Positions 1 to 64,000 of a stretch of 64,000 bases of DNA are shown here, piece by piece. The notes beneath the pieces were generated by a model, which worked only from the letters and a program-made list of their open reading frames with translations, made no database searches and was not told the DNA's origin. The DNA lies in contig NZ_KE159707.1 in the NCBI RefSeq assembly GCF_000403435.2, positions 669,607 to 733,606 of the forward strand, written 5' to 3'. Both the position numbers and the translations under genes were made by a program. Position 1 is the stretch's first letter, and each line of letters starts with the position of its first letter. Source of the stretch: Oscillibacter sp. 1-3. Lineage in GTDB: Bacteria; Bacillota; Clostridia; Oscillospirales; Oscillospiraceae.

Positions 1-327
1 GGCGATATTGCTGGCAAAGGGGATGTTGTTCTGGTCGCACAGGCGGGAGATATAGGAGATGTCGCCGGCCATGCTCTCGTTGCTGGGGTCGTTGAAAAAC
101 AGCACCAGGTCAAACTCGTTGTAGGCGATGCGGGCGCCGATCTGCTGGCTGCCGCCGTGGGCGTAGGTCAAAAAGCAGTGGACGTCCAAGCCGGTGGCGT
201 CGGCTACCATGTGTCCGGTGGTATTGGTGGCGTAAATGTGGTGTCGGGACAGAATGCCAGCGTAAGCCGTGCAGAATTGGACCATCAGTTCCTTCTTGTT
301 GTCGTGGGACATCAGCGCAATGTTCAT
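1..327 (-). CDS. mgsA: Methylglyoxal synthase, 3' end outside window
   Basis: Converts dihydroxyacetone phosphate to methylglyoxal plus phosphate, a cytosolic bypass of lower glycolysis. The 109 codons present start at ATG 327, preceded by an AGGAG-type site, and read MNIALMSHDNKKELMVQFC, then a GGSQQIGARIAYNEFDLVLFF segment and an FNDP segment, which are the family's active-site blocks. The remaining C-terminal third lies left of base 1. It is the last visible gene of a minus-strand group after minD, as often seen in Clostridia where mgsA sits beside min/mre genes. The assignment is secure from sequence recognition; regulation is not visible. Confidence 0.93.
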   Translation of the reverse strand, partial: MNIALMSHDNKKELMVQFCTAYAGILSRHHIYATNTTGHMVADATGLDVHCFLTYAHGGSQQIGARIAYNEFDLVLFFNDPSNESMAGDISYISRLCDQNNIPFASNIA

Positions 328-345
328 CTGTCTGGCTCCTTTCGT

Positions 346-1092
346 TTATTTGATTCGCGCCAGGGGAACCTTTTCCCCCTGAATGCGTTTTGCGATGTTG
401 CGGTATGCGGCGGAGGCGCCCTGTCCGCCGGTGGGCAGCAGGGGGAGGCCCTGGTTCAAAAACAGGGGAAGGGTGTCGTCCTCCGGGATGACGCCCAGGA
501 GGGGAAGCCCGGCCCGGTCGATGGCGTCGTCGATGGTGGCGTGGAGCTGTCGGAGCATTTTCTTCCGCACCCGGTTCACCACCAGATGAAGGCTCCCGGC
601 GGGAAAGCGGTGCAGTTCCATCACCGTGTGCTGGGCGTCCCGCAGAGAGGTGGCGTCCGCCGTGGTGACCACAATGCACCGGTCCGCCCCGCAGACCGCC
701 AGATGGAAGCCGGTCCCCAGACCTGCCGGGGCGTCCAGCAGGCAGTAGTCATAGCGCTCCCGGATCTCCGCCAGAAGGGCCGTCATCTCCGCCTCTGTCA
801 CCGGCTGTCCCCGGCTGCGGGCGGGGGCCGTCAGCAGGAAGAGACCCGACAGCTTGGGGTGCTCCACCACGGCGCTGTCCAGCGGGCAGCGTCCCTGGGC
901 CACGTCGGAGAAGTCCATCAGCGCCTTGTCGGCAAGCCCCAGGGCCAGGTCCAGGTTCCGCAGGCCCACGTCGCAGTCCAGACACAGCACCCGCCGGCCG
1001 GCCAGGGCCAGCGCGGCCCCCACGCTGGAGACCAGAGACGTCTTGCCGGTGCCTCCCTTACCGGAGACGGCGGCGATGCATTGGCCGTTCAT
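346..1092 (-). CDS. minD: MinD septum-site-determining ATPase
   Basis: ParA/MinD-superfamily ATPase that cycles on the membrane to keep division at mid-cell. The 248 residues begin with a deviant Walker A (GKGGTGKTS, residues about 11-19), then LDCDVGLRNLD (about 38-48) and LLDAPAGLG, and end in a short basic amphipathic tail (AKRIQGEKVPLARIK) typical of the MinD membrane-targeting helix. ATG 1092 follows GGGAGGG. No minC or minE is seen in the window; the next gene is mgsA, 18 bases downstream. A promoter overlaps the end of rsmG. The other ParA-family member here is parA, so orthology to MinD rests on the tail and DCDVGLRNLD. Confidence 0.9.
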   Translation of the reverse strand: MNGQCIAAVSGKGGTGKTSLVSSVGAALALAGRRVLCLDCDVGLRNLDLALGLADKALMDFSDVAQGRCPLDSAVVEHPKLSGLFLLTAPARSRGQPVTEAEMTALLAEIRERYDYCLLDAPAGLGTGFHLAVCGADRCIVVTTADATSLRDAQHTVMELHRFPAGSLHLVVNRVRKKMLRQLHATIDDAIDRAGLPLLGVIPEDDTLPLFLNQGLPLLPTGGQGASAAYRNIAKRIQGEKVPLARIK

Positions 1093-1143
1093 AGCCCTCC
1101 CCCTTTCCGCGCCGGTTGATGATAAAACAGATTGGTACTATAC

Positions 1144-1173
1144 ATTATAACGGCTTTTTCTTAATTTTTGCAA
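1144..1173 (-). promoter_or_regulatory. Candidate sigma-A promoter for minD-mgsA
   Basis: On the minus strand TTGCAA (1168-1173) and TATAAT (1144-1149) are separated by 18 bp. The promoter overlaps the last codons of rsmG, so minD-mgsA can be transcribed independently of the upstream genes. Prediction from sequence only. Confidence 0.6.
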
Positions 1174-1855
1174 ATGTTCTGGGATATTTTTTCGGGGTTT
1201 CCGAAATTTTTTTTACAATTACGGCCCGGTGGCGGATGTCCGTTCCGGGAATCTCATAGTCCTGCACCCGCTCCAGGCCGCCGCCCAGAGCTTTTACCGC
1301 GGAAGCGGCGGCGGCGATCTCTCCGTCGGAGTCCACGGATTTCATGGCCAGAAAATACCCTCCCGGCCGCACGTAGGGCAGGCACAGCTCGCACAGGGTC
1401 CGCAGCTCCGCCACGGCCCGGGAGGTGACTGCGTCGAACTGCTCCCGAAAGGCCGGGTCATGGCTCCGCTCCTCCGCCCGGGCGTGGACCGTGCGGATGC
1501 CGGAAAGGCCCAGGGCGCCGCAGGTCTCCGCCAGCCAGTCCAGCCGCTTGTTCAGGCTGTCCAGCAGCGTCACGTCCAGGGAGGGGACCAGAATTTTCAG
1601 CACCATGCCGGGAAAGCCCGCCCCGGTGCCCACGTCCAGCAGCTGTTTTCCCTCCAGGCGGCAGAGGCCCGCCAGGGCGGCGCAGTCCAGCATGTGCAGC
1701 TGCGCCACCTGCTCCGGCTCCGTGATGGCGGTGAGGTTCATCACCTGGTTTTTCTCCAGCAGCAGCCGGGCATACTGGTCCAGCTGCTCCACGGCCCCCG
1801 GCGGGGGCGTCAGGCCCAGGGCCGGCAGGCCCTCCTCCAGCAGCGGCGCGATCAT
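1145..1855 (-). CDS. rsmG: RsmG 16S rRNA m7G527 methyltransferase
   Basis: Uses S-adenosylmethionine to methylate N7 of G527 in 16S rRNA; loss gives low-level streptomycin resistance in other bacteria. The 236 residues contain the SAM-binding loop LLDVGTGAGFPGMVLKI (about residues 71-87), FDAVTSRAVAELRTL and a C-terminal basic stretch, at the usual family length. ATG 1855 overlaps the stop of mscL by 4 bases, so the two are likely translationally coupled. In many Firmicutes rsmG sits next to mnmG; here mnmG is 46 kb away and the upstream partner is mscL. Confidence 0.95.
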   Translation of the reverse strand: MIAPLLEEGLPALGLTPPPGAVEQLDQYARLLLEKNQVMNLTAITEPEQVAQLHMLDCAALAGLCRLEGKQLLDVGTGAGFPGMVLKILVPSLDVTLLDSLNKRLDWLAETCGALGLSGIRTVHARAEERSHDPAFREQFDAVTSRAVAELRTLCELCLPYVRPGGYFLAMKSVDSDGEIAAAASAVKALGGGLERVQDYEIPGTDIRHRAVIVKKISETPKKYPRTFAKIKKKPL

Positions 1856-2262
1856 CTCCGCTCCCTCAGAAGGTCCCGGATCTCCGTCAGCAGTTTTTCC
1901 TCATTGGAGGGCTCCGGCGGGGCGGGGGGAGCGGCGGGGACGGCTTCCTTTTTCCGGTGGAAGCTGTTGATGAGCCGCACCAGGCAGAACACCACAAAGG
2001 CCATTACCAGGAAGTTCAGCGCCGCCTGTATAAAATTGCCGTAGCCGATCACGGCGCTGCCGATGCTGACGGACAGGTCCGCGAAAGAGATGCTGCCGGT
2101 AAAGATGCCCAGAATGGGCATGGCGATGTCGTTGACCAGGGAGGTGGTGATGCCGGAGAAGGCGCCGCCGATGATGACGCCCACGGCCATGTCGATCACG
2201 TTCCCCCGGGCGATGAAGGTTTTGAACTCCGCCAGAAAGGAGTTTTTCTTCTCAGAGGCCAT
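1852..2262 (-). CDS. mscL: Large-conductance mechanosensitive channel MscL
   Basis: Membrane pore that opens under hypo-osmotic shock to release solutes. The 136-residue protein has the MscL N-terminal signature FKTFIARGNVIDMAVGVIIG, the first transmembrane helix (about residues 20-45), a periplasmic-side loop, a second helix (FIQAALNFLVMAFVVFCLV, about 75-95) and a charged C-terminal helix. ATG 2262 is preceded by AAGGAATTGC. It is the upstream gene of a four-base overlap with rsmG. Identity is firm. Confidence 0.95.
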   Translation of the reverse strand: MASEKKNSFLAEFKTFIARGNVIDMAVGVIIGGAFSGITTSLVNDIAMPILGIFTGSISFADLSVSIGSAVIGYGNFIQAALNFLVMAFVVFCLVRLINSFHRKKEAVPAAPPAPPEPSNEEKLLTEIRDLLRERR

Positions 2263-2325
2263 AAAAGCAATTCCTTTCGGTATAAAGTGCGTGTGATTAT
2301 ACGAAACGGATTGAAAGACTCCCGC

Positions 2326-3072
2326 TCACCAGTGTCCAATCTCCGTGCGCATATGGGTGCGCTTGACGCCGGTCTGCATATTGAAGAGGATCTTGTTCAG
2401 GGAGGTGATCTCCTCCTCGGTCAGCTGGGCGAAGAGGAAGCCGTAGCGGAACTGACCGGGCTCGTGCTCAATGCAACGCACGATCTGGCCCACAAAGTTC
2501 AGCGGCGTGTAGTCGTCCAGCTTCAGGCGGATGCGCAGCACCTCGTCCTCGGAGTGGATATACTCCGTCTGCACGCAGGCGCCGCCGGTGCTGATGTCCA
2601 CCAGGAGGCACTCCTCCGGCGTCTTGTAGTGCTCATCCTCCCAGCGGTACAGCGACACGGGGACGCTGAGGGGCAGGCGGAAGGCCTCCCGGTTTTCCGC
2701 ATGGGTCTCCACCTGTACATTTTTCAGCTTCAAAAGGGTCCGGGTGGACTCCTGCACCGTGGCCCGCAGGCTGATGGGAACCATTTTCTTGTCGTAGCCG
2801 CTGGCGCACACGGCGGCCTCCCGGCTGCAGACCTTAAAGGCCAGCCCGCCGGGCAGCCGCTCCAGCGTCAATGTGGTGGAGGTGAGGGCCGTGATCTTTC
2901 CCGCCAGAAGCGGCGTTCCGTCCGGGGTCGTTACGTCGATGCGCATTCCCTCGCACAGCTCACCCGTGGGGGCGCTGTTGGCCTGGCCGTTTTTTCCGTC
3001 CGTGCTCTGGACGGCCTCCAGCTCGTAGTCGTCCTCGGTTTCTCTGGAGAAGAGAGATGAAAAAATGCTCAT
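2326..3072 (-). CDS. PilZ-domain c-di-GMP effector (YcgR-like)
   Basis: The 248-residue protein has an N-terminal beta-rich YcgR-type domain (about 35-115) followed by a PilZ domain. The c-di-GMP-binding signature is intact: R128-E-A-F-R132 gives RxxxR, and D159-I-S-T-G-G gives DxSxxG. In other Firmicutes such proteins act as flagellar brakes or envelope regulators when c-di-GMP is bound; no flagellar gene is present here, so the partner is unknown. ATG 3072 follows an AAGGCGGTGCCCT leader. The window also holds a c-di-GMP-I riboswitch near 38.95 kb, so the organism probably uses this messenger. Confidence 0.85.
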   Translation of the reverse strand: MSIFSSLFSRETEDDYELEAVQSTDGKNGQANSAPTGELCEGMRIDVTTPDGTPLLAGKITALTSTTLTLERLPGGLAFKVCSREAAVCASGYDKKMVPISLRATVQESTRTLLKLKNVQVETHAENREAFRLPLSVPVSLYRWEDEHYKTPEECLLVDISTGGACVQTEYIHSEDEVLRIRLKLDDYTPLNFVGQIVRCIEHEPGQFRYGFLFAQLTEEEITSLNKILFNMQTGVKRTHMRTEIGHW

Positions 3073-3209
3073 AGGGCACCGCCTTTTCTTGGATTTGCCT
3101 CTTGGCGAGTCGTTCCGCCAGGGGCGGTTGGGAAGCGGGGTTCTCTGCCTGAGAGGGGATTAAAACGATTTCTGTTTGTATAAAGAAGTGAAAAATATAC
3201 AAATTGGAA

Positions 3210-4220
3210 TTATACGAGCCACTTTCCCGCAATGGGAACATGGACCAGGACCGTCCACACCGCCAGGGAACAGGCCAGCACAGCGGCGGCGGTCAGGGGG
3301 ATAGAGAGGAGACAGGGGCCGCTCACGGCGCTGAGTCCCAGCCGTCCCAGCTCCCAGCAGGGGAGCAGATGGACCAGATACACGCAGAAGGAGGCCCGGG
3401 ACAGGGTGTGCAGTGCCGGCGGCATCTGCCGCTCTCCCAGCGCGGAGAAGGCCCAGCCGCAGATCCCGGCGGCCAGCATTGCCGTGCCGGGACTGGTCCC
3501 ATCCAGGAGCGCCTCGTTCAGCTGTCCATCCCGCAGGGAGAGGACGGCGGTTCCGCCGAAGATTATCAGAAATCCTGCGGCGGCGGTGAGGGCCCAGACT
3601 TTGGGGGAGGCGGCGTACTTGCGCAGGTACCAGCCCAGCAGCCCGTACCCCACGCTGGTGTAGGCCAGGTTCAGCCCGTATTGGGTGGGAATGCCCCGGA
3701 GCAGGGTCAGTGGCCAGCATCCCTTGAAGGTGGGATAGAGAATCCCCAGAACGGCCCACAGGACCAGCAGATACTCCAGCGTATGCCGGTCCGCGTGAGC
3801 GGTGATGATTCGGGTCGCGGGGAGCAGGGCGTAGACCAGCAGCGCAATGTGCAGGTAGTAGAGGTGATTTTGGTGGTGAAATGCCAGGACCTGTTTCACT
3901 GCGTCCGCCGCTCCCGAGACGGTGAGTCCGCCGTCGTAAAACGCCATCCGCCAAAGCCGGTAGATCAGGGCCCAGGCCAGCAGAGCCGCCAGCAGCCGGG
4001 GGATTTTCCGGAGCCACAGCTGCCGGATGGTGAGTTGCCGGCCGGGGTCCAGCATCAGCGCCCCGGTGAGCATCAGGAAGACGGGCACGCTGGCGCGGCT
4101 GACGGACCCCCAGAACAGGGCGGAGAGCCAGTCGAAGGAGCCTGCGGGGTGGCTGAATCCGCCGGCGGAGACGTGGATCAGGATTACGCCGGTGATGGCC
4201 AGCGCTCTGAGGAAGTCCAC
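3210..4220 (-). CDS. Acyltransferase-3 family membrane protein
   Basis: Integral membrane O-acyltransferase of the Acyl_transf_3 (WecH/OafA-like) type, which usually acetylates surface glycans. The N-terminal block DFLRALAITGVILIHVS (first helix with the family's conserved His) and about ten hydrophobic helices are visible over 336 residues. GTG 4220 is the first standard start, but it falls at the beginning of the conserved block. An ideal GGAGGT lies at 4264-4269, and 7 bases after it the in-frame codon is ATA (4254-4256), which would give a 12-residue longer N-terminus. The substrate is unknown. Confidence 0.85.
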   Translation of the reverse strand: MDFLRALAITGVILIHVSAGGFSHPAGSFDWLSALFWGSVSRASVPVFLMLTGALMLDPGRQLTIRQLWLRKIPRLLAALLAWALIYRLWRMAFYDGGLTVSGAADAVKQVLAFHHQNHLYYLHIALLVYALLPATRIITAHADRHTLEYLLVLWAVLGILYPTFKGCWPLTLLRGIPTQYGLNLAYTSVGYGLLGWYLRKYAASPKVWALTAAAGFLIIFGGTAVLSLRDGQLNEALLDGTSPGTAMLAAGICGWAFSALGERQMPPALHTLSRASFCVYLVHLLPCWELGRLGLSAVSGPCLLSIPLTAAAVLACSLAVWTVLVHVPIAGKWLV

Positions 4221-4303
4221 CGCACCGCTGCGGGATGGGGAGGGAAGTTGTGCTATTGCGTTTACCTCCTATTCGGTCTCTTGTGTCTACTGTGATTTGA
4301 TGC

Positions 4304-4369
4304 GGCCTCAGGGGCCGCCGCCCCCTGGACCCGGGCAAGCCTTTTCAAAGGCTTGCGCGAAACTTTTAT
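4304..4369 (-). repeat. Dispersed intergenic repeat, family 3 copy A
   Basis: Read on the minus strand this holds an AAAGTTT start, a GCAAGCC/GGCTTGC hairpin, then CGGGTCCAGGG and a GC-rich inverted segment. The same order (AAAGTTT, a hairpin with TTTTCAAA loop, GGGTCCAGGG, inverted CCCTGG) recurs at 55163-55239. It lies between serS and the acyltransferase gene. Confidence 0.55.
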
Positions 4370-4373
4370 ATGT

Positions 4374-5678
4374 TTAGGTTTTGGGCGTCAGCTTTTCCTT
4401 GCCGCCCATATAGGGCCGTAGGACCTCCGGAATCAGCACGGTGCCGTCGGCCTGGAGGTTGTTCTCCAGGAAGGCAATCAGCATCCGGGGCGGGGCCACG
4501 CAGGTGTTGTTCAGGGTGTGGCAGAGCTGTGTTTTGCCGCTCTCGTCCTTGTAGCGGATGCGAAGCCGCCGGGCCTGGGCGTCGCCCAGGTTGGAGCAGG
4601 AGCAGACCTCAAAGAACTTTTGCTGCCGGGGGCTCCAGGCCTCAATGTCGCAGGACTTCACCTTCAAATCCGCCAGATCGCCGGAGCAGCACTCCAGCTG
4701 CCGCACGGGGATGTCCAGGGACCGGAACAGCTCCACGGAGTACCGCCACAGCTTCTCGTACCAGTCCTGACTCTCCTCGGGCCTGCAGACCACGATCATC
4801 TCCTGCTTTTCAAACTGGTGGATGCGGTAGACGCCCCGCTCCTCAATGCCGTGGGCGCCCTTCTCCTTGCGGAAGCACGGGGAGTAGGAGGTGAGGGTCT
4901 GGGGCAGCTTCTCGCTGGGCACGATCTGGTCGATAAACCGGCCGATCATGGAGTGCTCGCTGGTGCCGATGAGATACAGGTCCTCGCCCTCGATCTTGTA
5001 CATCATGCCGTCCATGTCCGTCTGGCTCATGACGCCCTCCACCACGTTGCCGTGGATCATGAAGGGGGGGATGCAGTAGGTGAAGCCCTTGCCGATCATG
5101 AAATCCCGGCCATAGGCCAGCACCGCCTCGTGGAGCCGGGCAATGTCCCCCAGCAGGTAATAGAACCCGTTGCCGGAGACCCGCCCGGCGGCGTCCAGGT
5201 CGATGCCGTCAAAGGACTCCATGATCTCCGTGTGATAGGGAATGGGGAAGTCCGGCGTTTTGGCCTCGCCGAAGCGCTCCGCCTCCACGTTTTCGCTGTC
5301 GTCCTTGCCGATGGGGACGGAGGGGTCGATGATCTGGGGAATTACCAGCAGTCGCTTGCGCAGCTCCGCCTCCAGCTCCGCCTCCTGCTTCTCCAGCTCC
5401 GCAAGGCGCTCGGCGTCGGCCTTGACCTGGGCCTTGACCTTTTCCGCCTCCTCCAGCTTGGAGGGGTCCTTTTTGGCCTGGCCCATCAGCATTCCCACCT
5501 GCTTGGACAGGGTGTTTCGGGCGGAGCGGAGCTGATCGGCCTCAACGATGGCGGCCCGCCGCCGGGCGTCCAGGTCGATGGCCTCATCCACCAGGGGGAG
5601 CTTCTGGTCCTGAAATTTCTTTTTGATGTTCTCCTTGACGATCTCCGGGTTCTCCCGGATAAATTTCATGTCCAGCAT
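4374..5678 (-). CDS. serS: Seryl-tRNA synthetase
   Basis: Class II synthetase charging tRNA-Ser (and tRNA-Sec where present) with serine in the cytosol. The 434 residues show the N-terminal coiled-coil tRNA-binding arm (about 30-100), motif 2 (SPCFRKEKGAHGIEERGVYR, about 270) and a C-terminal motif 3 region around NTCVAPPRMLIAFLENN. ATG 5678 is preceded by GAGGTGAACC. A parS site lies just upstream, and the next genes upstream are two small envelope-like proteins and parB, a context shared with other Clostridia (parB-orf-serS). Confidence 0.97.
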   Translation of the reverse strand: MLDMKFIRENPEIVKENIKKKFQDQKLPLVDEAIDLDARRRAAIVEADQLRSARNTLSKQVGMLMGQAKKDPSKLEEAEKVKAQVKADAERLAELEKQEAELEAELRKRLLVIPQIIDPSVPIGKDDSENVEAERFGEAKTPDFPIPYHTEIMESFDGIDLDAAGRVSGNGFYYLLGDIARLHEAVLAYGRDFMIGKGFTYCIPPFMIHGNVVEGVMSQTDMDGMMYKIEGEDLYLIGTSEHSMIGRFIDQIVPSEKLPQTLTSYSPCFRKEKGAHGIEERGVYRIHQFEKQEMIVVCRPEESQDWYEKLWRYSVELFRSLDIPVRQLECCSGDLADLKVKSCDIEAWSPRQQKFFEVCSCSNLGDAQARRLRIRYKDESGKTQLCHTLNNTCVAPPRMLIAFLENNLQADGTVLIPEVLRPYMGGKEKLTPKT

Positions 5679-5717
5679 GGTTGGTTCACCTCAAAATTAA
5701 AATCAGTATCTTATGAA

Positions 5718-5733
5718 TGTTTCACGTGAAACA
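5718..5733. promoter_or_regulatory. parS centromere site 1
   Basis: TGTTTCACGTGAAACA is a perfect 16-bp palindrome equal to the Firmicutes parS consensus bound by ParB/Spo0J. It lies in the serS upstream spacer, 1.2 kb from parB. Confidence 0.93.
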
Positions 5734-5744
5734 ATGAAAGCGGT

Positions 5745-6263
5745 TTATGGCTCCTCCAGCAGGGACCAGAGAGCCTCCGCCAGGGCGTTACCAGTTTCCC
5801 GGCTGTCTTCTACCCAGAGGGTAAGATTCCGATTAGACCAGGGGGAGCTGTATGTCCACTCGTCCAGAAAAAATTGAAGGTTCACATAACCTCCGCCCTG
5901 CGCTATGGGGGTCAGCATGATGTGATAATCTCCATCTTTGGTCTGGCGGCCTGTGAGGAAGTTGCTGTCAAAGAATTGGAGCAGGAGATTCCAGGGAGGG
6001 CGGCGGAACCGCAGAGTTTCCACTGCTTCCCGCACGGCGTCCCACTCCGGGCTTTCGGGAGTGCAGGAGCCATAGACGTCGATTGTGCCGCCGGGAACAC
6101 AGCTGTCAAATTGGCGGAGAGAGAAGGAAATGGTATTCACGGCGCTTGGGGTCAGGCCGGTGAGGCCGTAGAGATCCACCGGCCGGGCGTACCAGCTTCC
6201 CCACGCCAGCAGCAGGATCAAAATGACAGCCGGGGCCTTCCAATGGGCTTTCAGCCATTTCAT
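5745..6263 (-). CDS. Membrane-anchored protein of unknown function
   Basis: The 172-residue protein starts MKWLKAHWK and then has a single hydrophobic helix (APAVILILLLAWGSWYA, about residues 10-26) that could be a signal anchor, leaving a roughly 145-residue extracytoplasmic domain rich in Trp, Phe and Gly. No recognised domain or lipobox cysteine was found. It lies between the coiled-coil gene and serS in the parAB-serS group; ATG 6263 is preceded by AAAAGGAGGACGCC. Function is unknown. Confidence 0.75.
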   Translation of the reverse strand: MKWLKAHWKAPAVILILLLAWGSWYARPVDLYGLTGLTPSAVNTISFSLRQFDSCVPGGTIDVYGSCTPESPEWDAVREAVETLRFRRPPWNLLLQFFDSNFLTGRQTKDGDYHIMLTPIAQGGGYVNLQFFLDEWTYSSPWSNRNLTLWVEDSRETGNALAEALWSLLEEP

Positions 6264-6330
6264 GGCGTCCTCCTTTTACCTCTCCGCCGCCAGCGGGGCT
6301 GTTACCGGCAGACCGGCCTCCGGTACTTCT

Positions 6331-6924
6331 TCACGGAGCCCGGTCCTCCAGGGCGCTCACAGCCTCTTTCAGCTCCAGATACCGCTCCGACGGCGGCGTG
6401 ACGTCCCAGTCCCACTTCCGGGAGACGGCGTCTAGACTGTCCAGGAGGGACCCGGAACCCAGTGCGCTGATCTCGGCCTCGCAGGACTCCAGGTCCCGGG
6501 CGGCGTAGAGCTGCTGAAGCCGGTAGAGAGCCGTCAGGGCGGCGACCTGCGCCTCCAGACTGTCTCGTTCCGTCAAAAGCGCGCCGGCTTCATCCCGGGC
6601 TGCGGCAGCGGCGGTCTCGGCGGCCTCCTGCTCCTGTTCCAGCTGTTCTTTGACCTCTGCCAGCTCCTCCTGGAGCTGGATAACCCGGTCCTGGAGCTCC
6701 TGCACCTCCTGCATGGCGGAGACGGAGCCCTGGAGCCGGCCGATGGCCTCGGTGTTGCTCCGCTGGTGGGAGAAGAGAGACCAGATCATCAGCAGAAAGG
6801 CCACGGTGAAGAGGACGAGAATATAGACGATAACCGGCTTTTTTCCGTCGGGACCGGAGGAGGGATTCTCCTCCGGCGCGGGGGAGAGGGGCTCTCCCGT
6901 GTCACTGCGCCGCTCCAGCTTCAT
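6331..6924 (-). CDS. Single-pass coiled-coil protein linked to parB
   Basis: The 197-residue protein has a short Pro/Ser-rich cytoplasmic N-terminus, one transmembrane helix (about residues 31-50), then a long coiled coil (about 60-130, heptads rich in Glu, Gln, Leu and Ala) and a C-terminal helical domain. Its start overlaps the parB stop by four bases (6921-6924), so it is probably translated together with ParB. That position suggests a role at the membrane during segregation or division, but this is inference from context; no known family was recognised. Confidence 0.75.
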   Translation of the reverse strand: MKLERRSDTGEPLSPAPEENPSSGPDGKKPVIVYILVLFTVAFLLMIWSLFSHQRSNTEAIGRLQGSVSAMQEVQELQDRVIQLQEELAEVKEQLEQEQEAAETAAAAARDEAGALLTERDSLEAQVAALTALYRLQQLYAARDLESCEAEISALGSGSLLDSLDAVSRKWDWDVTPPSERYLELKEAVSALEDRAP

Positions 6925-7826
6925 ACCTCTGATCCTTTCCCCGCCTTTTTCACCTGGATCAGGGCCAGGGCGTCCAGCAGGTCGTTGAGGTCGTCCACGC
7001 CGTAGTACTCCAGCTCGATACGTCCCTTCTTCCGGCCTGTGACGATTTTCACGCCCCGTCCCAGCCGGGAGGAGAGGTCCTTCTGGGCCTCGGCGGTGTA
7101 GTCCACATCAAGGGAGGGCTTTTTGCCCCCCACGGGGTCCGACTCGACGGGGGGCTGTTTTCCCATCTTCTTTGCCAGCCGCTCCGTCTCCCGGACAGAC
7201 AGCGCCTGGAGGACCACCATGGCGGCTGTGCTCTCCTGCACGGCGGGGGAGAGGGGCAGCAGGGCCCGGGCGTGGCCGGCGGAGAGCTTTCCCTGCTCCA
7301 CCATCTCCCGGACGGTGGGCGTCAGGCTCAGCAGACGCAGGGCGTTGGCCACGGCGCTGCGGGATTTTCCCACCCGCTGGGCCGCCTCCTCCTGGGTCAT
7401 GTGGTAGTTTTCCATGAGAGACTGGAAGCCGGCGGCCTCCTCCATGGGGTTCAGGTCCTCCCGCTGGAGGTTTTCGATCATGGCCAGCTCCGCGGCCTTG
7501 CGGTCGTCCGCCTCGATGACGATGGCGGGGACCTCCTGGAGGCCTGCAAGGCGGGCGGCCCGCCAGCGCCGCTCTCCGGCGATGATCTGATAGTAGCCGG
7601 AGGAGAGCTTCCGCACCGTCAGGGGCTGGATAATGCCGTGCTCCCGGATGGAGTCCGCCAGCTCCGCCAGCGCCGCCTCGTCAAAGAGCTTCCGGGGCTG
7701 GGAGGAGCAGGTTTCCACCTGGGAGATGGGCAGGGACAAACTGCCGGTGGTTTCGGTTTTCAATACATCGTCGCCCAGCAGGGCGCCGAGGCCCCGGCCA
7801 AGGCCGGTGGGCTTTTTGGATGCCAT
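6921..7826 (-). CDS. parB: ParB (Spo0J) chromosome partitioning CTPase
   Basis: Loads on parS, spreads as a CTP-dependent clamp and recruits SMC/ParA. The 301 residues show the N-terminal CTP-binding domain with the GERRWRAARLAG box and ENLQREDLNPMEEA, a central helix-turn-helix (TQEEAAQRVGKSRSAVANALRLL) that reads parS, and a C-terminal dimerisation domain (GRIELEYYGVDDLNDLLDAL). parA is 136 bases upstream, and two perfect parS sites lie within 2 kb. A second ParB-like protein (noc) occurs at 40.2 kb. Confidence 0.96.
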   Translation of the reverse strand: MASKKPTGLGRGLGALLGDDVLKTETTGSLSLPISQVETCSSQPRKLFDEAALAELADSIREHGIIQPLTVRKLSSGYYQIIAGERRWRAARLAGLQEVPAIVIEADDRKAAELAMIENLQREDLNPMEEAAGFQSLMENYHMTQEEAAQRVGKSRSAVANALRLLSLTPTVREMVEQGKLSAGHARALLPLSPAVQESTAAMVVLQALSVRETERLAKKMGKQPPVESDPVGGKKPSLDVDYTAEAQKDLSSRLGRGVKIVTGRKKGRIELEYYGVDDLNDLLDALALIQVKKAGKGSEV

Positions 7827-7900
7827 GTGGTGCTCCTTTCAAAAGGGCGGTCATGCGCCCTGCTTTTGGGGGGAAGGGCTGGAGAAGTCAGCGCAGGGGA

Positions 7901-7944
7901 TTTGGCGGAGTAATTTTGCGATCAGCAGAAAATTTACCGCCAAA
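7901..7944 (-). other. Long stem-loop in the parA-parB spacer
   Basis: TTTGGCGG ... CCGCCAAA closes an imperfect inverted repeat with a further A/T-rich inner stem, located between the parA stop and the parB start. It may tune the ParA/ParB ratio by attenuation or mRNA processing; there is no convincing U-tract. Confidence 0.45.
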
Positions 7945-7962
7945 CTATGCGCCGCGGCCTCC

Positions 7963-8715
7963 TCAGTTCTTCCGCAAGAACTCCGCCGCCAGCGCCGCGT
8001 AGGACTCCGCCCCTCGGGAGGTGCGGTCATAGGCGCTGATGGGCTTTCCGTGGCTGGGGGCCTCGGAGAGGCGGACGTTCCGGGGAATGACGGTGGCGTA
8101 TACCTTGCCGGGGAAGTAGTGCTTGACCTCCTCCGCCACCTGGAGGGAGAGGTTGGTCCGCCCGTCGAACATGGTCAGCAGCACGCCCTCCATCTCCAGC
8201 TGGGGGTTCAGGGAGCGGCGGACAATGCGCACGGTGTTCATCAGGTCGCTGAGGCCCTCCAGGGCGAAGTACTCCCCCTGTACCGGCACCAAAATGGCGT
8301 CGGCGGCGCAGAGGGCGTTCACCGTCAGCAGCTCCAGGGAGGGGGGGCAGTCGATGAAGAGATAGTCGTAGCGGCCGCTGATCTGATGCAGGGCCTCCCG
8401 CAGCAAAAATTCCCGGCGCTCCATACCGATCATCTCGATGCCCGCCCCGGCCAGCGCCTTATTGGAGGGCAGCACATCGCCGTATCTGGTATGTACCAGG
8501 GCGGATTCGGCGGGGATCTCCCCAATCAGCACGTCGTAAATCCCCTTGGAGACGGTCTTGTCCACCCCCATGCCGGAGGTGGAGTTGGCCTGGGGATCAA
8601 AGTCGCACAGAAGTACCTTTTTCCCCACCTCGGTGAGGGCGGCGGAGAGATTGACACAGGTGGTGGTCTTGCCCACTCCGCCCTTTTGATTGACAATTGC
8701 GATTATTTTTGCCAC
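7963..8715 (-). CDS. parA: ParA (Soj) chromosome partitioning ATPase
   Basis: Deviant-Walker ATPase that works with ParB/parS. GTG 8715 is chosen because VAKIIAIVNQKGGVGKTT begins there, with AGGTG upstream; this gives 250 residues, the usual Soj size, whereas the open frame extends 26 codons further without homology. Visible motifs are KGGVGKTTT (about residues 11-19), CDFDPQANST, LFIDCPPSLELLTVNAL and a C-terminal PRNVRLSEAPSHGKPI block typical of Soj. It is the first gene of parA-parB-coiled coil-orf-serS. Confidence 0.96.
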   Translation of the reverse strand: MAKIIAIVNQKGGVGKTTTCVNLSAALTEVGKKVLLCDFDPQANSTSGMGVDKTVSKGIYDVLIGEIPAESALVHTRYGDVLPSNKALAGAGIEMIGMERREFLLREALHQISGRYDYLFIDCPPSLELLTVNALCAADAILVPVQGEYFALEGLSDLMNTVRIVRRSLNPQLEMEGVLLTMFDGRTNLSLQVAEEVKHYFPGKVYATVIPRNVRLSEAPSHGKPISAYDRTSRGAESYAALAAEFLRKN

Positions 8716-8906
8716 GGAGGCACCTACTTTCCAAACTCCAGGCGGACCGCGCCTGTTTCTGTCTGCCGCCAACAGGGATGGGCGGGGTATCATACGAAAT
8801 CATTATAACAGGGGAGAACATCCCTTGCAAGGTTAAATATGCAAAATGTGATATAAATTTGAAGAAAGGGGAGAGAGAAAAGAGGGGGCAGGCAGGCGGA
8901 GGGGAA

Positions 8907-8922
8907 TGTTTCACGTGAAACA
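8907..8922. promoter_or_regulatory. parS centromere site 2
   Basis: TGTTTCACGTGAAACA occurs again, here inside a perfect 20-bp palindrome (8905-8924). It sits upstream of parA, between parA and the GH13 gene. Confidence 0.94.
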
Positions 8923-8967
8923 TTCAGCGGCGGCCCCGGAACCGAAGTCCCAGGGCCGCCGTGCCGG

Positions 8968-10851
8968 TCAGATTTCAGATGTGTCCGCCAGCAGGAAGCC
9001 GGTGAGGGGAGGGAGGGTCAGCTCCAGCGTTCCGCCCGACGGAGAGAGCCGCTGTCCGGTGAGCAGGTCCTCCGCCAAACCTGCGGACCAGGGGAGGGAG
9101 AGGGTTCGGACCTCCTGAGAGGCGTTGACTGCCGTGGTCAGCCGCTCCGACTCCGCCTCCCGGGCAAAGGCCAGCAGAGGACCGGCGGCGTGGAGCCAGC
9201 GGAGGCTCCCTGTCCGCAGGGATCTCCGATCCCGCCGCAGGCGGCCCAGGCGGCGGAACCAGTCCAGCAGCTCCAGGTCCTCACCGCCCCAGGGGTAGGC
9301 GCCCCGGTTGAAGGGGTCCTCAAAGCCCTCCATCCCGGCCTCGTCGCCGTAGTACACCGTGGGGGCGCCGGGAAAGGTGAAGAGGACCAGAGCGGCCAGC
9401 CGCAGCCGCCGGAGGCCCCGGTCCCGCTCGCCGGAGGAGAGGCGGTAACGGGCCCGGTCCTCCTTGCGCTCCAAAAGCACGTCGGCTCCCAGCACCGTCA
9501 GCACCCGGGGGGTGTCGTGGGTGCCCAGGAAATTCATGGCGGAGTAAAAGGCGGCGGGGGGATAGTTCTCCCGCAGGGTCTCCATGGCGTCCTGAAACCG
9601 CTCCGCCTGTTCCTGCCGGAGATACTCCAGCAAAGAGGTGCGGAAGGGGTAGTTCATCACGCCGTGAAGCTCCCGGCCCAGCAGATACCGCCGCCGCCGG
9701 GAGTAGGCCACCTTGGTGCTGGCGTCCTCCCAGACCTCGCCCAGGAGGAAGGCGTCTGGAAAGTCCCGGTCCATGACGGCGCGGATCTTTTCAATGAACC
9801 AATCCGGCAGCTCGTCGGCCACATCCAGCCGCCAGCCGCTGGCGCCTGCCCGGAGCCAGCGGCGGATAATGGAGTCCTGCCCCTCTATTATATAATGTAT
9901 ATAGCTGGGGCTCTCCTCCCGGACGGCGGGCAGGGTGCGGATGCCCCACCAGGCGTCATAGTCCGCCGGCCAGGGGTGGAAGGAGAACCAGTCGGCGTAG
10001 GGGCTGTCCTGGCTCTGGGCCGCGCCCAGAGTGGGGTAAAAGCCGTCCTCGTTAAAATAGAGGCTCTGGGAGCCGGTGTGGTTGAACACGCCGTCCAAAA
10101 TCACCCGAATATTCAGCGCCCTGGCCTTGGCGCACAGCTCCCGGAAATCCTCCTCCGTCCCCAGCATGGGGTCAATTTTGGAGTAGTCCGCCGTGTTGTA
10201 GCGGTGGTTGGAGGCGGACTCGAAGATGGGGCAGAGATACAGCGTGGACACGCCCAGGTCCGCCAGATGGGGGAGCTGGGCGGTGATGCCCGCCAGGGAG
10301 CCGCCGAAGAAATCCCGGTTCCGCACCTCCCCGTCCGGATCGGGACGCCACTCCGGCGCGTCCGCCCAATTCTCGTGGACCCAGCGGTTTCCCACCATGC
10401 CGGCGGGATTTGGGACTGCCAGGCGGGAGAAGCGATCTGGGAAAATTTGGTATGAGATACCCTCCCCGAACCATTGAGGCGTCGGAGTTTCCTCATAAAC
10501 CGTCAGCTGCCAGGGCTCCACCAGACCGTCGTGGCGGTAGCCGGTGCAGTCCAGAATGCAGCCGGAACCGTCGTCCCGCCAGAAGCGGAAATGATACCAG
10601 ACCAGCTCCGGCTCTCCTGGGGCGAGGACCGTCCCGGAAAAGCGGACGCGGTCTCCCTCCGGGCCGCCGCAGGCGAATTCAATGTGCGCCTCCGATCCGG
10701 AAAATTCTCCCAGCAGGACAATGGCGCAGTGCTGGAAGCCCTCGGAGGCCAGAGGACGGCAGTGGAAGGTTACGCTTTGGCCGCAGGGGACGGCGCCGAA
10801 GGGGGTCTTGCACAGGTCGTGGCGGGGGTCAAAGACGAAGGGCTCACTCAT
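8968..10851 (-). CDS. GH13 alpha-glycosidase (neopullulanase/cyclomaltodextrinase type)
   Basis: Hydrolyses alpha-1,4/1,6-glucans or maltodextrins in the cytoplasm (no signal peptide). The 627 residues comprise an N-terminal Ig-like CBM34-type domain (about 1-115), the (beta/alpha)8 barrel and a C-terminal beta domain. Conserved regions are present in order: DGVFNHTG, GWRLDVADE (catalytic Asp nucleophile), LLGEVWEDA (acid/base Glu) and FLGTHDTPR (transition-state Asp). ATG 10851 follows AAGGAGTTTTTCC. It stands alone between parA and mrdA; no sugar transporter accompanies it. The exact substrate cannot be decided. Confidence 0.9.
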   Translation of the reverse strand: MSEPFVFDPRHDLCKTPFGAVPCGQSVTFHCRPLASEGFQHCAIVLLGEFSGSEAHIEFACGGPEGDRVRFSGTVLAPGEPELVWYHFRFWRDDGSGCILDCTGYRHDGLVEPWQLTVYEETPTPQWFGEGISYQIFPDRFSRLAVPNPAGMVGNRWVHENWADAPEWRPDPDGEVRNRDFFGGSLAGITAQLPHLADLGVSTLYLCPIFESASNHRYNTADYSKIDPMLGTEEDFRELCAKARALNIRVILDGVFNHTGSQSLYFNEDGFYPTLGAAQSQDSPYADWFSFHPWPADYDAWWGIRTLPAVREESPSYIHYIIEGQDSIIRRWLRAGASGWRLDVADELPDWFIEKIRAVMDRDFPDAFLLGEVWEDASTKVAYSRRRRYLLGRELHGVMNYPFRTSLLEYLRQEQAERFQDAMETLRENYPPAAFYSAMNFLGTHDTPRVLTVLGADVLLERKEDRARYRLSSGERDRGLRRLRLAALVLFTFPGAPTVYYGDEAGMEGFEDPFNRGAYPWGGEDLELLDWFRRLGRLRRDRRSLRTGSLRWLHAAGPLLAFAREAESERLTTAVNASQEVRTLSLPWSAGLAEDLLTGQRLSPSGGTLELTLPPLTGFLLADTSEI

Positions 10852-10995
10852 GGAAAAACTCCTTGTTTCAAAATGGGGGAATCAACATTGTCAGAAGCTG
10901 CACCAATCCGCGCCCTGCCGCCTATTTCCGGAGTCTGTTTTCAAACCGGCGAAAGCCGGCTCAAGGCGTCTTTTCCCGCGGGGACTGGTTCAACG

Positions 10996-11009
10996 CCTGT
11001 GAATACAGG
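10996..11009. repeat. Small hairpin repeat CTGTGAATACAG, copy 1
   Basis: CCTGTGAATACAGG is a 5-bp stem with GAAT loop in the 221-bp spacer between mrdA and the GH13 gene. The 12-mer core recurs at 51382 and 63667, each time between genes. Confidence 0.5.
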
Positions 11010-11072
11010 TTTTAAGGTATGCGCTTGGGCGCCTGCGAACAGGCCATACAGCTTCTTAAACGTGCGGAGGGG

Positions 11073-13331
11073 TCAGGGAAGCAGATGGTTTTCCCCGGTG
11101 ACGGCGGTCTCGGCCTCGTCGGGGATGAAGTAGGCGTTGATGACGTTGACGGCCGTGGAGGCCAGCTGTGCGCCGGAGTTGCCCTGCTCAATGACCAGAG
11201 CGACGGCGATCTCCGGCTCGTCGTAGGGGGCGAAGCAGACGAACACGCCGTTGTTGGTGATGTTGGCGCCCAGCTGGGCGGTGCCGGTCTTGGCGCCGGC
11301 ATCCACCACGCAATTGCGGAAATAGGGCGCCAGGGTGCTGGTGGTCAGGTTGTGCATGCCGGTTTTGACGGCGTCCAGTGTGGCGTCGCTGATCTCAATG
11401 ACGTTGGAGGGCTCCTTGCTGCCCGTGGCCACCACCTGGGAGTTGTCGTAGGTCTTGGCGGTTTTCAGCAGATGGGCGTCATAGTGCCTGCCGCCGGAGA
11501 CCAGGGTGGCCATATAGTTGGCGATCTGAAGGGGGGTGAAGAGGTTGTGGCCCTGGCCGATGGCGGCCTGGACAGTGTCGCCGCCGTACCAGATCTCGCC
11601 CCGGGCCTCCTTTTCCTCCGGACCCGCCACCAGGCCGGGGTTGTCGCCGATCTCAATGCCCGTGCTCTTTCCAAAGCCGAAGGCGTCGGCGTACTCTTCG
11701 ATCTTCTCGATCCCCAGGCGGTAGCCCATCTCATAGAAGAAGGTGTTGCAGGAGGCGGTGACGGCCTGGGTCACGTTGAGCCGCCCGTGGCCGCCGCGGT
11801 TCCAGCACCACCAGCCCCACTCGCCGGTGCCGGCAACAATGTCCGGATAGCGCCAGTAGCCGGTGTCCAGAATCCGCTCGTTCAGGGTTACCACGCCCTC
11901 CTCCAGGGCCGCCACCGCAATCATGGGCTTGTAGGTGGAGCCGGGGGAGTAGCGGCCTGTGGTGGCCCGGTTCATCAGGGGGCGGGACTCGTCGCTGTTC
12001 AGCTGGCCCCGGTAGGCGCTGTCCTGAATATAGGCGGAGAGGTCGTAGGTGGGATAGGAGACCAGAGCCAGCACCTCGCCGCTGCCCACCTTCACCACCG
12101 CCAGCCCTGCGCCGCGGGTGGTGTTGCCGTCCTTTTCGCTCATGGCGGAGACAGTGGCGGCCAGGGCCTCCTCCGCCACCTGCTGGAATTTCAGGTCGAT
12201 GGTCAGCTCCACGTTGTAGCCGGGCTGGGGGTCGCGGGTGTAGTACTCGCCGGTGATCTTTCCGTCGCTGTTGACGGAGACCACCCGCCGCCCGTCGGTG
12301 CCCCGGAGATAGTCCTCAAAAGCAGCCTCCGCGCCGGAGCGGCCAATGGTATCGTCGCCGTTGTACCCCTTGGCCCGCAGGGCCTCCAGGTCGTCCTCGG
12401 CGTAGATGGGGCCCACCATGCCCAGGATGTGGGGAGCGGCGGAGGTCTCGATCTCCCGGGCGTAGGAGCTGGTGACCTTGGCGCCGGAGTAGCCGCCGTC
12501 GTTAATCAGGGAGATGAACTCCATGTCGATGTCCTCCGCCAGAATGTAGGCCACGGTGTTGACCAGGCGGCGGAGGTACAGCTCGTACTGGATGCCCAGC
12601 ACCAGCCGGGCCTCCCCCAGGGAGAGGGAGGGGGAGAGGCCGAAATCCTCACGCATCCACTCCAGCAGGGTCTGAGGGGTGATGCCCGCGCCGGTGAGGA
12701 GCGTGGCGGTGAGGTGCTTGGTGGAGAGAAGATCCAGCAGCTCCTCCCCCAGCTGCCGCTGCCGCGCGGCCTCCTGCTCCTCCGTCAGCTCGCCCTCGGG
12801 CTCCGGGAGCACCGGCAGGGGCGGGTCGTCCGCATTACGGGGGGCCACCGTCTCCGGGCGCTGGAGAAGGTAGGCGGTCAGAGCCTCCCGGGAGGGCTTC
12901 AGGTCCTTGAGGTAGGAGAGGAAGCGGCTTTTGAGCACCGGGTCCCCCAGCTGGTCCAGGGTGTAGGTATAGGGCAGGCGGCGGGAGATGGGCAGGTTTT
13001 CGATCCACTCCACGCCGTTGGCCTGGCATAATTGAATCAGGCGGAGGATGGCCTCGTTCTGGTCCTCGCCCTCTTTCAGAAGGCTGGGGTCGAAGGTCAG
13101 GTTGTAGGTGGAGCGGTTGGATACCAGGGTCCGGCCGTTGCGGTCGGTGATGATGCCCCGGGAGGCCTCCACCGTCTCCGGCCGGAGGATGGAGTGGACG
13201 GACTGGGTGGCGTAGTCCTGGTAGTGAACCACCTGGACGCTGTACAAAACGCCCAGGTAGACCAGCAGGACGGCCACCAGAAAGGCCCCCAGAACGTAGA
13301 GGCGGAGGCTGCGGGATTCGTGTTGATCCAT
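11073..13331 (-). CDS. mrdA: Penicillin-binding protein 2 (MrdA), elongation transpeptidase
   Basis: Class B PBP that cross-links peptidoglycan in the elongasome. ATG 13331 (MDQHESRSLRL) has AAAAGGAGTTCCT upstream, giving 752 residues; codons before it are spurious. A transmembrane anchor (about residues 10-32), the PBP dimer domain (ASRGIITDRNGRTLVSN), and the transpeptidase motifs SPGSTYKPM (Ser about 462), ASCN (about 526) and AKTGTAQ (about 680) are visible. It follows mreD by 19 bases, the standard mreC-mreD-mrdA order. A long insert (about residues 140-200) precedes the catalytic domain. Confidence 0.95.
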   Translation of the reverse strand: MDQHESRSLRLYVLGAFLVAVLLVYLGVLYSVQVVHYQDYATQSVHSILRPETVEASRGIITDRNGRTLVSNRSTYNLTFDPSLLKEGEDQNEAILRLIQLCQANGVEWIENLPISRRLPYTYTLDQLGDPVLKSRFLSYLKDLKPSREALTAYLLQRPETVAPRNADDPPLPVLPEPEGELTEEQEAARQRQLGEELLDLLSTKHLTATLLTGAGITPQTLLEWMREDFGLSPSLSLGEARLVLGIQYELYLRRLVNTVAYILAEDIDMEFISLINDGGYSGAKVTSSYAREIETSAAPHILGMVGPIYAEDDLEALRAKGYNGDDTIGRSGAEAAFEDYLRGTDGRRVVSVNSDGKITGEYYTRDPQPGYNVELTIDLKFQQVAEEALAATVSAMSEKDGNTTRGAGLAVVKVGSGEVLALVSYPTYDLSAYIQDSAYRGQLNSDESRPLMNRATTGRYSPGSTYKPMIAVAALEEGVVTLNERILDTGYWRYPDIVAGTGEWGWWCWNRGGHGRLNVTQAVTASCNTFFYEMGYRLGIEKIEEYADAFGFGKSTGIEIGDNPGLVAGPEEKEARGEIWYGGDTVQAAIGQGHNLFTPLQIANYMATLVSGGRHYDAHLLKTAKTYDNSQVVATGSKEPSNVIEISDATLDAVKTGMHNLTTSTLAPYFRNCVVDAGAKTGTAQLGANITNNGVFVCFAPYDEPEIAVALVIEQGNSGAQLASTAVNVINAYFIPDEAETAVTGENHLLP

Positions 13332-13350
13332 AGGAACTCCTTTTGGGCGG

Positions 13351-13863
13351 TCAGTCGTCGGGATGGGTGCGGCGGAATACCGCCCGGAACAGCAGCGTGA
13401 CGGGGATGCTCCAGGGCAGGGCGACGCAGAACTCCCGCAGGGCCACAAAGGCCCCGGCCTCCCAGGCGGCCTTGCCCCGGCTCCAGAGGACGAAGCAGGC
13501 GAAGCCGTCCGTCAGGGCGAAGGCGATGGCGGCGGCGGCAAGGGAGCAGAGGAATCCGGGACGCAGGATGCTGTGGGAGAGAAGGGAGGACAAGAGCCCA
13601 GCCAGGGGGAACACCAGCGTGTAAAAGCAGGGAATGGGAGCCGGCAGCAGCAGGTCGCAGGTCACGCCCACCGCCAGGGCGAAGAGCGTGCCCGCAGCGG
13701 GGCTTTCCCAGGTGGCGGGAATGGACGCCAGCAGCGGGCAGATAAAGGGGATCACGCCCCAGAGCGTGAAGCGCTGGAAAACGGCGCCCTGCACCGTCAG
13801 GCACAGCACGGCGGCGGCGGAATAGAGGAACCATTTGAAAATCGTCTCGTTTCGTGCCAGCAC
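13351..13863 (-). CDS. mreD: MreD rod-shape protein
   Basis: Polytopic membrane subunit of the elongasome. The 170 residues form about five hydrophobic helices with the family pattern near the start (FLYSAAAVLCLTVQGAVFQRF) and a C-terminal helix ending in charged residues. GTG 13863 is the first usable start after the mreC gene. It is the middle gene of mreC-mreD-mrdA. Sequence conservation is weak in this family, so position carries much of the evidence. Confidence 0.85.
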   Translation of the reverse strand: MLARNETIFKWFLYSAAAVLCLTVQGAVFQRFTLWGVIPFICPLLASIPATWESPAAGTLFALAVGVTCDLLLPAPIPCFYTLVFPLAGLLSSLLSHSILRPGFLCSLAAAAIAFALTDGFACFVLWSRGKAAWEAGAFVALREFCVALPWSIPVTLLFRAVFRRTHPDD

Positions 13864-14002
13864 GGGCGCACCGTCCTCTCAGGTGGAAATTGCCCCGTTC
13901 TGCCGGCGGGAAGGGCCGCAGAGGGGCGCCGGGGTCTCAGGGAAAAGCGGGGCTTTGGGGCCTTGTCTGCCAAAGGGCGTTCAAGGCCTGGGAATACAGC
14001 TC

Positions 14003-14842
14003 TCAGGTGACAATGTCAAAGGACTTGATGACAAAGACCTCCGTCAGGGAGGAGAGGTCCGCCGCGGGAGTCAAAATGGCATAGGATGCGGCGCCGGAGT
14101 CGTCCACCAGGATCTCCTCCACCGTGCCGATGACAAGGCCTGAGGGATAGTAGCCGCCCAGGCCCGAGGTCTGCACCAGATCGCCGGTGAGCAGCTGGCA
14201 CCCGGCGGGCAGAAACTCCAGCCGCAGCCGGCTCTCCTCCATCAGGGAGAAATTCCCCACGGCCAGGGCCAGATCCTTGGTGCGGAACACCTGGGCGCCC
14301 AGGGAGGTGTCCGTGTCCACAATGGTCAGCACAGTGCACCAGTTCAGCCCCACCTCCCGGACCACGCCCACCAGGCTGCCGGCGCCGTCGATCACCGCAT
14401 CGCCGCTCTCCACGCCGTGACTGGTGCCCTTGTTCAGCGTCAGGGAGGAGGTCCAGTTGGTCACAGACCGCTCCGTAATCATGGCGCTCTCTAGCTCTAG
14501 GTCCCGCCGCTGCTTGCGCAGCTCCAGAGCGTCGCGCAGGACCTCGTTCTCCTTGCTGTCGTCCTCCGCCTGGCGGAGGTCTGCCTCCAGCTCGGCAATG
14601 CGCTTGCGCAGGGCGTCGTTCTCCTCCAGAAGATCCGTGGTGTCCCGGTAGTAATTCTGCTTGTCATTGAACCAGGCGGCCACGGCGGTATAGGCCGAGC
14701 GAAAGGGAGACACCAGGACATTCACCGCGTTCACCAACGGGGCGGAGGTGGTGCTGAAATAGGACATCAGCGCCAGCGCCACGGAGATGACCGCTCCGGC
14801 AAACAAAATCCAAAGACCGTTGTTTTTCAGAAAATCTTTCAA
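14003..14842 (-). CDS. mreC: MreC rod-shape protein
   Basis: Extracytoplasmic scaffold of the cell-elongation machinery. The 279 residues show a TTG start (TTG 14842, with GAGGA 8 bases upstream), one transmembrane helix (about 8-28), a coiled coil (about 63-105) and the paired beta-barrel domain with ESGDAVIDGAGSLVGVVREVG and LVQTSGLGGYYPSGLVIG. maf ends 17 bases upstream. mreB, which normally precedes mreC, is absent from this locus. Confidence 0.93.
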   Translation of the reverse strand: MKDFLKNNGLWILFAGAVISVALALMSYFSTTSAPLVNAVNVLVSPFRSAYTAVAAWFNDKQNYYRDTTDLLEENDALRKRIAELEADLRQAEDDSKENEVLRDALELRKQRRDLELESAMITERSVTNWTSSLTLNKGTSHGVESGDAVIDGAGSLVGVVREVGLNWCTVLTIVDTDTSLGAQVFRTKDLALAVGNFSLMEESRLRLEFLPAGCQLLTGDLVQTSGLGGYYPSGLVIGTVEEILVDDSGAASYAILTPAADLSSLTEVFVIKSFDIVT

Positions 14843-14859
14843 TTCCTAAGTCCTCATTC

Positions 14860-15438
14860 CTAATTCAAAAGAAGAACGCCGAACTTCTCCAGCATCCGGC
14901 TCAGCCGCAGGACGGGGAGGCCCATGACGTTGAAAAAGTCGCCGTCCAGCCGCTCCACCAGCAGCGCCCCCTTGCCCTGGACCCCGTAGGCCCCGGCCTT
15001 GTCCATGGGCTCGCCGGTTTGGATATAGGCCAGCAGCTCCCGCCGGGAGGCAGGGCGGAAGTACACGTCCGTGGACTCGGACTCCGTGAGGCAGCTGTCC
15101 CCCTGCCGGACGGTGACGCCGGTGCAGACGGTGTGCCGCCGCCCCTGGAGGGCGGTGAGCATCCGCAGGGCGTCCGCCTCGTCCGCGGGCTTGCCCAGCC
15201 GCTGGCGGTCCAGAAAGACCATGGTGTCGGCGGTGATGACGATCTCCTCCGGTGTGCACAGGGCCGCGGCCGCGTCCGCCTTCCCCCGGGAGATATGGGC
15301 CACCACCTCCGGCGGCGTCAGCCCCTCGGGAAAGGTCTCGTCCGCCTCCGGCACCCGGACGTCGAAATCCGCAATGCCGATGCGGCGCAGAAGCTCCTGC
15401 CGCCGGGGGGAGGCGGAGGCCAGTACGATGTTTGCCAC
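14860..15438 (-). CDS. maf: Maf/YceF-type nucleoside triphosphate pyrophosphatase
   Basis: House-cleaning pyrophosphatase acting on dTTP/UTP and modified nucleotides; also linked to septum formation. The 192 residues begin with IVLASASPRRQELLRRIG, the nucleotide-binding block, followed by PEADETFPEG, ITADTMVFLDRQRLGKP and GAYGVQGKGALLVERLDGDFFNVMGLP. Length and motif order match the family. It lies between dut and mreC, as in many Firmicutes (maf beside mre genes). Confidence 0.95.
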   Translation of the reverse strand: MANIVLASASPRRQELLRRIGIADFDVRVPEADETFPEGLTPPEVVAHISRGKADAAAALCTPEEIVITADTMVFLDRQRLGKPADEADALRMLTALQGRRHTVCTGVTVRQGDSCLTESESTDVYFRPASRRELLAYIQTGEPMDKAGAYGVQGKGALLVERLDGDFFNVMGLPVLRLSRMLEKFGVLLLN

Positions 15439-15450
15439 AGCGCCGCCCTC

Positions 15451-15882
15451 CTATCTCCCCGTAGAGCCGAAGCCGCCCCGGTCGGGACCCTCCAGCCGCT
15501 CCACCCGGGTGAACTTCAGCGGAGGCTGATTCTGCATGATCCGGAACTGGCAGATGCGGGCGTTCAGCTCCACCGTCACGTCCCGGGTGGCGTAGACCGG
15601 GAGGAACCACTGGTCGTTGTCCCCGCGGTAGGTATAATCCACGATGCCCATGGAGTTGGCCTGGAGGAGGCCGTAATGCTTAAACGTGGAGCTGCGGGGC
15701 ACCACGTGGGCCTCGTACCCCTGCGGCAGGGCGATGGCCACGCCCAGGGGGATGAGCCGGAATTCCCCGGCCTTCATCGTCACTTCCTCCGCGGCATGGA
15801 GGTCAATCCAGTCGGATTTCCCCGCCACATAGCACAGCTCGTCAATCTGGTCTGTAAAATATTTTACCTTCAATTCTTCCAT
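15451..15882 (-). CDS. dut: dUTP diphosphatase
   Basis: Trimeric dUTPase that turns dUTP into dUMP, keeping uracil out of DNA. The 143 residues carry the trimeric motifs: VVPRSSTFKHYGL (with PRSS), NSMGIVDYTYRGD with the catalytic Asp, ARICQFRIM, and the C-terminal arm DRGGFGSTG. ATG 15882 is preceded by TTGGAGTATTACA. The protein resembles the clostridial variant in which the substrate-contact Tyr lies in IVDYTYRGD. Twelve bases separate it from maf, indicating one transcript. Confidence 0.95.
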   Translation of the reverse strand: MEELKVKYFTDQIDELCYVAGKSDWIDLHAAEEVTMKAGEFRLIPLGVAIALPQGYEAHVVPRSSTFKHYGLLQANSMGIVDYTYRGDNDQWFLPVYATRDVTVELNARICQFRIMQNQPPLKFTRVERLEGPDRGGFGSTGR

Positions 15883-15951
15883 TGTAATACTCCAATTCAG
15901 TAAATGCCTTGCATTTTTTGCGGCGCAGCATACAAAACGGGTTTGATCCCC

Positions 15952-18015
15952 TCACTCCACGCCCCGCCTGCAGAGGCCCCGGGTAAACTCGCCCTTGGGG
16001 GCCTCTCCGCTGAGATAGGCGCGAAAGACCCGGACGCACTCCCCGGGACTCTCCGTGGTGAAGCGCAGCCGGGCGTAGCGCAGCCCCAGCCGCCGCCACT
16101 CCGGCAGGTCCGCCAGCCAGAGGGGGCGGTCGTTCTGGACCTCCGTCCGGCAGCCGTAGGCGGGCAGCAGGGGGAAGGCGGCCCCGGTGCGGTCCCGGAG
16201 GACGTTGGGCCGGCTGCAGCGGCAGGAGCCGCTGTTTTCGATCAGGCAGTTCTCCGTAATCATCAGGGGCAGGCGCCCGTAGACAATGGCCTCCGCCGGC
16301 AGGAGCTTTCGCATGTCCCGGATCTGGGAGAAGCGCAGCTCGAAGGAGACGCAGGCGGAGCGCAGATCCTTTTTCCGCAGGTACTCCAGGGCGCGGCTGT
16401 TGAATACGTTTAGTCCAAAATCACCGTAAATATACAGTCCGGAATCACGCAGGAGGGGGAGATGTCCAATATTGCCCGCCAGAGCCCCGGCAGCGCCCAG
16501 GGACTTGGCGTGATCCAGCCAGGCTTTCAGCTGAGGCTCGTCCCGGTCCCGCCACACCCGGGGCAGAATGGCGCACCACTCCGCATCCCCCTGCGGCAGG
16601 GCGGAGAGAGAGGCCAGCGCCTCCAGCGGCACATAGACGCGGGCGGGGTGAAGGGAGAGCAGTTCGCCGGTCAGCTGGGCGGCGTCTGTGACGGAGAGCG
16701 TGAATTGGGGAACGTCCCCGGAGCAGTCGGTCTCCGGCAGGGGCGGCGGGGGGAGGCGCTCCCAGCGGGCGGGCGGCGCGGCCCGGGCGGCGGAGAGGGC
16801 GTCCAGAGCGTCCCGCCGCAGCGCGTTGACGGCGGCGGCGGAGAGGTACAGCCCTGGGTCCACCCAAGAGTCCTCGTCCATGACGCAGAGGTAGGGCGTG
16901 CCGCCGGTCTTCTCCAGCCGGGCGGTCAGGTCCTCCAGGGTCAGGGGACGGTTTCCGGCGGGCTGCGGCACGGGGCCGGTAACGGTGACATCGTTCCCAA
17001 AGCCGTCGTCCAGCGTCAAAGAGCAGGGGACCCCCGCCCTGACCAGCGCGGTGAAGACCACGGGGATGCGGCGGTCGACTTTGGGAAGGTCGGGCGCCGC
17101 CGGGGGAGCGGCGTCCTCCGGGCGGAAGCCGAAGAGATCGGGGCCCCTCCGGCCCCGCCAGTAGCCGTCGGTGAAGCCGGAGCGGGAGAAGGCCCGCTCC
17201 AGAATGTCCCGCTCCTCCGCCGTGGGTTTCCGGTTTTCCTCCAGCAGACGGGCGTAGACGTTGGTGACGGCGGCCACGTACTCCGGCCGCTTCATCCGCC
17301 CCTCCAGCTTGACGCAGCTGACGCCCATGGCCGCCATCTCCCCCAGGCTTCCGGCAAGACAGTTGTCCTTCAGGCTCAGGGGACGGCGGTCCCCCGCCGC
17401 CTCGTTGACCCCGTAGGGCAGGCGGCAGGGCTGGGCGCAGCGGCCCCGGTTGCCGGAGCGGCCGCCGATCAGCGCGCTCATGGCGCACTGGCCGGAGTAG
17501 CACATGCACAGGGCCCCGTGGGCGAAGACCTCGATCTCGGCGGGGCAGTTTTGGATGATGGCCGCCGTGTCCTCCGCCGAGCACTCCCGGGCGATGACCA
17601 CCCGCTCGCAGCCGTCCGCCGCGGCCTCCCGGGCGCCGCCGGAGGTAAAGATGCTCATCTGGGTGCTGGCGTGAAGGGGCAGATCCGGCAGAGTCTGGCG
17701 CAGCAGATCCAGAAGGCCCCAGTCCTGGACCAGCACCGCGTCCGCCCCCAGGCGGGAGGCGGTTCGGGCGGCCTCCAGCGCGGCGGGAAGCTCCCGGTCG
17801 GACAAGAGGATGTTCAATGTGAGGAAGACCCGCACGCCCCGGACGCGACAATAGGCCAGGGCCTCCGCGAACTCCTCGTCAGAGAAGTTCCTGGCGCCCC
17901 GGCGGGCGTTAAAACTGCCCCAGCCCAGGTACACGGCGTCCGCGCCGTTTTCCGCGGCGGCCCGCAGGGCCTCCGGAGAACCGGCGGGGGCCAGCAGTTC
18001 CGGCCTGCGCATCAC
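15952..18015 (-). CDS. U32-family protein (RlhA/YdcP-like)
   Basis: The 687-residue protein starts RRPELLAPAGSPEALRAAAENGADAVY, the U32 N-terminal signature, and carries the U32 Cys cluster (AHGALCMCYSGQCAMSALIGGRSGNRGRCAQPCRLPY, about residues 165-201, given here in two halves: FAHGALCMCYSGQC and GRCAQPCRLPY). U32 members hydroxylate 23S rRNA or tRNA bases, or were described as collagenases; a DUF3656-like and a second barrel-like region follow. Its ATG overlaps the zapA stop by four bases, so the two are coupled, a pairing common in Oscillospiraceae. The precise substrate is not determinable. Confidence 0.88.
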   Translation of the reverse strand: MMRRPELLAPAGSPEALRAAAENGADAVYLGWGSFNARRGARNFSDEEFAEALAYCRVRGVRVFLTLNILLSDRELPAALEAARTASRLGADAVLVQDWGLLDLLRQTLPDLPLHASTQMSIFTSGGAREAAADGCERVVIARECSAEDTAAIIQNCPAEIEVFAHGALCMCYSGQCAMSALIGGRSGNRGRCAQPCRLPYGVNEAAGDRRPLSLKDNCLAGSLGEMAAMGVSCVKLEGRMKRPEYVAAVTNVYARLLEENRKPTAEERDILERAFSRSGFTDGYWRGRRGPDLFGFRPEDAAPPAAPDLPKVDRRIPVVFTALVRAGVPCSLTLDDGFGNDVTVTGPVPQPAGNRPLTLEDLTARLEKTGGTPYLCVMDEDSWVDPGLYLSAAAVNALRRDALDALSAARAAPPARWERLPPPPLPETDCSGDVPQFTLSVTDAAQLTGELLSLHPARVYVPLEALASLSALPQGDAEWCAILPRVWRDRDEPQLKAWLDHAKSLGAAGALAGNIGHLPLLRDSGLYIYGDFGLNVFNSRALEYLRKKDLRSACVSFELRFSQIRDMRKLLPAEAIVYGRLPLMITENCLIENSGSCRCSRPNVLRDRTGAAFPLLPAYGCRTEVQNDRPLWLADLPEWRRLGLRYARLRFTTESPGECVRVFRAYLSGEAPKGEFTRGLCRRGVE

Positions 18016-18341
18016 CGGCTCTGCCGCTCCAGCTTCTGCTGGAGGCGGAAGACCTCTCGCTTCAGCTCGCTGACCTCGGACTGGGCCTGGGCGGCCTCGT
18101 CCGCATAGCCCTTGATCTGGCCCCGCAGCTGCTCCGCGGTCTCCTGGGACTTCATCAGCTCGTCGGCGATGTTGACGGCGGTGAGCACGGCGGCGTTGAC
18201 CCGGCCCACCTTGGCGGCGTCCATGGTCTCACGCATCTTTCCGTCTACATAGGAGCCCACCCGCTGGATGTAGGAGGGGGATTCCTCCGCCACAAGGGTA
18301 TAATCATCGCCGCAGATATTTACGACCACCCGGTTTGCCAT
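18012..18341 (-). CDS. zapA: ZapA cell-division protein
   Basis: Small FtsZ-ring bundling protein. ATG 18341 (MANRVVVNICGDDYTLVAEE) has GGAGG 8 bases upstream, giving 109 residues: a globular head (about 1-50, with SYIQRVGSYVDGKMRE) and a C-terminal coiled coil (about 70-109). The open frame extends 8 codons upstream without a ribosome site. It is the first gene of a zapA-U32 pair transcribed from a promoter at about 18400. Confidence 0.9.
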   Translation of the reverse strand: MANRVVVNICGDDYTLVAEESPSYIQRVGSYVDGKMRETMDAAKVGRVNAAVLTAVNIADELMKSQETAEQLRGQIKGYADEAAQAQSEVSELKREVFRLQQKLERQSR

Positions 18342-18399
18342 GAGACATTCCTCCTCTTTCTTCACACATGGAGCGGGTCATGTCAATTTTACAGCGTAC

Positions 18400-18428
18400 A
18401 GTATAGCACATGAGCTGGCCTTATGCCA
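18400..18428 (-). promoter_or_regulatory. Candidate promoter for zapA
   Basis: On the minus strand TATACT (18400-18405) is preceded by TGC (extended -10), with TGGCAT 17 bp upstream. It faces away from the giant palindrome. Confidence 0.5.
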
Positions 18429-18533
18429 GAAAAAATGGTGATTTTTCCAAAAAATTCACAAAAATTCCGGGAGGAGTCGCGCCATGGGGGCGGTACGGGG
18501 GGTATACCGCACTTCGGGCGGGGGAGGTTTTTT

Positions 18534-18675
18534 CTCGCCCTGACGGGCGGGGTGGATTTCAGCCATGATGATGGCTGGGCAATGCACCCCCCATTTTCTC
18601 TTTTTCTGCGCGCAGAAAAAGAGAAAACGGGCCGTGCACGGTCCAAAAGAGAAAAAGACGCTGGGGCGGAATTTG
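18534..18675 (+). repeat. Left 142-bp arm of the giant palindrome
   Basis: Begins CTCGCCCTGACGGGCGG and ends GGCGGAATTTG. It contains a CAGCCAT/ATGGCTG hairpin, a 34-bp perfect palindrome (18594-18627) built from TTTTCTCTTTTTC and its complement around GCGCGC, and a GGCCGTGCACGG palindrome. Letter-by-letter comparison with the right arm shows no mismatch. Confidence 0.88.
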
Positions 18676-19130
18676 GCCGCGAGGGCCAAATTCGCCCAAG
18701 ATACGGGGGCTGGCCTGAATCGGTGCTTTCGTAAATTGCCGGTCTTCTGCCGGCTGCGTCTAACTCTGTACCGTCCTTTGGCGCTCCGCCGCAGTCGGTA
18801 CTTTCTACGAGGTTGTTTTGCTTCTTTGACGCAAGGCTCCTAGCTTCTCTTCCCGCGCTTCGCGCCTGGCCTGTCCCGTTTGGACAGATCTCCTTCTACC
18901 GTCGGTAGACGAACTCTCTTCCCCGCACGTGCCCGACCAGGCGCGAAGCGCAGGAAGAGGCGCTGGAGGCCTTGCGTCTACGCACCAAAACAACCCCGTT
19001 GGCAGATGCAAATGCGGGGGAGCGCCCCCGCAAGGTACGCTGTCAAGCGCACCCGGCAGAAGACCGGCAAGATTTATGGGCACTAGTTCAGGCCAGCCCC
19101 CGTAATTTGGGTGAATTTGACCCCTGCGGT

Positions 19131-19272
19131 CAAATTCCGCCCCAGCGTCTTTTTCTCTTTTGGACCGTGCACGGCCCGTTTTCTCTTTTTCTGCGCGCAG
19201 AAAAAGAGAAAATGGGGGGTGCATTGCCCAGCCATCATCATGGCTGAAATCCACCCCGCCCGTCAGGGCGAG
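19131..19272 (-). repeat. Right 142-bp arm of the giant palindrome
   Basis: Exact reverse complement of 18534-18675, ending GTCAGGGCGAG. It is followed by three GC-rich hairpin modules (19279-19345) of the dispersed family. Confidence 0.88.
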
Positions 19273-19469
19273 TAAAACCCACTCCCGCCCGAAGGGCGGT
19301 CTCCCCCGTCCCCGGCCCGAGGCCGGATTTCCCCGTCCCGCGCCCGAGGCGCGAAATCCTCCTTCCCTGCGGGGACCCCCGAGAGAAAACCCCCGGTCAG
19401 GGCTTGCCCTTCCAGGAAATTTCGTGTAGAATAGGAGGACAAAAACCGCGCAGAGGGGAGGGACAGGCC

Positions 19470-20351
19470 ATGTCCAGCGTATTGGTGGAGACCGGAGACG
19501 AGGGCGTCACCCTCACCGGCCAGGCGGTCAGGCGGCTGCTGGACCGGGGCGACGGAGACGCGGCCCTGCTCTACCTGGCCCTCCTGCGCCGCCGGGGCGC
19601 CGTTCCGCCCCGGTCCCTGGCGGGGGAGCTGCGGTGGGACAGGTCCCGCATTGAGGCGGCGGAGGACGTGCTGCGCCAGCTGGGCTTCATCGCCCAGGCG
19701 GACCCGCCCCCGGAGCCGGCGGAGGAAAAGCCGGCCTACCGGCAGACGGACATCGCCGACCGGCTGGAGGGCAGCGCCGAGTTCCGCAGCCTCACCGCCG
19801 AGGTGGAGCGGAAGCTGGGCAAGAAGCTCACCGCCCCGGACGTGGGGGTCCTGCTGGGGCTGAACGACTACCTGGGGCTGCCCGCCGACGTGATCTACCT
19901 GCTGGTGTGCCACTGCGCGGAGCGGGTGCAGCGGCGGTACGGCCCGGGCCGCCGCCCCGGGATGAAGCAGATCGAGCGGGAGGGCTACGCCTGGGCCCGG
20001 ATGGGCATTGACAGCCAGGGAGCGGCGGCGGAGTACCTGAAAAACTACGCCCGGCGGCAGGAGCGCGTGCCGCAGTACATGCGGGTCCTGGGCCTGGGGG
20101 AGCGGATGCCGGCGGCGTCGGAGGAGAAGTACCTCACCGCCTGGCAGGAGATGGGCTTCCCGCCGGAGACGGTGGCCCTGGCCTACGACAAGACGGTGCT
20201 CAAGTGCCACGAATTGAAGTGGCCCTACTTAAACGGCATTTTGAAGCGGTGGCACGAGGCGGGTCTCCACACCCCGGAGGAGGTGGAGGCAGGCGACGGC
20301 GGCAGGAAGCCGAAGACCACCGGCGGACGGGGGGCCTGGGAGTACGTCTGA
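19470..20351 (+). CDS. DnaD-domain replication-initiation-like protein
   Basis: The 293-residue protein has an N-terminal winged-helix-like segment (about 15-75, YLALLRRRGAVPPRSLAGEL ... VLRQLGFI) and a C-terminal DnaD/DnaB_2 domain ending in YLNGILKRWHEAGLHTPEEV, the family's YxxxILxxWxxxGxxT signature. ATG 19470 is chosen because GGGGAGGG lies about 9 bases upstream; the 22 earlier codons overlap the repeat region. It precedes an AAA+ helicase-loader-like gene by 35 bases, so together they probably load the replicative helicase, as DnaB/DnaD with DnaI do in Bacillus. Such pairs also occur in prophages, but no phage genes are near. Confidence 0.85.
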   Translation: MSSVLVETGDEGVTLTGQAVRRLLDRGDGDAALLYLALLRRRGAVPPRSLAGELRWDRSRIEAAEDVLRQLGFIAQADPPPEPAEEKPAYRQTDIADRLEGSAEFRSLTAEVERKLGKKLTAPDVGVLLGLNDYLGLPADVIYLLVCHCAERVQRRYGPGRRPGMKQIEREGYAWARMGIDSQGAAAEYLKNYARRQERVPQYMRVLGLGERMPAASEEKYLTAWQEMGFPPETVALAYDKTVLKCHELKWPYLNGILKRWHEAGLHTPEEVEAGDGGRKPKTTGGRGAWEYV

Positions 20352-20386
20352 GCGGCGGGGCGGAGGCCGGATGAAGGAGAGAAGAG

Positions 20387-21388
20387 ATGGCTTACGACGG
20401 AAAAGTAATGCGCCGGGCCCTCCAGGCGTTTGAGGAGGACCGGCGGACGCGGGAGGCGCGGGAGGCGCGGCGGCGGGAGGACATCTTCCGGCAGGCCCCC
20501 CGGCTGCGGGAGATCGAGCGGGAGCTGCGCACCGCCATGGGGCGGCTGGTCACCGTCACCTTCCGCCGGGGAACGGACCCGGCGGAGGAGGTGGCGCGGC
20601 TGCGGGTGGAGAACCTGCGCCTCCAGCGGGAGCGGCGGGACCTGCTGGAGCGGCTGGGTCTGCCGGAGGACTGCCTGGAGGAGAGGCCCGCCTGTCCCCT
20701 GTGCGGCGACACGGGCTATCGGGACGGCGGCGTGTGCCGGTGCCTGCGGGGCTACTACGCCCGGGAGCAGCAGAGGGAGCTGAGCCGGATGCTGGACCTG
20801 GGAGGGCAGAGCTTTGACACCTTCTCCCTGGAGTGGTACTCCGACCGGGTTGAGCCGGGGGAGCGGAGGTCCGCCCGGAGCCACATGGAGGAGCGGGTGT
20901 ACAACAGCTGCGCGGAGTTCGCCCACCGGTTTGGCCGCCGGTTTGAGAACCTGCTGTTTTTCGGCGCGCCGGGGCTGGGAAAGACCCACCTCTCCGCCGC
21001 CATCGCCCGGGAGGTGAGCGGGGCCGGGTGGTCCGTGGTGTACGACACGGCGGGGCACGTGTTCCGGGTGTTTGAGGACGAGAAATTCAGCCGGGAGGAG
21101 GCCGGGGAGGACGTGGAGCGGGTGCTCCGGTGCGACCTGCTGATTTTGGACGATCTGGGGACGGAGCTGACCACGGCCTTTGTGCAGAGCGCGCTGTATG
21201 AGATCGTCAACACGCGGCTGGTGGAGCGGCGGTCCACGATTCTCAGCACGAATTTGATGCCAAACGAGCTGGGGCGGCGGTACTCGCCCCAGATTGCCTC
21301 GCGGATCGAGGGGGAGTACCAGCTGCTGCCCTTTGTGGGGGAGGATATTCGGAGATTGAAGAGGGAGCGGCAGGGACCGCTGTTTTGA
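20387..21388 (+). CDS. DnaC/DnaI-like helicase-loader ATPase
   Basis: AAA+ ATPase expected to load the replicative DNA helicase. The 333 residues have a coiled N-terminal region (about 1-100), a zinc site CPLCGDTGYRDGGVCRC (about 105-121) as in DnaI, Walker A GAPGLGKTHLSAA (about 191), Walker B LLILDDLG (about 250) and the sensor region TILSTNLMPNEL. ATG 20387 follows AAGGAGAGAAG. It is followed by a hairpin at 21399. It is more likely the chromosomal DnaI equivalent than a phage protein, because of its zinc domain and setting. Confidence 0.9.
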   Translation: MAYDGKVMRRALQAFEEDRRTREAREARRREDIFRQAPRLREIERELRTAMGRLVTVTFRRGTDPAEEVARLRVENLRLQRERRDLLERLGLPEDCLEERPACPLCGDTGYRDGGVCRCLRGYYAREQQRELSRMLDLGGQSFDTFSLEWYSDRVEPGERRSARSHMEERVYNSCAEFAHRFGRRFENLLFFGAPGLGKTHLSAAIAREVSGAGWSVVYDTAGHVFRVFEDEKFSREEAGEDVERVLRCDLLILDDLGTELTTAFVQSALYEIVNTRLVERRSTILSTNLMPNELGRRYSPQIASRIEGEYQLLPFVGEDIRRLKRERQGPLF

Positions 21389-21398
21389 GGCGGAGGAG

Positions 21399-21422
21399 GC
21401 ACGGACGCATTTGCGTCCGTGC
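21399..21422 (+). terminator. Hairpin after the helicase-loader gene
   Basis: GCACGGACGCATTTGCGTCCGTGC is given as GCACGGACGC / GCGTCCGTGC with a short loop; a weak T-rich stretch (TGCTTTTGC) follows. Confidence 0.6.
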
Positions 21423-21439
21423 TGGCTGCTTTTGCACAG

Positions 21440-21620
21440 GATTTTTGTGAATGGGACAAATCTGCTCCGCTTTTTCGGGAAAGAATAGAACAATCCGCCC
21501 GGGGCGATCAGGCCGAAGTCCACGCTGGCGGATTGGGGGATTGGCGGCCGAGATGGTCACGGTCTCGCCGGCATCCAGGAAAAGGTTTGATTGAGCAGTG
21601 CGCAGCCCCGTCTCGCTTTG
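21440..21620 (-). pseudogene. Remnant of an exported-protein gene
   Basis: On the minus strand LDAGETVTISAANP and, one frame away, SASVDFGLIAPGGLFYSF can be read in succession. This pattern (xLxAGETVTIxxxxxPxSASVDFGLIAPDGLFYxx) is a recurring C-terminal block of small exported clostridial proteins. A frameshift separates the halves, and neither has a start or a complete domain. The surrounding 21.43-21.95 kb is more AT-rich than its neighbours. A further 42-codon open stretch (21770-21905, minus) ends in NMINGLLLEFSK. This reads as decayed coding DNA, not a live gene. Confidence 0.4.
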
Positions 21621-21961
21621 CCTGCTCTATGGGGCGAAGGTTCTGGAAAAAGTTATCCCTTTTCAGATTGATGCTGCCGAAAGTCTCTTTGTCAAACCGC
21701 TCGTCAAAACAGCCCAAGCGGGCAGTTACCTGTTGATGGATGACTGCCCGGTAAACGGGAAGTTATCATTTAGAAAATTCCAATAATAAACCGTTGATCA
21801 TATTATTGTATACGGAACTCCCATTCAGGATAGTTCCAAATGCATCAACCCAGAGCGGTGTATAGCCACATCTGCTTGCGCTTTTGCGGAAAACTTGTTA
21901 TACTATGAACCATCTCCCTGTGAGAGGGACAAAATAAAAACAGAAGAAAGACTACGTTTGT

Positions 21962-22558
21962 ATGAAAATGATTTTTTTAGTGGACGGCGACAACAACATC
22001 GGCACAGGTCTGAAGGGCATCGAAATGCTCTCCGAGCAGGACACGGTTCTGGTCTTCTACCAGAAGGAGGGGCTGGCGCTCAGCAAGATTCAGAAGCTGT
22101 GCGCCGGGACCTCCGCGGACGTGCAGTACATCGAGAGCGTCCGGGGCGGCAGGAACTCCATTGACTTTCAGATCATCACAGAGCTGGGAGTGCTGGTGGG
22201 CCGGCGGGAGGCGGACTACGCCTATGTCATCAGCCAGGACAAGGGCTACGCCGCCTCCATCGACGCCCTGCGGGCCCGGTACGCCGACGCCTTCCAGGAG
22301 GTGGACCTGCGGCCCTCCATTGAGGACTGCCTCCACCTGCCCTTTATTTTGAAGGCCGCAAACCGCCAGGACCTGCGCAACGCCCTGGCCAGGGAGTGCG
22401 GCGAGGCCCAGGGCAGCGCCCTGTACAGCCACCTCAAGCAGATTTTTCAGGGCTCGGAGGAGTCCGCCGAGGCGGAAAAGCCCGCCAAGGTCACCCGCCC
22501 CCGCCGGGGCGGACGGCGGAAAAAGGCCGAGGGAGGACAGCAGATCCCCGTGGAATAA
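21962..22558 (+). CDS. PIN/NYN-like nuclease-fold protein
   Basis: The 198-residue protein starts MKMIFLVDGDNNIGTGLKGIE, with the acidic FLVDGDNN motif typical of PIN/NYN ribonuclease folds. It continues with a second acidic site (NSIDFQIITELGVLVGRREADYAYVIS, Asp about 64 and 83) and SQDKGYAASIDAL (about 90). The C-terminal 40 residues are a Lys/Arg/Glu tail. ATG 21962 lies after a long AT-rich leader; ATG 21968 is an alternative. No antitoxin gene adjoins it, so a toxin role is not indicated; RNA processing is possible. Confidence 0.75.
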   Translation: MKMIFLVDGDNNIGTGLKGIEMLSEQDTVLVFYQKEGLALSKIQKLCAGTSADVQYIESVRGGRNSIDFQIITELGVLVGRREADYAYVISQDKGYAASIDALRARYADAFQEVDLRPSIEDCLHLPFILKAANRQDLRNALARECGEAQGSALYSHLKQIFQGSEESAEAEKPAKVTRPRRGGRRKKAEGGQQIPVE

Positions 22559-22560
22559 AA

Positions 22561-22592
22561 GCGTGCGCCCCGGAGAATTCCGGGGCGCACGC
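22561..22592 (-). terminator. Convergent terminator between the PIN-like gene and ileS
   Basis: Perfect 14-bp stem (GCGTGCGCCCCGGA and its complement) with a four-base loop. On the minus strand it is followed by CTTTTATT, so it best ends the ileS transcript; it may also stop plus-strand readthrough. Confidence 0.8.
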
Positions 22593-22670
22593 TGCCGTAT
22601 TCACAGATATTGAGCGCCGTCTGGGCGGGCCAAATTTCTTTAAGGCCCCTCTTTTTCGGAGGAGCGCGGC

Positions 22671-25442
22671 TCAGAACTCCGGAATGCTCGCCACGGCGGC
22701 GGCGCAGCGGGCACAGAGGGTGGGATGGGCGCTGTCGCTGCCCACGGAGGCAATCTGCTTCCAGCAGCGCTCGCACTTGGCGCCGCCGGCGGGCTCCACG
22801 TCCACCTTTAGAACGTTCATATCGCTCTTTCGCACCTCCGCCTGGGAGACGATGAGAATATCGGCCAGGGCTTCCGCGTCCATTCCGTCCAGCGCGGTTT
22901 CAAACGCGGGCACCGTGAGAACGACCTTCGCCTCCAGGCTCTTGCCGATCTTCTTCTCGTTCCGGGCCGTTTCCAGGGCCTGGTTGACGACATCCCGCAG
23001 TTTAATGACCTTGTTCCACCGCTCCATCGTCTCCTCGTCCAGGGCGCAGTCCGCAAAGGGCCGGTTCATGTCGTTGAACAGCACGTTCCGCCCGTCGTCG
23101 CTCTCCCGGTGGGGCATGGCCTGCCAGATCTCGTCGCAGGTGAAGCACAGGATGGGGGCCATGATCTTGGTCATGGTGTCCAGAATCAGGAACAGGGCGG
23201 TCTGGGCGCTGCGGCGGCTTTGGCCGTCTGTCTCGTCGCAGTAGAGCCGGTCCTTGATGATGTCCAGATAGAAGTTGCTCATCTCCACCACGCAGAAGTC
23301 GTTGACGGCGTGGGTGACGGTGAGGAACTCGTACTCGTCATAGCCCTTGAAGCACTTTTCCATCAGGGCGTTCAGGCGGGCGACGGCCCAGCGGTCCAGC
23401 TCCTCCATCTCCGCGGCGGGGGTGAGACGGTTGGGATCGAAGCCGCTGAGGTTCCCCAGGCAGTACCGGGCGGTGTTGCGGAATTTCAGGTAGTTTTGAC
23501 TCAGCTGCTTGAAGATCTCGTGGGAGCAGCGGACGTCGGCGTGATAGTCGCTGTTGGCGGCCCAGAGGCGCAGGATGTCCGCGCCGTATTTCTCAAAAAC
23601 CTCGGCGGGGTCCATGCCGTTGCCGGCGGATTTGTGCATGGCCTTGCCCTCGCCGTCCACAGTCCAGCCGTGGGTGACGCACTCACGGAAGGGCGCGCCC
23701 CTGCCGAAGGCGCCCACGGCGGTGAGCAGGGAGCTCTGGAACCACCCGCGGTACTGGTCCAACCCCTCCAGGTACATAGTGGCGGGCCAGAAGCCCTGGT
23801 CCTTCTTCATGGAGGCGAAGTGGGTGGAGCCGGAGTCGAACCAGCCGTCCAGGGTGTCCTCCTCCTTGTCAAAGCCGGATTTGCCGCCGCAGTGGGGGCA
23901 GGCGAAGCCGCCGGGCAGGATGTCCGCCGCGTCCTTTTCAAACCAGGCGTTGGAGCCCTCCGCCGCAAACAGGGCGGAGATGGCGGAGATGGTCTCGTCC
24001 GTCACGACGGGCTTGCCGCAGTCCCTGCAGTACACCACGGGGATGGGCAGGCCCCAGCGGCGCTGGCGGGAGATGCACCAGTCGGTGCGCTCCCGGATCA
24101 TGGACTTCATCCGGTCAATGCCCCACTTGGGCACCCAGCGGACCTCGTCCGCCGCCGCGCAGGCCTCGTCCTTGAAGGACTCCACAGAGCAAAACCACTG
24201 GGGCGTGGCCCGGAAGATGATGGGGTGCTTGCAGCGCCAGCAGTGGGGATAGCTGTGGACGATGTCCTCAGAGGCGAAGAGCATGCCGCTCTCCTTCATG
24301 TCGGCGAGAATCACGGGGTTGGACTCGTCGGTGGACATGCCGGCGTACTTTCCAGCGTAGTCGGTGTGCTTTCCCTGGTCGTCCACGGGAACCACCATGT
24401 CCATGTTGTAGCGCCTGCAGGTCTGGTAGTCGTCCGCGCCGAAGCCGGGGGCGGTGTGGACGCAGCCGGTGCCGGAGTCCATGGTGACGTAGTCCGCGTT
24501 CACCAGGCGGCTGGTCTTGGGCAGGAAGGGGTGGTCCGCCTCCATGTTCTCGAAGAAGCTGCCGGGGTGGGTCTCCACGATCTCCCAGGTGTCAAAGCCG
24601 CCCAGACCCATGACCTTCTCCACCAGGGCCTCGGCCATGATGTAGCTCTCGCCGTTGGGGGCCTTGACGACGGCGTAGCTCTCGCTGGGGTGCAGGGCGA
24701 TGGCCAGGTTCCCCGGCAGAGTCCAGATGGTGGTGGTCCAGATGACGAAGAAGAGCTTGGCTGTATCCAGGTGGGACAGCTTCCCCTGATCCTCATGCAT
24801 GGGGAACTTCACATAGACGGTGGTGCAGGGGTCGTCCTGGTACTCGATCTCCGCCTCCGCCAGGGCGGTCTCGTCGTGGGGGCACCAGTACACGGGCTTG
24901 AGGCCCTTGTAGATATACCCCTTCTTGTACATCTCGCCAAAAACCTTCACCTCCTCGGCCTCAAAGCCGGGGTCCATGGTCAGGTAGGGGTGGTCCCAGT
25001 CCCCCACGACGCCGATGCGCTTGAAGGCCTCCATCTGGACGCCCACGTAGTGCTGGGCGAACTCGTGGCAGGCGGAGCGGAACTCCGGCACGCTCATGGC
25101 CTTGCGGTTGAGCTTGTTCTGCTTGATGATGGCGGACTCAATGGGCATGCCGTGGTTGTCCCAGCCGGGGATATAGGGGGTATAGTAGCCCCGCATGGCG
25201 TAGGACCGGGTGATGATGTCCTTGATGGCTTTGTTCATAGCGGTGCCCATGTGGATGGAGCCGTTGGAGAAGGGAGGGCCGTCGTGGAGATTGAAGAGGG
25301 GCTTGCCCTCGTTCTTCTTGAGAAGCTCGTGGTAGATGTCCTCGGCCTCCCAGCGCTTGAGCATCTCCGGCTCCCGCTTGGGCAGGCCCGCCCGCATGGG
25401 GAATTCCGTCTTGGGGAGATTGATGGTCTTGTTGTAGTCCAT
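22671..25442 (-). CDS. ileS: Isoleucyl-tRNA synthetase
   Basis: Class I synthetase charging tRNA-Ile, with an editing domain. The 923 residues contain the HIGH-type motif (FSNGSIHMGTAMNKAIKD, about residue 57), the CP1 editing region, a KMSKS-position motif written KAMHKSAGNGMDP (about 600) and a C-terminal zinc site CERCWKQ ... CARC. ATG 25442 follows AAAGGAGTAATACAAA. The KMSKS variant MHKS occurs in other clostridial IleS, so it is not a defect. Upstream are two small genes and a T-box leader that probably governs the whole set. Confidence 0.96.
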   Translation of the reverse strand: MDYNKTINLPKTEFPMRAGLPKREPEMLKRWEAEDIYHELLKKNEGKPLFNLHDGPPFSNGSIHMGTAMNKAIKDIITRSYAMRGYYTPYIPGWDNHGMPIESAIIKQNKLNRKAMSVPEFRSACHEFAQHYVGVQMEAFKRIGVVGDWDHPYLTMDPGFEAEEVKVFGEMYKKGYIYKGLKPVYWCPHDETALAEAEIEYQDDPCTTVYVKFPMHEDQGKLSHLDTAKLFFVIWTTTIWTLPGNLAIALHPSESYAVVKAPNGESYIMAEALVEKVMGLGGFDTWEIVETHPGSFFENMEADHPFLPKTSRLVNADYVTMDSGTGCVHTAPGFGADDYQTCRRYNMDMVVPVDDQGKHTDYAGKYAGMSTDESNPVILADMKESGMLFASEDIVHSYPHCWRCKHPIIFRATPQWFCSVESFKDEACAAADEVRWVPKWGIDRMKSMIRERTDWCISRQRRWGLPIPVVYCRDCGKPVVTDETISAISALFAAEGSNAWFEKDAADILPGGFACPHCGGKSGFDKEEDTLDGWFDSGSTHFASMKKDQGFWPATMYLEGLDQYRGWFQSSLLTAVGAFGRGAPFRECVTHGWTVDGEGKAMHKSAGNGMDPAEVFEKYGADILRLWAANSDYHADVRCSHEIFKQLSQNYLKFRNTARYCLGNLSGFDPNRLTPAAEMEELDRWAVARLNALMEKCFKGYDEYEFLTVTHAVNDFCVVEMSNFYLDIIKDRLYCDETDGQSRRSAQTALFLILDTMTKIMAPILCFTCDEIWQAMPHRESDDGRNVLFNDMNRPFADCALDEETMERWNKVIKLRDVVNQALETARNEKKIGKSLEAKVVLTVPAFETALDGMDAEALADILIVSQAEVRKSDMNVLKVDVEPAGGAKCERCWKQIASVGSDSAHPTLCARCAAAVASIPEF

Positions 25443-25479
25443 TTTGTATTACTCCTTTATGATATTGCAATTTGTATTC

Positions 25480-25671
25480 TCAGTAATCTGCCATGACCCT
25501 GCGGCAGGTCCGGCAGATCCAGGCGGGAACGCCCTTGGGGCTCAGGGAGAAGCGGCTGATCTTCACTTTGTCCAAAAGGTCATAACCGCCCTCCGGCACC
25601 CAGCGGATTTGAAAGCCTCCGGCGGTCAGCCGGCCCTCCTCCATTAACCCGCCGCATTTGGGACAGTTCAT
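25480..25671 (-). CDS. Small zinc-ribbon protein (DUF6487-like)
   Basis: The 63-residue protein has two Cys pairs, CPKCGG at the N-terminus and CRTCRR at the C-terminus, with a predicted beta-rich middle (GGFQIRWVPEGG). It resembles the PF20097/DUF6487 family of unknown function. ATG 25671 follows GGAGGGCCCG. It lies 10 bases after the upstream gene and 37 before ileS, within the T-box-led operon. A paralogue of equal length is at 57307-57498. Confidence 0.75.
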   Translation of the reverse strand: MNCPKCGGLMEEGRLTAGGFQIRWVPEGGYDLLDKVKISRFSLSPKGVPAWICRTCRRVMADY

Positions 25672-25681
25672 CGGGCCCTCC

Positions 25682-26194
25682 TTATATCGTGTGTTCCACG
25701 CCCCACGCCTCCTGGCCGCCGAAGGCGCACTCCGCGCCGTCTATCTTCCACTCGTCCCCGAAGGGCCGCAGGATGAAACGGTAGCGGTAGCTGTAAGAGA
25801 TGGGGTTCTCCGTGGACACCAGGGCCTTTTTGGCGGACTTCATGGTAAAATAGACCGTGGGCTCCGGAGCGCCGAAGAGGTAGTCGTATTTGGCGGGCTT
25901 GCCGAAGCTCCTCGCCGCGCCCCATCGCAGCGGCTTCTCCGTGCAGCGGGGAGCGACCAGCTCCAGATACCGGCGGCGGTACTCCTCCCACAGCGATTCC
26001 TCCGCCGGGGTGGACTGGTGGGGGGAAATCCCCGCCGCAGCCTGTTCCTCCCGGAGCTTCAGGGAGCGGGTGCAGATCTCTCGTTCCAGCTCGTTCCGCT
26101 GCCGCAGCAGCTCCACCAGCGGCGGCACCAGCGCCTCCGCCAGGGGCTGGAATTTTTCCGGGGTGTCCTGCATGACGATTCTGACGGCTTCCAT
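25682..26194 (-). CDS. Hypothetical protein, NTF2-like C-terminal region
   Basis: The 170-residue protein (ATG 26194, MEAVRIVMQD) has an N-terminal helical part with a long coiled stretch (about 15-60) and a C-terminal alpha+beta part (TVYFTMKSAKKALVSTENP, YRYRFILRPFGDEWKIDG) that looks like an NTF2-fold, as in some immunity proteins. Codons upstream of 26194 overlap the T-box terminator and are not used. It is the first gene after the T-box leader, with the zinc-ribbon gene and ileS following closely. Its function is unknown. Confidence 0.7.
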   Translation of the reverse strand: MEAVRIVMQDTPEKFQPLAEALVPPLVELLRQRNELEREICTRSLKLREEQAAAGISPHQSTPAEESLWEEYRRRYLELVAPRCTEKPLRWGAARSFGKPAKYDYLFGAPEPTVYFTMKSAKKALVSTENPISYSYRYRFILRPFGDEWKIDGAECAFGGQEAWGVEHTI

Positions 26195-26229
26195 TCTGTC
26201 AGCTTCCTTTCTGAATTGCGCCGGGACCG

Positions 26230-26525
26230 GGGAAGGCCTCGAAAAACAAAAACGCCTCCGTCTCCTCATAAGAGACGGAGGCGCATCCTCCGCGGTACCA
26301 CTCTCGCTTGCCGCCCACCTTCCGGGACGCGGCCCCTCACGGCCCGCAGTCACGGGCCGGCGGAGTAACGCCCGCCACACGTCCTCGCTTACTCGCGTCG
26401 TCTTTCAGCGGGAGGCTCCAAGGGGATATTCGCCGCCGGCCCACGCCGCCTCGCACCAAACGGCGGCTCTCTTGGCAGGGTCCCGGAGCGGTTACTCGTC
26501 CTTATCTACGCCAGATTGTTCAATT
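26230..26525 (-). promoter_or_regulatory. T-box riboswitch leader, probably isoleucine
   Basis: On the minus strand the leader contains stem I elements (AGAGAGCC and GGTGCGAGGCGG), the antiterminator T-box GAGTGGTACCGCGG (26290-26303), and a terminator with stem CGCCTCCGTCTC/GAGACGGAGGCG (26253-26283) followed by T-runs (26241-26252). In the specifier-loop context GAATATCCCCTTGGAG the codon ATC (26425-26427) fits isoleucine, in keeping with ileS two genes downstream. Uncharged tRNA-Ile would stabilise antitermination. Confidence 0.93.
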
Positions 26526-26531
26526 ATCCGT

Positions 26532-26559
26532 ATCATACCACGTTTTATTGGTTTGTCAA
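26532..26559 (-). promoter_or_regulatory. Promoter of the T-box leader
   Basis: TTGACA (26554-26559) and TATGAT (26532-26537) on the minus strand are 16 bp apart and start the leader a few bases downstream. Confidence 0.75.
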
Positions 26560-26600
26560 CCGGATTTTGCGCAAAATTTCGGTTTCTGATTCCCGGTTTC

Positions 26601-26768
26601 TCACTGATAGCGGTACCGCTGCTGGGTATATTGGTCAATGGCCGCCTGAAAATACTCCCAGCTGCGAAACTCCAGCATCTGAAACCCCGACTCCTGGTGG
26701 AAGGACACCACGCGGTCCTCCGCGTTCACCCAGATCCGCCACACCCGCTCTTCTCCCCGCGCCTGCAA
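26601..26768 (-). CDS. Small protein A of a twin family next to Xre
   Basis: The 55-residue protein is read from TTG 26768, which has GGGGAGGGG a few bases upstream; the in-frame ATG at 26807 abuts the operators and lacks a ribosome site. Its body VWRIWVNAEDRVVSFHQES ... EFRSWEYF ... QYTQQRYRYQ closely matches the protein at 27279-27449, and the two end identically (YRYQ). No known domain was recognised. It is divergent from the Xre regulator, with two operator-like palindromes in between. Confidence 0.65.
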   Translation of the reverse strand: MQARGEERVWRIWVNAEDRVVSFHQESGFQMLEFRSWEYFQAAIDQYTQQRYRYQ

Positions 26769-26810
26769 AGCCGTCCCCTCCCCGCTTCGACAAATACCGT
26801 CTTCCATTTT

Positions 26811-26850
26811 ATGCGATTATCGTATAAAAATCAATATGCAATTTTCGCAT
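26811..26850. promoter_or_regulatory. Pair of operator-like palindromes upstream of the Xre gene
   Basis: ATGCGATTATCGTAT (26811-26825) and ATGCAATTTTCGCAT (26836-26850) are imperfect 15-bp palindromes, 25 bp centre to centre, in the divergent spacer. Equal spacing of about 2.4 turns suggests cooperative binding by the adjacent Xre protein. Confidence 0.55.
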
Positions 26851-26892
26851 ATCCTAAAATGGCGGCAGAGCGACGGATGGGAGGCGCGTGGG

Positions 26893-27108
26893 ATGTACCA
26901 GCGGATACGGGATATGCGGGAGGACCGGGACCTGCCCCAGCGGGCCCTGGCGGGGCTGCTCCACGTCTCCCAGGCCACTTACTCCCGGTATGAGAGCGGC
27001 GGGCTGGATGTGCCCAGCTCCGCCCTGATCGCACTGGCGATGTTTTACGGCACCAGCGTGGATTACCTGCTGGGGCTTACGGATGATCCTGCACCTTATC
27101 GAAGGTGA
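26893..27108 (+). CDS. Xre-family transcriptional regulator
   Basis: The 71-residue protein (ATG 26893, with GGGAGG about 8 bases upstream) is little more than an HTH_XRE domain: RIRDMREDRDLPQRALAGLL, then the recognition helix region VSQATYSRYESGG and YLLGLTDDP. It probably represses itself and the divergent small protein gene through the palindromes at 26811-26850. Genes for twin small proteins flank it on both sides. Similar stand-alone Xre proteins occur in toxin-antitoxin and prophage contexts, but no partner of that type is evident. Confidence 0.88.
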   Translation: MYQRIRDMREDRDLPQRALAGLLHVSQATYSRYESGGLDVPSSALIALAMFYGTSVDYLLGLTDDPAPYRR

Positions 27109-27138
27109 GGGGGGCTCCTGCGGAGGGGCGGAGGAGTT

Positions 27139-27212
27139 CGCGCCTCGGGCGCGGGACGGGGGGTGTACCGCCCTTCGGGCGGGGGAGGTTTTTTCTCCCC
27201 CGCCCGTTAGGG
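27139..27212 (-). repeat. Hairpin-module repeat, dispersed family, locus 2
   Basis: Contains the reverse complement of CCCGCGCCCGAGGCGCG (27139-27156), the CCGCCCTTCGGGCGG hairpin (27168-27182) and a variant end module, CCGCCCGTTAGGG. The order equals the flank of the giant palindrome. Confidence 0.75.
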
Positions 27213-27278
27213 CTGGTAAAAATCTTCCCCGGGGGACAGAGGCACAAAGAGAGGGACCGCTGCGCGGCCCCCTCTTTG

Positions 27279-27449
27279 TTACTGGTATCTGTACTGCTTT
27301 CCGGTGTACTGCTCCACGCAGCTGAGAAACAGCTCCCGGCTGCGGAACTCCATGAGCTGGCAGCCCTCCTCCTCGTGAAAGGACACGATGCGCCGGTGGT
27401 TGTCCACCCACACCCGCCACAGATTTTCAGCATTCCTTGTTTGCTCCAT
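27279..27449 (-). CDS. Small protein B of the twin family
   Basis: The 56-residue protein (ATG 27449, MEQTRNAENLWRVW, with GGGAG upstream) shares WRxWV, RxVSFHxExG, xEFRS and QYTxxxYRYQ with the 55-residue product at 26601-26768. Charge-rich and aromatic, no Cys, no membrane segment. An upstream in-frame ATG (27497) would add 16 residues but has no ribosome site. It may be a duplicated accessory protein of the Xre regulator; function is unknown. Confidence 0.65.
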   Translation of the reverse strand: MEQTRNAENLWRVWVDNHRRIVSFHEEEGCQLMEFRSRELFLSCVEQYTGKQYRYQ

Positions 27450-27559
27450 TTCAGAAGGCTCCCTTCCTAAATTTTTACACACGTTTCCACGGTACACAGC
27501 CCGTCTATATAATAAGACGAAAGAGCGGGCCGTTTTGTTTCACTTTATCGGAAAATTTT

Positions 27560-28240
27560 TCAGAAATTTTTTTCGGCCTCGCGTTCCGCAGCCTCCAGCG
27601 CGTCCGCCGCCGCCGACACGTCCTCCAAAAAGGCGTCCCAGGCATCCGGGTCCGCTACGTAATACAGCGGGCACAGCTTTCCTGTTACGTCGTAGTGGCG
27701 GATCACGTCCTCCTTCGGGTCCAGACGGAACTCGTGACACAGCCACGCTGTCAGCTCCACGCACCGCTCATAGGAGGGGAGGCTGAACACCCCGGTCTCG
27801 TCCGGGTGGCAGACCTCAATAGACACCGTGTCGTCGTTGCGGCTGTTGGAGGCGTAGGCGATCTCCGTCAGGGGGACGCACTGGATGACCTCCCCCTCCA
27901 GCCCGATGATAAAATGGCTGCTGGCGTAGGTCGCCGTGCTGCCGGAGGACAGGGACTCAAAGTAATTCCGGTTGGCCTGCGCCGTGGTGCCGGGGTTGCC
28001 CACGTAGTGGATCACCACGCCTTTTATCTTTTTCAGCGCCTCTCCGGGGCGGGACCACTCGTTGGGCGTGAGATAGTCCTTTTCCACATAGTCCGGCACC
28101 GGCGTCTCCTCCGCCGGGAGGGCTCTGCCTCCCAGCAGCTTGGAGATGCCCGCGGCAATCACCGCCAGAGTCAGCGCCGCCAGCACGGCGCAGAGAATCA
28201 CGAAGCGGGGATTCAGCCGCCTCTTCCTGCAACGCTCCAT
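27560..28240 (-). CDS. N-acetylmuramoyl-L-alanine amidase, membrane-anchored
   Basis: Amidase_2/PGRP-fold enzyme that would cut the muramic acid-L-alanine bond outside the membrane. The 226 residues have a basic N-terminus, one hydrophobic helix (about 14-36), then the catalytic domain with zinc ligands in VVIHYVGN (His about 77), SHFIIGLEGEVIQC, SIEVCHPDE and RHYDVTGKLCP (second His and Cys). A Glu-rich helix closes the protein. It starts 3 bases after the ABC permease and ends the GntR-ABC operon, hinting at a wall-remodelling or antibiotic-stress role (inference). Confidence 0.88.
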   Translation of the reverse strand: MERCRKRRLNPRFVILCAVLAALTLAVIAAGISKLLGGRALPAEETPVPDYVEKDYLTPNEWSRPGEALKKIKGVVIHYVGNPGTTAQANRNYFESLSSGSTATYASSHFIIGLEGEVIQCVPLTEIAYASNSRNDDTVSIEVCHPDETGVFSLPSYERCVELTAWLCHEFRLDPKEDVIRHYDVTGKLCPLYYVADPDAWDAFLEDVSAAADALEAAEREAEKNF

Positions 28241-28243
28241 GGC

Positions 28244-30217
28244 TCAGCCGGTGGTCCCCATAAGAATGACGGAGTCCGAGACCGTCTCCGGCCAGACCGC
28301 CTCCGCCGACGGAGTCCGAACCCGGGACGACTCCCCGCCGTATTCCTCCGGGTACATCTCCGCGTAGGTCACCAGGTCCGCGCTTGTCACCAGGCCCAGC
28401 TCCATGAGGCAGGCGGTGACAGCGGTCATCTCCGGCCGCACCTTGATGTCGATCCAGTCATTCCTGAACATGTTCTGCTCCAGGCTTTGACGGAAGCTGA
28501 GACTCAGGCTCATGGCGTAGGCGGTGCCCTGGGTCTCCTCACGGGTGTCCAGCCAGTTGACCTGGCCCCAGCGGCCCGCCACGGCGTCCCGGGTCAGCGC
28601 CTCCAGAATGGCGGCGGCCTCCCGGTCGCTGAGGTCGTAGCCCTCGTCCCGGCTGTTGAGGTAGATGCTGCCGCCGGCGGGCTCATAGCCGTCGCCGTTG
28701 GCGTGAATGCGCTTGAGGCGCATCTCCTGGCTGTTCACCAGCTGGTCCAGCAGATAGTCGTAGGTGCCGGACCGGCCCAGACGGTCCCGGGTCAGGGGCA
28801 TGTAGTAGACTCGCTGCACCTCCTGGCCGCCAGTGGTGATATAGGTCAGGCTGACGCTGGCATGGGTCAGGGCATCCTCCGCAAGCACGGACAGATCGGA
28901 CTGCTTCGAGTTCAGGATGTAGTCCCGGTCCGCGGCGATGGCGGCGTGGACCGCCCGCACCTGTTCCAGCAGTTCGTCCTCCTCCCCGGGATAGAAGGTG
29001 TAGCTATTGTTGTCCACGTAGAGCTCTGCCCGCTGGATCTGGCTGATCTCCGGCACCCGGCCCGCTGCGCCGAAGACATCCATTTTCAGCGCGCCGCAGA
29101 CCACCGCGATGCCCGCCGCCACCAGGGCCAGGCCCTTCCAGCTGCCCCGGAACACCCGCAGAGTCTTGGCCAGCAGCATGGAGGCTCCGTAGTACCCGAT
29201 GGCTCCGGTCAGGAACATGACCACCGCCAGGGGCGCCACCTTGAAATACTCGTCATACCAGAACATGCTGTAGATCAGCTGGCCTCCCAGCAGAGCGGCC
29301 AGGGCCGCCACGCCGTACCGGAAGAAGGGCTGCATCCAGCCCACGGCCACCACGTCCCCGGCCCGCTCGCTCTGGCGGCGGCGGTAGAGGGCGAAGGCAA
29401 ACGCCAGCAGCGCCACCCCCGCCAGGGCGTACACGGCGATGATCCACAGGTTCTCTATGCGGACGGAAACCAGCTCAAATCTGACAAACTCGCCGACGGA
29501 ATTGACGATCTCCCGATACTCTGCGTCCATCGACACGTTCCGGTAGAGATAGACCGTGGGGGACAGAAATTCCAGAAAGCCGGTGTAGTCCGTGCTGAAC
29601 CCGAAGATGAAGCCCCTGGCAAAGTTGGACAGCAGCAGGTCCAGGATCGCCTCCAGGAAGTGCAGCAGCAGGTACAGCGCCGGCATGGCGAAGGCGTTGC
29701 CGGTGATGAAGGCTGCAAGCGTCGCGCTGGAGAAGTAGAAAAAGCTCTCCCCCAGCACGCCCAGAATGGTCACCAGCAGTCCCACCGGCTCGAAGAGGCC
29801 GAAGGCCGCCGAGGTGAGAACACACAGCGTCCCGGTGACGGCAAAGGGGATTAGCAGCATGGCCGCCCCCGCCAGGAAGCTGGTCACAAACAGCCCCTCC
29901 CGCCGGATGGGCAGGGTGTGCATCAGGCCGGCGGAGCGTGCGTTATAGAGGTAGTTCCACACCGCCATGGCGCACAGAAGGCCGTACAGCAGGCAGACCG
30001 CGGGCACGGCGGCCTGTAAAACGTCGTAATACAGCTTGGTCATCTCCAGCGGCGCACCCGCCGAAACCCCGGCGTACCCGCCGTACCGCAGCAGCTTGGA
30101 CAGCATGGCCAGCGGGAACAGCGCCCCGATGAAGGACGCTCCGCCCCACAGGGGCCAGAACCTGGAGAGGTCCTTCAGGAACAATGTTTTATTAAAGTAC
30201 AATGTCTTTGACCGCAT
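28244..30217 (-). CDS. ABC-transporter permease, DUF6449-type
   Basis: The 657-residue membrane protein starts at ATG 30217 (MRSKTLYFNKTLFLKDLSRF), preceded by GGAGGTGCGGACT. Its first half has several transmembrane helices of the ABC-2 permease kind (about residues 15-330), followed by two more helices (about 335-390) and a C-terminal soluble domain of about 250 residues. It overlaps the ATPase gene by 26 bases. With the ATPase and a YtrA-type GntR regulator it forms a drug/peptide-export-like or bacitracin-type module; the substrate is unknown. Confidence 0.85.
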   Translation of the reverse strand: MRSKTLYFNKTLFLKDLSRFWPLWGGASFIGALFPLAMLSKLLRYGGYAGVSAGAPLEMTKLYYDVLQAAVPAVCLLYGLLCAMAVWNYLYNARSAGLMHTLPIRREGLFVTSFLAGAAMLLIPFAVTGTLCVLTSAAFGLFEPVGLLVTILGVLGESFFYFSSATLAAFITGNAFAMPALYLLLHFLEAILDLLLSNFARGFIFGFSTDYTGFLEFLSPTVYLYRNVSMDAEYREIVNSVGEFVRFELVSVRIENLWIIAVYALAGVALLAFAFALYRRRQSERAGDVVAVGWMQPFFRYGVAALAALLGGQLIYSMFWYDEYFKVAPLAVVMFLTGAIGYYGASMLLAKTLRVFRGSWKGLALVAAGIAVVCGALKMDVFGAAGRVPEISQIQRAELYVDNNSYTFYPGEEDELLEQVRAVHAAIAADRDYILNSKQSDLSVLAEDALTHASVSLTYITTGGQEVQRVYYMPLTRDRLGRSGTYDYLLDQLVNSQEMRLKRIHANGDGYEPAGGSIYLNSRDEGYDLSDREAAAILEALTRDAVAGRWGQVNWLDTREETQGTAYAMSLSLSFRQSLEQNMFRNDWIDIKVRPEMTAVTACLMELGLVTSADLVTYAEMYPEEYGGESSRVRTPSAEAVWPETVSDSVILMGTTG

Positions 30218-31088
30218 AGTCCGCACCTCCCAGCTCGTAAATAAAGATCTCCTCCAGCGTCAGCGGCACCGCGTCCACCAGCAGCGGGCTGTATGCCGCC
30301 AGCCGGTCCGCGGCCTCCTGGGCGCTCATCCGCATAATTAAGGTGTGAATACGGCCGATCTTCGAGGCGTGAAGCACCGGCAGCTCGGGCGGGACCTCTG
30401 TCACGCCGTCCTGAAACACCACCTGGAGCTTTACCATATTGTCCTGCAATTGGGCCAGACTCCGTTCCAGCAGCACCCTGCCCCGGTCCATAATGCCCAC
30501 GTGGTCGCACACGTCCTCCAGCTCCCGCAGGTTGTGGGAGCTCACCAGCACCGTGGTGCCCCGCTGGCTCACGTCCCCCATCACCAGCGACCAAACCTGC
30601 CGCCGCATCACCGGGTCCAGGCCGTCCACCGGCTCATCCAGAATCAGGTAGTCCGGCATGCAGCTGAGCACCAGCCAGAAGGCCGCCTGCTTCTGCATGC
30701 CCTTGGAGAGGCGGCGGATGGCCCGCTTCTCGTCAATGCCGAAGACCTCCCGCAGCTTCTCGTACCGCTCCATGGAAAAGCCGGGGTAAAATCCGCGGTA
30801 AAAGCGGCACATGTCCCGAATGGTGGACTGGCTGAAATAGTACCAGTCGTCGGGAATGACGCCCACCCGGGCTTTCAGCGCGTCGTTCTCCCACACATCC
30901 TCGCCGCCGATGCGCACCGTGCCCGCGTCCTGGCGGTAGATGCCCGTCAGGTGGCGGATCAGGGTGGATTTGCCCGCGCCGTTGGGGCCCACCAGGCCGT
31001 ATACGCTGCCCGTGGGCACCGTGACGGCGGCCGCATCCAGGGCCGTGAAGCTGTCAAACCGCTTCGTCAGGCCGTTTACTTCAATCAT
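30192..31088 (-). CDS. ABC-transporter ATPase
   Basis: The 298 residues contain Walker A GPNGAGKST (about 34-42), the signature RRLSKGMQKQ (about 128), Walker B DYLILDEPVDGLDP (about 150) and the H-loop VSSHNLRE. A C-terminal extension of about 80 residues follows. Its start overlaps the gntR stop (31085-31088) and its end overlaps the permease start, so regulator, ATPase and permease form one translated set. Confidence 0.94.
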   Translation of the reverse strand: MIEVNGLTKRFDSFTALDAAAVTVPTGSVYGLVGPNGAGKSTLIRHLTGIYRQDAGTVRIGGEDVWENDALKARVGVIPDDWYYFSQSTIRDMCRFYRGFYPGFSMERYEKLREVFGIDEKRAIRRLSKGMQKQAAFWLVLSCMPDYLILDEPVDGLDPVMRRQVWSLVMGDVSQRGTTVLVSSHNLRELEDVCDHVGIMDRGRVLLERSLAQLQDNMVKLQVVFQDGVTEVPPELPVLHASKIGRIHTLIMRMSAQEAADRLAAYSPLLVDAVPLTLEEIFIYELGGADYAVKDIVL

Positions 31089-31486
31089 TGTTGTCCTCCC
31101 CCTCTCTTTTGCTCCGCGGCGCCCGGCATCTTCGGCTCCTCCCGGACCAGCGCCGCCAGCTCCTCCTGCGAAACGCCCAGGTATTTCAGCTCCGCCAGCA
31201 GTTCCCGGGCCCTGAACATCAGCTCTTTCCGGCGGGCCTCATCCGCCCCGGCGCTGCCGGTGGCAAAGCTCCCCTTGCCGGGCACGGAGTAGATGTACCC
31301 CTCTCCCTCCAGCTCGTTATACGCACGCTGGATGGTGTTGGGGTTGATGGACAGCTGGGTCGCCATCGCCCGCACGGAGGGCAGCTTTTCATCCGGGCCC
31401 ATGGCCCCTGTGACGATCAGCTTCCGCAGTCCGTCCTTGATCTGCTCGTAGATCGGGCGGGAGTCCCGGTAGTTCAGGCTGATCAT
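31085..31486 (-). CDS. GntR-family (YtrA-type) regulator
   Basis: Short GntR regulator. ATG 31486 gives 133 residues; earlier open codons overlap the promoter. The N-terminal HTH is clear: SRPIYEQIKDGLRKLIVTGAM, KLPSVRAMATQLSINPNTIQRAYNELEGEGYIY, SVPGKGSF. The C-terminal 60 residues are helical and lack a UTRA or FCD ligand domain, as in YtrA proteins controlling ABC operons. It is the first gene of the operon and its operator is likely the palindrome at 31537. Confidence 0.93.
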   Translation of the reverse strand: MISLNYRDSRPIYEQIKDGLRKLIVTGAMGPDEKLPSVRAMATQLSINPNTIQRAYNELEGEGYIYSVPGKGSFATGSAGADEARRKELMFRARELLAELKYLGVSQEELAALVREEPKMPGAAEQKRGGGQQ

Positions 31487-31536
31487 CCGCTCACCTTCCC
31501 TTCCGCGGCGGTCTGTCCGCCGCAAACTGTATTAAC

Positions 31537-31580
31537 TGTACTAGTACACTTAGGATAACACGGCGGACTGCCGCTGTCAA
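31537..31580 (-). promoter_or_regulatory. Promoter and operator of the GntR-ABC operon
   Basis: Minus-strand TTGACA (31575-31580) and TATCCT (31552-31557) are 17 bp apart. Immediately downstream, TGTACTAGTACA (31537-31548) is a perfect 12-bp palindrome placed over the expected transcription start, suited to autorepression by the GntR protein. Confidence 0.75.
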
Positions 31581-31647
31581 GCCTCTCTTTTGGGCGGAAT
31601 TTTCCGGCCTGCATCTGGAAAATCCATGCAGAATCCGTATTTTCTTC

Positions 31648-31676
31648 TTTACAATGGGAAGGATGTGTGATATATT
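31648..31676 (+). promoter_or_regulatory. Promoter of rpsO
   Basis: TTTACA (31648-31653) and TATATT (31671-31676) with a 17-bp spacer. The 110-base leader that follows has GGCGCGG/CCGCGCC and CCCGCGG/CCGCGGG stems, which could be an S15 autoregulatory structure. Confidence 0.65.
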
Positions 31677-31790
31677 TCGATAGGCGCGGAAAACCGCGCC
31701 CGCGATTTCGCCCCTGTACTTTGTCCCGCGGAGCTTCACCGGCCCGGGGCACAGTACCGCGGGTCATTTTATGAAAGGTGGAAATACACT

Positions 31791-32057
31791 ATGCTGCGCA
31801 AGGAACAAAAGACCGCGATCATCGACGCCAACCGCACCCACGAGACCGACACCGGCTCCCCGGAGGTCCAGATCGCCATTCTGACGGAGCGCATCAACGT
31901 GCTCACCGAGCACATGCGTGCCAATCCCCAGGACAAGCACTCCAACAGAGGCCTTTTGAAGATGGTCGGCAAGCGCCGGAGTCTGCTGGACTATCTCATG
32001 AAAAAGGACATCGAGCGTTACCGCGCCCTGATCGCGAAGCTCGGCATCCGCAAGTAA
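31791..32057 (+). CDS. rpsO: Ribosomal protein S15
   Basis: The 88-residue protein binds 16S rRNA helices 20-22 early in 30S assembly. It shows the family blocks [39 protein letters not shown] and [15 protein letters not shown] 31791 follows GAAAGGTGG. pnp lies 173 bases downstream, the classic rpsO-pnp order, separated here by one terminator-like and one complex hairpin. Confidence 0.98.
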
Positions 32058-32064
32058 TGAATCC

Positions 32065-32104
32065 AGGGCGGCGCGGTTTTACCCGCCGCCCTGATTCCAT
32101 TTTT
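32065..32104 (+). terminator. Terminator after rpsO
   Basis: Stem AGGGCGGC (32065-32072) with GCCGCCCT (32085-32092), followed shortly by CATTTTTCC. Confidence 0.75.
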
Positions 32105-32119
32105 CCCCAGCCCGTGTGT

Positions 32120-32196
32120 GAGCCGCGCAAGCCCTTTAGCAGTTGAAAAAGGGGCCGGACAACGGCCGTTTTTTCAAGTGCTAAACGGTCCGGCTC
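32120..32196 (+). other. Complex pnp leader hairpin with internal terminator-like stem
   Basis: Nested pairs GAGCCG/CGGCTC, TTTAGCA/TGCTAAA, GTTGAAAAA/TTTTTTCAA and GGCCG/CGGCC close a 77-base structure; GGCCGGACAACGGCC is followed by GTTTTTT. In other bacteria PNPase autoregulates through an RNase III-cut leader stem, which this could be. Confidence 0.6.
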
Positions 32197-32230
32197 CCAC
32201 GCGGAATCCAAAACAAAAAGGAGCAAGACC

Positions 32231-34381
32231 ATGTCTACCATTATCACCAAGAGACAGTTCCCCAACTACCGCAAGTACGAATTGGACCTGGCCGGCCGTC
32301 CCCTCACCCTGGAGGTGGGGAAGCTGGCCGAGCTTGCCAACGCCGCCGTCATGGTGGGCTACGGCGACACCCGGGTGCTGGTGTGCGCCACCGCCTCCGC
32401 CCGTCCCCGGGACGGCATCGACTTCTTCCCCCTGAGCGTTGACTTCGAGGAGAAGCTCTACTCCGTGGGCCGCATCCCCGGCAGCTTCAACCGCCGGGAG
32501 GGCCGCCCCGGCGAGAAGGGCGTGCTGACCAGCCGGGTCATCGACCGGCCCATCCGCCCCCTGTTCCCCCACGACTTCCGCAACGACGTGTCCATCATGG
32601 CCACCGTCATGAGCGTGGACCACGACTGCTCCCCCGAGGTGGCCGCCCTCATCGGCACCTCCGCCGCCCTGGCCATCTCCGACATCCCCTGGAACGGCCC
32701 CGTGGGCGCTCTCAAGGTGGGCCTGATGGACGGCAGGCTGGTCCTCAACCCCAACAGCGAGGAGCGCAAGGTCTCCGACCTGGACGTCACCGTGGTCTCC
32801 ACCGGCAAAAAGGTGGTCATGATCGAGGCCGGCGCCAACGAGGTGGACAACGACACCATGTTTAAGGCCATTCAGCTGGCCCATGAGGAGAACCAGAAGC
32901 AGGTGGAGCTCATCAAGCGCATGGTCAGCGAGATCGGCAAGGCCAAGTTTGACTATCCCCACGCCGACTTCGACCAGGTCCTCTTCGAGCGCATCACGGC
33001 GGACTTCATGGACGAGGCCAAGGCCGCCATGGACACCGACGACAAAAACGTCCGGGAGCAGCGCTGGAACGCCATGATCGAGCGCTGGCATGAGAAGTAC
33101 CTGGAAGAGTTCCCCGAGATGGACAAATACCTGGACGAGATCACCTACAAGTTCCAGAAGAAGATTGTCAAGGCCTGGCTGCTGGAGGGCCACCGTGTGG
33201 ATGGCCGCGCCAAAAACGAGATCCGCCCCCTGGGCGCGGAAGTCGGCCTTCTGCCCCGGGCCCACGGCTCCGGCCTCTTCACCCGGGGCCAGACCCAGGT
33301 GCTCTCCGCCGTCACCCTGGACACCCTCTCCGCCAACCAGAAGCTGGACACCATCTGGGAGGAGACGGAGAAGCGGTATATGCACCACTATAACTTCCCC
33401 GGCTACTCCGTGGGCGAGGCCAAGCCCGCCCGCTCCCCCGGCCGCCGGGAGATCGGCCACGGCGCCCTGGCCGAGCGGGCGCTGCTGCCCGTGATCCCCG
33501 ATGTGGAGACCTTCCCCTACGCCATCCGCGTGGTCAGCGAGGTGGTCTCTTCCAACGGCTCCACCTCTCAGGGCTCCGTCTGCGGCTCCACCCTGGCGCT
33601 GATGGATGCCGGCGTGCCCATCAAGGCCCCTGTGGCCGGCATCTCCTGCGGATTGATCCAGGACGACGACGGCTCCTTCACCACCTTCATCGACATCCAG
33701 GGCGTGGAGGACTTCCACGGCGAGATGGACTTTAAGGTGGCGGGCACCAAGAAGGGCATTACCGCCATTCAGATGGACCTGAAAAACGACGGCCTCACCA
33801 TGGAGATCATCAAAAACGCCCTGGACATTACCTACGACGGCCGCTGCCAGATTCTGGACCAGATCATGCTGCCGGCGATTGCGGAGCCCCGGGCGGACGT
33901 GAGCCGCTACGCCCCCAAGATGCTGACCATGCACATCGACCCCTCCAGGATTCGGGAGGTCATCGGCTCCGGCGGCAAGGTGATCCAGAAGATCGTGGCC
34001 GACACCGGCGCCAAGATCGACATCAACGACGACGGCTCCATCTTCATCGCCGGCGTGGACGCCGCCAGCTGCGACGCCGCCAAGAAGTGCATTGACGACA
34101 TTGTCTTTGTCCCCGAGGTGGGCTCCCTCTACTACGGCCGCGTGGTGCGGCTGATGACCTTCGGCGCCTTCGTGGAACTGGCCCCCGGCAAGGACGGGCT
34201 GGTCCACATCTCCAAGCTGGCGGACCACCGCATTGAGAAGGTGGAGGATGCCTGCAAGATCGGCGACATGATGTGGGTGAAGGTTACCGACATCGACGAG
34301 AAGGGCCGGGTGAACCTGAGCCACAAGGACGCCGTCCGGGAGATCAAGGCCAAGGAGGCCGCCGGAGAGCGGATCAAATAA
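32231..34381 (+). CDS. pnp: Polynucleotide phosphorylase
   Basis: Phosphorolytic 3'-5' exoribonuclease of the RNA degradosome. The 716 residues contain two RNase PH domains (about 15-230 and 320-540, the second with GHGALAERALLPVIP and SNGSTSQGSVCGS), an all-alpha linker, a KH domain with IREVIGSGGKVIQKI (about 570) and an S1 domain (GSLYYGRVVRLMTFGAFVEL, about 630). ATG 32231 follows AAAAAGGAGCAAGACC. Full length for the family. A terminator follows at 34408. Confidence 0.98.
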   Translation: MSTIITKRQFPNYRKYELDLAGRPLTLEVGKLAELANAAVMVGYGDTRVLVCATASARPRDGIDFFPLSVDFEEKLYSVGRIPGSFNRREGRPGEKGVLTSRVIDRPIRPLFPHDFRNDVSIMATVMSVDHDCSPEVAALIGTSAALAISDIPWNGPVGALKVGLMDGRLVLNPNSEERKVSDLDVTVVSTGKKVVMIEAGANEVDNDTMFKAIQLAHEENQKQVELIKRMVSEIGKAKFDYPHADFDQVLFERITADFMDEAKAAMDTDDKNVREQRWNAMIERWHEKYLEEFPEMDKYLDEITYKFQKKIVKAWLLEGHRVDGRAKNEIRPLGAEVGLLPRAHGSGLFTRGQTQVLSAVTLDTLSANQKLDTIWEETEKRYMHHYNFPGYSVGEAKPARSPGRREIGHGALAERALLPVIPDVETFPYAIRVVSEVVSSNGSTSQGSVCGSTLALMDAGVPIKAPVAGISCGLIQDDDGSFTTFIDIQGVEDFHGEMDFKVAGTKKGITAIQMDLKNDGLTMEIIKNALDITYDGRCQILDQIMLPAIAEPRADVSRYAPKMLTMHIDPSRIREVIGSGGKVIQKIVADTGAKIDINDDGSIFIAGVDAASCDAAKKCIDDIVFVPEVGSLYYGRVVRLMTFGAFVELAPGKDGLVHISKLADHRIEKVEDACKIGDMMWVKVTDIDEKGRVNLSHKDAVREIKAKEAAGERIK

Positions 34382-34407
34382 TCTTATTGCCGGCAAGGCG
34401 TGAAAAT

Positions 34408-34442
34408 GGCGGGACGGGCGGATGCCTGTCCCGCCGCTTTTT
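34408..34442 (+). terminator. Terminator after pnp
   Basis: GGCGGGAC (34408-34415) pairs with GTCCCGCC (34428-34435), followed by GCTTTTT. Confidence 0.85.
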
Positions 34443-34520
34443 GGAGGGCGTCTTCCTCCCTGCGGGCCGCCTGCCGCCGGAGGCAGGAGGAGGGGCGGGG
34501 CTCTGCCCCGGCCCGTTTGC

Positions 34521-34588
34521 CCCGGCGCTTTTGGGAAAACGGGCGGGAACAGAGCCCCGTCCCTGCAAGGCCGCAAATCCGAAATCGC
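34521..34588 (+). repeat. Dispersed intergenic repeat, family 2 copy A
   Basis: The stretch from CCCGGCGCTTTTGGGAAAAC through CCCTGCAAGGCCGCA to GAAATCGC recurs with few changes at 53531-53602. It sits in the 385-bp pnp-mnmE spacer; the remainder of the spacer shows a terminator and a promoter only. Confidence 0.6.
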
Positions 34589-34633
34589 AGAGGAGCAATA
34601 CGCGGCAGGGCTCTTCCGGAGACGGAACGCGCC

Positions 34634-34662
34634 TTGCGATTGCCGGAGGAATATGGTATCCT
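34634..34662 (+). promoter_or_regulatory. Candidate promoter for mnmE
   Basis: TTGCGA (34634-34639) and TATCCT (34657-34662), spacer 17 bp, about 100 bases before the start codon. Confidence 0.5.
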
Positions 34663-34766
34663 TCTCTATATTTACAGCAGGCTTCAAAATCGCGGGCCCC
34701 TGGCCGGGCCCTTTGCCGGGTATTTTGACGGCTTTATCACAAAAGAGACCAAAAGGAGATGATTTT

Positions 34767-36179
34767 ATGGAGCTCATTGCCGCCATCGCCACCGGAGCCG
34801 CCGCCTCCGCCATCGGCATCGTCCGCCTCTCCGGAGAGGGGTGCTTTGCCGTCTGCGGCCGGGTCTTCCGGCCCGCCAACGGCCGCCCCTTCGAAGAGCA
34901 GGAGCCCCGGAAGCTGGTGATGGGCGAGATGCTGGACAGCCGGGGGCGGGTCGTTGACCGGGGAATGGCCGTCCGCTTTCCCGCCCCCCGCAGCTACACC
35001 GGGGAGGACTCCGCCGAGCTCCACTGCCACGGCTCCCCCGCGGCGCTGCGGGAGCTGCTGTCCGCCCTCTTCGCCGCCGGGGCGCGGCAGGCCGGGCCCG
35101 GGGAGTTCACCAAGCGGGCCTTTCTCAACGGACGCATGGACCTGACCCAGGCGGAGGCCGTCGTGGACCTGATCGACGCCGAGACCGCCGCCGCCGCCCG
35201 CAACGCCGCCGCCCAGCTGGACGGGGGACTCCGCCGGGTACTGGAGCCCATCCAGGAGACCTTGCTGGACATTGCCAGCCGCTTCTACGCCGTGGTGGAC
35301 TACCCCGACGAGGACATCCAGGACGTAAACCCGGCGGAGATCGCCCGGGCCATGGTCTCCGCAGAGGACGCCCTCACCCGCCTTCTGGCGGCCTGCCGCC
35401 GGGGACAGGTGCTGAAAAAGGGCGTCCGCACCGCCATTGTGGGCCTGCCCAACGCCGGGAAGTCCTCCCTTTTGAACGCTTTGGCGGGGTATGAGCGCTG
35501 CCTTGTCACCGACATCCCCGGCACCACCCGGGACACGGTGGAGGAGTCCGTCCTCTGCGGTGGGGTGCTCCTGCGGCTGATCGACACGGCGGGCCTGCGG
35601 GAGACGGAGGACACGGTGGAGAAGCTGGGCGTGGAGCGGTCCCGAAAGGCCATGGAGACGGCGGAGCTGATCCTCCTGGTGGACGACAGCCTGGCAGACC
35701 CGGAGACGCCCAGGCCCCCAGCGTACTGGGAGGGCTTCTGCCAGCTGCTGAACGAGGCGGGCCGGGGACCCGCGCCCTGGATCTTTGTGGCCTCCAAGCG
35801 GGACCTCACCGGGAAAACCGCCGGGTCCATCGGCGCCGTCGGCGACCCGGACTGGAAGGGCCCCGCCGCCTATGTCTCCCTCTCCGCCCTCACCGGCGAG
35901 GGCATGGAGGACCTGGAGAGGGCCGTGGCGGACCTCTTCCCCGCCGGAGATCCCGGCGAGGCCGGAGGTCTTCTGACGGACCGGCGGCAGGAGGACGCCG
36001 CCCGCCGCGCCAGAGACGCCCTCCGCCGGGGCCGCGCCGCCCTGGAGAGCGGCCTGACCCCTGACGCCGTCCTCGCCGACGCGGAGGAGGCGCTGGACGC
36101 CCTGGGCGAGCTGACGGGCCGCACGGCAAGGGAGGAGATCGTCTCCGCCATTTTCTCCCGGTTCTGCGTGGGGAAATAA
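34767..36179 (+). CDS. mnmE: tRNA modification GTPase MnmE
   Basis: With MnmG it installs the carboxymethylaminomethyl group on wobble uridine 34. ATG 34767 (MELIAAIATG) with AAAAGGAGATG upstream gives 470 residues; 115 earlier open codons are non-coding spacer. The N-terminal folate-binding domain, the inserted G domain (G1 GLPNAGKSSLLNAL at about 226, G2/G3 TTRDTVEE and DTAGLRET), and the C-terminal catalytic FCVGK (CxGK) are intact. Its partner mnmG is 12 kb downstream instead of adjacent. Confidence 0.97.
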   Translation: MELIAAIATGAAASAIGIVRLSGEGCFAVCGRVFRPANGRPFEEQEPRKLVMGEMLDSRGRVVDRGMAVRFPAPRSYTGEDSAELHCHGSPAALRELLSALFAAGARQAGPGEFTKRAFLNGRMDLTQAEAVVDLIDAETAAAARNAAAQLDGGLRRVLEPIQETLLDIASRFYAVVDYPDEDIQDVNPAEIARAMVSAEDALTRLLAACRRGQVLKKGVRTAIVGLPNAGKSSLLNALAGYERCLVTDIPGTTRDTVEESVLCGGVLLRLIDTAGLRETEDTVEKLGVERSRKAMETAELILLVDDSLADPETPRPPAYWEGFCQLLNEAGRGPAPWIFVASKRDLTGKTAGSIGAVGDPDWKGPAAYVSLSALTGEGMEDLERAVADLFPAGDPGEAGGLLTDRRQEDAARRARDALRRGRAALESGLTPDAVLADAEEALDALGELTGRTAREEIVSAIFSRFCVGK

Positions 36180-36197
36180 TCTCGGAATCCGTTAAAT

Positions 36198-36230
36198 GTG
36201 GTTTACAAAACCACGTTTGCGTGGTACAAT
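36198..36230 (+). promoter_or_regulatory. Promoter with overlapping palindromes before the DUF1836 gene
   Basis: TTTACA (36202-36207) and TACAAT (36225-36230), 17 bp apart. GTGGTTTACAAAACCAC (36198-36214) is a perfect inverted repeat over the -35 box, and CCACGTTTGCGTGG (36211-36224) another in the spacer, sharing the CCAC block. Confidence 0.7.
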
Positions 36231-36275
36231 ACCGTATAAAATACCGGTGATATTTATTTGAAGGAGTATTGTGCC

Positions 36276-36848
36276 ATGTGTGATTCAGCCTCTTTGCAGG
36301 AGCGGCTGCGGACCCAGCGCCCCGTGGAGTGGGACCAGCTGCCGGATTTTTCCCTGTATATGGACCAGGTGCTCAGCTATATGGACCGGCAGGTCATCCG
36401 CTTTGACGAGGACGACGGCCTCACCGCCGCCATGGTGAACAACTACACCAAAAGCGGCCTGGTGCCCCGGGCGGAGGGCAAGAAGTACAGCCGGGAGCAC
36501 CTGGCGTACCTCACCGTGATCTGCGTTTTGAAGCGGGTCATGTCCACCCGGGACATGGACCTGCTGATCCGCCAGGAGCTCCAGGGGGACCGCTCCGTTC
36601 AGGACGGCTACGCCGCCTTCTGCGACAGCCTGGACAAGGCGCTGAACCTCACCGCCGGGGAGATGGAGAGCCGGCCCGGCGGCGAGGAGGATCTGGCGGA
36701 CGCCGCCATCCACTTTGCCCTGCTGAGCTACGCCGCCGGCGTGGCCAGCAGCCGCTATGTGACCTTGCTGCGCCGGCAGACCGACCAGGCGGCGGAGGCC
36801 GCCGCGCCCGCGAAAAAAGCCAGGAAGGAGCGTGGGCAGGATGCGTGA
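36276..36848 (+). CDS. DUF1836 protein, probable DNA-binding regulator
   Basis: The 190-residue protein matches the DUF1836 family: DQVLSYMDRQVIRF, LTAAMVNNYTKSGLVPRAEGKKYSREHLAYL (quoted as LTAAMVNNYTKSGL and KKYSREHLAYL), a MerR-like helix-turn-helix arrangement, then an alpha-helical C-terminus and a Lys-rich tail. ATG 36276 with AAGGAG nine bases upstream is preferred over ATG 36258. The gene overlaps the following degV by 8 bases. Perfect palindromes in its promoter suggest autoregulation. Biological targets of the family are unknown. Confidence 0.85.
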   Translation: MCDSASLQERLRTQRPVEWDQLPDFSLYMDQVLSYMDRQVIRFDEDDGLTAAMVNNYTKSGLVPRAEGKKYSREHLAYLTVICVLKRVMSTRDMDLLIRQELQGDRSVQDGYAAFCDSLDKALNLTAGEMESRPGGEEDLADAAIHFALLSYAAGVASSRYVTLLRRQTDQAAEAAAPAKKARKERGQDA

Positions 36849-37707
36849 ATTTGCCATCATGACGGACAGCTGCTGCGACCTCACCGCCGCCATGGCGGAG
36901 GAATTGTCGGTCCTGCCTCTGAGCCTGCATATGGGCGAGGCGGTATACCGCAACTGGCTGGACGGGCGGGACATCGGATTCCCGGAGTTTTACAGCCGGG
37001 TACGCGGCGGCGAGAGCGCCTCCACCGCCGCCGTCAGTGTGGGAGACTTCGAGGCGGAGATGCGGAGGATTCTGGCCTCCGGCCGGGACATTTTGTGCGT
37101 CAATTTTTCCTCCGCCCTGTCTGCGACCTTCCAGTCCGCCTCCATCGCCGCGGAGGACCTGCGGCAGGAGTTCCCGGAGGCCAAAATTTACGTGGTGGAC
37201 TCCCTGTGCGCCTCCCTGGGCCAGGGCCTTTTGGTGTGGCTGTGCGCCCGGGAGCGGAAAAAGGGGCGGACGCTGGAGGAGGTGCGGGACTTTGCCGAGG
37301 AGACCAGGGGGCGGATCTGCCACTGGTTCACGGTGGACGACCTGAACCACCTGAAACGTGGCGGGCGGATCAGCGCCGCCACGGCGCTGTTCGGCACCAT
37401 GCTCTCCATTAAGCCGGTGATGCACGTGGACGACGGCGGCCATCTCACCCCCGTCGGCAAGGCCCGGGGCCGGAGGGCCTCCCTGCTGGCCCTAGTGGAC
37501 GAGATGGAGAAGACCGCCATAGACCCGGGAGAGCAGACCGTCTTTATCTCCCACGGGGATTGCCTTGCGGACGCGGAGTTCGTGGCGGAGGAGGTCCGCC
37601 GCCGCTTCGGGACGAAGGACATCCATATCAACTACGTGGGTCCGGTGATCGGCAGCCACTCAGGCCCGGGGACCGTGGCGCTGTTTTTCCTGGGGACTGT
37701 CCGGTGA
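36841..37707 (+). CDS. DegV-family fatty-acid-binding protein
   Basis: DegV proteins bind a fatty acid; FakB members feed it to the FakA kinase. The 288 residues (ATG 36841) begin FAIMTDSCCDLTAAMAEE, the DegV signature, followed by STAAVSVGDFEAEM, ILCVNFSSALSATFQSA, YVVDSLCASLGQGLLVW and HLKRGGRISAATALFGTMLSIKPV with the conserved RGGR, and end IGSHSGPGTVALFFLG. It overlaps the DUF1836 gene; prmA follows. No fakA is seen here. Confidence 0.93.
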   Translation: MREFAIMTDSCCDLTAAMAEELSVLPLSLHMGEAVYRNWLDGRDIGFPEFYSRVRGGESASTAAVSVGDFEAEMRRILASGRDILCVNFSSALSATFQSASIAAEDLRQEFPEAKIYVVDSLCASLGQGLLVWLCARERKKGRTLEEVRDFAEETRGRICHWFTVDDLNHLKRGGRISAATALFGTMLSIKPVMHVDDGGHLTPVGKARGRRASLLALVDEMEKTAIDPGEQTVFISHGDCLADAEFVAEEVRRRFGTKDIHINYVGPVIGSHSGPGTVALFFLGTVR

Positions 37708-37861
37708 CCCTGGCGCTCCCGGGAAAATGGCCTGCACAGGGTGCCAGGCCCACGGGGCAGGTGTTTTTGCCGGTCCGGCCCTGCTGTGGGGGCCGCAGCC
37801 CTCTGGGGACATGCCTCCCCTGAAAAATTCGGACCATGATTTTACGAAAGGGGCATCTCAC

Positions 37862-38839
37862 TTGAATTGGCTGGAAGTACATATTGATACCAACCACGCC
37901 GGCCTGGAGCCGGTGGAGGCCATGCTGTCCTCCCTGGATGTGGACGGCGTGGTGATTGACGACGAGACGGAGTTCCGGGAGTTTCTGGAGGACAACCGCC
38001 AGTACTGGGACTATGTGGACGAGGACCTCTCCCGCCGCATGGCGGGATTGTCCCGGGTGACCTTCTACCTCCAGTCGGACGAGGCGGGCTTCGCCAAGCT
38101 GGGAGAGGTCCGACTGGCTCTGGAGGGCCTGCGCGCTCAGGGGCAGGACTGGGGCAGCCTCATCATGTCCCTGGACAACCTGGCGGACGAGGACTGGGAG
38201 AACAATTGGAAGCAGTATTACAAGCCCATCGAGATCGGGGAGCGGCTGCTGGTGGTGCCCAAGTGGGAGACCGTAGACCCCGGGGAGCGGGCGCCCCTGT
38301 ACCTGGACCCCGGCCTGACCTTCGGTACCGGGGACCACGCCACCACCCGGCTGTGCCTCACCGCCCTGGAGAAGGAGATTCACGGTGGGGAGCGGGTGCT
38401 GGACCTGGGCTGCGGCAGCGGCATTTTGTCCATCGCCGCGCTGAAGCTGGGCGCCGCCTCCGCCCGGGCGGTGGACATCGACCGCATGTGTCTGGACGTG
38501 GCCTATGAGAACGCCGCCCTCAACGGCATCGGGAAGGACGTCTACACCGTGGAGGTGGGAGACGTGCTGGCGAACGGGGACCTGCGGGCGTCCCTGGGCG
38601 GCGGGTACGGCGTGGTGCTGGCCAACATTGTGGCGGATGTGATTATCGGCCTGGCTCCCCTGGCCCGGAGCTTTTTGAAAGAGGGCGGGCTGTTCCTCTG
38701 CTCCGGCATCATCGAGGGCCGGGAGGCGGAGGTGGCGGAGCGCCTGCGGGAGGCGGGGCTCACGATCCTGGAGACTCGGGAGCAAAAGGGCTGGTATGCC
38801 TTTACCTGCCGGCAGGGGCCCGCGGAAGGCGGGAATTGA
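37862..38839 (+). CDS. prmA: Ribosomal protein L11 methyltransferase
   Basis: Trimethylates ribosomal protein L11 with S-adenosylmethionine. TTG 37862 (LNWLEVHIDTNHAG) with AAAGGGG 8 bases upstream gives 325 residues; the open frame's earlier 45 codons do not resemble PrmA. The substrate-recognition domain is followed by DPGLTFGTGDHATTRLCL, the SAM loop VLDLGCGSGILSIAALKLGA and VVLANIVADVIIGLAP. It is 154 bases after degV; a terminator follows at 38851. Confidence 0.94.
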   Translation: MNWLEVHIDTNHAGLEPVEAMLSSLDVDGVVIDDETEFREFLEDNRQYWDYVDEDLSRRMAGLSRVTFYLQSDEAGFAKLGEVRLALEGLRAQGQDWGSLIMSLDNLADEDWENNWKQYYKPIEIGERLLVVPKWETVDPGERAPLYLDPGLTFGTGDHATTRLCLTALEKEIHGGERVLDLGCGSGILSIAALKLGAASARAVDIDRMCLDVAYENAALNGIGKDVYTVEVGDVLANGDLRASLGGGYGVVLANIVADVIIGLAPLARSFLKEGGLFLCSGIIEGREAEVAERLREAGLTILETREQKGWYAFTCRQGPAEGGN

Positions 38840-38850
38840 GTGCTTTTTTC

Positions 38851-38899
38851 AATTTCTGGGAGTCTCTTTTGTGGACTACGGAGCTTCAGAAATTTTTTT
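38851..38899 (+). terminator. Terminator after prmA
   Basis: AATTTCTG (38851-38858) pairs with CAGAAATT (38887-38894) around an imperfect inner stem, followed by a seven-T run. Confidence 0.75.
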
Positions 38900-38929
38900 G
38901 AAGATTCGCTTGACACGCCTGGAAATATA

Positions 38930-39030
38930 TGATGCATCGTGCCCGCGATAAAGGCAAAGCCGGTGAAAGGTGGTGACGCAAGCCAAAGAGTCTTTCCGGT
39001 TTGGAGCGGCAGCCAGTTACAGCATGACAA
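38930..39030 (+). promoter_or_regulatory. c-di-GMP-I (GEMM-I) riboswitch aptamer
   Basis: The core reads GGCAAAGCC (38953-38961), a GAAA-type loop, GTGACGCAAGCC (38973-38984) and GGCAGCCAGTTAC (39008-39020), matching the GEMM-I pattern GGCAAACC-GAAA-GGGACGCAAAGCC-GGTAGCCGGGTTACC in order and spacing. TTGACA at 38910-38915 may be its promoter. A terminator lies 20 bases downstream. The switched gene appears to be the decayed surface-protein gene at 39313. Confidence 0.8.
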
Positions 39031-39050
39031 GTCTCGGGTCAGATGTAATC

Positions 39051-39107
39051 AGATGCTTTGCGCCATGGCGCAAAGCATCTTTTGCTATCCGCAGGACAGC
39101 AAAAGAT
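39051..39107 (+). terminator. Expression-platform terminator with alternative hairpin
   Basis: GATGCTTTGCGC and its complement form a perfect 28-base palindrome (39052-39079) followed by TTTTGC. TCTTTTGCT (39078-39086) can instead pair with AGCAAAAGA (39098-39106), a mutually exclusive stem. Confidence 0.8.
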
Positions 39108-39175
39108 ACACGTTGTATGTTTTGTTCCGGATGCCCGGAACTCCGCATAAATTTTGGTGGATTGGAGGGATGCCT

Positions 39176-39244
39176 ATGCGAAGGGGGAGACGGATGCTCC
39201 GCCCCGGTCTGAGCCGCGCCGGCATAGGCCGGATCGGCGAATAG
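39176..39244 (+). CDS. Possible 22-codon basic leader peptide
   Basis: ATG 39176 has GGAGG 8 bases upstream and reads MRRGRRMLRPGL, then SRAGIGRIGE and TAG: 22 residues, seven of them Arg. It lies between the two c-di-GMP aptamers, and its ends coincide with a GCCTATGC/GCATAGGC stem, so the sequence may be RNA structure and not protein. Confidence 0.2.
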   Translation: MRRGRRMLRPGLSRAGIGRIGE

Positions 39245-39269
39245 CGGTTTAGACAAATATTCTGTAAAA

Positions 39270-39335
39270 GGCAAACCGCCTAAAAAGGGGGGCGCAAAAA
39301 TATTGGGACTAGACCATTTTTCAAACAGGGCCTAG
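39270..39335 (+). promoter_or_regulatory. Possible second, degenerate GEMM-I aptamer
   Basis: GGCAAACC (39270-39277), a short stem with TAAAAA loop, and GGGGCGCAAA (39289-39298) copy the first half of the GEMM-I core. The second half merges into coding remnants and lacks a clear GGTTGCC. It may be a decayed tandem aptamer. Confidence 0.35.
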
Positions 39336-39890
39336 CAAAGGCCAGCTGGATGCTGCTAAAAAGATCAAGGAAGACGCCGAGGACGCAAAGAAGGAAGCCG
39401 ATGCTGCCGTAATCGAGACCGAGGATGAGATTGGGGACATTATCACCAGGTGGTAATCCCGGCGGCATTACCACCGGCGGTGACGGCGATACCCCCCTCC
39501 CCGGCGATGATGACGGCGGCGCCACCATCGAAGACGGCATCGTCCCCCTGGCCCTGATGCACACCCGCGGCGAGCTGATGAACTTCCTCCACATCCGCGC
39601 CGGCAGTCCTGCCGCCGCTCCAGCGATCTTCGCCGACGGGCCTGCGGACCACGAGTTCGCACTTGGCCATCGGCTGGGCCCAGCCCAACGGCATCGCCAC
39701 CGCTTACGAGGACGGAGCCTTTGACCCCGCCAACTTCGCCGTCGCCGGCGACAAGGCCGCCTTCCTGGAGGCTTACGCCCGGTTCAGCGGCATGAGGGTG
39801 ACCTTCCCCCTGACCACCATGGCCGGGACGGAGGACGACGCCATCGTGGAGAACGCCGACGCCATTCTGGCCGAGTTCTTCGGCGACTGA
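39313..39890 (+). pseudogene. Surface/exported protein C-terminus with two frameshifts
   Basis: Three successive frames give a continuous sense: QLDAAKKIKEDAEDAKKEAD ... ETEDEIGDIIT (to 39447), GGNPGGITTGGDGD ... GGATIEDGIVPLAL ... FADGPADHEFA (39449-39664), and LAIGWAQPNGIATAYEDGAF ... AEFFGD ending at TGA 39890. Frames change near 39448 (one extra A) and near 39665 (one extra T). The last part resembles SLH-like end domains (FADVPADHxxxxAIGWAxxNGIAxGYxDGTFxP). The N-terminus is missing. Following c-di-GMP riboswitches fit a c-di-GMP-controlled surface protein. Confidence 0.75.
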
Positions 39891-39920
39891 TTTCAAAATT
39901 CCAGCCGTGAAATCCGGCAG

Positions 39921-39949
39921 CCGCCGCCCCGACGGGGCGGCGGTTTGCT
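39921..39949 (+). terminator. Terminator after the pseudogene
   Basis: CCGCCGCCCC/GGGGCGGCGG stem (39921-39943) followed by TTTGCTTTT. Confidence 0.85.
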
Positions 39950-40155
39950 TTTGAAAAATAACCCGACAGAAAACCGGACCACAGCGTGTGCGGGGGGGGG
40001 CGGAAAGGGGCCAGCGCCCGCGGCGCAGGGGCGGATAAAGCGGAAGCAGGCCTGCCGGCGGTTCTTTTTTCTCCCCTTCGACAGATTCCAGCCGCCTTCT
40101 CCATCCACTATATGTAGAATAGAGAAAACCCAAACAACACAAAGGAGGCGGTTCT

Positions 40156-40965
40156 ATGGAGCGCGCGGAGGAACGGCGGGTCCTGCGCCTGCCGGCGGCG
40201 GACATTCGTCCCAACCCCGCTCAGCCCCGGCGTTTTTTTGACGAGGCGTCCCTGCGGGAGCTGGCGGCCTCAATCCGGCGCCACGGCATCCTCCAGCCAC
40301 TCACCGTGCGGCGGCGGGGAGACGGCTGGGAGCTGGTGGCCGGGGAGCGGCGGCTTCGGGCCGCGAGGCTGGCGGGTCTTGAGACAGTGCCCTGCATCGA
40401 GGCGGCGGTGGACAGCCGCCAGTCCGCCCTGCTGGCCTTGGTGGAGAACCTCCAGCGGGAGGACCTGCATTATTTTGAGGAGGCCGCCGCCATTGCCGCG
40501 TACATCAAAGAGTCCGGCTCCACCCAGGAGGAGGCCGCCGCCCTGCTGGGGCGGTCTCCCTCGGCGGTGGCCAACAAGCTGCGGCTGCTGCGCCTCTCCC
40601 CCGCCTGCCGGGAGATTTTGATCTCCGGCGCCCTGGCGGAGCGCCACGCCCGCACCCTTTTGCGGCTGGAGGACGAGAGCGAGCGGCTTTTGGCCGCACG
40701 GCACATGGCGGAAAAGCAGCTGACCGTGGCTCAGGCGGAGCAGTACGTGGAGCGGCGGCTGGCCGCCCTGCAGTCCACGCCTCCGGCGGGCCGGCGGACC
40801 TACATCATAAAAGATGTACGGCTGTTTTTGAACAGCGTGGACCGGGGGCTCCAGATTATTCGGGACGCCGGGGTGGACGCCGCCTGCGGCCGCGAGGAGA
40901 CGGAGGACGACATCCTCCTCACCATCCGTATTCCCAAGCGCCCCGCTTTTTCCCGGGAGAGATAA
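40156..40965 (+). CDS. noc: Noc-like nucleoid occlusion ParB-family protein
   Basis: The 269-residue protein has the ParB CTPase core (IRPNPAQPRRFFDEASLREL, VAGERRLRAARLAGL, VENLQREDLHYFEEAAAI), an HTH (TQEEAAALLGRSPSAVANKLRLL) and a C-terminus YIIKDVRLFLNSVDRGLQII ... ILLTIRIPKR, which is the Noc-type ending and differs from ParB at 6921. In Bacillus Noc prevents division over the nucleoid from NBS sites. ATG 40156 follows AAAGGAGGCGG. It is alone, 30 kb from parAB; no clear NBS site was found in the window. Confidence 0.85.
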   Translation: MERAEERRVLRLPAADIRPNPAQPRRFFDEASLRELAASIRRHGILQPLTVRRRGDGWELVAGERRLRAARLAGLETVPCIEAAVDSRQSALLALVENLQREDLHYFEEAAAIAAYIKESGSTQEEAAALLGRSPSAVANKLRLLRLSPACREILISGALAERHARTLLRLEDESERLLAARHMAEKQLTVAQAEQYVERRLAALQSTPPAGRRTYIIKDVRLFLNSVDRGLQIIRDAGVDAACGREETEDDILLTIRIPKRPAFSRER

Positions 40966-41201
40966 GGCCGCTCCGCCGCCCACATTTTCAAACTGCCGCC
41001 GTTTTTTCGCAGGGCGGAAGAGCCCGCCGCTTCGGCAGAACATTTTCGGCAGAATATTTCTTTTTCCTCTCTCACTTTCCTTTTATTGTTACTGGATTGT
41101 AACCTTTTTTTCATTGAGAATGTGTTACAATACATCGTGGCAGAAAAGGGCCGGTTGTGTGCGGCGCTTTTTCAAAAGGAACGAGCGACAGGAGGGGCTT
41201 C

Positions 41202-42992
41202 ATGGAACAGATCAACGAAGCCGCGGAGAAGCGGGCCGGGGGAACCCGGCTGAAAAAGAGCGGCGGGATCGGCGGGCCGCTGTTGGCCGCCCTGGGATTG
41301 ACGGCGGTGATCGCCGGCGGGGCCTATCTGGGCCTGTGCGGCTACGCGGTCAACAGCGACACAATCTGGAGCAACACCCATGTGCTGGAGCAGGACATCG
41401 GCGGTCTCACCCGGGACCAGGCCGTTCAGAAGCTGGAGGCCGCCCTGCCGGACATGGCCATCCAGATCCTGCTTCTCGACGACACCACCCCGCCGGACGC
41501 GCCGGAGAACTACTCCGTCGGCGCAGACTCCGGCATGGGCGCTCAGATCCCCCTCGGCGATCTGGGAGCGGAGGTGGACGCCGCCGCCCTGGTGGAGTTC
41601 GCGGACCAGACCCAGCGGTCCCAGTCCTTCCTCACCGCCGGATACCGCTACCTCTCCCGGGAGGAGGCCCACTCTTTCAACAAACCGGACGCCATCACCC
41701 TGGACCCGGAGAAGACGGCAAAGACCGCGGAGCGTGTGGCGGACAGTCTCTCCTGGCCGGCGGCGAACACCGCTTACAGCGTGGAGGAGGACGCCCTTCT
41801 GGTGCGGATTCCCCAAGACGGCCAGTCCCTGGACGCCGACGCGCTGCGCTCCGCGCTGGAGGACCGCGCCTGGAACAGCAGCCTCACCATTGCCCTCCCC
41901 CGGGAGATTCTCTCCCCCACAGAGGTCCTCACCGCCCAGGACATCCACGACGCTGTCAGCGGCGAGGTGAAAAACGCCGGGTATGACGCGGAGACCGACA
42001 CCGTCACCCCCGAGCAGGTGGGGGCGGATTTTGACATCCCTGCCGCCCAGGCGGCCATGGACGCGGCGGAGCCCGGCTCCACCGTGCGCATCAACGCGGA
42101 CATCCAGCTCCCCGCCGTCACGGCGGAGGACCTGGAGGAGCTGCTGTTCCGGGACGTGCTGGGTGAGGCCCGGACCCACGTATCCGGCACGGCGGCCCGG
42201 ATCTCCAATGTGAAGCTGGCCTCCGCGGCCTTCAACGGCGTGGTGCTCAACACCGGCGACATGTTCTCCTACAACGAGACCGTGGGCCAGCGGACGGCGG
42301 CCAAGGGCTACCGGCCCGCGCCGGCCTATGTGCAGGGCGAGACGGTGGACGAGATCGGCGGCGGCGTGTGCCAGCCCTCCTCCACGCTGTACTTAGCCTG
42401 CCTCCGGGCCAACCTGGAGATTACGGAGCGGTACGCCCACCGGTACGTCCCCGCCTACATCGGCAAGGGCATGGACGCCACGGTGTCCTGGGGGGGGCCG
42501 GACTACAAGTTCACCAATAACACGGACTATCCCATCAAGATCGAGACCGTTTACGAAAAGGGCTATCTCACGGTGCGCCTGCTGGGCACCAACGTGGACG
42601 GCACCTATGTGAAGATGACCTACGAGGAGCTCTCCTCCACCCCCTTTGAGGTGGTCTACGAGGACGATCCCACCCTGGCCCCGGGCCAGGAGGTGGTGAA
42701 GGTCACGCCCTACACCGGCTACAAGGGGCGGACCTACCGCAATGTCTACGCCGCAGACGGCACACTGATCTCCAGCGAGTACGAGGCCACCAGTGACTAC
42801 AAGGTCCGCAACCGGGTGATCCTGCGGGGACCGGAGGCGGAGCCCTCCGTCCCGGCGGTGAACCCGGACCCCGGCGGCTTTGTAGTGGATCTGCCGGAGG
42901 TCACGGACCCCGGAGTGGTGATAGAGCCTCCGGTGGAGGACCCGGGGATGAATCCCCCCATTATCGTCCTGCCGGAGGAGGAGATCGGGTGA
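41202..42992 (+). CDS. VanW-family cell-wall protein
   Basis: Membrane-anchored exported protein. ATG 41202 (MEQINEAAEKR, GGAGGGG upstream) gives 596 residues: a transmembrane helix (about 27-50), a PG_binding_4-like domain (about 60-280), the VanW domain (FNGVVLNTGDMFSYNETVGQRT, ETVDEIGGGVCQPSSTLY, about 340-450), a G5-like beta region (about 460-540) and a Pro-rich acidic tail. VanW proteins accompany some vancomycin-resistance clusters but are common in Clostridia without resistance; no van genes are here. Role in wall maintenance is inference. Confidence 0.9.
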   Translation: MEQINEAAEKRAGGTRLKKSGGIGGPLLAALGLTAVIAGGAYLGLCGYAVNSDTIWSNTHVLEQDIGGLTRDQAVQKLEAALPDMAIQILLLDDTTPPDAPENYSVGADSGMGAQIPLGDLGAEVDAAALVEFADQTQRSQSFLTAGYRYLSREEAHSFNKPDAITLDPEKTAKTAERVADSLSWPAANTAYSVEEDALLVRIPQDGQSLDADALRSALEDRAWNSSLTIALPREILSPTEVLTAQDIHDAVSGEVKNAGYDAETDTVTPEQVGADFDIPAAQAAMDAAEPGSTVRINADIQLPAVTAEDLEELLFRDVLGEARTHVSGTAARISNVKLASAAFNGVVLNTGDMFSYNETVGQRTAAKGYRPAPAYVQGETVDEIGGGVCQPSSTLYLACLRANLEITERYAHRYVPAYIGKGMDATVSWGGPDYKFTNNTDYPIKIETVYEKGYLTVRLLGTNVDGTYVKMTYEELSSTPFEVVYEDDPTLAPGQEVVKVTPYTGYKGRTYRNVYAADGTLISSEYEATSDYKVRNRVILRGPEAEPSVPAVNPDPGGFVVDLPEVTDPGVVIEPPVEDPGMNPPIIVLPEEEIG

Positions 42993-43018
42993 GACCGGCG
43001 GGAAGAGCGTGAAACAAT

Positions 43019-43051
43019 CAGCGGCGCCGCCAAATCCTGGCGGCGCCGCTG
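43019..43051. terminator. Strong hairpin between vanW-like gene and rpsR
   Basis: CAGCGGCGCCGCC and its complement with a 7-base loop form a 13-bp GC stem between convergent genes; T-tracts are weak on both sides. A second long-loop stem, GCCCCCTGAC/GTCAGGGGGC, follows at about 43106-43148. Confidence 0.65.
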
Positions 43052-43184
43052 TCCGTCCGGCGCAGTCGGAAAAGATGCCGCCGGAGAGTGTCTCATCATA
43101 TGAATGCCCCCTGACACAGTACTTCCGTTTTCCTGCGTCAGGGGGCGCTGCTTATGATCTGTTTGCCGGGGATTCGCCGTTCCC

Positions 43185-43436
43185 TCAGTCGGTGACGTAG
43201 GGCAGCAGAGCGATCTGACGGGCCCGCTTGATGGCCTCAGTCAGCTGGCGCTGGTGCATGGCGCAGGTGCCGGTGGTCCTGCGGGGCAGGATCTTGGCGC
43301 GCTCGGAGGTGAACCGGCGCAGCTTGGCGGCATCCTTGTAATCGATGCTCTCGCACTTCTCAGCGCAGAACTGGCAGACCTTGCGGCGCTTGCCCCGCAT
43401 GGGGCGGGCGGGTCTTGCTTCACGATCGAAAGCCAT
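43185..43436 (-). CDS. rpsR: Ribosomal protein S18
   Basis: The 83-residue protein binds S6 on the 30S platform. It has the C-x2-C zinc-type start ([19 protein letters not shown]) and [35 protein letters not shown] split across the family core. ATG 43436 follows AAGGAGGAAGC. It is the last gene of rpsF-ssb-rpsR, 222 bases after ssb. Confidence 0.97.
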
Positions 43437-43658
43437 AGTGCTTCCTCCTTATTTCATAGTCGGCGGTCCCCGCTCCGGAAAGAGCGGGAGGCCGGGTCAT
43501 TCTAAGAATTCATTCAAAAGCGTGAAAAGGCTTTTGCGGCGTCATAGACGCGCTGAATCCTTATGAGACGCGCTTCGCGCCGAAGCGGCGCAAAACGGGA
43601 ACCGTTCACAGGGGGTTCCGTCTCAGAGAAAACGAAAGCGCTTTATCTGAGATCCGTA

Positions 43659-44111
43659 TCAGAACGGCAGCTCGCCGTCCTCCTCGCCGATTTCGGCGAA
43701 GTCGGAGCGGCTCTCCATAGGCGCGGGGGTTCCGCGGCCGACAGGCGCTCCGTAGGCGGGAGGGGCGCCGTAGTCGCCCGGCGCGCTGTCCCGCTTGGAA
43801 TCTCCAAAGTAGATGTTGTCGGCGATTACCTCGGCGCTTCTGCGCTTGCCGCCGTTGTTGTCGGTCCAGTCGCGGATCTGCAGGCGGCCCTCCACAATGG
43901 CCATGCGGCCCTTGGCGAAGTACTTGCTGACAAATTCCGCGGTGCCCCGCCAAGCCACGATGTCGATGAAATCCGTCTCCTTCTCACCGCTCTGGGACTT
44001 GAAGTCCCGGTCGCAGGCGATGGAGAAGGACGTGACGGCGGTGCCGCTCTGGGTCCGGCGCAGCTCAGGGTCACGGGTCAGACGGCCCATGAGGACAATC
44101 CTGTTGAGCAT
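43659..44111 (-). CDS. ssb: Single-stranded DNA-binding protein
   Basis: Protects ssDNA during replication and repair. The 150 residues start MLNRIVLMGRLTRDPELR, the SSB OB-fold signature, with FSIACDRDF and WRGTAEFVSKYFAKGRMAIVEG. A Gly/Pro-rich linker leads to the acidic tip EEDGELPF that recruits partners. Ten bases separate it from rpsF, as in most Firmicutes. Confidence 0.97.
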   Translation of the reverse strand: MLNRIVLMGRLTRDPELRRTQSGTAVTSFSIACDRDFKSQSGEKETDFIDIVAWRGTAEFVSKYFAKGRMAIVEGRLQIRDWTDNNGGKRRSAEVIADNIYFGDSKRDSAPGDYGAPPAYGAPVGRGTPAPMESRSDFAEIGEEDGELPF

Positions 44112-44121
44112 ATGTGCCTCC

Positions 44122-44418
44122 TTATTCGCCCTTGCAGACGATCATGGAGCGCATGACGCCTTCGGTAATGCCGAGGACGCGGTCCAGCTCCTTGGGGAAC
44201 TCGGGGCCGCTGGTGAACGTCATCAGCACATAGTAGCCGTCGTTCTTGTAGTTGATGGGATAGGCCAGTTTCCGGGCGCCCCACTCCTCCACCTCAACGG
44301 CGGAGCCGTGCTGCTCAGCCAGGGCCTTGAACTTCGCCACCATCGCGGCGATGCTCTCCTCCCCCTGTGCAGGGTCGACGATATACACGACCTCGTAATT
44401 GGCAGTAACCTTTGCCAT
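44122..44418 (-). CDS. rpsF: Ribosomal protein S6
   Basis: The 98-residue protein (ATG 44418, MAKVTANYEVVYIVDPAQGE, GGAGGTGC upstream) has the S6 ferredoxin-like fold with WGARKLAYPINYKNDGYYVLMTF. It is the first gene of the rpsF-ssb-rpsR operon. Confidence 0.97.
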   Translation of the reverse strand: MAKVTANYEVVYIVDPAQGEESIAAMVAKFKALAEQHGSAVEVEEWGARKLAYPINYKNDGYYVLMTFTSGPEFPKELDRVLGITEGVMRSMIVCKGE

Positions 44419-44496
44419 GTTTGCACCTCCTTTTGGACAAATGGCCCCCGTTCCACGACGGGAGCAAGGATATGCCCGCAAAATACGAGCTTTATT

Positions 44497-44524
44497 ATTA
44501 TACAGGAAACGGCGCGAATGTCAA
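44497..44524 (-). promoter_or_regulatory. Promoter of rpsF-ssb-rpsR
   Basis: TTGACA (44519-44524) and TG-TATAAT (44497-44502) on the minus strand, spacer 16 bp. Confidence 0.85.
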
Positions 44525-44770
44525 GGAAAATATTTGCATATCTGCTTTTTTACCCTGCGATCTGCCGGGATTCCCGTCGTATTCCGCCCTTTTTGGCGGA
44601 AGAGGCCGCCGCCTGGGCGCGTTGACCTTGTTCAGAAGGATTCGCCGGGGATGAAAGAGGCCGCGAGCCAGAGGCCCGCGGCTTGGGATTGGCGCATTTT
44701 GGAGGGGAACCGGAAAACGATCTATCGTAAACGGGTGTCTCACCCAAACGTCCATATAATCCGCGGATAA
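44525..44770. other. Non-coding spacer, nothing further recognised
   Basis: About 250 bases upstream of the rpsF promoter. A plus-strand TATAAT near 44753 would fire into the terminator at 44773. No open frame with a ribosome site was found. Confidence 0.4.
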
Positions 44771-44772
44771 AA

Positions 44773-44799
44773 AAACCCACGCCAGCTCCGGCGTGGTTT
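44773..44799 (-). terminator. Bidirectional terminator after the 27-codon gene
   Basis: CCACGCC/GGCGTGG stem with flanking A-run (left) and T-run (right); on the minus strand it is followed by TTTTTTTATCC, 10 bases after the small gene's stop. Confidence 0.85.
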
Positions 44800-44808
44800 C
44801 ACGGATTT

Positions 44809-44892
44809 TTACCGCTCACTCTCGGACCAGGTTTCGCCTACGAAAATCAGGTCGTCCACATCGCCATATACCGGGTACTTAATGTCTTTCAT
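44809..44892 (-). CDS. 27-residue acidic small protein
   Basis: ATG 44892 with AAAGGAGAGAATTGAT upstream reads MKDIKYPVYGDVDDL, IFVGETWSESER, then stop: 27 residues, net acidic. It has its own consensus promoter (44930-44957) and its own terminator, which argues for a real gene. No signal peptide, Cys or recognised motif. It could be a small regulatory or modified peptide; no processing or export genes are adjacent. Confidence 0.65.
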   Translation of the reverse strand: MKDIKYPVYGDVDDLIFVGETWSESER

Positions 44893-44929
44893 ATCAATTC
44901 TCTCCTTTCTTTGTTTTGAAGATATATAA

Positions 44930-44957
44930 ATTATAACACGTTTTTTCCAGATTGCAA
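44930..44957 (-). promoter_or_regulatory. Promoter of the 27-codon gene
   Basis: TTGCAA (44952-44957) and TATAAT (44930-44935), spacer 16 bp, about 40 bases before the start codon. Confidence 0.8.
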
Positions 44958-45108
44958 GCACAATTTGTGGTAGAATTACCAAAGGCCGACCTCTTATTTT
45001 GGGGGATGCCGGAATGCTGCGCTGCGGGCGCGCCTGGAGAGTACGATTTCTCCATAGGGCCTGCCGTTTCTTTGTGTATTTTTTCTCTCGCAATCACACA
45101 GCCCGTTG

Positions 45109-45117
45109 TGCTATAAT
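45109..45117 (+). promoter_or_regulatory. Extended -10 promoter for the YciI gene
   Basis: TGC-TATAAT (45109-45117) with no good -35 box. The 290-base divergent spacer towards the 27-codon gene holds nothing else recognised. Confidence 0.55.
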
Positions 45118-45187
45118 AGCCCAAAAGGCCGGTTTGCGGCGCCGCTGAAACGGAAAAACAATATTTTTTTGCTGAGAGGAGAGGCAA

Positions 45188-45490
45188 ATGAAGGACTGGC
45201 TGTATGTAATGCTGATCGAAAAGACCAAAATGTACAACAGGCTTACCAAAGCCGCGGTGGAGCGGCACGTCGCCAATTTGAAAAAGCTGGACGATGACGG
45301 ACACCTGGAGCTGGGCGGGGCCTTCAAGGGCTTCCCCGGCGTTGCGGGAATGTATGTTCTGCGGGCCGGAAGCTATGAGGAGGCGGAGGAGCTCTGCAAG
45401 GCGGAGCCGCTTGTCACAGAGGGATTTGCCACATATAAGCTGAAGGCGCTGCAGACGGCGAACCGGGAGAACAACTACCTGCTTACGTAA
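45188..45490 (+). CDS. YciI-family protein
   Basis: The 100-residue protein has the YCII ferredoxin-like fold: WLYVMLIEKTKMYNRLTKAAVERH with the conserved His, LKKLDDDGHLELGGAF, and YEEAEELCKAEPLVTEGFATYKL with the conserved Asp/Glu region. Relatives include dechlorinases and uncharacterised stress proteins; the reaction is not predictable. ATG 45188 follows GAGAGGAGAGGCAA. Confidence 0.88.
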   Translation: MKDWLYVMLIEKTKMYNRLTKAAVERHVANLKKLDDDGHLELGGAFKGFPGVAGMYVLRAGSYEEAEELCKAEPLVTEGFATYKLKALQTANRENNYLLT

Positions 45491-45558
45491 CCGGCCGTGC
45501 GCCGCTTTGTTGGCGCCGCATTCCGGCGATGATAGATGATGGAGGAGGCGGAGCGGCT

Positions 45559-46413
45559 ATGGCGGACCGTCCCAAAAAGTGCCGCCCGCTGAGGACGATG
45601 TGTACTCTGGCGGCGGTAATACTGGCGGCGCTGTTTGTCCGCTGGGACAACACGGCCTTGCAGGTGACCTATTTTGAGCCGGTCTTCGCCGGACTGCCGG
45701 AGGGCTTTGACGGCTGTTGGCTGGCAGTGCTCAGCGACCTTCACGGCGCGAGGTTCGGCCCGGGGAATGCGGACCTGTTCGCCGCCGTGGCGGCGGCCGC
45801 GCCGGATTATATCTTTTATCTGGGGGATCTGGAGGACCGGCACCGGGGTCCCAGGGAGGGCTACGCAGAGGAGGCTGCCCAAGGCCTCTCGGCCATTGCG
45901 CCGCTGTACTATGTGACGGGCAACCACGAGTGGGCCATCGGCGATGTGCCGGAGCTGAAAAAGCGTCTGGCGGCCAGCGGGGCCCGGGTGCTGACCAACG
46001 AGTTTGTCACCCTGGAGCGCAACGGGGACACGGTGGTTCTGGCGGGAATCGACGATCCCAACGGCTACGCCGACCAGAAGACGCCGGAGCAGGTGGCGGC
46101 GGAGATCTACGCCGCCCAGGGCGATCCCTTCTGGATGCTGCTGGCCCACCGGAACAACGAGTTTGCGGAGCGGTACAGCCTGCTGGGGACGGACCTGGTG
46201 CTCTCGGGCCACGGCCATGGCGGCATCATCCGCCTGCCCTTTACGGACGGGCTTTTGTCCGTGGAGCGGACGTTTTTCCCGTCCTACACGGCGGGGCTCT
46301 ATGAGGAGAACGGCTCGGCGCTGTTCGTCACCCGGGGCCTGGGGAATTCCGGGCCCACGTTCCGGCTGTTCAACCGCCCGGAGGTGGCGGTGGTGACGCT
46401 GCGGTCATCTTAG
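45559..46413 (+). CDS. Membrane-anchored metallophosphoesterase
   Basis: Calcineurin-like phosphoesterase (YkuE-type). ATG 45559, with GGAG five bases upstream, gives 284 residues: one hydrophobic helix (about 14-33) followed by the motifs LSDLHGARFG, YLGDLED, VTGNHEW, LLAHRNN and GHGHGG, all metal-ligand blocks in order. Outward-facing phospholipid or lipid phosphate hydrolysis is known for some relatives. Starts 69 bases after the YciI gene. Confidence 0.92.
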   Translation: MADRPKKCRPLRTMCTLAAVILAALFVRWDNTALQVTYFEPVFAGLPEGFDGCWLAVLSDLHGARFGPGNADLFAAVAAAAPDYIFYLGDLEDRHRGPREGYAEEAAQGLSAIAPLYYVTGNHEWAIGDVPELKKRLAASGARVLTNEFVTLERNGDTVVLAGIDDPNGYADQKTPEQVAAEIYAAQGDPFWMLLAHRNNEFAERYSLLGTDLVLSGHGHGGIIRLPFTDGLLSVERTFFPSYTAGLYEENGSALFVTRGLGNSGPTFRLFNRPEVAVVTLRSS

Positions 46414-46611
46414 GAAGTCCTGGATCGGCAGGGGCGCCCAGCCCCTGCGGGCGTCGGAGAGGTTCATGCCCAGGCACAGGCCCTGATAAAAGGAATAGAG
46501 GCCCTGTGCGAGCACGGGGTTTTTTCCGATGTACCCGGCCCAGTCTTCCGGGGCCGGAATGGTGACCCAGTTGTAATAAAGTTGCTCCACAACTTCGGGA
46601 ATGTCGTTCAT
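46405..46611 (-). CDS. Hypothetical 68-residue protein divergent from Xre
   Basis: ATG 46611 with GGAGG 7 bases upstream reads MNDIPEVVEQLYYNWVTIP and PEDWAGYIGKNPVLAQGLYS, ending FLR. Helical, Tyr/Trp-rich, no known domain. The stop overlaps the end of the metallophosphoesterase gene by 9 bases. It is divergent from a small Xre regulator across an 81-base AT-rich spacer, like the arrangement at 26.6-27.1 kb. Confidence 0.65.
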   Translation of the reverse strand: MNDIPEVVEQLYYNWVTIPAPEDWAGYIGKNPVLAQGLYSFYQGLCLGMNLSDARRGWAPLPIQDFLR

Positions 46612-46692
46612 AACACAGCCTCCCAATTTTGTACACGATTATGTATAATACACATTGTGGTACGCAATTTTGAAAATGTCAAGGGGTAAATT

Positions 46693-46917
46693 ATGTTTGC
46701 TGAAAAAATACGAATGCTGCGAAACGAAAAAGGGATTAGTCAAACTGCTGTTGCGGCAGAAGCAGGCCTTTCCATGCGTGGATACCAAAATATAGAGTTG
46801 GGCTCTGAGCCCAGGTACAGCAGTATTTTCAAGATTGCAGAGTATTATGATGTCTCAGTGGACTGGCTCATGGGGCGGACCGAGGACCGGTATGCTCACC
46901 GGCGTAAGCCGGAGTAA
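46693..46917 (+). CDS. Xre-family regulator
   Basis: The 74-residue HTH_XRE protein (FAEKIRMLRNEKGISQTAVA, AEAGLSMRGYQNIELG, AEYYDVSVDWLMGRTEDR) has a lower GC content than its neighbours, which may point to recent acquisition. ATG 46693 follows AAGGGGTAAATT. The divergent spacer contains CGATTATGTAT, close to the CGATTATCGTAT operator half at 26811. It ends exactly where a repeat of the hairpin-module family begins. Confidence 0.88.
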   Translation: MFAEKIRMLRNEKGISQTAVAAEAGLSMRGYQNIELGSEPRYSSIFKIAEYYDVSVDWLMGRTEDRYAHRRKPE

Positions 46918-46920
46918 GTG

Positions 46921-47047
46921 CTCGCCCTGACGGGCGGGGTGCATTGCCCAGCCATCATCATGGCTGAAATCCCCCCGCCCGTCAGGGCGAGTAAAAACCA
47001 CCTCCGCCCGAAGGGCGGTACACCCCCCGTCCCGTGCCCGAGGCGCG
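46921..47047 (+). repeat. Hairpin-module repeat, dispersed family, locus 3 (mini-palindrome)
   Basis: CTCGCCCTGACGGGCGGGG (46921-46939) and its exact inverse (46973-46991) flank a 33-base core containing CAGCCATCATCATGGCTG, also present in the giant palindrome. CCGCCCGAAGGGCGG and a GTGCCCGAGGCGCG hairpin follow. The repeat fills the Xre-mnmG spacer. Confidence 0.8.
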
Positions 47048-47091
47048 AAATCCCCGGTCTCCCTGCCAGGGAGACCGTTCAAGGAGCACCT

Positions 47092-48957
47092 ATGCAGGAA
47101 TTTCTAGCAGAAAAATTCGATGTCGCCGTCATCGGCGCAGGCCACGCCGGCATAGAGGCCGCCCTGGCCGCCGCCCGCCTGGGGGCGGAAACCATCGTTT
47201 TCACGATCAACCTGGACGCCGTCGGCAACATGCCCTGCAACCCCGCCGTCGGCGGTACCGGCAAGGGCCATTTGGTCCGGGAGCTGGACGCACTGGGGGG
47301 CGAGATGGCCCGGGCCGCGGACCGCTGCTGCATCCAGTACCGGCTGCTGAACAGGGGCAAGGGCCCCGCCGTCTGGTCCCTCCGGGCCCAGGCCGACCGG
47401 CGGCGCTATCAGGGCTATATGAAGCGCGCCCTGGAGCGGCAGAAACACCTCACCGTCCGCCAGGGCGAGGTCACGGAGATCCGCGCCGAAAACGGCGCGG
47501 TTTCCGCCGTCGTTCTGGCCACCGGGGCCGTGTTTGAGGCAAAGGCCGTCATTCTGGCCACCGGGACCTACCTCTCCGGCCGCACCGTCGTGGGCGAGTG
47601 GGTGGAGGACTCCGGCCCCGACGGGATGCACGCCGCCGCCCGGCTGACGGACTCTTTGAAAAAGCTGGGCCTGCCCCTGCGGCGGTTCAAGACCGGCACC
47701 CCGCCCCGGGTACACGCGGGCACCGTGGACTTTGACGAGATGGAGCTTCAGCCCGGGGACCGTCTGCCGGTGCCCTTCTCCTACTCCACAGCAAGCCCGC
47801 CGGAGAACAAGGCGGTGTGCTGGCTCACCTGGACCACGGAGGAGACCAGGCGGATCGTCCGGGAAAACCTGGACCGGGCCCCCATGTACTCCGGCCTCAT
47901 CGAGGGCGTGGGGCCCCGGTACTGCCCCTCCTTTGAGACCAAGATCGTCCGCTTTCCGGACAAGCTCCGCCACCAGCTGTTCGTGGAGCCCATGGGGCTG
48001 GACACGGAGGAGCTGTACATCCAGGGCTTCTCCTCCTCCATGCCGGAGGAGGTGCAGGTCCGGATGCTCCGCAGCGTGCCGGGGCTCCGCCGGGCCGTCA
48101 TCACCCGGCCCGCCTACGCCATCGAGTACGACTGCATCGACCCCCTGGCCCTGGCCCCCACCCTGGAGGTCAAGGCCCTGCCGGGGCTGTACGGCGCGGG
48201 GCAGTTCAACGGCTCCTCCGGGTACGAGGAGGCGGCGGTCCAGGGCTTTTGCGCCGGGGTCAACGCCGTCCGGAAGCTCCGGGGACAGTCCCCCTTCGTC
48301 CTCTCCCGGTCGGAGGCCTATATTGGGACCCTGATCGACGACCTGGTGACCAAGGGCACCGAGGAGCCCTACCGCATCATGACCTCCCGCAGCGAGTACC
48401 GGCTTCTCCTGCGGCAGGACAACGCCGACCTGCGGCTGACAAAGCGGGGCCATGAGATCGGCCTTGTATCGGAGGAACGCCTCCGGGCCGTGGAGGAGAA
48501 GTACGCGGCGGTGGAGGCGGAGATCAGACGGCTGACCCACACCGGCGTGGCGCCCTCCCCGGCGCTGTCCGCCTTTTTGGCGGAGCGGGGGACCGGCGAC
48601 GCCGCCGACGGCTGCTCCCTCATCGCCCTGCTGCGGCGGCCCCAGGTGCACTATGAGGAGCTGGCCCCCTTCGACCCCGGCCGGCCGGACCTGCCGCCGG
48701 ACGTGCGGGAGCAGGTGGAGATCTCGGTCAAATACGAGGGCTACATCCAGCGCCAGCAGCGGCAGGTGGAGGAATTCCGGAAGATGGAGTCCCACAAGCT
48801 GCCCCCCGGTCTGGATTACAGCGCCATTCAGGGACTTCGTCTGGAGGCCCGGGAGAAGCTGGCGGCGGTGCGGCCCCTGGACCTGGGGCAGGCGTCCCGG
48901 ATCTCCGGCGTGTCCCCGGCGGACATCGCGGCGCTGATGATCTATCTGGAGCGATAG
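47092..48957 (+). CDS. mnmG: tRNA uridine-34 modification enzyme MnmG (GidA)
   Basis: FAD enzyme working with MnmE on wobble uridine. ATG 47092 (MQEFLAEKFDVAVIGAGHAG, AAGGAG upstream) gives 621 residues; upstream codons come from the repeat. The Rossmann motif IGAGHAGIEAALAAARLGAE, the conserved CNPAVGGTGKGHLVRELDALGG, RFKTGTPPR, and the C-terminal YEGYIQRQQRQ with LDYSAIQGLRLEAREKL are intact. Normally adjacent to mnmE and rsmG; here followed by era. Confidence 0.97.
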   Translation: MQEFLAEKFDVAVIGAGHAGIEAALAAARLGAETIVFTINLDAVGNMPCNPAVGGTGKGHLVRELDALGGEMARAADRCCIQYRLLNRGKGPAVWSLRAQADRRRYQGYMKRALERQKHLTVRQGEVTEIRAENGAVSAVVLATGAVFEAKAVILATGTYLSGRTVVGEWVEDSGPDGMHAAARLTDSLKKLGLPLRRFKTGTPPRVHAGTVDFDEMELQPGDRLPVPFSYSTASPPENKAVCWLTWTTEETRRIVRENLDRAPMYSGLIEGVGPRYCPSFETKIVRFPDKLRHQLFVEPMGLDTEELYIQGFSSSMPEEVQVRMLRSVPGLRRAVITRPAYAIEYDCIDPLALAPTLEVKALPGLYGAGQFNGSSGYEEAAVQGFCAGVNAVRKLRGQSPFVLSRSEAYIGTLIDDLVTKGTEEPYRIMTSRSEYRLLLRQDNADLRLTKRGHEIGLVSEERLRAVEEKYAAVEAEIRRLTHTGVAPSPALSAFLAERGTGDAADGCSLIALLRRPQVHYEELAPFDPGRPDLPPDVREQVEISVKYEGYIQRQQRQVEEFRKMESHKLPPGLDYSAIQGLRLEAREKLAAVRPLDLGQASRISGVSPADIAALMIYLER

Positions 48958-49015
48958 GCGCAGTTCCTGTCAAAGATAAATTGCTTAACAATCAAGAAAG
49001 TTGAGGATCACCTGA

Positions 49016-49915
49016 ATGAATGAGATCAAAAACGTGGCTATGGTCACAGTCTGCGGCCGGCCCAACGTGGGCAAGTCCAGCCTCACCAACGCCCTGGTGG
49101 GGGAGAAAGTGGCCATCGTCTCCAACAAGGCCCAGACCACCCGGAACCGCATCTACGGCGTGGTGAACCGGGGGGACACCCAGTTTATCCTGCTGGACAC
49201 CCCGGGTCTCCACCGGCCCAAATCCGCCCTGGGGGACTATATGGTCAAGGTCATCACCGCCAGCCTCAGCGACGTGGACTGCGCCCTCTTGCTGGTGGAG
49301 CCCATTCCCCACGCGGGCGGGCCGGAGCGGGCCCTGATCGAGCGCATCCGGGAGGAGAGGATTCCCTGCATCCTGTGCATCAACAAGATCGACACCGTGG
49401 AGCCGGCGGAGCTGCTGCCGGTGATCGCCGCCTACAGCGAGGTCTGGGACGGCTTTGACGCCATCATCCCCATCTCCGCCCGCACCGGCGGCGGCCTGGA
49501 CGAGCTGATGGCGGAGCTGCAAAAGTACGCCGCCGAGGGCCCCCAGCTCTTCCCCGACGGCCAGACCAGCGACCAGCCGGAGCGGCAGGTCATGGGGGAG
49601 CTGCTGCGGGAGAAGCTTCTGCTGTGCCTGGACAAGGAGATCCCCCACGGCACCGCCGTGGAGATCACCAGGTTTTCCGAGCGGGACTCCGGCGTCATCG
49701 ATGTGGAGGCCACCATCTACTGCGAGAAGTCCAGCCACAAGGGCATCATCATCGGCAAGCAGGGGGCCATGCTGAAAAAGATCAGCTCCATGGCCCGGCA
49801 CGATATGGAGCGGTTTATGGGCGCCAAAATCTACCTGGAGACCTGGGTGAAGGTCAAGGAGAACTGGAGAGACAATGTGAACTACGTCCGCAGCCTGGGC
49901 TACCGGGAGGACTGA
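49016..49915 (+). CDS. era: GTPase Era
   Basis: Essential GTPase in 30S maturation. The 299 residues contain G1 GRPNVGKSSLTNAL, the switch TTRNRIYG, G3 LDTPGLHRPK, G4 NKID and a C-terminal KH domain (IIGKQGAMLKKISSMAR, AKIYLETWVKVKENW). ATG 49016 follows TGAGGATCACCTGA. With yqzL and recO downstream it keeps the standard Firmicutes order, interrupted by a flavin-binding-like gene. Confidence 0.97.
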   Translation: MNEIKNVAMVTVCGRPNVGKSSLTNALVGEKVAIVSNKAQTTRNRIYGVVNRGDTQFILLDTPGLHRPKSALGDYMVKVITASLSDVDCALLLVEPIPHAGGPERALIERIREERIPCILCINKIDTVEPAELLPVIAAYSEVWDGFDAIIPISARTGGGLDELMAELQKYAAEGPQLFPDGQTSDQPERQVMGELLREKLLLCLDKEIPHGTAVEITRFSERDSGVIDVEATIYCEKSSHKGIIIGKQGAMLKKISSMARHDMERFMGAKIYLETWVKVKENWRDNVNYVRSLGYRED

Positions 49916-50029
49916 AAACCTGAATTCACCACCGGTCGACGCCGTCTGGGCGCGGCGTTTCACAGTTTGGCCGGCCTTTTGGGCAGGGCGGCCGGCGCGT
50001 ATCGGCGCCGGAGAGGAGGGGCGGGAGAT

Positions 50030-50389
50030 TTGCGGAACCTGGAAAAGATGATCGGCAAAATCGCCGACAAGGCTGATCTGGCCTTCCTCGCCTATTTGGA
50101 GGAGGCGGACGACGAACCCACTCCCACCATCCGCGCCACGGCGGCGCTCCGGGAGCGGGAGGGAATCCGCGTCTTCTATCTGACCGCCTCCCCCCAGAAG
50201 GCCGCCGGCTTCCGGCAGGAGCCCAGGGCCAGCCTCTATCTGCTCGCTCCCGACTTTTACCGGGGCGTCTGCCTCTCCGGCACTGTGGAGGTGCTGGAGG
50301 GCGCGGAGAGCTGCGTGCTGAAATTCACGGCAAAAAGGGGCCGGTATTACACCAATTTCAAATCCGAGAATTTTTTGATTCCAGATTGA
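50030..50389 (+). CDS. Pyridoxamine-5'-phosphate oxidase-like protein
   Basis: Split-barrel flavin-binding-like protein. TTG 50030 (LRNLEKMIGK) is preferred for its upstream GGAGGGGCGGGAG; 119 residues. AFLAYLEEADDEPTPTIRATA, VFYLTASPQKAAGFRQEPRASLYL and FYRGVCLSGTVEVLEG match the short PNPOx-like families of Clostridia. It lies between era and yqzL, where it is not usual. No cofactor specificity can be assigned. Confidence 0.78.
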   Translation: MRNLEKMIGKIADKADLAFLAYLEEADDEPTPTIRATAALREREGIRVFYLTASPQKAAGFRQEPRASLYLLAPDFYRGVCLSGTVEVLEGAESCVLKFTAKRGRYYTNFKSENFLIPD

Positions 50390-50455
50390 CCGGACATTTC
50401 CAGCCATAGTTTTCGCGCCTTTTCGCAGACTATTTCCATAAAGGAGGTCTGCGCG

Positions 50456-50569
50456 ATGCTGAATCAAATGGAGCCCGCTCCGCTGTGGGAGCTGTTCTGC
50501 ATGACCGGGGAGCCGCTGGCCTACATGCTCTACCGGTCCATCGAGGACAGAGCGGAAGACAAGCCGTAA
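50456..50569 (+). CDS. yqzL: YqzL-like small protein
   Basis: 37 residues (MLNQMEPAPLWELFCMTGEP, then LAYMLYRSIEDRAEDKP) with a perfect AAAGGAGGTCTGCG before ATG 50456. The pattern WxxFxxTGxxxxYxLYxxxE and the position between era and recO match YqzL of Bacillus, a conserved protein of unknown function. A CGGGGA/TCCCCG hairpin follows before recO. Confidence 0.88.
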   Translation: MLNQMEPAPLWELFCMTGEPLAYMLYRSIEDRAEDKP

Positions 50570-50609
50570 TCACCGGGGAGAAATTCCCCGTACATAGGAG
50601 GGGAGCGCC

Positions 50610-51374
50610 TTGGCGGGAACGCCCCACATCGTCATACGGGGCCTTGTCCTGCGGGAGACGGAGACGAAGGAGACAGACAAGATCCTCACCCTGCTCACGG
50701 CGGAACAGGGCAAGATCTCCGTCATCGCCCGGGGGGCCCGGCGGAAAAACTGCAAATTTGCCGCCGCCGCCCAGTCTCTGGCCTGGTCGGAGTGGACCTT
50801 GTACCGGCGGAAGGACTGGTACTATGCCGACGAGGGCGCCACGCTGGAGCTCTTTGAGGGTCTGCGGAAGGACCTGAGGGCCCTGGCTCTGGGGTTCTAC
50901 ATGGCGGAGCTGACGGAGTGCGTCACCATGCCGGAGGAGCCCGCGCCGGAGCTGCTGCGGCATCTGCTGAACGGGCTGTACGCCCTGTCCGCGCTGAAAA
51001 AGCCGCCGGAGCTGGTCAAGCCGGCCTTCGAGATAAAGCTGCTGTGCCTGGCGGGGTACGAACCCCTGGCGGACGCCTGCGAGGGCTGCGGCAGGACGGA
51101 CCCGGAGGAGCCGATGCTGAACGCGGCCCTGGGCACGCTGCGGTGCAGGCGCTGTACGCACGGCGGCGTGGTCAGCCCCCTCTGCCGGGAGTCTCTGGCG
51201 GCCCTGCGGCATATCGTATACGGAGATGCCAAGCGGCTGTATTCCTTCCGGCTCTCCCCGGACGCCCTCCGGCGCCTGTCCAAAGCGGCCGCCCTCTTTT
51301 TGTTTGCCCAGCTGGAGCGGGACTTTAAGACGCTGGATTTTTACGAGAGCCTGGGCGGCGTGCACCGCCCTTGA
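50610..51374 (+). CDS. recO: DNA repair protein RecO
   Basis: Loads RecA with RecF/RecR. TTG 50610 with AGGAGGGGAG upstream gives 254 residues: N-terminal OB domain (IRGLVLRETETKETDKILTLLT), helical domain, and a zinc site C-x2-C ... C-x2-C (CEGCGR, CRRC). Length and order are normal for the family. It completes era-yqzL-recO. Confidence 0.95.
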   Translation: MAGTPHIVIRGLVLRETETKETDKILTLLTAEQGKISVIARGARRKNCKFAAAAQSLAWSEWTLYRRKDWYYADEGATLELFEGLRKDLRALALGFYMAELTECVTMPEEPAPELLRHLLNGLYALSALKKPPELVKPAFEIKLLCLAGYEPLADACEGCGRTDPEEPMLNAALGTLRCRRCTHGGVVSPLCRESLAALRHIVYGDAKRLYSFRLSPDALRRLSKAAALFLFAQLERDFKTLDFYESLGGVHRP

Positions 51375-51381
51375 GCGCGGG

Positions 51382-51393
51382 CTGTGAATACAG
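51382..51393. repeat. Small hairpin repeat CTGTGAATACAG, copy 2
   Basis: Immediately follows recO; flanked by G and GC, extending the stem to GCCTG-type pairing. Confidence 0.5.
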
Positions 51394-51456
51394 GCTTTGA
51401 GCGTGAGCGTACATCCCGGGAGGATCTGCCGCTTTTATACGGGAAAAGAGGGACAT

Positions 51457-51909
51457 ATGCCGGAATTTCAAATCGGCCCCTACCGTCTTTCGGCGGATGC
51501 GGAGGGGACCGGAGATTACTACGCCGCCCGCCCCCTGCCCTGGGTTACCTGCGCGTGCGCCGGGTGCCGGAATTTTGCCCTGGCGGTCAAAACCCTGCCG
51601 CCCGCTGTGGCGGACTTCTTTGCCGCTCTGGGGCTGGACCCGGAGAAGCCGGCGGAGGTCTGCGTGGACCATGCGGACGGGGGGAGCTGCCTCTATGGCT
51701 GCTGGTATCACCTGATCGGGGAGCTGGCGGCAGGCGGGCCGCTGCCCGGCCGTCTTTGCGGGGAGTGGCTGACCCTGGCGGAGGGCGTGGAGGCGGCCTT
51801 CAGCCCGGAGTGCCACCTCCTGCCGGAGGACTTCCCGCAGCCAGGGCTCCAGCTGAATCTGGAGTGGCGTCTGCCCTGGCTTTTGGAGGAGGAAAATCCA
51901 TATGGGTGA
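51457..51909 (+). CDS. Hypothetical protein with cysteines
   Basis: ATG 51457 (MPEFQIGPYRLSADAEGTGD) after AGAGGGACAT gives 150 residues. CACAGCRNFALAV (about residues 32-44) and CLYGCWYHLIGEL (about 78-90) hold five Cys in two groups, which may form a metal site. No signal peptide or membrane helix; no known family was recognised. It lies after recO and before an uninterrupted 410-base spacer. Confidence 0.65.
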   Translation: MPEFQIGPYRLSADAEGTGDYYAARPLPWVTCACAGCRNFALAVKTLPPAVADFFAALGLDPEKPAEVCVDHADGGSCLYGCWYHLIGELAAGGPLPGRLCGEWLTLAEGVEAAFSPECHLLPEDFPQPGLQLNLEWRLPWLLEEENPYG

Positions 51910-52319
51910 ACGCTTCCCTTGGTCGTTTTTCCGGGCTGCAGGGGGATTTTGCCTGGCGAAATCCGCCCTTGACAATGCTTCTCCAGGAGCTGCTTGAAAA
52001 TCGGCGGAATGACGGATTTTATGAAAAAGCGGCGCAGTCTCAGCGGAAAAAGACGCGCCAGGCCGCCGTTTTATCATTTTTCAAATGGCCCCTGATATAG
52101 AGCGGCGCCTTTATTTCCGGGAGCCGCTCCAAGAAGCCGCACCACTCGGCAAAGGCGGGCATCCCGGCGGAAAATTTTTCGTCCGGACTGTGCCGGAAAA
52201 GCTTGAAATCCACCGGGATTCCTGCGTGTTTCTTCCCGGCCGGACAAAAATTTCCCCGCCGATCCGCTCGCTTCCGCCGGTTGGCGCAGCTTCAAAAATT
52301 CAATCGTGAGGTGACCATT
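51910..52319. other. Non-coding stretch before the phosphorylase gene
   Basis: 410 bases without a gene. TTGACA at 51969-51974 is a possible -35 box without a clear -10. No named element was recognised. Confidence 0.4.
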
Positions 52320-53090
52320 ATGCAAGAACTGGAACGTCAATTCCACATCAACTGCGTCCCCGGGGACGTGGGCAGGTACTGCATCCTGGCGGGGGACCCG
52401 GGCCGTGTGCCCGCCATCGCCGCCCTGTTTGACGACGCCAGACAGGTGGCGTACAACCGGGAGTACAACGTCTGGACCGGCACACTGCTGGGGGAGAAGG
52501 TCACTGCCTGCTCCACCGGCATCGGCGGGCCCTCCACGGCCATTGCGGTGGAGGAGCTCCACAAGTGCGGCGCGGACACCTTCCTCCGCTCCGGCACCTG
52601 CGGCGGCATCGACCTCAGCGTTCAGGCCGGGGACATCGTGGTGGCCACAGGGGCTATCCGGTACGAGCACACCAGCCTGGAGTACGCTCCCATCGAGTTC
52701 CCGGCGGTGCCGGACTATGAGGCCACCGGATGCCTGGCCCGGGCGGCGGAGGCGATGGGCCTGCCGGTCCACCTGGGGGTGGTCCAGTGCAAGGACAGCT
52801 TCTACGGCCAGCACAGCCCCGGCGCCTCCCCCGTCTCCTACGAGCTGAAAGCCAAATGGGAGAGCTGGAAGCGGCTGGGCGTCAAGGCCAGCGAGATGGA
52901 GTCCGCGGCGCTGTTCGTCATCGCGGCGGCGCTTCACTGCCGGGCCGCGTCCTGCTTCCACGTGATCTGGAACCAGGAGCGGGAGGCCGCCGGGCTGGAC
53001 CAGAGGATGAGCGAGGACACCTCCGCCTCCGTCCGCGTGGCGGTGGAGGGTTTGAAGCTGCTGATGGAAGCGGATCGAGAGCGGCAGTGA
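52320..53090 (+). CDS. udp: Uridine-phosphorylase-type nucleoside phosphorylase
   Basis: Phosphorolytic cleavage of uridine (or related nucleosides) in salvage. ATG 52320 ([21 protein letters not shown] upstream) gives 256 residues: [56 protein letters not shown] and [16 protein letters not shown], with the MESA nucleoside-contact motif and family length. Residues point to Udp more than to MTA or purine phosphorylases, but substrate range is not settled. Confidence 0.9.
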
Positions 53091-53265
53091 CCGAAAGGGC
53101 CAGAAGGAGAGCTTGTTCTCCGTTTGACAGACAAGACCAACCGGCGGTGCGGTCATAAGGGAGATCGGGCAACCGGGACATGCCTGGGCGCAGGCAGCGC
53201 GAAGATGCAATGGCCCTGCCGCGGGTCCGGATCGATCCGGCGGAATGCGGCGTCCGCGGGTTTGC

Positions 53266-53310
53266 GGAAAATACAGCCCGGCGGCCATTGGCCGCCGGGC
53301 TGTATTTTCC
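53266..53310 (+). terminator. 21-bp perfect stem-loop
   Basis: GGAAAATACAGCCCGGCGGCC, its exact complement and a 3-base ATT loop. It has an A-run on the left arm and T-run on the right arm, fitting a bidirectional terminator 175 bases after udp. The first motif is 21 bases; positions 53266-53286 and 53290-53310. Confidence 0.75.
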
Positions 53311-53530
53311 CGCTCCGAACCTCTGCGGGAGCTGGAGAGCATCCCCGCTCGCCGCCGGCATTGCAGTCCGGAGATGGGCTTTGGAGCCGGGAGGCTCTGT
53401 TTGAAAAGCGCATATGTTTTTTCAAACGGGAGCGGATGGGCCGGTAGAAAGGATTGACAGCGGAATTCCAAATCGCTGATAACTGGGAGACGGGGCGCAG
53501 TCGCACAAACGGCGGGCCGTCCGCCGGAAA

Positions 53531-53602
53531 CCCGGCGTTTTCGGGAAAACGGGCGGGGACGGAGTCCGCCCCTGCAAAGCCGCAGCCGCAAAGTGAAATC
53601 GC
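53531..53602 (+). repeat. Dispersed intergenic repeat, family 2 copy B
   Basis: CCCGGCGTTTTCGGGAAAAC, GGGCGGGGACGGAG, CCCTGCAAAGCCGCA and GAAATCGC match 34521-34588. The 53091-53645 spacer holds this repeat and the stem-loop above, no gene. Confidence 0.6.
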
Positions 53603-53648
53603 GGACGAGAGGATGCGCGGCCGGACACCTCCCTGAGAGTCTTGGGAC

Positions 53649-53677
53649 TTGCGCTTTGGCCCGGCGCGTGGTATACT
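53649..53677 (+). promoter_or_regulatory. Promoter of the guaD riboswitch transcript
   Basis: TTGCGC (53649-53654) and TATACT (53672-53677), spacer 17 bp, 25 bases before the aptamer. Confidence 0.65.
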
Positions 53678-53701
53678 GAGATTGACCAGAGAAAAGTAAA
53701 C

Positions 53702-53769
53702 AGCTCATATAATTTCGCTGTGATGGCGCGAAAGTTTCTACCGGGCCGCCCAAGGCTCTGCTATGAGTG
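53702..53769 (+). promoter_or_regulatory. Guanine-class purine riboswitch aptamer
   Basis: P1 is CTCATA/TATGAG; ATATAAT, a GTGATGG-type L2 loop, the invariant AAGTTTCTACC junction and GCTATGAGTG follow in order. The base before TATG in J3/1 is C, so guanine/hypoxanthine and not adenine is expected. Confidence 0.88.
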
Positions 53770-53782
53770 TCTTTCCGCAGGG

Positions 53783-53812
53783 GGCGCCCTGCCGGAGAGG
53801 CGCTTTTCTTTC
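53783..53812 (+). terminator. Riboswitch expression-platform terminator
   Basis: GGCGCC (53783-53788) can pair with GGCGC (53799-53803), followed by TTTTCTTTCT, 14 bases after the aptamer. Confidence 0.7.
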
Positions 53813-53891
53813 TGCTCGGAGCGCTTGCGGTAAAATGTTTGCGCGCATCCGCCTTATGTGAACAGGCCTAAATTATGAAAGAGGTGTTACC

Positions 53892-55163
53892 ATGGCTTTG
53901 ACGATCTTAAAAGGCACCGTCGTCTCCGCCCCGGCCCTGGGGAAGCTGGACGTGACGGAGCGGGGGTATCTCATTGCGGAGGAGGGAAGGATCACCGGGG
54001 TGTTCCCCGTCCTGCCGGAGCGGTACGCCGGGGCGCATGCAGAGGACTTTGGGGACGCGCTGATCCTCCAGGCCCCGGCGGACCTGCACCTCCACGCCCC
54101 CCAGTACCCTATGATGGGCATGGGCATGGACCTGCCCCTGCTGGACTGGCTGAACACATACGCCTTTCCCACGGAGGCCCGGTTCGCCGACCCGGACTAC
54201 GCCCGGGAGGTCTACCGGCGGCTGGCCCGGGACCTCATCGCGGGCGGCACCACCCGGGTGTGCATGTTCTCCTCCCTCCACCGCCAGGCCACTCTCATTT
54301 TGATGGAGGAGCTGGAGCGGGCCGGGGTCACCGGGTACGTGGGCAAGGTGAACATGGACCGCAACGGCGGACCCAATCTCCAGGAGACCACGGAGGAGTC
54401 CATGGCGGAGACGCTGCGGTGGCTGGAGGAGTGCCGGGACTTCCGGCATATCCGCCCCATGGCGACGCCGCGGTTCACCCCCTCCTGTACGGATGAGCTG
54501 ATGGCCTTTCTGGGCAGACTGGCGGCGGAGCGGGATCTGCCCATTCAGTCCCACCTGTCGGAGAACACGGCGGAGGGGGCCTGGGTGCGCCGGCTGCACC
54601 CGGACTGCGGCCAGTACTGGGAGACCTACGCCAAGTACGGACTGTGGAACGAGCGCACGGTGATGGCCCACTGCGTTTGGTGCGACGGGTGGGAGCGGCA
54701 GGCCATGAAGGACGCCGGGGTCACCGCCGTCCACTGCCCGGACTCCAACCAGAACCTCTGCTCCGGCGCGGCCCCGGTGCGGGTGATGCTGCGGGAGGGG
54801 GTGAAGGTGGCCCTGGGCACCGACGTGGCCGGCGGCGACACGCTGAGCATGCTGGACGCGGCGGCCTCCGCCATCCGGGCCTCCAAGGCCCGGCGGGTCA
54901 TGGACAGCTGGGAGACGGACTTTCTGACCGCGGCGGAGGCGTGGTACCTGGCCACTTCCGCCGGGGCGGCCTTCTTTGGGGAGCGGCCCGGCTTCGCCCC
55001 GGGCAATGAGCTCCACGCCCTGGCGCTGGACGACGGCAAGCTCCTCCAGCCCCATCCCCTGACGCCGGAGGAGCGGCTGGAGCGGTGCCTGTACGTCCGG
55101 CAGCCCGGCGCAGTCCGGGCGGTGTGGAGCGCGGGAAGAAGGGTATTTACCGCGAAGGACTGA
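53892..55163 (+). CDS. guaD: Guanine deaminase
   Basis: Amidohydrolase converting guanine to xanthine. The 423 residues contain the metal site HLH (PADLHLHAPQYPMMG), the substrate region QSHLSENTAEGAWV, MAHCVW and CPDSNQNLCSGAAPV, and the final metal Asp in LGTDVAGGDTLSM. ATG 53892 follows GAAAGAGGTGTTACC. It sits directly behind a guanine riboswitch with a terminator, linking its expression to the substrate. It is separated from the DUF5655 gene by a repeat. Confidence 0.94.
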   Translation: MALTILKGTVVSAPALGKLDVTERGYLIAEEGRITGVFPVLPERYAGAHAEDFGDALILQAPADLHLHAPQYPMMGMGMDLPLLDWLNTYAFPTEARFADPDYAREVYRRLARDLIAGGTTRVCMFSSLHRQATLILMEELERAGVTGYVGKVNMDRNGGPNLQETTEESMAETLRWLEECRDFRHIRPMATPRFTPSCTDELMAFLGRLAAERDLPIQSHLSENTAEGAWVRRLHPDCGQYWETYAKYGLWNERTVMAHCVWCDGWERQAMKDAGVTAVHCPDSNQNLCSGAAPVRVMLREGVKVALGTDVAGGDTLSMLDAAASAIRASKARRVMDSWETDFLTAAEAWYLATSAGAAFFGERPGFAPGNELHALALDDGKLLQPHPLTPEERLERCLYVRQPGAVRAVWSAGRRVFTAKD

Positions 55164-55239
55164 TAAAGTTTGGGGCCGCCCTTTTCAAAGGGCGGCGGGT
55201 CCAGGGCAGAGCCCTGGCGGGTCTGGGCGGAGCCCAGGA
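55163..55239 (+). repeat. Dispersed intergenic repeat, family 3 copy B
   Basis: AAAGTTT, GCCGCCC/GGGCGGC hairpin with TTTTCAAA-like loop, GGGTCCAGGG and CCCTGG, GTCTGGGCGGAGCCCAGG. The same scheme, inverted, is at 4304-4369. It overlaps the last base of the guaD stop. Confidence 0.6.
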
Positions 55240-55325
55240 GCGGGCCGTAAGGCTCCGCGCCGGCACAGCCCAAAAGAAATGCAAAGAGGAAGCGCAAAGG
55301 AGAAAAGGAAAGGAGCACAATCCCT

Positions 55326-55727
55326 ATGAAAAGAACTGATCAGCCCACCAGCCCCGACACCCCCTTTTTCTTCCGGGACAGTCCCCTCTCCCTGCCGCTG
55401 TACCTGGCCCTGGAGGAGCGGATTTTGGCGGAGCTTCCGGATACCCGCGTCCGGGTCCAAAAGACACAGATCTCCTTTTCCAATAGGCGGAATTTCGCCT
55501 TCGCCTCCCTGCTGCCTGCCCGGCGGGCGGCTCTGCGGCCCAATCCCTATCTCACCGTCACCGTAGGACTGGGCCGCCGGCTGGACTCCCTCCGGGTGGA
55601 CGCCGCCTCGGAGCCCTACCCGGGCCGCTGGACCCACCATATTGTCATTGGCTCGGCGGAGGAGATCGATGGGGAGCTCATGGGCTGGATTTGGGAGGCG
55701 GCGGAATTTTCCGCCCAAAAGCGCTGA
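55326..55727 (+). CDS. DUF5655-like hypothetical protein
   Basis: The 133-residue protein shows FRDSPLSLPLYLALEERILAEL, VQKTQISFSNRRNFAFASLL and HHIVIGSAEEIDGELMGWIWEAAEFS, a pattern seen in DUF5655 proteins. Those bind nucleic acid or small molecules in some contexts, but the role is unproven. ATG 55326 follows AAAGGAGCACAATCC. Lies between guaD and the MerR-RDD gene. Confidence 0.75.
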   Translation: MKRTDQPTSPDTPFFFRDSPLSLPLYLALEERILAELPDTRVRVQKTQISFSNRRNFAFASLLPARRAALRPNPYLTVTVGLGRRLDSLRVDAASEPYPGRWTHHIVIGSAEEIDGELMGWIWEAAEFSAQKR

Positions 55728-55742
55728 AATACTCAAAAAAAC

Positions 55743-55773
55743 TTGACATGGAAGTTACTTGATAGTTTACACT
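55743..55773 (+). promoter_or_regulatory. MerR-type promoter with 19-bp spacer
   Basis: TTGACA (55743-55748) and TACACT (55768-55773) are separated by 19 bp, containing AAGTTACTT as the dyad core. An overlong spacer with a central dyad is the hallmark of MerR-activated promoters; it precedes the MerR-RDD gene. Confidence 0.75.
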
Positions 55774-55795
55774 GGGGGCAAAAGGAGGCGGTGAT

Positions 55796-57277
55796 ATGAC
55801 CAGTAAGGAGATGGAGGCCCGCTCCGGCGTGCCCCGGGCGAACATCCGCTACTACGAGTCGGAGGGGCTGCTGACCCCTGCCCGGGCCAGGAACGGCTAC
55901 CGGGATTACAGCGAGGCGGACTTGGCGGTTCTGGAGAAGATCAAGCTGCTGCGGCGGCTGGGCGTTTCCGTGGAGGAGCTGAAAGAGCTCCGGCGGGGCT
56001 CCCGGAGCCTCTCCGAGGCCCTGGACCGCCGCCTGGCGGAGCTTGCCGGGGAGCGGGGGACCCTGGAGCGGGTGGAGCAGGTCTGCGGGGAGCTGCGGCG
56101 GTCCGGAGCGGTCTTTGAGACGCTGGACCCGGGGACCTACCTCGCGGCCCTGGACGCCCCGGCCCTGCCCCCCGCCGATGGGCAGGTGTGGTGGAAGGCC
56201 CCGCCCGCCCCGGCTCTGCCGGAGACCGACGCCCTGCCGGTGTATACCGGCCTTACCCGGCGGCTGCTGGCCAGGCTCTTTGACGAATACGGACTGCTGT
56301 TGCTGCTGCTGGCGGCCGCTGCCCTGACGGGGCACAACCCCGCCCTCGCCAGCGGACTGGCGCTCCAGATCGCCGTCCATGTGATCTGGCTGTTTTTGGA
56401 GCCGCTGCTGCTGCGCCTTTTCGGCACCACCCCCGGCAAGGCCCTGCTGGGACTGCGGATTACCGGGCGGGACGGGGAGAAGCTGACGTACTCCGAGGGC
56501 TTCACCCGGCACCTGCTGCTGCTGTGGTACGGCAGGGGCGCGTTTATTCCCATCTGGTCCTGGATTCAGATGTTTCGCACCGCCAACCGATGCTGGAACG
56601 ACGAGCCCCAGCCCTGGGACACGGACACCGCCTATACGGCCGCCCCGTTTCGGCCTTTGCGGCACGCTGCCGGCTTTGTCCTGGCGTCAGTGCTGGTGCT
56701 GGCGTGCGCCGAGGCGGCCAACAGCTATTCCCAGCTGCCCCCCAACCGGGGGCCCCTGACGGTGGCGGAGTTCGCCGAGAACTACAACCGCCAGGCCGCC
56801 TATATCGACCAGTCCCCCGTCTGGATCCTGGACGAGACGGGCGGGTGGAAGAGGGCCCCGGACCCGCCGGGGGTCACTGTGACATACACGGGCGCCAGCT
56901 GGCGCCGGGACCACGACTTTCAGTACACCCTGGAGGATGGGGCGGTGCGGGCCGTCACCTGGGAGCGGTCCCTGGAGAACACGGAGGAGTGGATCTATCT
57001 CCCCGTCAACGACATCGCCACGGCGGCCACCGCCCTGGCCTGGTCCCGGGCGGACGCCCCCCTCTGGGCCTCCGCCAGAAAGGGCCTGATCAGCGGCCTG
57101 GTGGACGCGGACTGGGAAAACGGCTTCACCCTCCGGGGAAACGGCGCCGTCGTCACCTGGGAGGTGGAGAGCCGGAACTTTTACGTCAACGGGGACTTGG
57201 CAACGGCGTTCCCGACGGATGAGGCCAAGGCGGACAATTCCCTCTCCTGGCGCTGTACCATCGCCTTGGAGGGATAG
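55796..57277 (+). CDS. MerR regulator fused to an RDD membrane domain
   Basis: The 493 residues combine an N-terminal MerR winged helix (TSKEMEARSGVPRANIRYYE, GYRDYSEADLAVLEKIKLLR), a coiled dimerisation helix (about 75-105), an RDD-type membrane region (about 148-265, LTRRLLARLFDEYG, GTTPGKALLGLRIT), a further hydrophobic helix (about 287-307) and a C-terminal extracytoplasmic-type domain (about 311-493). It is therefore probably a membrane-tethered one-component sensor that binds its own 19-bp-spacer promoter. The signal is unknown. ATG 55796 follows AAAGGAGGCGGTGAT. Confidence 0.88.
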   Translation: MTSKEMEARSGVPRANIRYYESEGLLTPARARNGYRDYSEADLAVLEKIKLLRRLGVSVEELKELRRGSRSLSEALDRRLAELAGERGTLERVEQVCGELRRSGAVFETLDPGTYLAALDAPALPPADGQVWWKAPPAPALPETDALPVYTGLTRRLLARLFDEYGLLLLLLAAAALTGHNPALASGLALQIAVHVIWLFLEPLLLRLFGTTPGKALLGLRITGRDGEKLTYSEGFTRHLLLLWYGRGAFIPIWSWIQMFRTANRCWNDEPQPWDTDTAYTAAPFRPLRHAAGFVLASVLVLACAEAANSYSQLPPNRGPLTVAEFAENYNRQAAYIDQSPVWILDETGGWKRAPDPPGVTVTYTGASWRRDHDFQYTLEDGAVRAVTWERSLENTEEWIYLPVNDIATAATALAWSRADAPLWASARKGLISGLVDADWENGFTLRGNGAVVTWEVESRNFYVNGDLATAFPTDEAKADNSLSWRCTIALEG

Positions 57278-57306
57278 CGCGGGAAGCGCATGAGAAGGAG
57301 GATTTT

Positions 57307-57498
57307 ATGATCTGTCCATACTGTCAGCAGGGGATGCAAAAGGAGGAGCTCACGGGGGACGGAAGGCGCGGCATCACGTGGTGGCCGCTGGATGGCCCCT
57401 CGTGGAACAGAGTCATCGTGGCGAAAAACGCGCTCTCGCAGTCCAGGGCGGAGGCGTTTTACTGTGAGTCCTGCAAAAAGATCCTGATCGATGTGTGA
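57307..57498 (+). CDS. Small zinc-ribbon protein (DUF6487-like)
   Basis: 63 residues with CPYCQQ at the start and CESCKK at the end, and a central WWPLDGPSWNRVIVAKNALS. It is a paralogue of the 63-residue protein at 25480-25671 upstream of ileS. ATG 57307 follows AGAAGGAGGATTTT. It follows the MerR-RDD gene by 29 bases, so probably shares its transcript. Confidence 0.75.
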   Translation: MICPYCQQGMQKEELTGDGRRGITWWPLDGPSWNRVIVAKNALSQSRAEAFYCESCKKILIDV

Positions 57499-57539
57499 CG
57501 CCGGGAGGAGAAAATACGGCAATCCGGCATTCGCGGAGG

Positions 57540-57616
57540 AGGGGCGATTGATAATCGCCCCTACGACCTTCTATCGGCAAACGTTCGTAGGAGCCGCCGT
57601 CCTCGGCGGCCCCTAC
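57540..57616. repeat. Two adjacent hairpin repeats in the his upstream region
   Basis: AGGGGCGATTGATAATCGCCC(CT) (57540-57562) and GTAGGAGCCGCCG/CGGCGGCCCCTAC (57587-57616) both carry the AGGGGCG-type, CCCCTAC-ended signature of clostridial dispersed hairpins. They lie in a 344-base spacer. Confidence 0.55.
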
Positions 57617-57665
57617 AAAAATCTTTAAGTGACAGGTGTGCCGAAAATAGAATCCACAGTTGCAA

Positions 57666-57713
57666 AGGCCGGATGTTGGGTGTAAAATCCCTGTATCCGG
57701 CCTCTTTCTCTTT
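57666..57713 (+). terminator. Terminator upstream of the his operon
   Basis: AGGCCGGAT/ATCCGGCCT stem (57666-57674 with 57695-57703) followed by CTTTCTCTTTC. Confidence 0.8.
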
Positions 57714-57744
57714 CTGATATTTGGATAAATCAGAGAATTTATCG

Positions 57745-57776
57745 TATTAGCGAATTACCGCTTTACTTTGCTAATA
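57745..57776 (+). promoter_or_regulatory. Dyad and -10 region before the his operon
   Basis: TATTAGC (57745-57751) and GCTAATA (57770-57776) form an inverted repeat, the right half overlapping a TAATAT -10-like box. It may be the operator of a his repressor; no T-box or leader-peptide attenuator is seen. Confidence 0.45.
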
Positions 57777-57842
57777 TATTGAAGTACAATAGGCCGTGAC
57801 AAGACGGGCGGGATCTCCCCGCCTCCAAGGAGGAACGTCCCC

Positions 57843-59420
57843 ATGGAATTGGATCTGAATATGCTCCGGCCCCAGGAGCAGGTCTCGCTGCAGACCCGGC
57901 TGCTGTTTGAGCGGGCGGGCTTTCGGCAGTACCACATGGGCCGGTTTGAGGAGTACGGACTGTACCAGGAGAACCGCCGGTTTCTCGCCAGCGACCAGGT
58001 CATCACCTTCACGGACCTGGACGGGCGGCTGCTGGCGCTGAAGCCCGACGTGACCCTCTCCATCGCCAAGAACGCCCAGGTGGAGGAGGGCGGCTGCGGG
58101 CGGTACTACTACGCCGAGAACGTCTACCGCCCCAGCCAGGAGAGCCACACCTTCCGGGAGATCAGCCAGATGGGCCTGGAGTGCATCGGCGCAGTGGACG
58201 ACGCCGTCACGGCTCAGGCGGTGTCCCTGGCGGTTCAGAGCCTGGCACTGACGGGCCGGGATTTTGTGGTGGAGCTGAGCCACATGGGCTTTGTCACCGG
58301 CCTCTTTGACGCCGTAGGAGCCCCGGAGGCCGTCCGGCCCAGGCTGCTGACCTGTATTCGGGACCGAAACACCCACGAGCTGCACAAGACGGCGGAGTCG
58401 GCGGGACTGTCCCGCCAGGGGGCGGAGGCTTTGTGCCGTCTGCCCTCTCTCGCGGGGGACTGGGAGACGGTGCTGGCGGAGGCGGAGCCCCTGGCCCTGA
58501 ACGCTCCCATGGGCGGGGCCGTTCGGGAGCTGCGAAAGCTCTGCCGCACCCTGGCGGAGCAGGGGGAGACGGAGCGTCTGCGGCTGGATCTGTCCCTTGC
58601 CAACGACATGGAGTATTACAACGGCCTGGTGCTCCAGGGCTACCTCATCGGACTGCCCCGGGCCGTTTTGAAGGGCGGGCGGTATGACCCTCTGGCGGAG
58701 CAGTTCCGCCCCGGGGCCCGGGCCATCGGCTTTGCCCTGTATCTGGACGAGCTGGACCGGCTGGAGAAGGCCGCGCCGGAGGACGGCGGGAGGGTCATGC
58801 TGAACGTGGCCCTGCCCAAGGGCCGCCTGGGGGACAAGGTTTACAATCTCCTGGCGGGAGTGGGCTACGGGTGCCCGGAAAATTACAGCGACACCCGCAG
58901 GCTGGTGGTGGAGAACCAAGAGGCGGGCATCCGCTACTTTCTGGTAAAGCCCAGCGACGTGGCCATCTATGTGGAGCACGGCGCGGCAGACGTCGGCATT
59001 GTGGGCAAGGATATTCTGGCGGAGTCCGGCGCGGATGTGTACGAGCTGCTGGACACCGGCCTGGGCAAGTGCCGCATGTGCGTGGCGGGACCGGCGGACT
59101 TCCAGGACGACCCGGGCCGGACGCTGCGGGTGGCCACAAAATTCGTGAACATCGCCAAGGCGTACTACGCCGCCCAGGGCCGGGACATCGACATCATCAA
59201 GCTCAACGGCTCCATCGAGCTGGCCCCCCTTCTGGGGCTCTCGGATGTCATTGTGGACATCGTGGAGACCGGCACCACCTTAAAGGAGAATCATTTGAAG
59301 GTGCTGACGGAGTTTATGCCCATCTCCGCCCGGTTTATCGCCAACCGGGCCGGATATCAGTTCAAACGGCGGGAGATCGAGACCCTGCTGGGCAGGCTGA
59401 AGGAGGCGACGGGGGCATGA
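57843..59420 (+). CDS. hisZG: HisZ-HisG fusion, ATP phosphoribosyltransferase
   Basis: One 525-residue chain fuses the HisRS-like regulatory subunit HisZ (about 1-312; FRQYHMGRFEEYGLY, LKPDVTLSIAKN, EISQMGLECIGA, SLANDMEYYNGLVLQGYL) to the short-form catalytic subunit HisG (about 317-525; LNVALPKGRLGDKVYNLL, DVGIVGKDILAE, VDIVETGTTLKENHL). Short HisG usually needs a separate HisZ, so the fusion keeps them stoichiometric. It catalyses and feedback-controls the first step of histidine synthesis. The junction has no stop or frameshift. hisD overlaps its stop. Confidence 0.94.
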   Translation: MELDLNMLRPQEQVSLQTRLLFERAGFRQYHMGRFEEYGLYQENRRFLASDQVITFTDLDGRLLALKPDVTLSIAKNAQVEEGGCGRYYYAENVYRPSQESHTFREISQMGLECIGAVDDAVTAQAVSLAVQSLALTGRDFVVELSHMGFVTGLFDAVGAPEAVRPRLLTCIRDRNTHELHKTAESAGLSRQGAEALCRLPSLAGDWETVLAEAEPLALNAPMGGAVRELRKLCRTLAEQGETERLRLDLSLANDMEYYNGLVLQGYLIGLPRAVLKGGRYDPLAEQFRPGARAIGFALYLDELDRLEKAAPEDGGRVMLNVALPKGRLGDKVYNLLAGVGYGCPENYSDTRRLVVENQEAGIRYFLVKPSDVAIYVEHGAADVGIVGKDILAESGADVYELLDTGLGKCRMCVAGPADFQDDPGRTLRVATKFVNIAKAYYAAQGRDIDIIKLNGSIELAPLLGLSDVIVDIVETGTTLKENHLKVLTEFMPISARFIANRAGYQFKRREIETLLGRLKEATGA

Positions 59421-60694
59421 TGAAAATACTGGATTTCGACGGTCTGGCCCCGGAGGAGTTTCTCAACCGGGACATCCGGGCGGAGGAGGACGTCTCCGCC
59501 GCTGTGGACGGCATTTTGGCGGATGTCCGCAGCCGGGGCGACGCGGCCCTGCGGGAGTACACCCGGCGCTTTGACGGCGCGGAATTGAGGGATCTCCAGG
59601 TGACGGCGGCGGAATTCGACGCCGCAAGGGAGGCCGTGGACCCCTGTTTTCTGGAGACCCTGCGGGAGGCGGCGGAGAATATCCGCCGGTTCCATGAGCG
59701 GCAGAAGCACAACGACTTTTTTCTCACCAGGGGTTCCGGCGTGGTCATGGGCCAGCGGTGGACGCCCATTGAGCGGGTGGGCATCTGCGTGCCCCGGAGC
59801 CCGGAGGCGTTTCCGTCCACGATTTTGATGAACGCCATTCCGGCGCAGATCGCCGGAGTGCAGGACATTGTGATCGTAACGCCGCCCCGGAAGGACGGGA
59901 CCGTCAGCCCGGAGGCGCTGATGGCGGCGGAGCTGGCGGAGGTGACGGACGTCTTCAAGGCGGGCGGCGCCCAGGCGGTGGCGGCTCTGGCCTACGGCAC
60001 GGAGACCGTGCCGAGGGTAGACAAGATCGTGGGTCCCGGCGGCGTCTTCGTGGCCACCGCCAAGCGGAAGGTCTTTGGCCTGGTGGATATTGACATGATT
60101 GCCGGCCCCAGCGAAATTTTGGTGCTGGCGGACGGAAAGACAGACCCGAAATGGGCGGCGGCGGATCTGCTGAGCCAGGCGGAGCACGACGTGCTGGCCT
60201 CCGCCGTGCTGGTGACGGACAGCCGGGCGCTGGCGGAGGCCGTCCGGGCGGAGGTCGAGGTCCAGCTGGAGGCCCTGCCTAGAAGAGACATCGCCCGCCG
60301 TTCCATTGAGGACAACGGCAAGATCATCGTGGCGGACAGCCTGGACAAGGCGGTGGAGGCGGTGAACCGCATCGCCCCGGAGCATCTGGAGCTGTGCGTG
60401 GACGACCCCTTTGCCCTGCTGCCCCGGATCAAAAATGCCGGAAGTATTTTTCTGGGCCGGTCCACGCCGGAGGCTCTGGGGGACTACTTCGCAGGGCCCA
60501 ACCACACCCTGCCGACTTCCGGGACGGCCCGGTTTTCCAGTCCGCTGGGGGTGGATGATTTTATGAAGCGGTCCAGCTTCCTCTACTATGACCGGGCGGC
60601 CCTGAGCGGCTGCGCGGAGAGAATTGCGGATTTTGCCCGCCGGGAGGGACTGGAGGGGCATGCCAGGTCGGCGCTCTCCCGCCGGGAGGGGTAG
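59417..60694 (+). CDS. hisD: Histidinol dehydrogenase
   Basis: Oxidises histidinol to histidine using NAD+. ATG 59417 overlaps the hisZG stop (ATGA); AGGAGG is upstream, giving 425 residues (182 earlier open codons belong to hisZG's other frame). Conserved blocks are RVGICVPRSPEAFPSTILMNA, KAGGAQAVAALAYGTETVP, IVGPGGVFVATAKR, DIDMIAGPSEILVLAD, QAEHD and FAGPNHTLPTSGTARF. A canonical GPGN reads GPGG here. It is followed by a hairpin repeat before hisC. Confidence 0.96.
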   Translation: MMKILDFDGLAPEEFLNRDIRAEEDVSAAVDGILADVRSRGDAALREYTRRFDGAELRDLQVTAAEFDAAREAVDPCFLETLREAAENIRRFHERQKHNDFFLTRGSGVVMGQRWTPIERVGICVPRSPEAFPSTILMNAIPAQIAGVQDIVIVTPPRKDGTVSPEALMAAELAEVTDVFKAGGAQAVAALAYGTETVPRVDKIVGPGGVFVATAKRKVFGLVDIDMIAGPSEILVLADGKTDPKWAAADLLSQAEHDVLASAVLVTDSRALAEAVRAEVEVQLEALPRRDIARRSIEDNGKIIVADSLDKAVEAVNRIAPEHLELCVDDPFALLPRIKNAGSIFLGRSTPEALGDYFAGPNHTLPTSGTARFSSPLGVDDFMKRSSFLYYDRAALSGCAERIADFARREGLEGHARSALSRREG

Positions 60695-60700
60695 GGGGTG

Positions 60701-60772
60701 CTCGCCCTGACGGGCGGTCCCCCCCGTCCCCGGGCCGCGGCCGGATTCCCCCGTCCCGCGCCCGAGGCGCGA
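60701..60772 (+). repeat. Hairpin-module repeat, dispersed family, locus 4
   Basis: CTCGCCCTGACGGGCGG (60701-60717), then a CCGGGCCGCGGCCGG hairpin and CCCGCGCCCGAGGCGCG. It lies within the hisD-hisC spacer, inside the his operon, so it is transcribed. Confidence 0.8.
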
Positions 60773-60843
60773 AAGCCCCCGTCCCGCTCCGTGGGACGGT
60801 TCCAAAGGAATAAGCCCCCATATTTATAAAGAGGTGTTTCAAC

Positions 60844-61908
60844 ATGAAAAATTTCCTCTCCCCTGAGGCGAACCGCCTCGCCCCCTATACCCCTGGTGAA
60901 CAGCCACGAGACCAGCAGTATGTCAAGCTGAACACCAACGAGAGCCCCTTCCCGCCCTCCCGCAGGGTTCTCAAGGCCCTCTCAAGGGCGGAGCTTTTGA
61001 AGCTGAACCTCTACTCCGACCCCGCCTGCGCGGGGCTCAACGCCGCCATTGCCGCCCACTACGGCCTCCAGAGCGCTAATGTGATCTCCGGCAACGGCTC
61101 CGACGAGATTTTGGCCTTCGCGTTTCGGGCCTTTTGCGGTACGGGCAGGCCCGTGGCCTTTGCCGATGTCACATACAGCTTCTACCAGTCCCAGGCGGCC
61201 CTGTTCGGCCTGGAGGCCAAGGTGATTCCCCTGCGGGAGGACTTCACCCTGAATGTGGACGACTACATGGACTTCCCCGGCACCATCGTCATCGCCAATC
61301 CCAACGCCCCCACCGGCATCGCCGTGCCCCGGAAGGACATCCAGCGGCTGCTGGAGGCGGACCCCAACCGGGTGGTGATCGTGGACGAGGCCTATGTGGA
61401 CTTCGGCGGCGAGAGCTGCGTGCCCATGATCTTCCGCTATGACAATCTTCTCGTCACCCAGACGATGTCGAAAAGCCGCCAGCTCGCCGGCGGGCGGGTG
61501 GGCTTCGGCCTGGGCGGCGAGGCGCTGATTGAGGCGCTGAACCGGGTGAAGTACAGTTTCAACCCCTACAACGTCGGCCGCCTCGCCCTGATTGCCGGTA
61601 CCGCAGCCATGGAGGACGAGGAGTACTTCCAAAGCTGCTGCGAGACCATCCGGGAGAACCGGGCCTGGCTGGTGGAGGAGCTGGAGGGGCTGGGCTTTGC
61701 CGTTTTGCCCTCCTCTGCCAACTTTGTCTTCGCCAGGTGCGGCAAAATCTCCGGCGGGGAGCTGTACCGCCAGCTGAAGGAGAACGGCATTCTGGTCCGC
61801 TGGTTCGACAAGGACCGCATCCGGGACTTCGTCCGCATCACCGTGGGCTCTATGGAGCAGCTGGCTGCGCTGGCGGACGAGCTGGCCCGGATACTGGAAG
61901 ACATGTAA
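60844..61908 (+). CDS. hisC: Histidinol-phosphate aminotransferase
   Basis: PLP enzyme transferring an amino group to imidazole acetol phosphate. The 354 residues contain KLNTNESPFPPS, ISGNGSDEILAFAFRAF, VIANPNAPTGIAVP, IVDEAYVDFGG, the PLP-lysine region TQTMSKSRQLAGGRVGFGLG and the C-terminal GILVRWFD. ATG 60844 follows AAAGAGGTGTTTCAAC. The hisC is preceded by a repeat and followed by hisB after 12 bases. Confidence 0.96.
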   Translation: MKNFLSPEANRLAPYTPGEQPRDQQYVKLNTNESPFPPSRRVLKALSRAELLKLNLYSDPACAGLNAAIAAHYGLQSANVISGNGSDEILAFAFRAFCGTGRPVAFADVTYSFYQSQAALFGLEAKVIPLREDFTLNVDDYMDFPGTIVIANPNAPTGIAVPRKDIQRLLEADPNRVVIVDEAYVDFGGESCVPMIFRYDNLLVTQTMSKSRQLAGGRVGFGLGGEALIEALNRVKYSFNPYNVGRLALIAGTAAMEDEEYFQSCCETIRENRAWLVEELEGLGFAVLPSSANFVFARCGKISGGELYRQLKENGILVRWFDKDRIRDFVRITVGSMEQLAALADELARILEDM

Positions 61909-61920
61909 GGAGGCGCCGCC

Positions 61921-62508
61921 ATGCGAACTGCCAACATCAAACGGGATACCCGGGAGACCCAGATCCGGCTGACGCTGGACCTGGACGGCGCCGGAAAATC
62001 CTCCGTCTCCTCCGGTGTGGGGTTCCTGGACCATATGCTGGAGCTCTTTGCCCGCCACGGGGACTTTGACCTCACCCTCACCTGTCATGGGGACACCCAG
62101 GTGGATTTCCACCACAGCGTGGAGGATATTGGAATCTGCCTGGGGCAGGCTTTCGCGGAGTCCCTGGGGGACAAGCGGGGCATCGCCCGGTACGGACAGT
62201 TTCTGCTGCCCATGGACGAGGCGCTGGTGCTGTGCGCCGTGGACCTCAGCGGCCGGGATTACCTGGGCTGGGCGTTGGACCTGCCCGCTCAGAAGGTGGG
62301 GGACTTTGACACCGAGCTGGCAAAGGAGTTCTGGCTGGGCTTTGTGCGCTGCTGTCCCAGCTCTGTCCACATCCGCCAGATGGCGGGGGAGAATACCCAC
62401 CATATTCTGGAGGCTGTGTTCAAGGGCATGGGCCGGGCGCTGCGCATGGCCGCGGCCCCGGACGAAAAGCACCGGGACGAGATCCCGAGTACAAAGGGTG
62501 TGCTGTAA
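61921..62508 (+). CDS. hisB: Imidazoleglycerol-phosphate dehydratase
   Basis: Mn-dependent dehydratase of the histidine pathway. The 195 residues have FLDHMLELFARHGDFDL, FHHSVEDIGICLGQAF, RYGQFLLPMDEAL and NTHHILEAVFKGMGRALR, the paired His metal sites. It is monofunctional; no HisB phosphatase domain. ATG 61921 follows AAGGAGGCGCC; its stop abuts the hisH start. Confidence 0.97.
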   Translation: MRTANIKRDTRETQIRLTLDLDGAGKSSVSSGVGFLDHMLELFARHGDFDLTLTCHGDTQVDFHHSVEDIGICLGQAFAESLGDKRGIARYGQFLLPMDEALVLCAVDLSGRDYLGWALDLPAQKVGDFDTELAKEFWLGFVRCCPSSVHIRQMAGENTHHILEAVFKGMGRALRMAAAPDEKHRDEIPSTKGVL

Positions 62509-63120
62509 ATGATCGCCATTGTAGATTACGGCGTGGGGAACCTGTTCTCTCTTTCCTCCAGCCTGCGGGCCCTGGGGATGGAGACGGAGGTGACCCGGGA
62601 CGCCGGGCGGCTTCGCTCCGCCGGCAAGATTATCCTCCCCGGCGTGGGGGCCTTTGGAGACGCCCGGGAGAAGCTGGACGGCACGGGATTGGTGCCCATC
62701 CTTCGGGAGGAGGCGGCCCGCAAGCCCCTGCTTGGCATCTGCCTGGGGATGCAGCTGCTGTTTGACCGGGGCTTTGAGTACGGCGAGCACCCCGGCCTGG
62801 GCCTGGTGCCCGGGCAGGTGGTGAGCCTGCGGGAGGACCTGGAGGACAGGACGCTGAAGGTTCCCCATATGGGCTGGAACAGCCTGGACATTGTGCGGGA
62901 CGACCCGCTGTTCAAATATTTCCGGGACGGCGAGTACGTCTACTACGTCCACAGCTTTTACGCCAGGGACTGCGGCGCTTCCACCCTGGGCGTGTCCCGG
63001 TACGGAAACGTGGCCGTCACCGGCGCGGTGCGGAACGGGAATGTGTGGGGCGCCCAGTTCCACCCGGAGAAGTCCGGGGACGCGGGACTGCGGCTGCTGC
63101 GGGCCTTTGCGGAGCTTTGA
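62509..63120 (+). CDS. hisH: Imidazole glycerol phosphate synthase glutaminase subunit
   Basis: Class I glutaminase supplying ammonia to HisF. The 203 residues start IAIVDYGVGNLFSLSSSLR and carry PGVGAFGDAREKL, the nucleophile Cys in GICLGMQLLFDRG, and the His/Glu dyad in QFHPEKSG. Start codon immediately follows the hisB stop. hisF lies beyond the window. Confidence 0.97.
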   Translation: MIAIVDYGVGNLFSLSSSLRALGMETEVTRDAGRLRSAGKIILPGVGAFGDAREKLDGTGLVPILREEAARKPLLGICLGMQLLFDRGFEYGEHPGLGLVPGQVVSLREDLEDRTLKVPHMGWNSLDIVRDDPLFKYFRDGEYVYYVHSFYARDCGASTLGVSRYGNVAVTGAVRNGNVWGAQFHPEKSGDAGLRLLRAFAEL

Positions 63121-63134
63121 AAGGAGAGAATCCT

Positions 63135-63614
63135 GTGAGAGCCATGAGAAGAAAAGACCGGGAGGTAACGGAACCCGGGAAAATCCGCGAGATCATTGCC
63201 GCCTGCGACTGCTGCCGCCTGGGGCTTTGCGAGGACGGGAGGGCCTATATCGTGCCCCTGGATTTCGGCTTTACGGAGCGGGACGGACACTATACGTTTT
63301 ATTTCCACAGCGCCAAAAATGGGCGGAAGATCGACCTGATCCGGGAGAGCGGCTGGGCGTCCTTTGAGATGGACACCGGACATCAGGTGGTCTCCGATGA
63401 GATCGCCTGCGAGTATACCGCGCGGTTCCGGTGCGTCATGGGCGGCGGCCCGGCAGCTCTTCTGGAGACGGCGGAGGAGAAGCGGGCGGGCCTTACGGCC
63501 CTGATGGAGCACGCCGCCGGCCCGGGCCCCTGGACATTTGGAGACGCAATGGTGGACGCGGCGGCGGTCATTCGCCTGGAGGCGGAGGAGCTGTCCTGCA
63601 AGGAGCTCCGCTGA
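63135..63614 (+). CDS. Pyridoxamine-5'-phosphate oxidase-like protein in the his operon
   Basis: GTG 63135 with AAGGAGAGAATCC upstream gives 159 residues: EIIAACDCCRLGLCEDGRAYI, VPLDFGFTERDGHYTFYFHS and GRKIDLIRESGWASFEMDTGH match PNPOx-like FMN proteins related to the NimA-type nitroimidazole family. It follows hisH by 14 bases and precedes hisA by 101, so it is probably co-transcribed with his genes; a direct step in histidine synthesis is not known. Confidence 0.85.
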   Translation: MRAMRRKDREVTEPGKIREIIAACDCCRLGLCEDGRAYIVPLDFGFTERDGHYTFYFHSAKNGRKIDLIRESGWASFEMDTGHQVVSDEIACEYTARFRCVMGGGPAALLETAEEKRAGLTALMEHAAGPGPWTFGDAMVDAAAVIRLEAEELSCKELR

Positions 63615-63666
63615 TCGCCGGGCGGGCCCGAAAACTGGCGGAATGCCGCCGGACGGCGTTCGCCGC

Positions 63667-63678
63667 CTGTGAATACAG
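63667..63678. repeat. Small hairpin repeat CTGTGAATACAG, copy 3
   Basis: Between the PNPOx-like gene and hisA, in the middle of the operon. Confidence 0.5.
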
Positions 63679-63715
63679 CGCTTAATTGTAGGATCGTATG
63701 GGAAGGAGAGGGAGT

Positions 63716-64000
63716 ATGCAGATATTTCCCGCCATTGACCTGCGGGGCGGACAGGTTGTCCGGCTCCGCCAGGGCGACTATGACAAAATGACCATCTACG
63801 GTCAGGACCCCTGCGCCGCAGCCCGGGACTTCCTGGCCGCCGGGGCGGAATACCTCCACGTGGTGGACCTGGACGGGGCCAAGGACGGCACGCCGGTCAA
63901 TTTCGGCTCCATCGCCGCCATCGCAAAGCAGGGCGGGCTCTATATGGAGGTGGGCGGCGGCATCCGCACCGAGGACCGGATCAGGCAGTACCTGGACCTG
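63716..64000 (+). CDS. hisA: HisA isomerase, 5' part
   Basis: ProFAR isomerase with an Amadori rearrangement. The 95 visible codons read MQIFPAIDLRGGQVVRLRQG, YDKMTIYGQDP, LHVVDLDGAKDG and MEVGGGIRTEDRI, the N-terminal (beta/alpha)4 half with catalytic Asp8 and phosphate-binding GGG. ATG 63716 follows AAGGAGAGGGAGT. The rest lies right of the window; hisF and hisI presumably follow. Confidence 0.96.
   Translation, partial: MQIFPAIDLRGGQVVRLRQGDYDKMTIYGQDPCAAARDFLAAGAEYLHVVDLDGAKDGTPVNFGSIAAIAKQGGLYMEVGGGIRTEDRIRQYLDL

What the first reader, a model, noticed from the sequence alone, without database searches (positions are those of the whole stretch)
18491..19345. Giant intergenic palindrome with 142-bp perfect arms
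Between divergent zapA and the DnaD-like gene lies a near-symmetrical inverted repeat centred at 18902. Arms 18534-18675 and 19131-19272 are identical over 142 bp; inner parts match with scattered differences. Each arm holds a 34-bp perfect palindrome. There is no transposase or plausible ORF. Identical outer arms but diverged inner arms imply gene conversion, constraint, or recent copying of the outer parts. It could be a non-autonomous mobile element, a huge structured RNA, or a chromosome-organising site. It sits where gene polarity changes.
Basis: seen in the sequence. Interest (0 to 1): 0.75.

Follow-up and report, generated by a model that had tools for sequence, protein, structure and literature searches.

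The report
Paired triple-helix repeats flanking gene cassettes
The giant palindrome is one copy of a scattered bacterial DNA element whose two ends each carry the signature of a three-stranded fold, and longer copies hold a small gene pair between those ends.

Summary
The palindrome is real (142 bp identical arms). It is a gene-less copy of a dispersed element: 30 model hits at 20 loci in this genome, hits in 42 of 250 genomes of its family (18 at E 1e-8 or better), no Rfam family. Each arm, read outward, is pyrimidine tract, mini-hairpin, pyrimidine tract, loop, purine tract, G-tract, loop partner. The first tract follows the purine strand in PARALLEL (perfect in 41 of 56 informative forms; antiparallel in 3), the signature of an intrastrand triple helix; the mini-hairpin loop covaries with a downstream partner (16 of 19). 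Neighbouring arms are outward-facing pairs in 43 of 44 cases. All seven pairs over 790 bp apart enclose a small DNA-binding regulator gene, six with a divergent partner ORF. Identical outer arms reflect homogenisation across this genome; the two inner halves are distinct types copied together. No mover was found; a RAYT is not needed. RNA or single-stranded DNA as the folding molecule is open. Intrastrand triplex repeats are known in bacteria (Holder 2015); this family and architecture appear new.

The parts
18499..19307 (.). whole palindromic element (two outward-facing arms plus centre), the part covered by the near-symmetrical inverted repeat
18549..18664 (-). left arm: match to structure model R1, 124.1 bits
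19142..19257 (+). right arm: match to structure model R1, 124.1 bits
19148..19161 (+). right arm Y1, proposed third strand
19162..19178 (+). right arm 17-nt spacer mini-hairpin; loop strand K = 19168-19172
19179..19192 (+). right arm Y2, Watson-Crick pyrimidine strand
19199..19212 (+). right arm R, purine strand
19219..19223 (+). right arm K', covarying partner of the mini-hairpin loop
19230..19245 (+). right outer hairpin AGCCAT-CATC-ATGGCT
19114..19136 (+). right arm variable hairpin upstream of Y1
18645..18658 (-). left arm Y1, proposed third strand
18628..18644 (-). left arm spacer mini-hairpin
18614..18627 (-). left arm Y2
18594..18607 (-). left arm R, purine strand
18583..18587 (-). left arm K'
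18561..18576 (-). left outer hairpin
18670..18692 (-). left arm variable hairpin
18676..18880 (-). inner half, left type (90.2% to the right half of the element at C5:562 kb, 76.8% to the other half here)
18927..19131 (+). inner half, right type (90.1% to the left half of the element at C5:562 kb)
19284..19365 (+). array of three short GC-rich hairpin units outside the right arm
   Evidence: family D2
19404..19432 (+). presumed native promoter of the DnaB_2 gene (TTGCCC, 17 nt, TAGAAT), by eye; similar stretch at the same place in relatives without the element

Best explanation
The palindrome is a gene-less copy of a dispersed element that spreads, and is homogenised, as a whole unit. SHOWN (at sequence level): its two arms face outward; each carries on the outward strand a single-strand fold kept by covariation: a hairpin (Y2/R), a pyrimidine strand (Y1) that matches R in parallel as a triple helix of up to 16 triplets would need, and a 17-nt mini-hairpin whose loop pairs with a strand just past R. 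SHOWN: longer relatives carry between the arms a small regulator gene, mostly with a divergent small partner ORF (DUF6809 type in some), both reading out through the arms. INFERRED: the window copy lost, or never carried, these genes; copies move or are converted with enzymes supplied in trans; the arms act as folded-strand caps of the unit. Of the levels at which the fold could act I rate RNA (protecting or insulating the 3' ends of the two outward transcripts, as the MALAT1-type triple helix does) about 0.5, single-stranded DNA recognised as element ends about 0.35, and double-stranded H-DNA alone about 0.15.
For: Family: 78 blastn matches in this genome; 30 model hits at 20 loci; 42 of 250 family genomes, 18 of them at E 1e-8 or better. 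Triplex: 150 of 176 model hits aligned, 116 parsed, 58 unique, 56 informative; parallel match perfect in 41 (antiparallel in 3), better than antiparallel in 49, worse in 2, tied in 5; spacer exactly 17 nt in 46. Adjacent G's are rare in R (2 seen, 13.1 expected, lowest of 5000 shuffles 4; 29 distinct R), as a pyrimidine-motif triplex would favour. Pairs: 14 of 24 with changes on both sides, 99 such cells against 21.0 shuffled. Loop pairing in 16 of 19 unique combinations, shuffled mean 4.8, most 12. Architecture: 43 of 44 neighbouring arm pairs divergent, 1 tandem, none convergent. Cassette: all 7 pairs with a gap over 790 bp hold a small regulator ORF, HTH_3 in six and RHH_3 in one, all above the Pfam cut-off; 10 of 20 own loci have an HTH_3 gene within 1 kb, 5.1% expected, p = 1.4e-8. 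Whole-unit copying: inner halves match the opposite halves of another element at 90% but each other at 76.8%. Homogenisation: mean arm identity 0.654 within a genome between loci, 0.530 upstream of mutS between genomes, 0.525 otherwise. Presence/absence: at zapA-DnaB_2 the model finds arms in 3 of 30 loci, gap 1128 bp here against 211-429 in 22 of 24 readable others; at miaB-mutS 1420 bp here against 56, 72 and 40 bp in three species.
Against: No transposase or other mobilising enzyme was identified, and no consistent target duplication was seen by eye. The measure 'further standard pair types' does not exceed shuffles (194 of 500 reach it). G-U pairs do not exceed A-C mismatches (8 against 15 in Y2/R hairpins, loop-near positions included; 11 against 9 in the variable hairpins), which speaks against a purely RNA-level constraint. 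The homogenisation signal is uneven: G000 0.771 and G006 0.690, but G071 0.606, G008 0.563, G053 0.555, G074 0.539; of 12 mutS-side arms with other copies in their genome, 8 are closest to a copy elsewhere in that genome and 4 to the same locus of another genome. In many genomes the regulator pair lies outside the left arm and some loci have one without the other, so the cassette may be a neighbour and not cargo. Arms recur upstream of mutS in many species, which also fits old vertical inheritance. The 51 arms of the first alignment were picked with a pattern that asked for a pyrimidine tract before the spacer. Sequences are related, so counts are not independent. No expression data.
Confidence: 0.6

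Rival explanations
1. A stationary structured non-coding RNA or regulatory RNA, inherited vertically and kept alike by gene conversion; not a mobile element.
For: Covarying fold with a loop pairing; pair 37-74 is G-U in 41, A-U in 8, G-C in 1 and U-A in 1 of 51; arms upstream of mutS in many species.
Against: Presence differs among close relatives; presumed native promoters lie outside the element (by eye), so it is not a leader of the flanking genes here; arms come in pairs, often around or beside regulator genes; no G-U excess.
Confidence: 0.15
2. A DNA-level barrier: H-DNA or cruciform that stalls replication or transcription and insulates neighbours, with spread as a by-product of instability (as proposed for intrastrand triplex repeats in Enterobacteria).
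For: Y1/Y2 is a homopyrimidine mirror repeat; variable stems are near-perfectly Watson-Crick with no strand bias; Holder 2015 links such motifs with instability.
Against: H-DNA needs neither the Y2/R inverted repeat on one strand nor the loop partner, and both covary; R is 76% A with isolated G, unlike the G-rich purine motif (preference recalled).
Confidence: 0.12
3. A giant REPIN/BIME moved by the genome's REP-associated Y1 transposase (RAYT).
For: One Y1_Tnp gene in this genome, best NCBIfam match REP_Tyr_transpos at 63 bits, below its cut-off of 80; REP-like hairpins lie inside or beside several copies.
Against: 7 of 12 genomes with 10 or more model hits have no Y1_Tnp match, the same as 7 of 12 genomes without model hits: no association. 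The arms are far longer than REP hairpins.
Confidence: 0.06
4. Assembly artefact.
For: Two other copies in this assembly contain runs of N, and contigs of relatives end inside arms.
Against: The two inner halves differ by 23% and match another locus crosswise; a one-contig relative (G053) has the same architecture.
Confidence: 0.01

Closest known systems
Intrastrand triplex motifs, TM_ECO / PIT elements (Holder et al. 2015, PMC4666352; outline, passages and sections 15, 16, 18 seen)
   Same: Dispersed intergenic repeats in which one strand supplies all three strands of a triple helix; sometimes two copies in inverted arrangement, a type A with a type B; copy number differs strongly between close relatives.
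   Different: TM_ECO is a 37-nt G/C-rich purine motif.
MALAT1-type RNA triple helix (PMC11411715, passages seen; strand order partly recalled)
   Same: Pyrimidine Hoogsteen strand, helix, pyrimidine Watson-Crick strand, purine strand, with the Hoogsteen strand joined to a helix.
   Different: Bacterial, up to 16 triplets by sequence, purine strand not a 3' tail, RNA form not shown; a loop pairing is added.
ENE triple helix of the plant retrotransposon Evade (PMC12501189; start of abstract in a search listing only)
   Same: A triple helix in the transcript of a mobile element.
   Different: Uses the poly(A) tail; here all three strands are encoded and the RNA role is inferred.
MITEs / non-autonomous elements
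   Same: Dispersed, inverted terminal arms, no transposase.
   Different: Arms are long folded structures; no target duplication or partner transposase found.
REPIN / BIME with RAYT (PMC3116915, PMC8266576: search listing and start of abstract only)
   Same: Inverted pair of hairpin repeats, intergenic, lineage-specific copy number.
   Different: Far larger, no RAYT association.

Membership tests
MITE | terminal inverted repeats, no transposase inside | tested here: met
MITE | target site duplication | tested here: inconclusive
   flanks of 11 full pairs read by eye; one possible 5-bp repeat (L238), no clear one in the others
MITE | related autonomous element with transposase sharing the ends | tested here: not met
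   ORFs of the 7 long-gap pairs read by eye, no transposase-like one; no match of the 855 bp in phages or plasmids, no exact 24-mer in viral contigs; not exhaustive
REPIN/RAYT | RAYT present in carrier genomes | tested here: not met
   7 of 12 element-rich genomes have no Y1_Tnp match
Intrastrand triplex repeat (Holder class) | three co-linear strands on one strand that satisfy triplex pairing | tested here: met
   41 of 56 informative forms perfect
   spacer 17 nt in 46 of 56; their limits
Intrastrand triplex repeat (Holder class) | triplex formation measured (CD, NMR, footprint) | not testable with these tools
   no wet data
MALAT1-type RNA triple helix | strand order and parallel Hoogsteen strand | tested here: met
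   sequence level only
MALAT1-type RNA triple helix | is an RNA and blocks 3' decay | not testable with these tools
   no expression data; G-U excess absent
Rfam families | match at gathering score | tested here: not met
   whole window at gathering score: only a purine riboswitch elsewhere; relaxed scans of five relatives' loci and of 18340-19480: all below gathering, mostly microRNA models

The most novel reading that the evidence does not exclude
A new class of compact bacterial mobile cassette (divergent small regulator plus DUF6809-type gene) whose two ends are defined by an evolutionarily covarying, MALAT1-like RNA triple helix locked by a loop-loop contact, so that both transcripts of the cassette end in a three-stranded cap.
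Probability: 0.27. Interest if true: 0.9.

Novelty: new variant of a known kind. Interest (0 to 1): 0.7.

Why it matters
Mirror covariation in dozens of forms is evolutionary evidence that a bacterial nucleic acid uses a long pyrimidine-motif triple helix. Bacterial riboswitches hold short triple helices (search listing), and dispersed triplex repeats in bacteria were described from counts plus folding and footprinting of one G/C-rich motif. The family gives a ready set of natural variants for probing, links a fold to a compact gene cassette of unknown function, and offers a clear test of RNA against ssDNA.

Tried and rejected
Rfam at gathering score on the whole window and relaxed on five relatives' loci and on the locus: nothing credible. 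Phages, plasmids (855 bp, blastn) and viral contigs (exact 24-mer): no match. First genome contigs pattern, the 34-mer: no match; the 24-mer gave 15 loci whose titles say Oscillibacter or Oscillospiraceae; the organism of the window itself is not named anywhere. Orientation of arms relative to flanking genes by longest-ORF calling (39 same, 73 opposite) was too noisy in this GC-rich DNA and is not used; my early impression (note) that arms sit upstream of and co-oriented with housekeeping genes is therefore not claimed. From 70 unique cores a pattern kept 54, of which 51 went into alignment A1; L019, L020 and one arm of L080 were left out. A first triplex parser took the wrong register because the stem runs on past the purine tract; it was replaced, which dropped 34 of 150 hits (no hairpin by its rule); 26 of the 176 hits were not aligned (best 150 only). 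One search scored loop pairing on the four loop bases (28 of 50 unique); the register was then shifted by one base and sequences merged (16 of 19); 10 combinations without the ACCG-4-CGG pattern were left out of both scores, several of which pair by eye at a shifted place. Of the three exceptions two are single G-U wobbles on the outward strand. RAYT as mover: rejected. Model R1 outside the family: 11 of the 15 positive genomes among 197 of the order, all weak at about 22-27 bits, not claimed; some family hits are equally weak. DUF6809 passed its Pfam cut-off only for the L071 partner (29.6 against 27), was below it for L080, L072 and L066, and gave no match for the L140, L049, L050 and truncated L051 partners. 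One search failed because the script read only part of the files, and was rerun.

Full report
What is there. The region 18491-19345 holds a near-symmetrical palindrome as described: 142 bp identical arms, diverged inner parts, and a 34-bp perfect palindrome in each arm. Its RNA folding energy is 38 standard deviations below 20 shuffles. The neighbours are ZapA and a gene with DnaB_2 domains.

It is not alone. A blastn search of the same genome (4.47 Mb, 12 contigs) gives 78 matches. A covariance model R1 built from 51 arms finds 30 hits, which merge into 20 loci. In the taxonomic family 42 of 250 genomes and 23 of 72 genera have hits at E 0.001 or better; at E 1e-8 or better it is 18 genomes in 10 genera (recounted). 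In a draw of 197 genomes of the order 15 have hits, 4 in the family and 11 outside, the latter all weak. Nothing was found in phages, plasmids or viral contigs with the queries used, nor in Rfam. Named records carrying the outer 24-mer are Oscillibacter or Oscillospiraceae.

The arm carries a conserved three-strand pattern. Reading outward, each arm ends in Y1 (8-16 pyrimidines in most), a mini-hairpin of mostly 17 nt, Y2, a loop, R (purines), a base, a G-tract and K'. Y2 and R form a hairpin with many two-sided changes. Y1 is the mirror image of Y2, hence a parallel copy of the complement of R. Of 176 model hits in 91 sources the best 150 were aligned; 116 could be parsed, giving 58 unique and 56 informative forms; Y1 follows R in parallel perfectly in 41, against 3 in antiparallel; parallel is better in 49, worse in 2, tied in 5; the spacer is exactly 17 nt in 46. 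Copying errors at palindromes can create inverted repeats, but I know of none that would create mirror repeats in a fixed register, so selection for Hoogsteen pairing is the simplest reading (inference). Purine strands with a perfect third strand (29 distinct) are 76% A and rarely have adjacent G (2 seen, 13.1 expected), as expected if neighbouring protonated C-G-C triplets are costly (recalled). The mini-hairpin loop pairs with K': 16 of 19 unique combinations against 4.8 in shuffles, through GCAC/GTGC, GCGC/GCGC, CCAC/GTGG, GAAC/GTTC and CAGC/GCTG. Sequences are related, so counts are not independent events; but perfect forms come from several genera (loci among L150-L160 and L236-L242).

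Which strand and which molecule. The pyrimidine-motif composition points to the outward strand. Position pair 37-74 is G-U in 41 of 51, A-U in 8, G-C in 1, U-A in 1. Against RNA: G-U pairs do not exceed A-C mismatches elsewhere (8 against 15 and 11 against 9). I leave RNA against ssDNA open, with a slight lean to RNA because in the enclosed-cassette copies the genes read outward through the arms.

The palindrome is the standard form. Of 44 neighbouring arm pairs within 1.5 kb (identical ones removed, drawn from the aligned hits), 43 are divergent, 1 tandem (a split arm in L050), none convergent; the arrangement is the same in a one-contig relative, G053. Divergent gaps run from 215 to 1217 bp. 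All seven pairs with gaps over 790 bp enclose a small regulator ORF: HTH_3 above the Pfam cut-off in L034, L049, L051, L071, L072 and L080, and RHH_3 in L140. Six of the seven (not L034) also have a small partner ORF, truncated in L051, pointing the other way; DUF6809 matches three of these partners, one above its cut-off. In this genome 10 of 20 loci have an HTH_3 gene within 1 kb where 5.1% would be expected (93 such genes); the window copy has none. In several other species the regulator pair sits just outside the left arm instead.

Why outer arms are identical and inner arms are not. The 142-bp core is 99.3% identical (139 bp) to the left arm of the element at C5:666 kb and 97% to a single arm at C5:806 kb; so the identity is a feature of the family in this genome. 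The left inner half is 90.2% identical to the right half of the element at C5:562 kb, the right inner half 90.1% to its left half, while the two halves here are 76.8% alike. Hence whole palindromes with two distinct halves are copied, and no local inverted duplication is needed. Arms resemble others in the same genome (mean identity 0.654) more than arms upstream of mutS in other genomes (0.530), which are no closer than other between-genome pairs (0.525). The effect is strong in G000 (0.771) and G006 (0.690) and slight in G071, G008, G053 and G074 (0.539-0.606); 8 of 12 mutS-side arms are closest to a copy elsewhere in their own genome, 4 are not.

Presence and absence. Between zapA and the DnaB_2 gene the spacing is 1128 bp here; of 29 other loci 24 could be read: 22 have 211-429 bp, one 567 and one 1259 bp, the last two without a model hit. 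Model hits occur in 3 of 30 loci: here, and in G006 and G080, whose contigs end inside the arm at the same place; G068, about equally close, has none. The residual GC-rich hairpin stretch in G068 could be an old target or a scar. Between miaB and mutS this genome has 1420 bp with a cassette-bearing element, while G068, G080 and G054 have 56, 72 and 40 bp; model hits with E up to 0.01 fall in 14 of 28 fetched MutS loci, one of which (L244, G080) is only a marginal 18-bit match.

Mover. One Y1-type (RAYT-like) gene exists in this genome, but 7 of 12 element-rich genomes have no match to that family, the same as 7 of 12 genomes without model hits. No other mover was found; the search was limited.

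Comparison. Intrastrand triplex repeats are known in bacteria: Holder et al. 2015 (PMC4666352; outline, passages and sections 15, 16, 18) describe TM_ECO, a 37-nt G/C-rich purine motif, intergenic, sometimes in inverted pairs, linked to instability, not found associated with mobile elements. The strand order matches the MALAT1 triple helix (PMC11411715, passages; order partly recalled). Searches for earlier reports: triple helix with structured ncRNA and Oscillospiraceae, MALAT1/ENE with bacteria, Oscillibacter with inverted repeats, DUF6809 (no paper), mirror-repeat triplex, PIT elements, RAYT/REPIN, bacterial triple-helix RNA. No title or abstract start in these listings described this family; only PMC4666352 and PMC11411715 were opened, and subscription literature is largely outside the library.

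Verdict. A real, family-wide, structure-conserved element; new variant of a known kind (dispersed intrastrand-triplex repeats), with an unexpected architecture and gene association. The fold is well supported at sequence level; mobility, function and the folding molecule are inferred.

Noticed in passing
window 46936-47066 (after an HTH gene at 46708-46869): Outer modules of the element fused without the arms between them, directly after a regulator gene: probably a deletion remnant.
   Followed up: partly
window 27120-27216 and 60703-60796: Further fragments of the outer GC-rich hairpin module; the first follows an HTH gene at 26905-27069.
   Followed up: no
window 53685-53783: Purine riboswitch, 43.8 bits, the only Rfam match of the window.
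   Followed up: no
L084 1342-1863 (C1:264690): A RAYT-like gene whose reading frame contains two REP-like palindromes of the kind it might move.
   Followed up: partly
L053, L054, L062, L065, L117: A second arm subtype in which part of the purine strand is replaced by a structured segment before the G-tract; seen in more than one species.
   Followed up: no
L244-L271, upstream of mutS: The region looks like a hotspot: element, regulator cassette, both or neither in different species.
   Followed up: partly
L225 198-1174: Three small XRE-like genes in a row before one element.
   Followed up: no
L030, L081, L120, L125: In some loci one arm has the spacer type GG..CCCG and the other CC..GCGCA, recalling the type A plus type B pairing of TM_ECO.
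   Followed up: no
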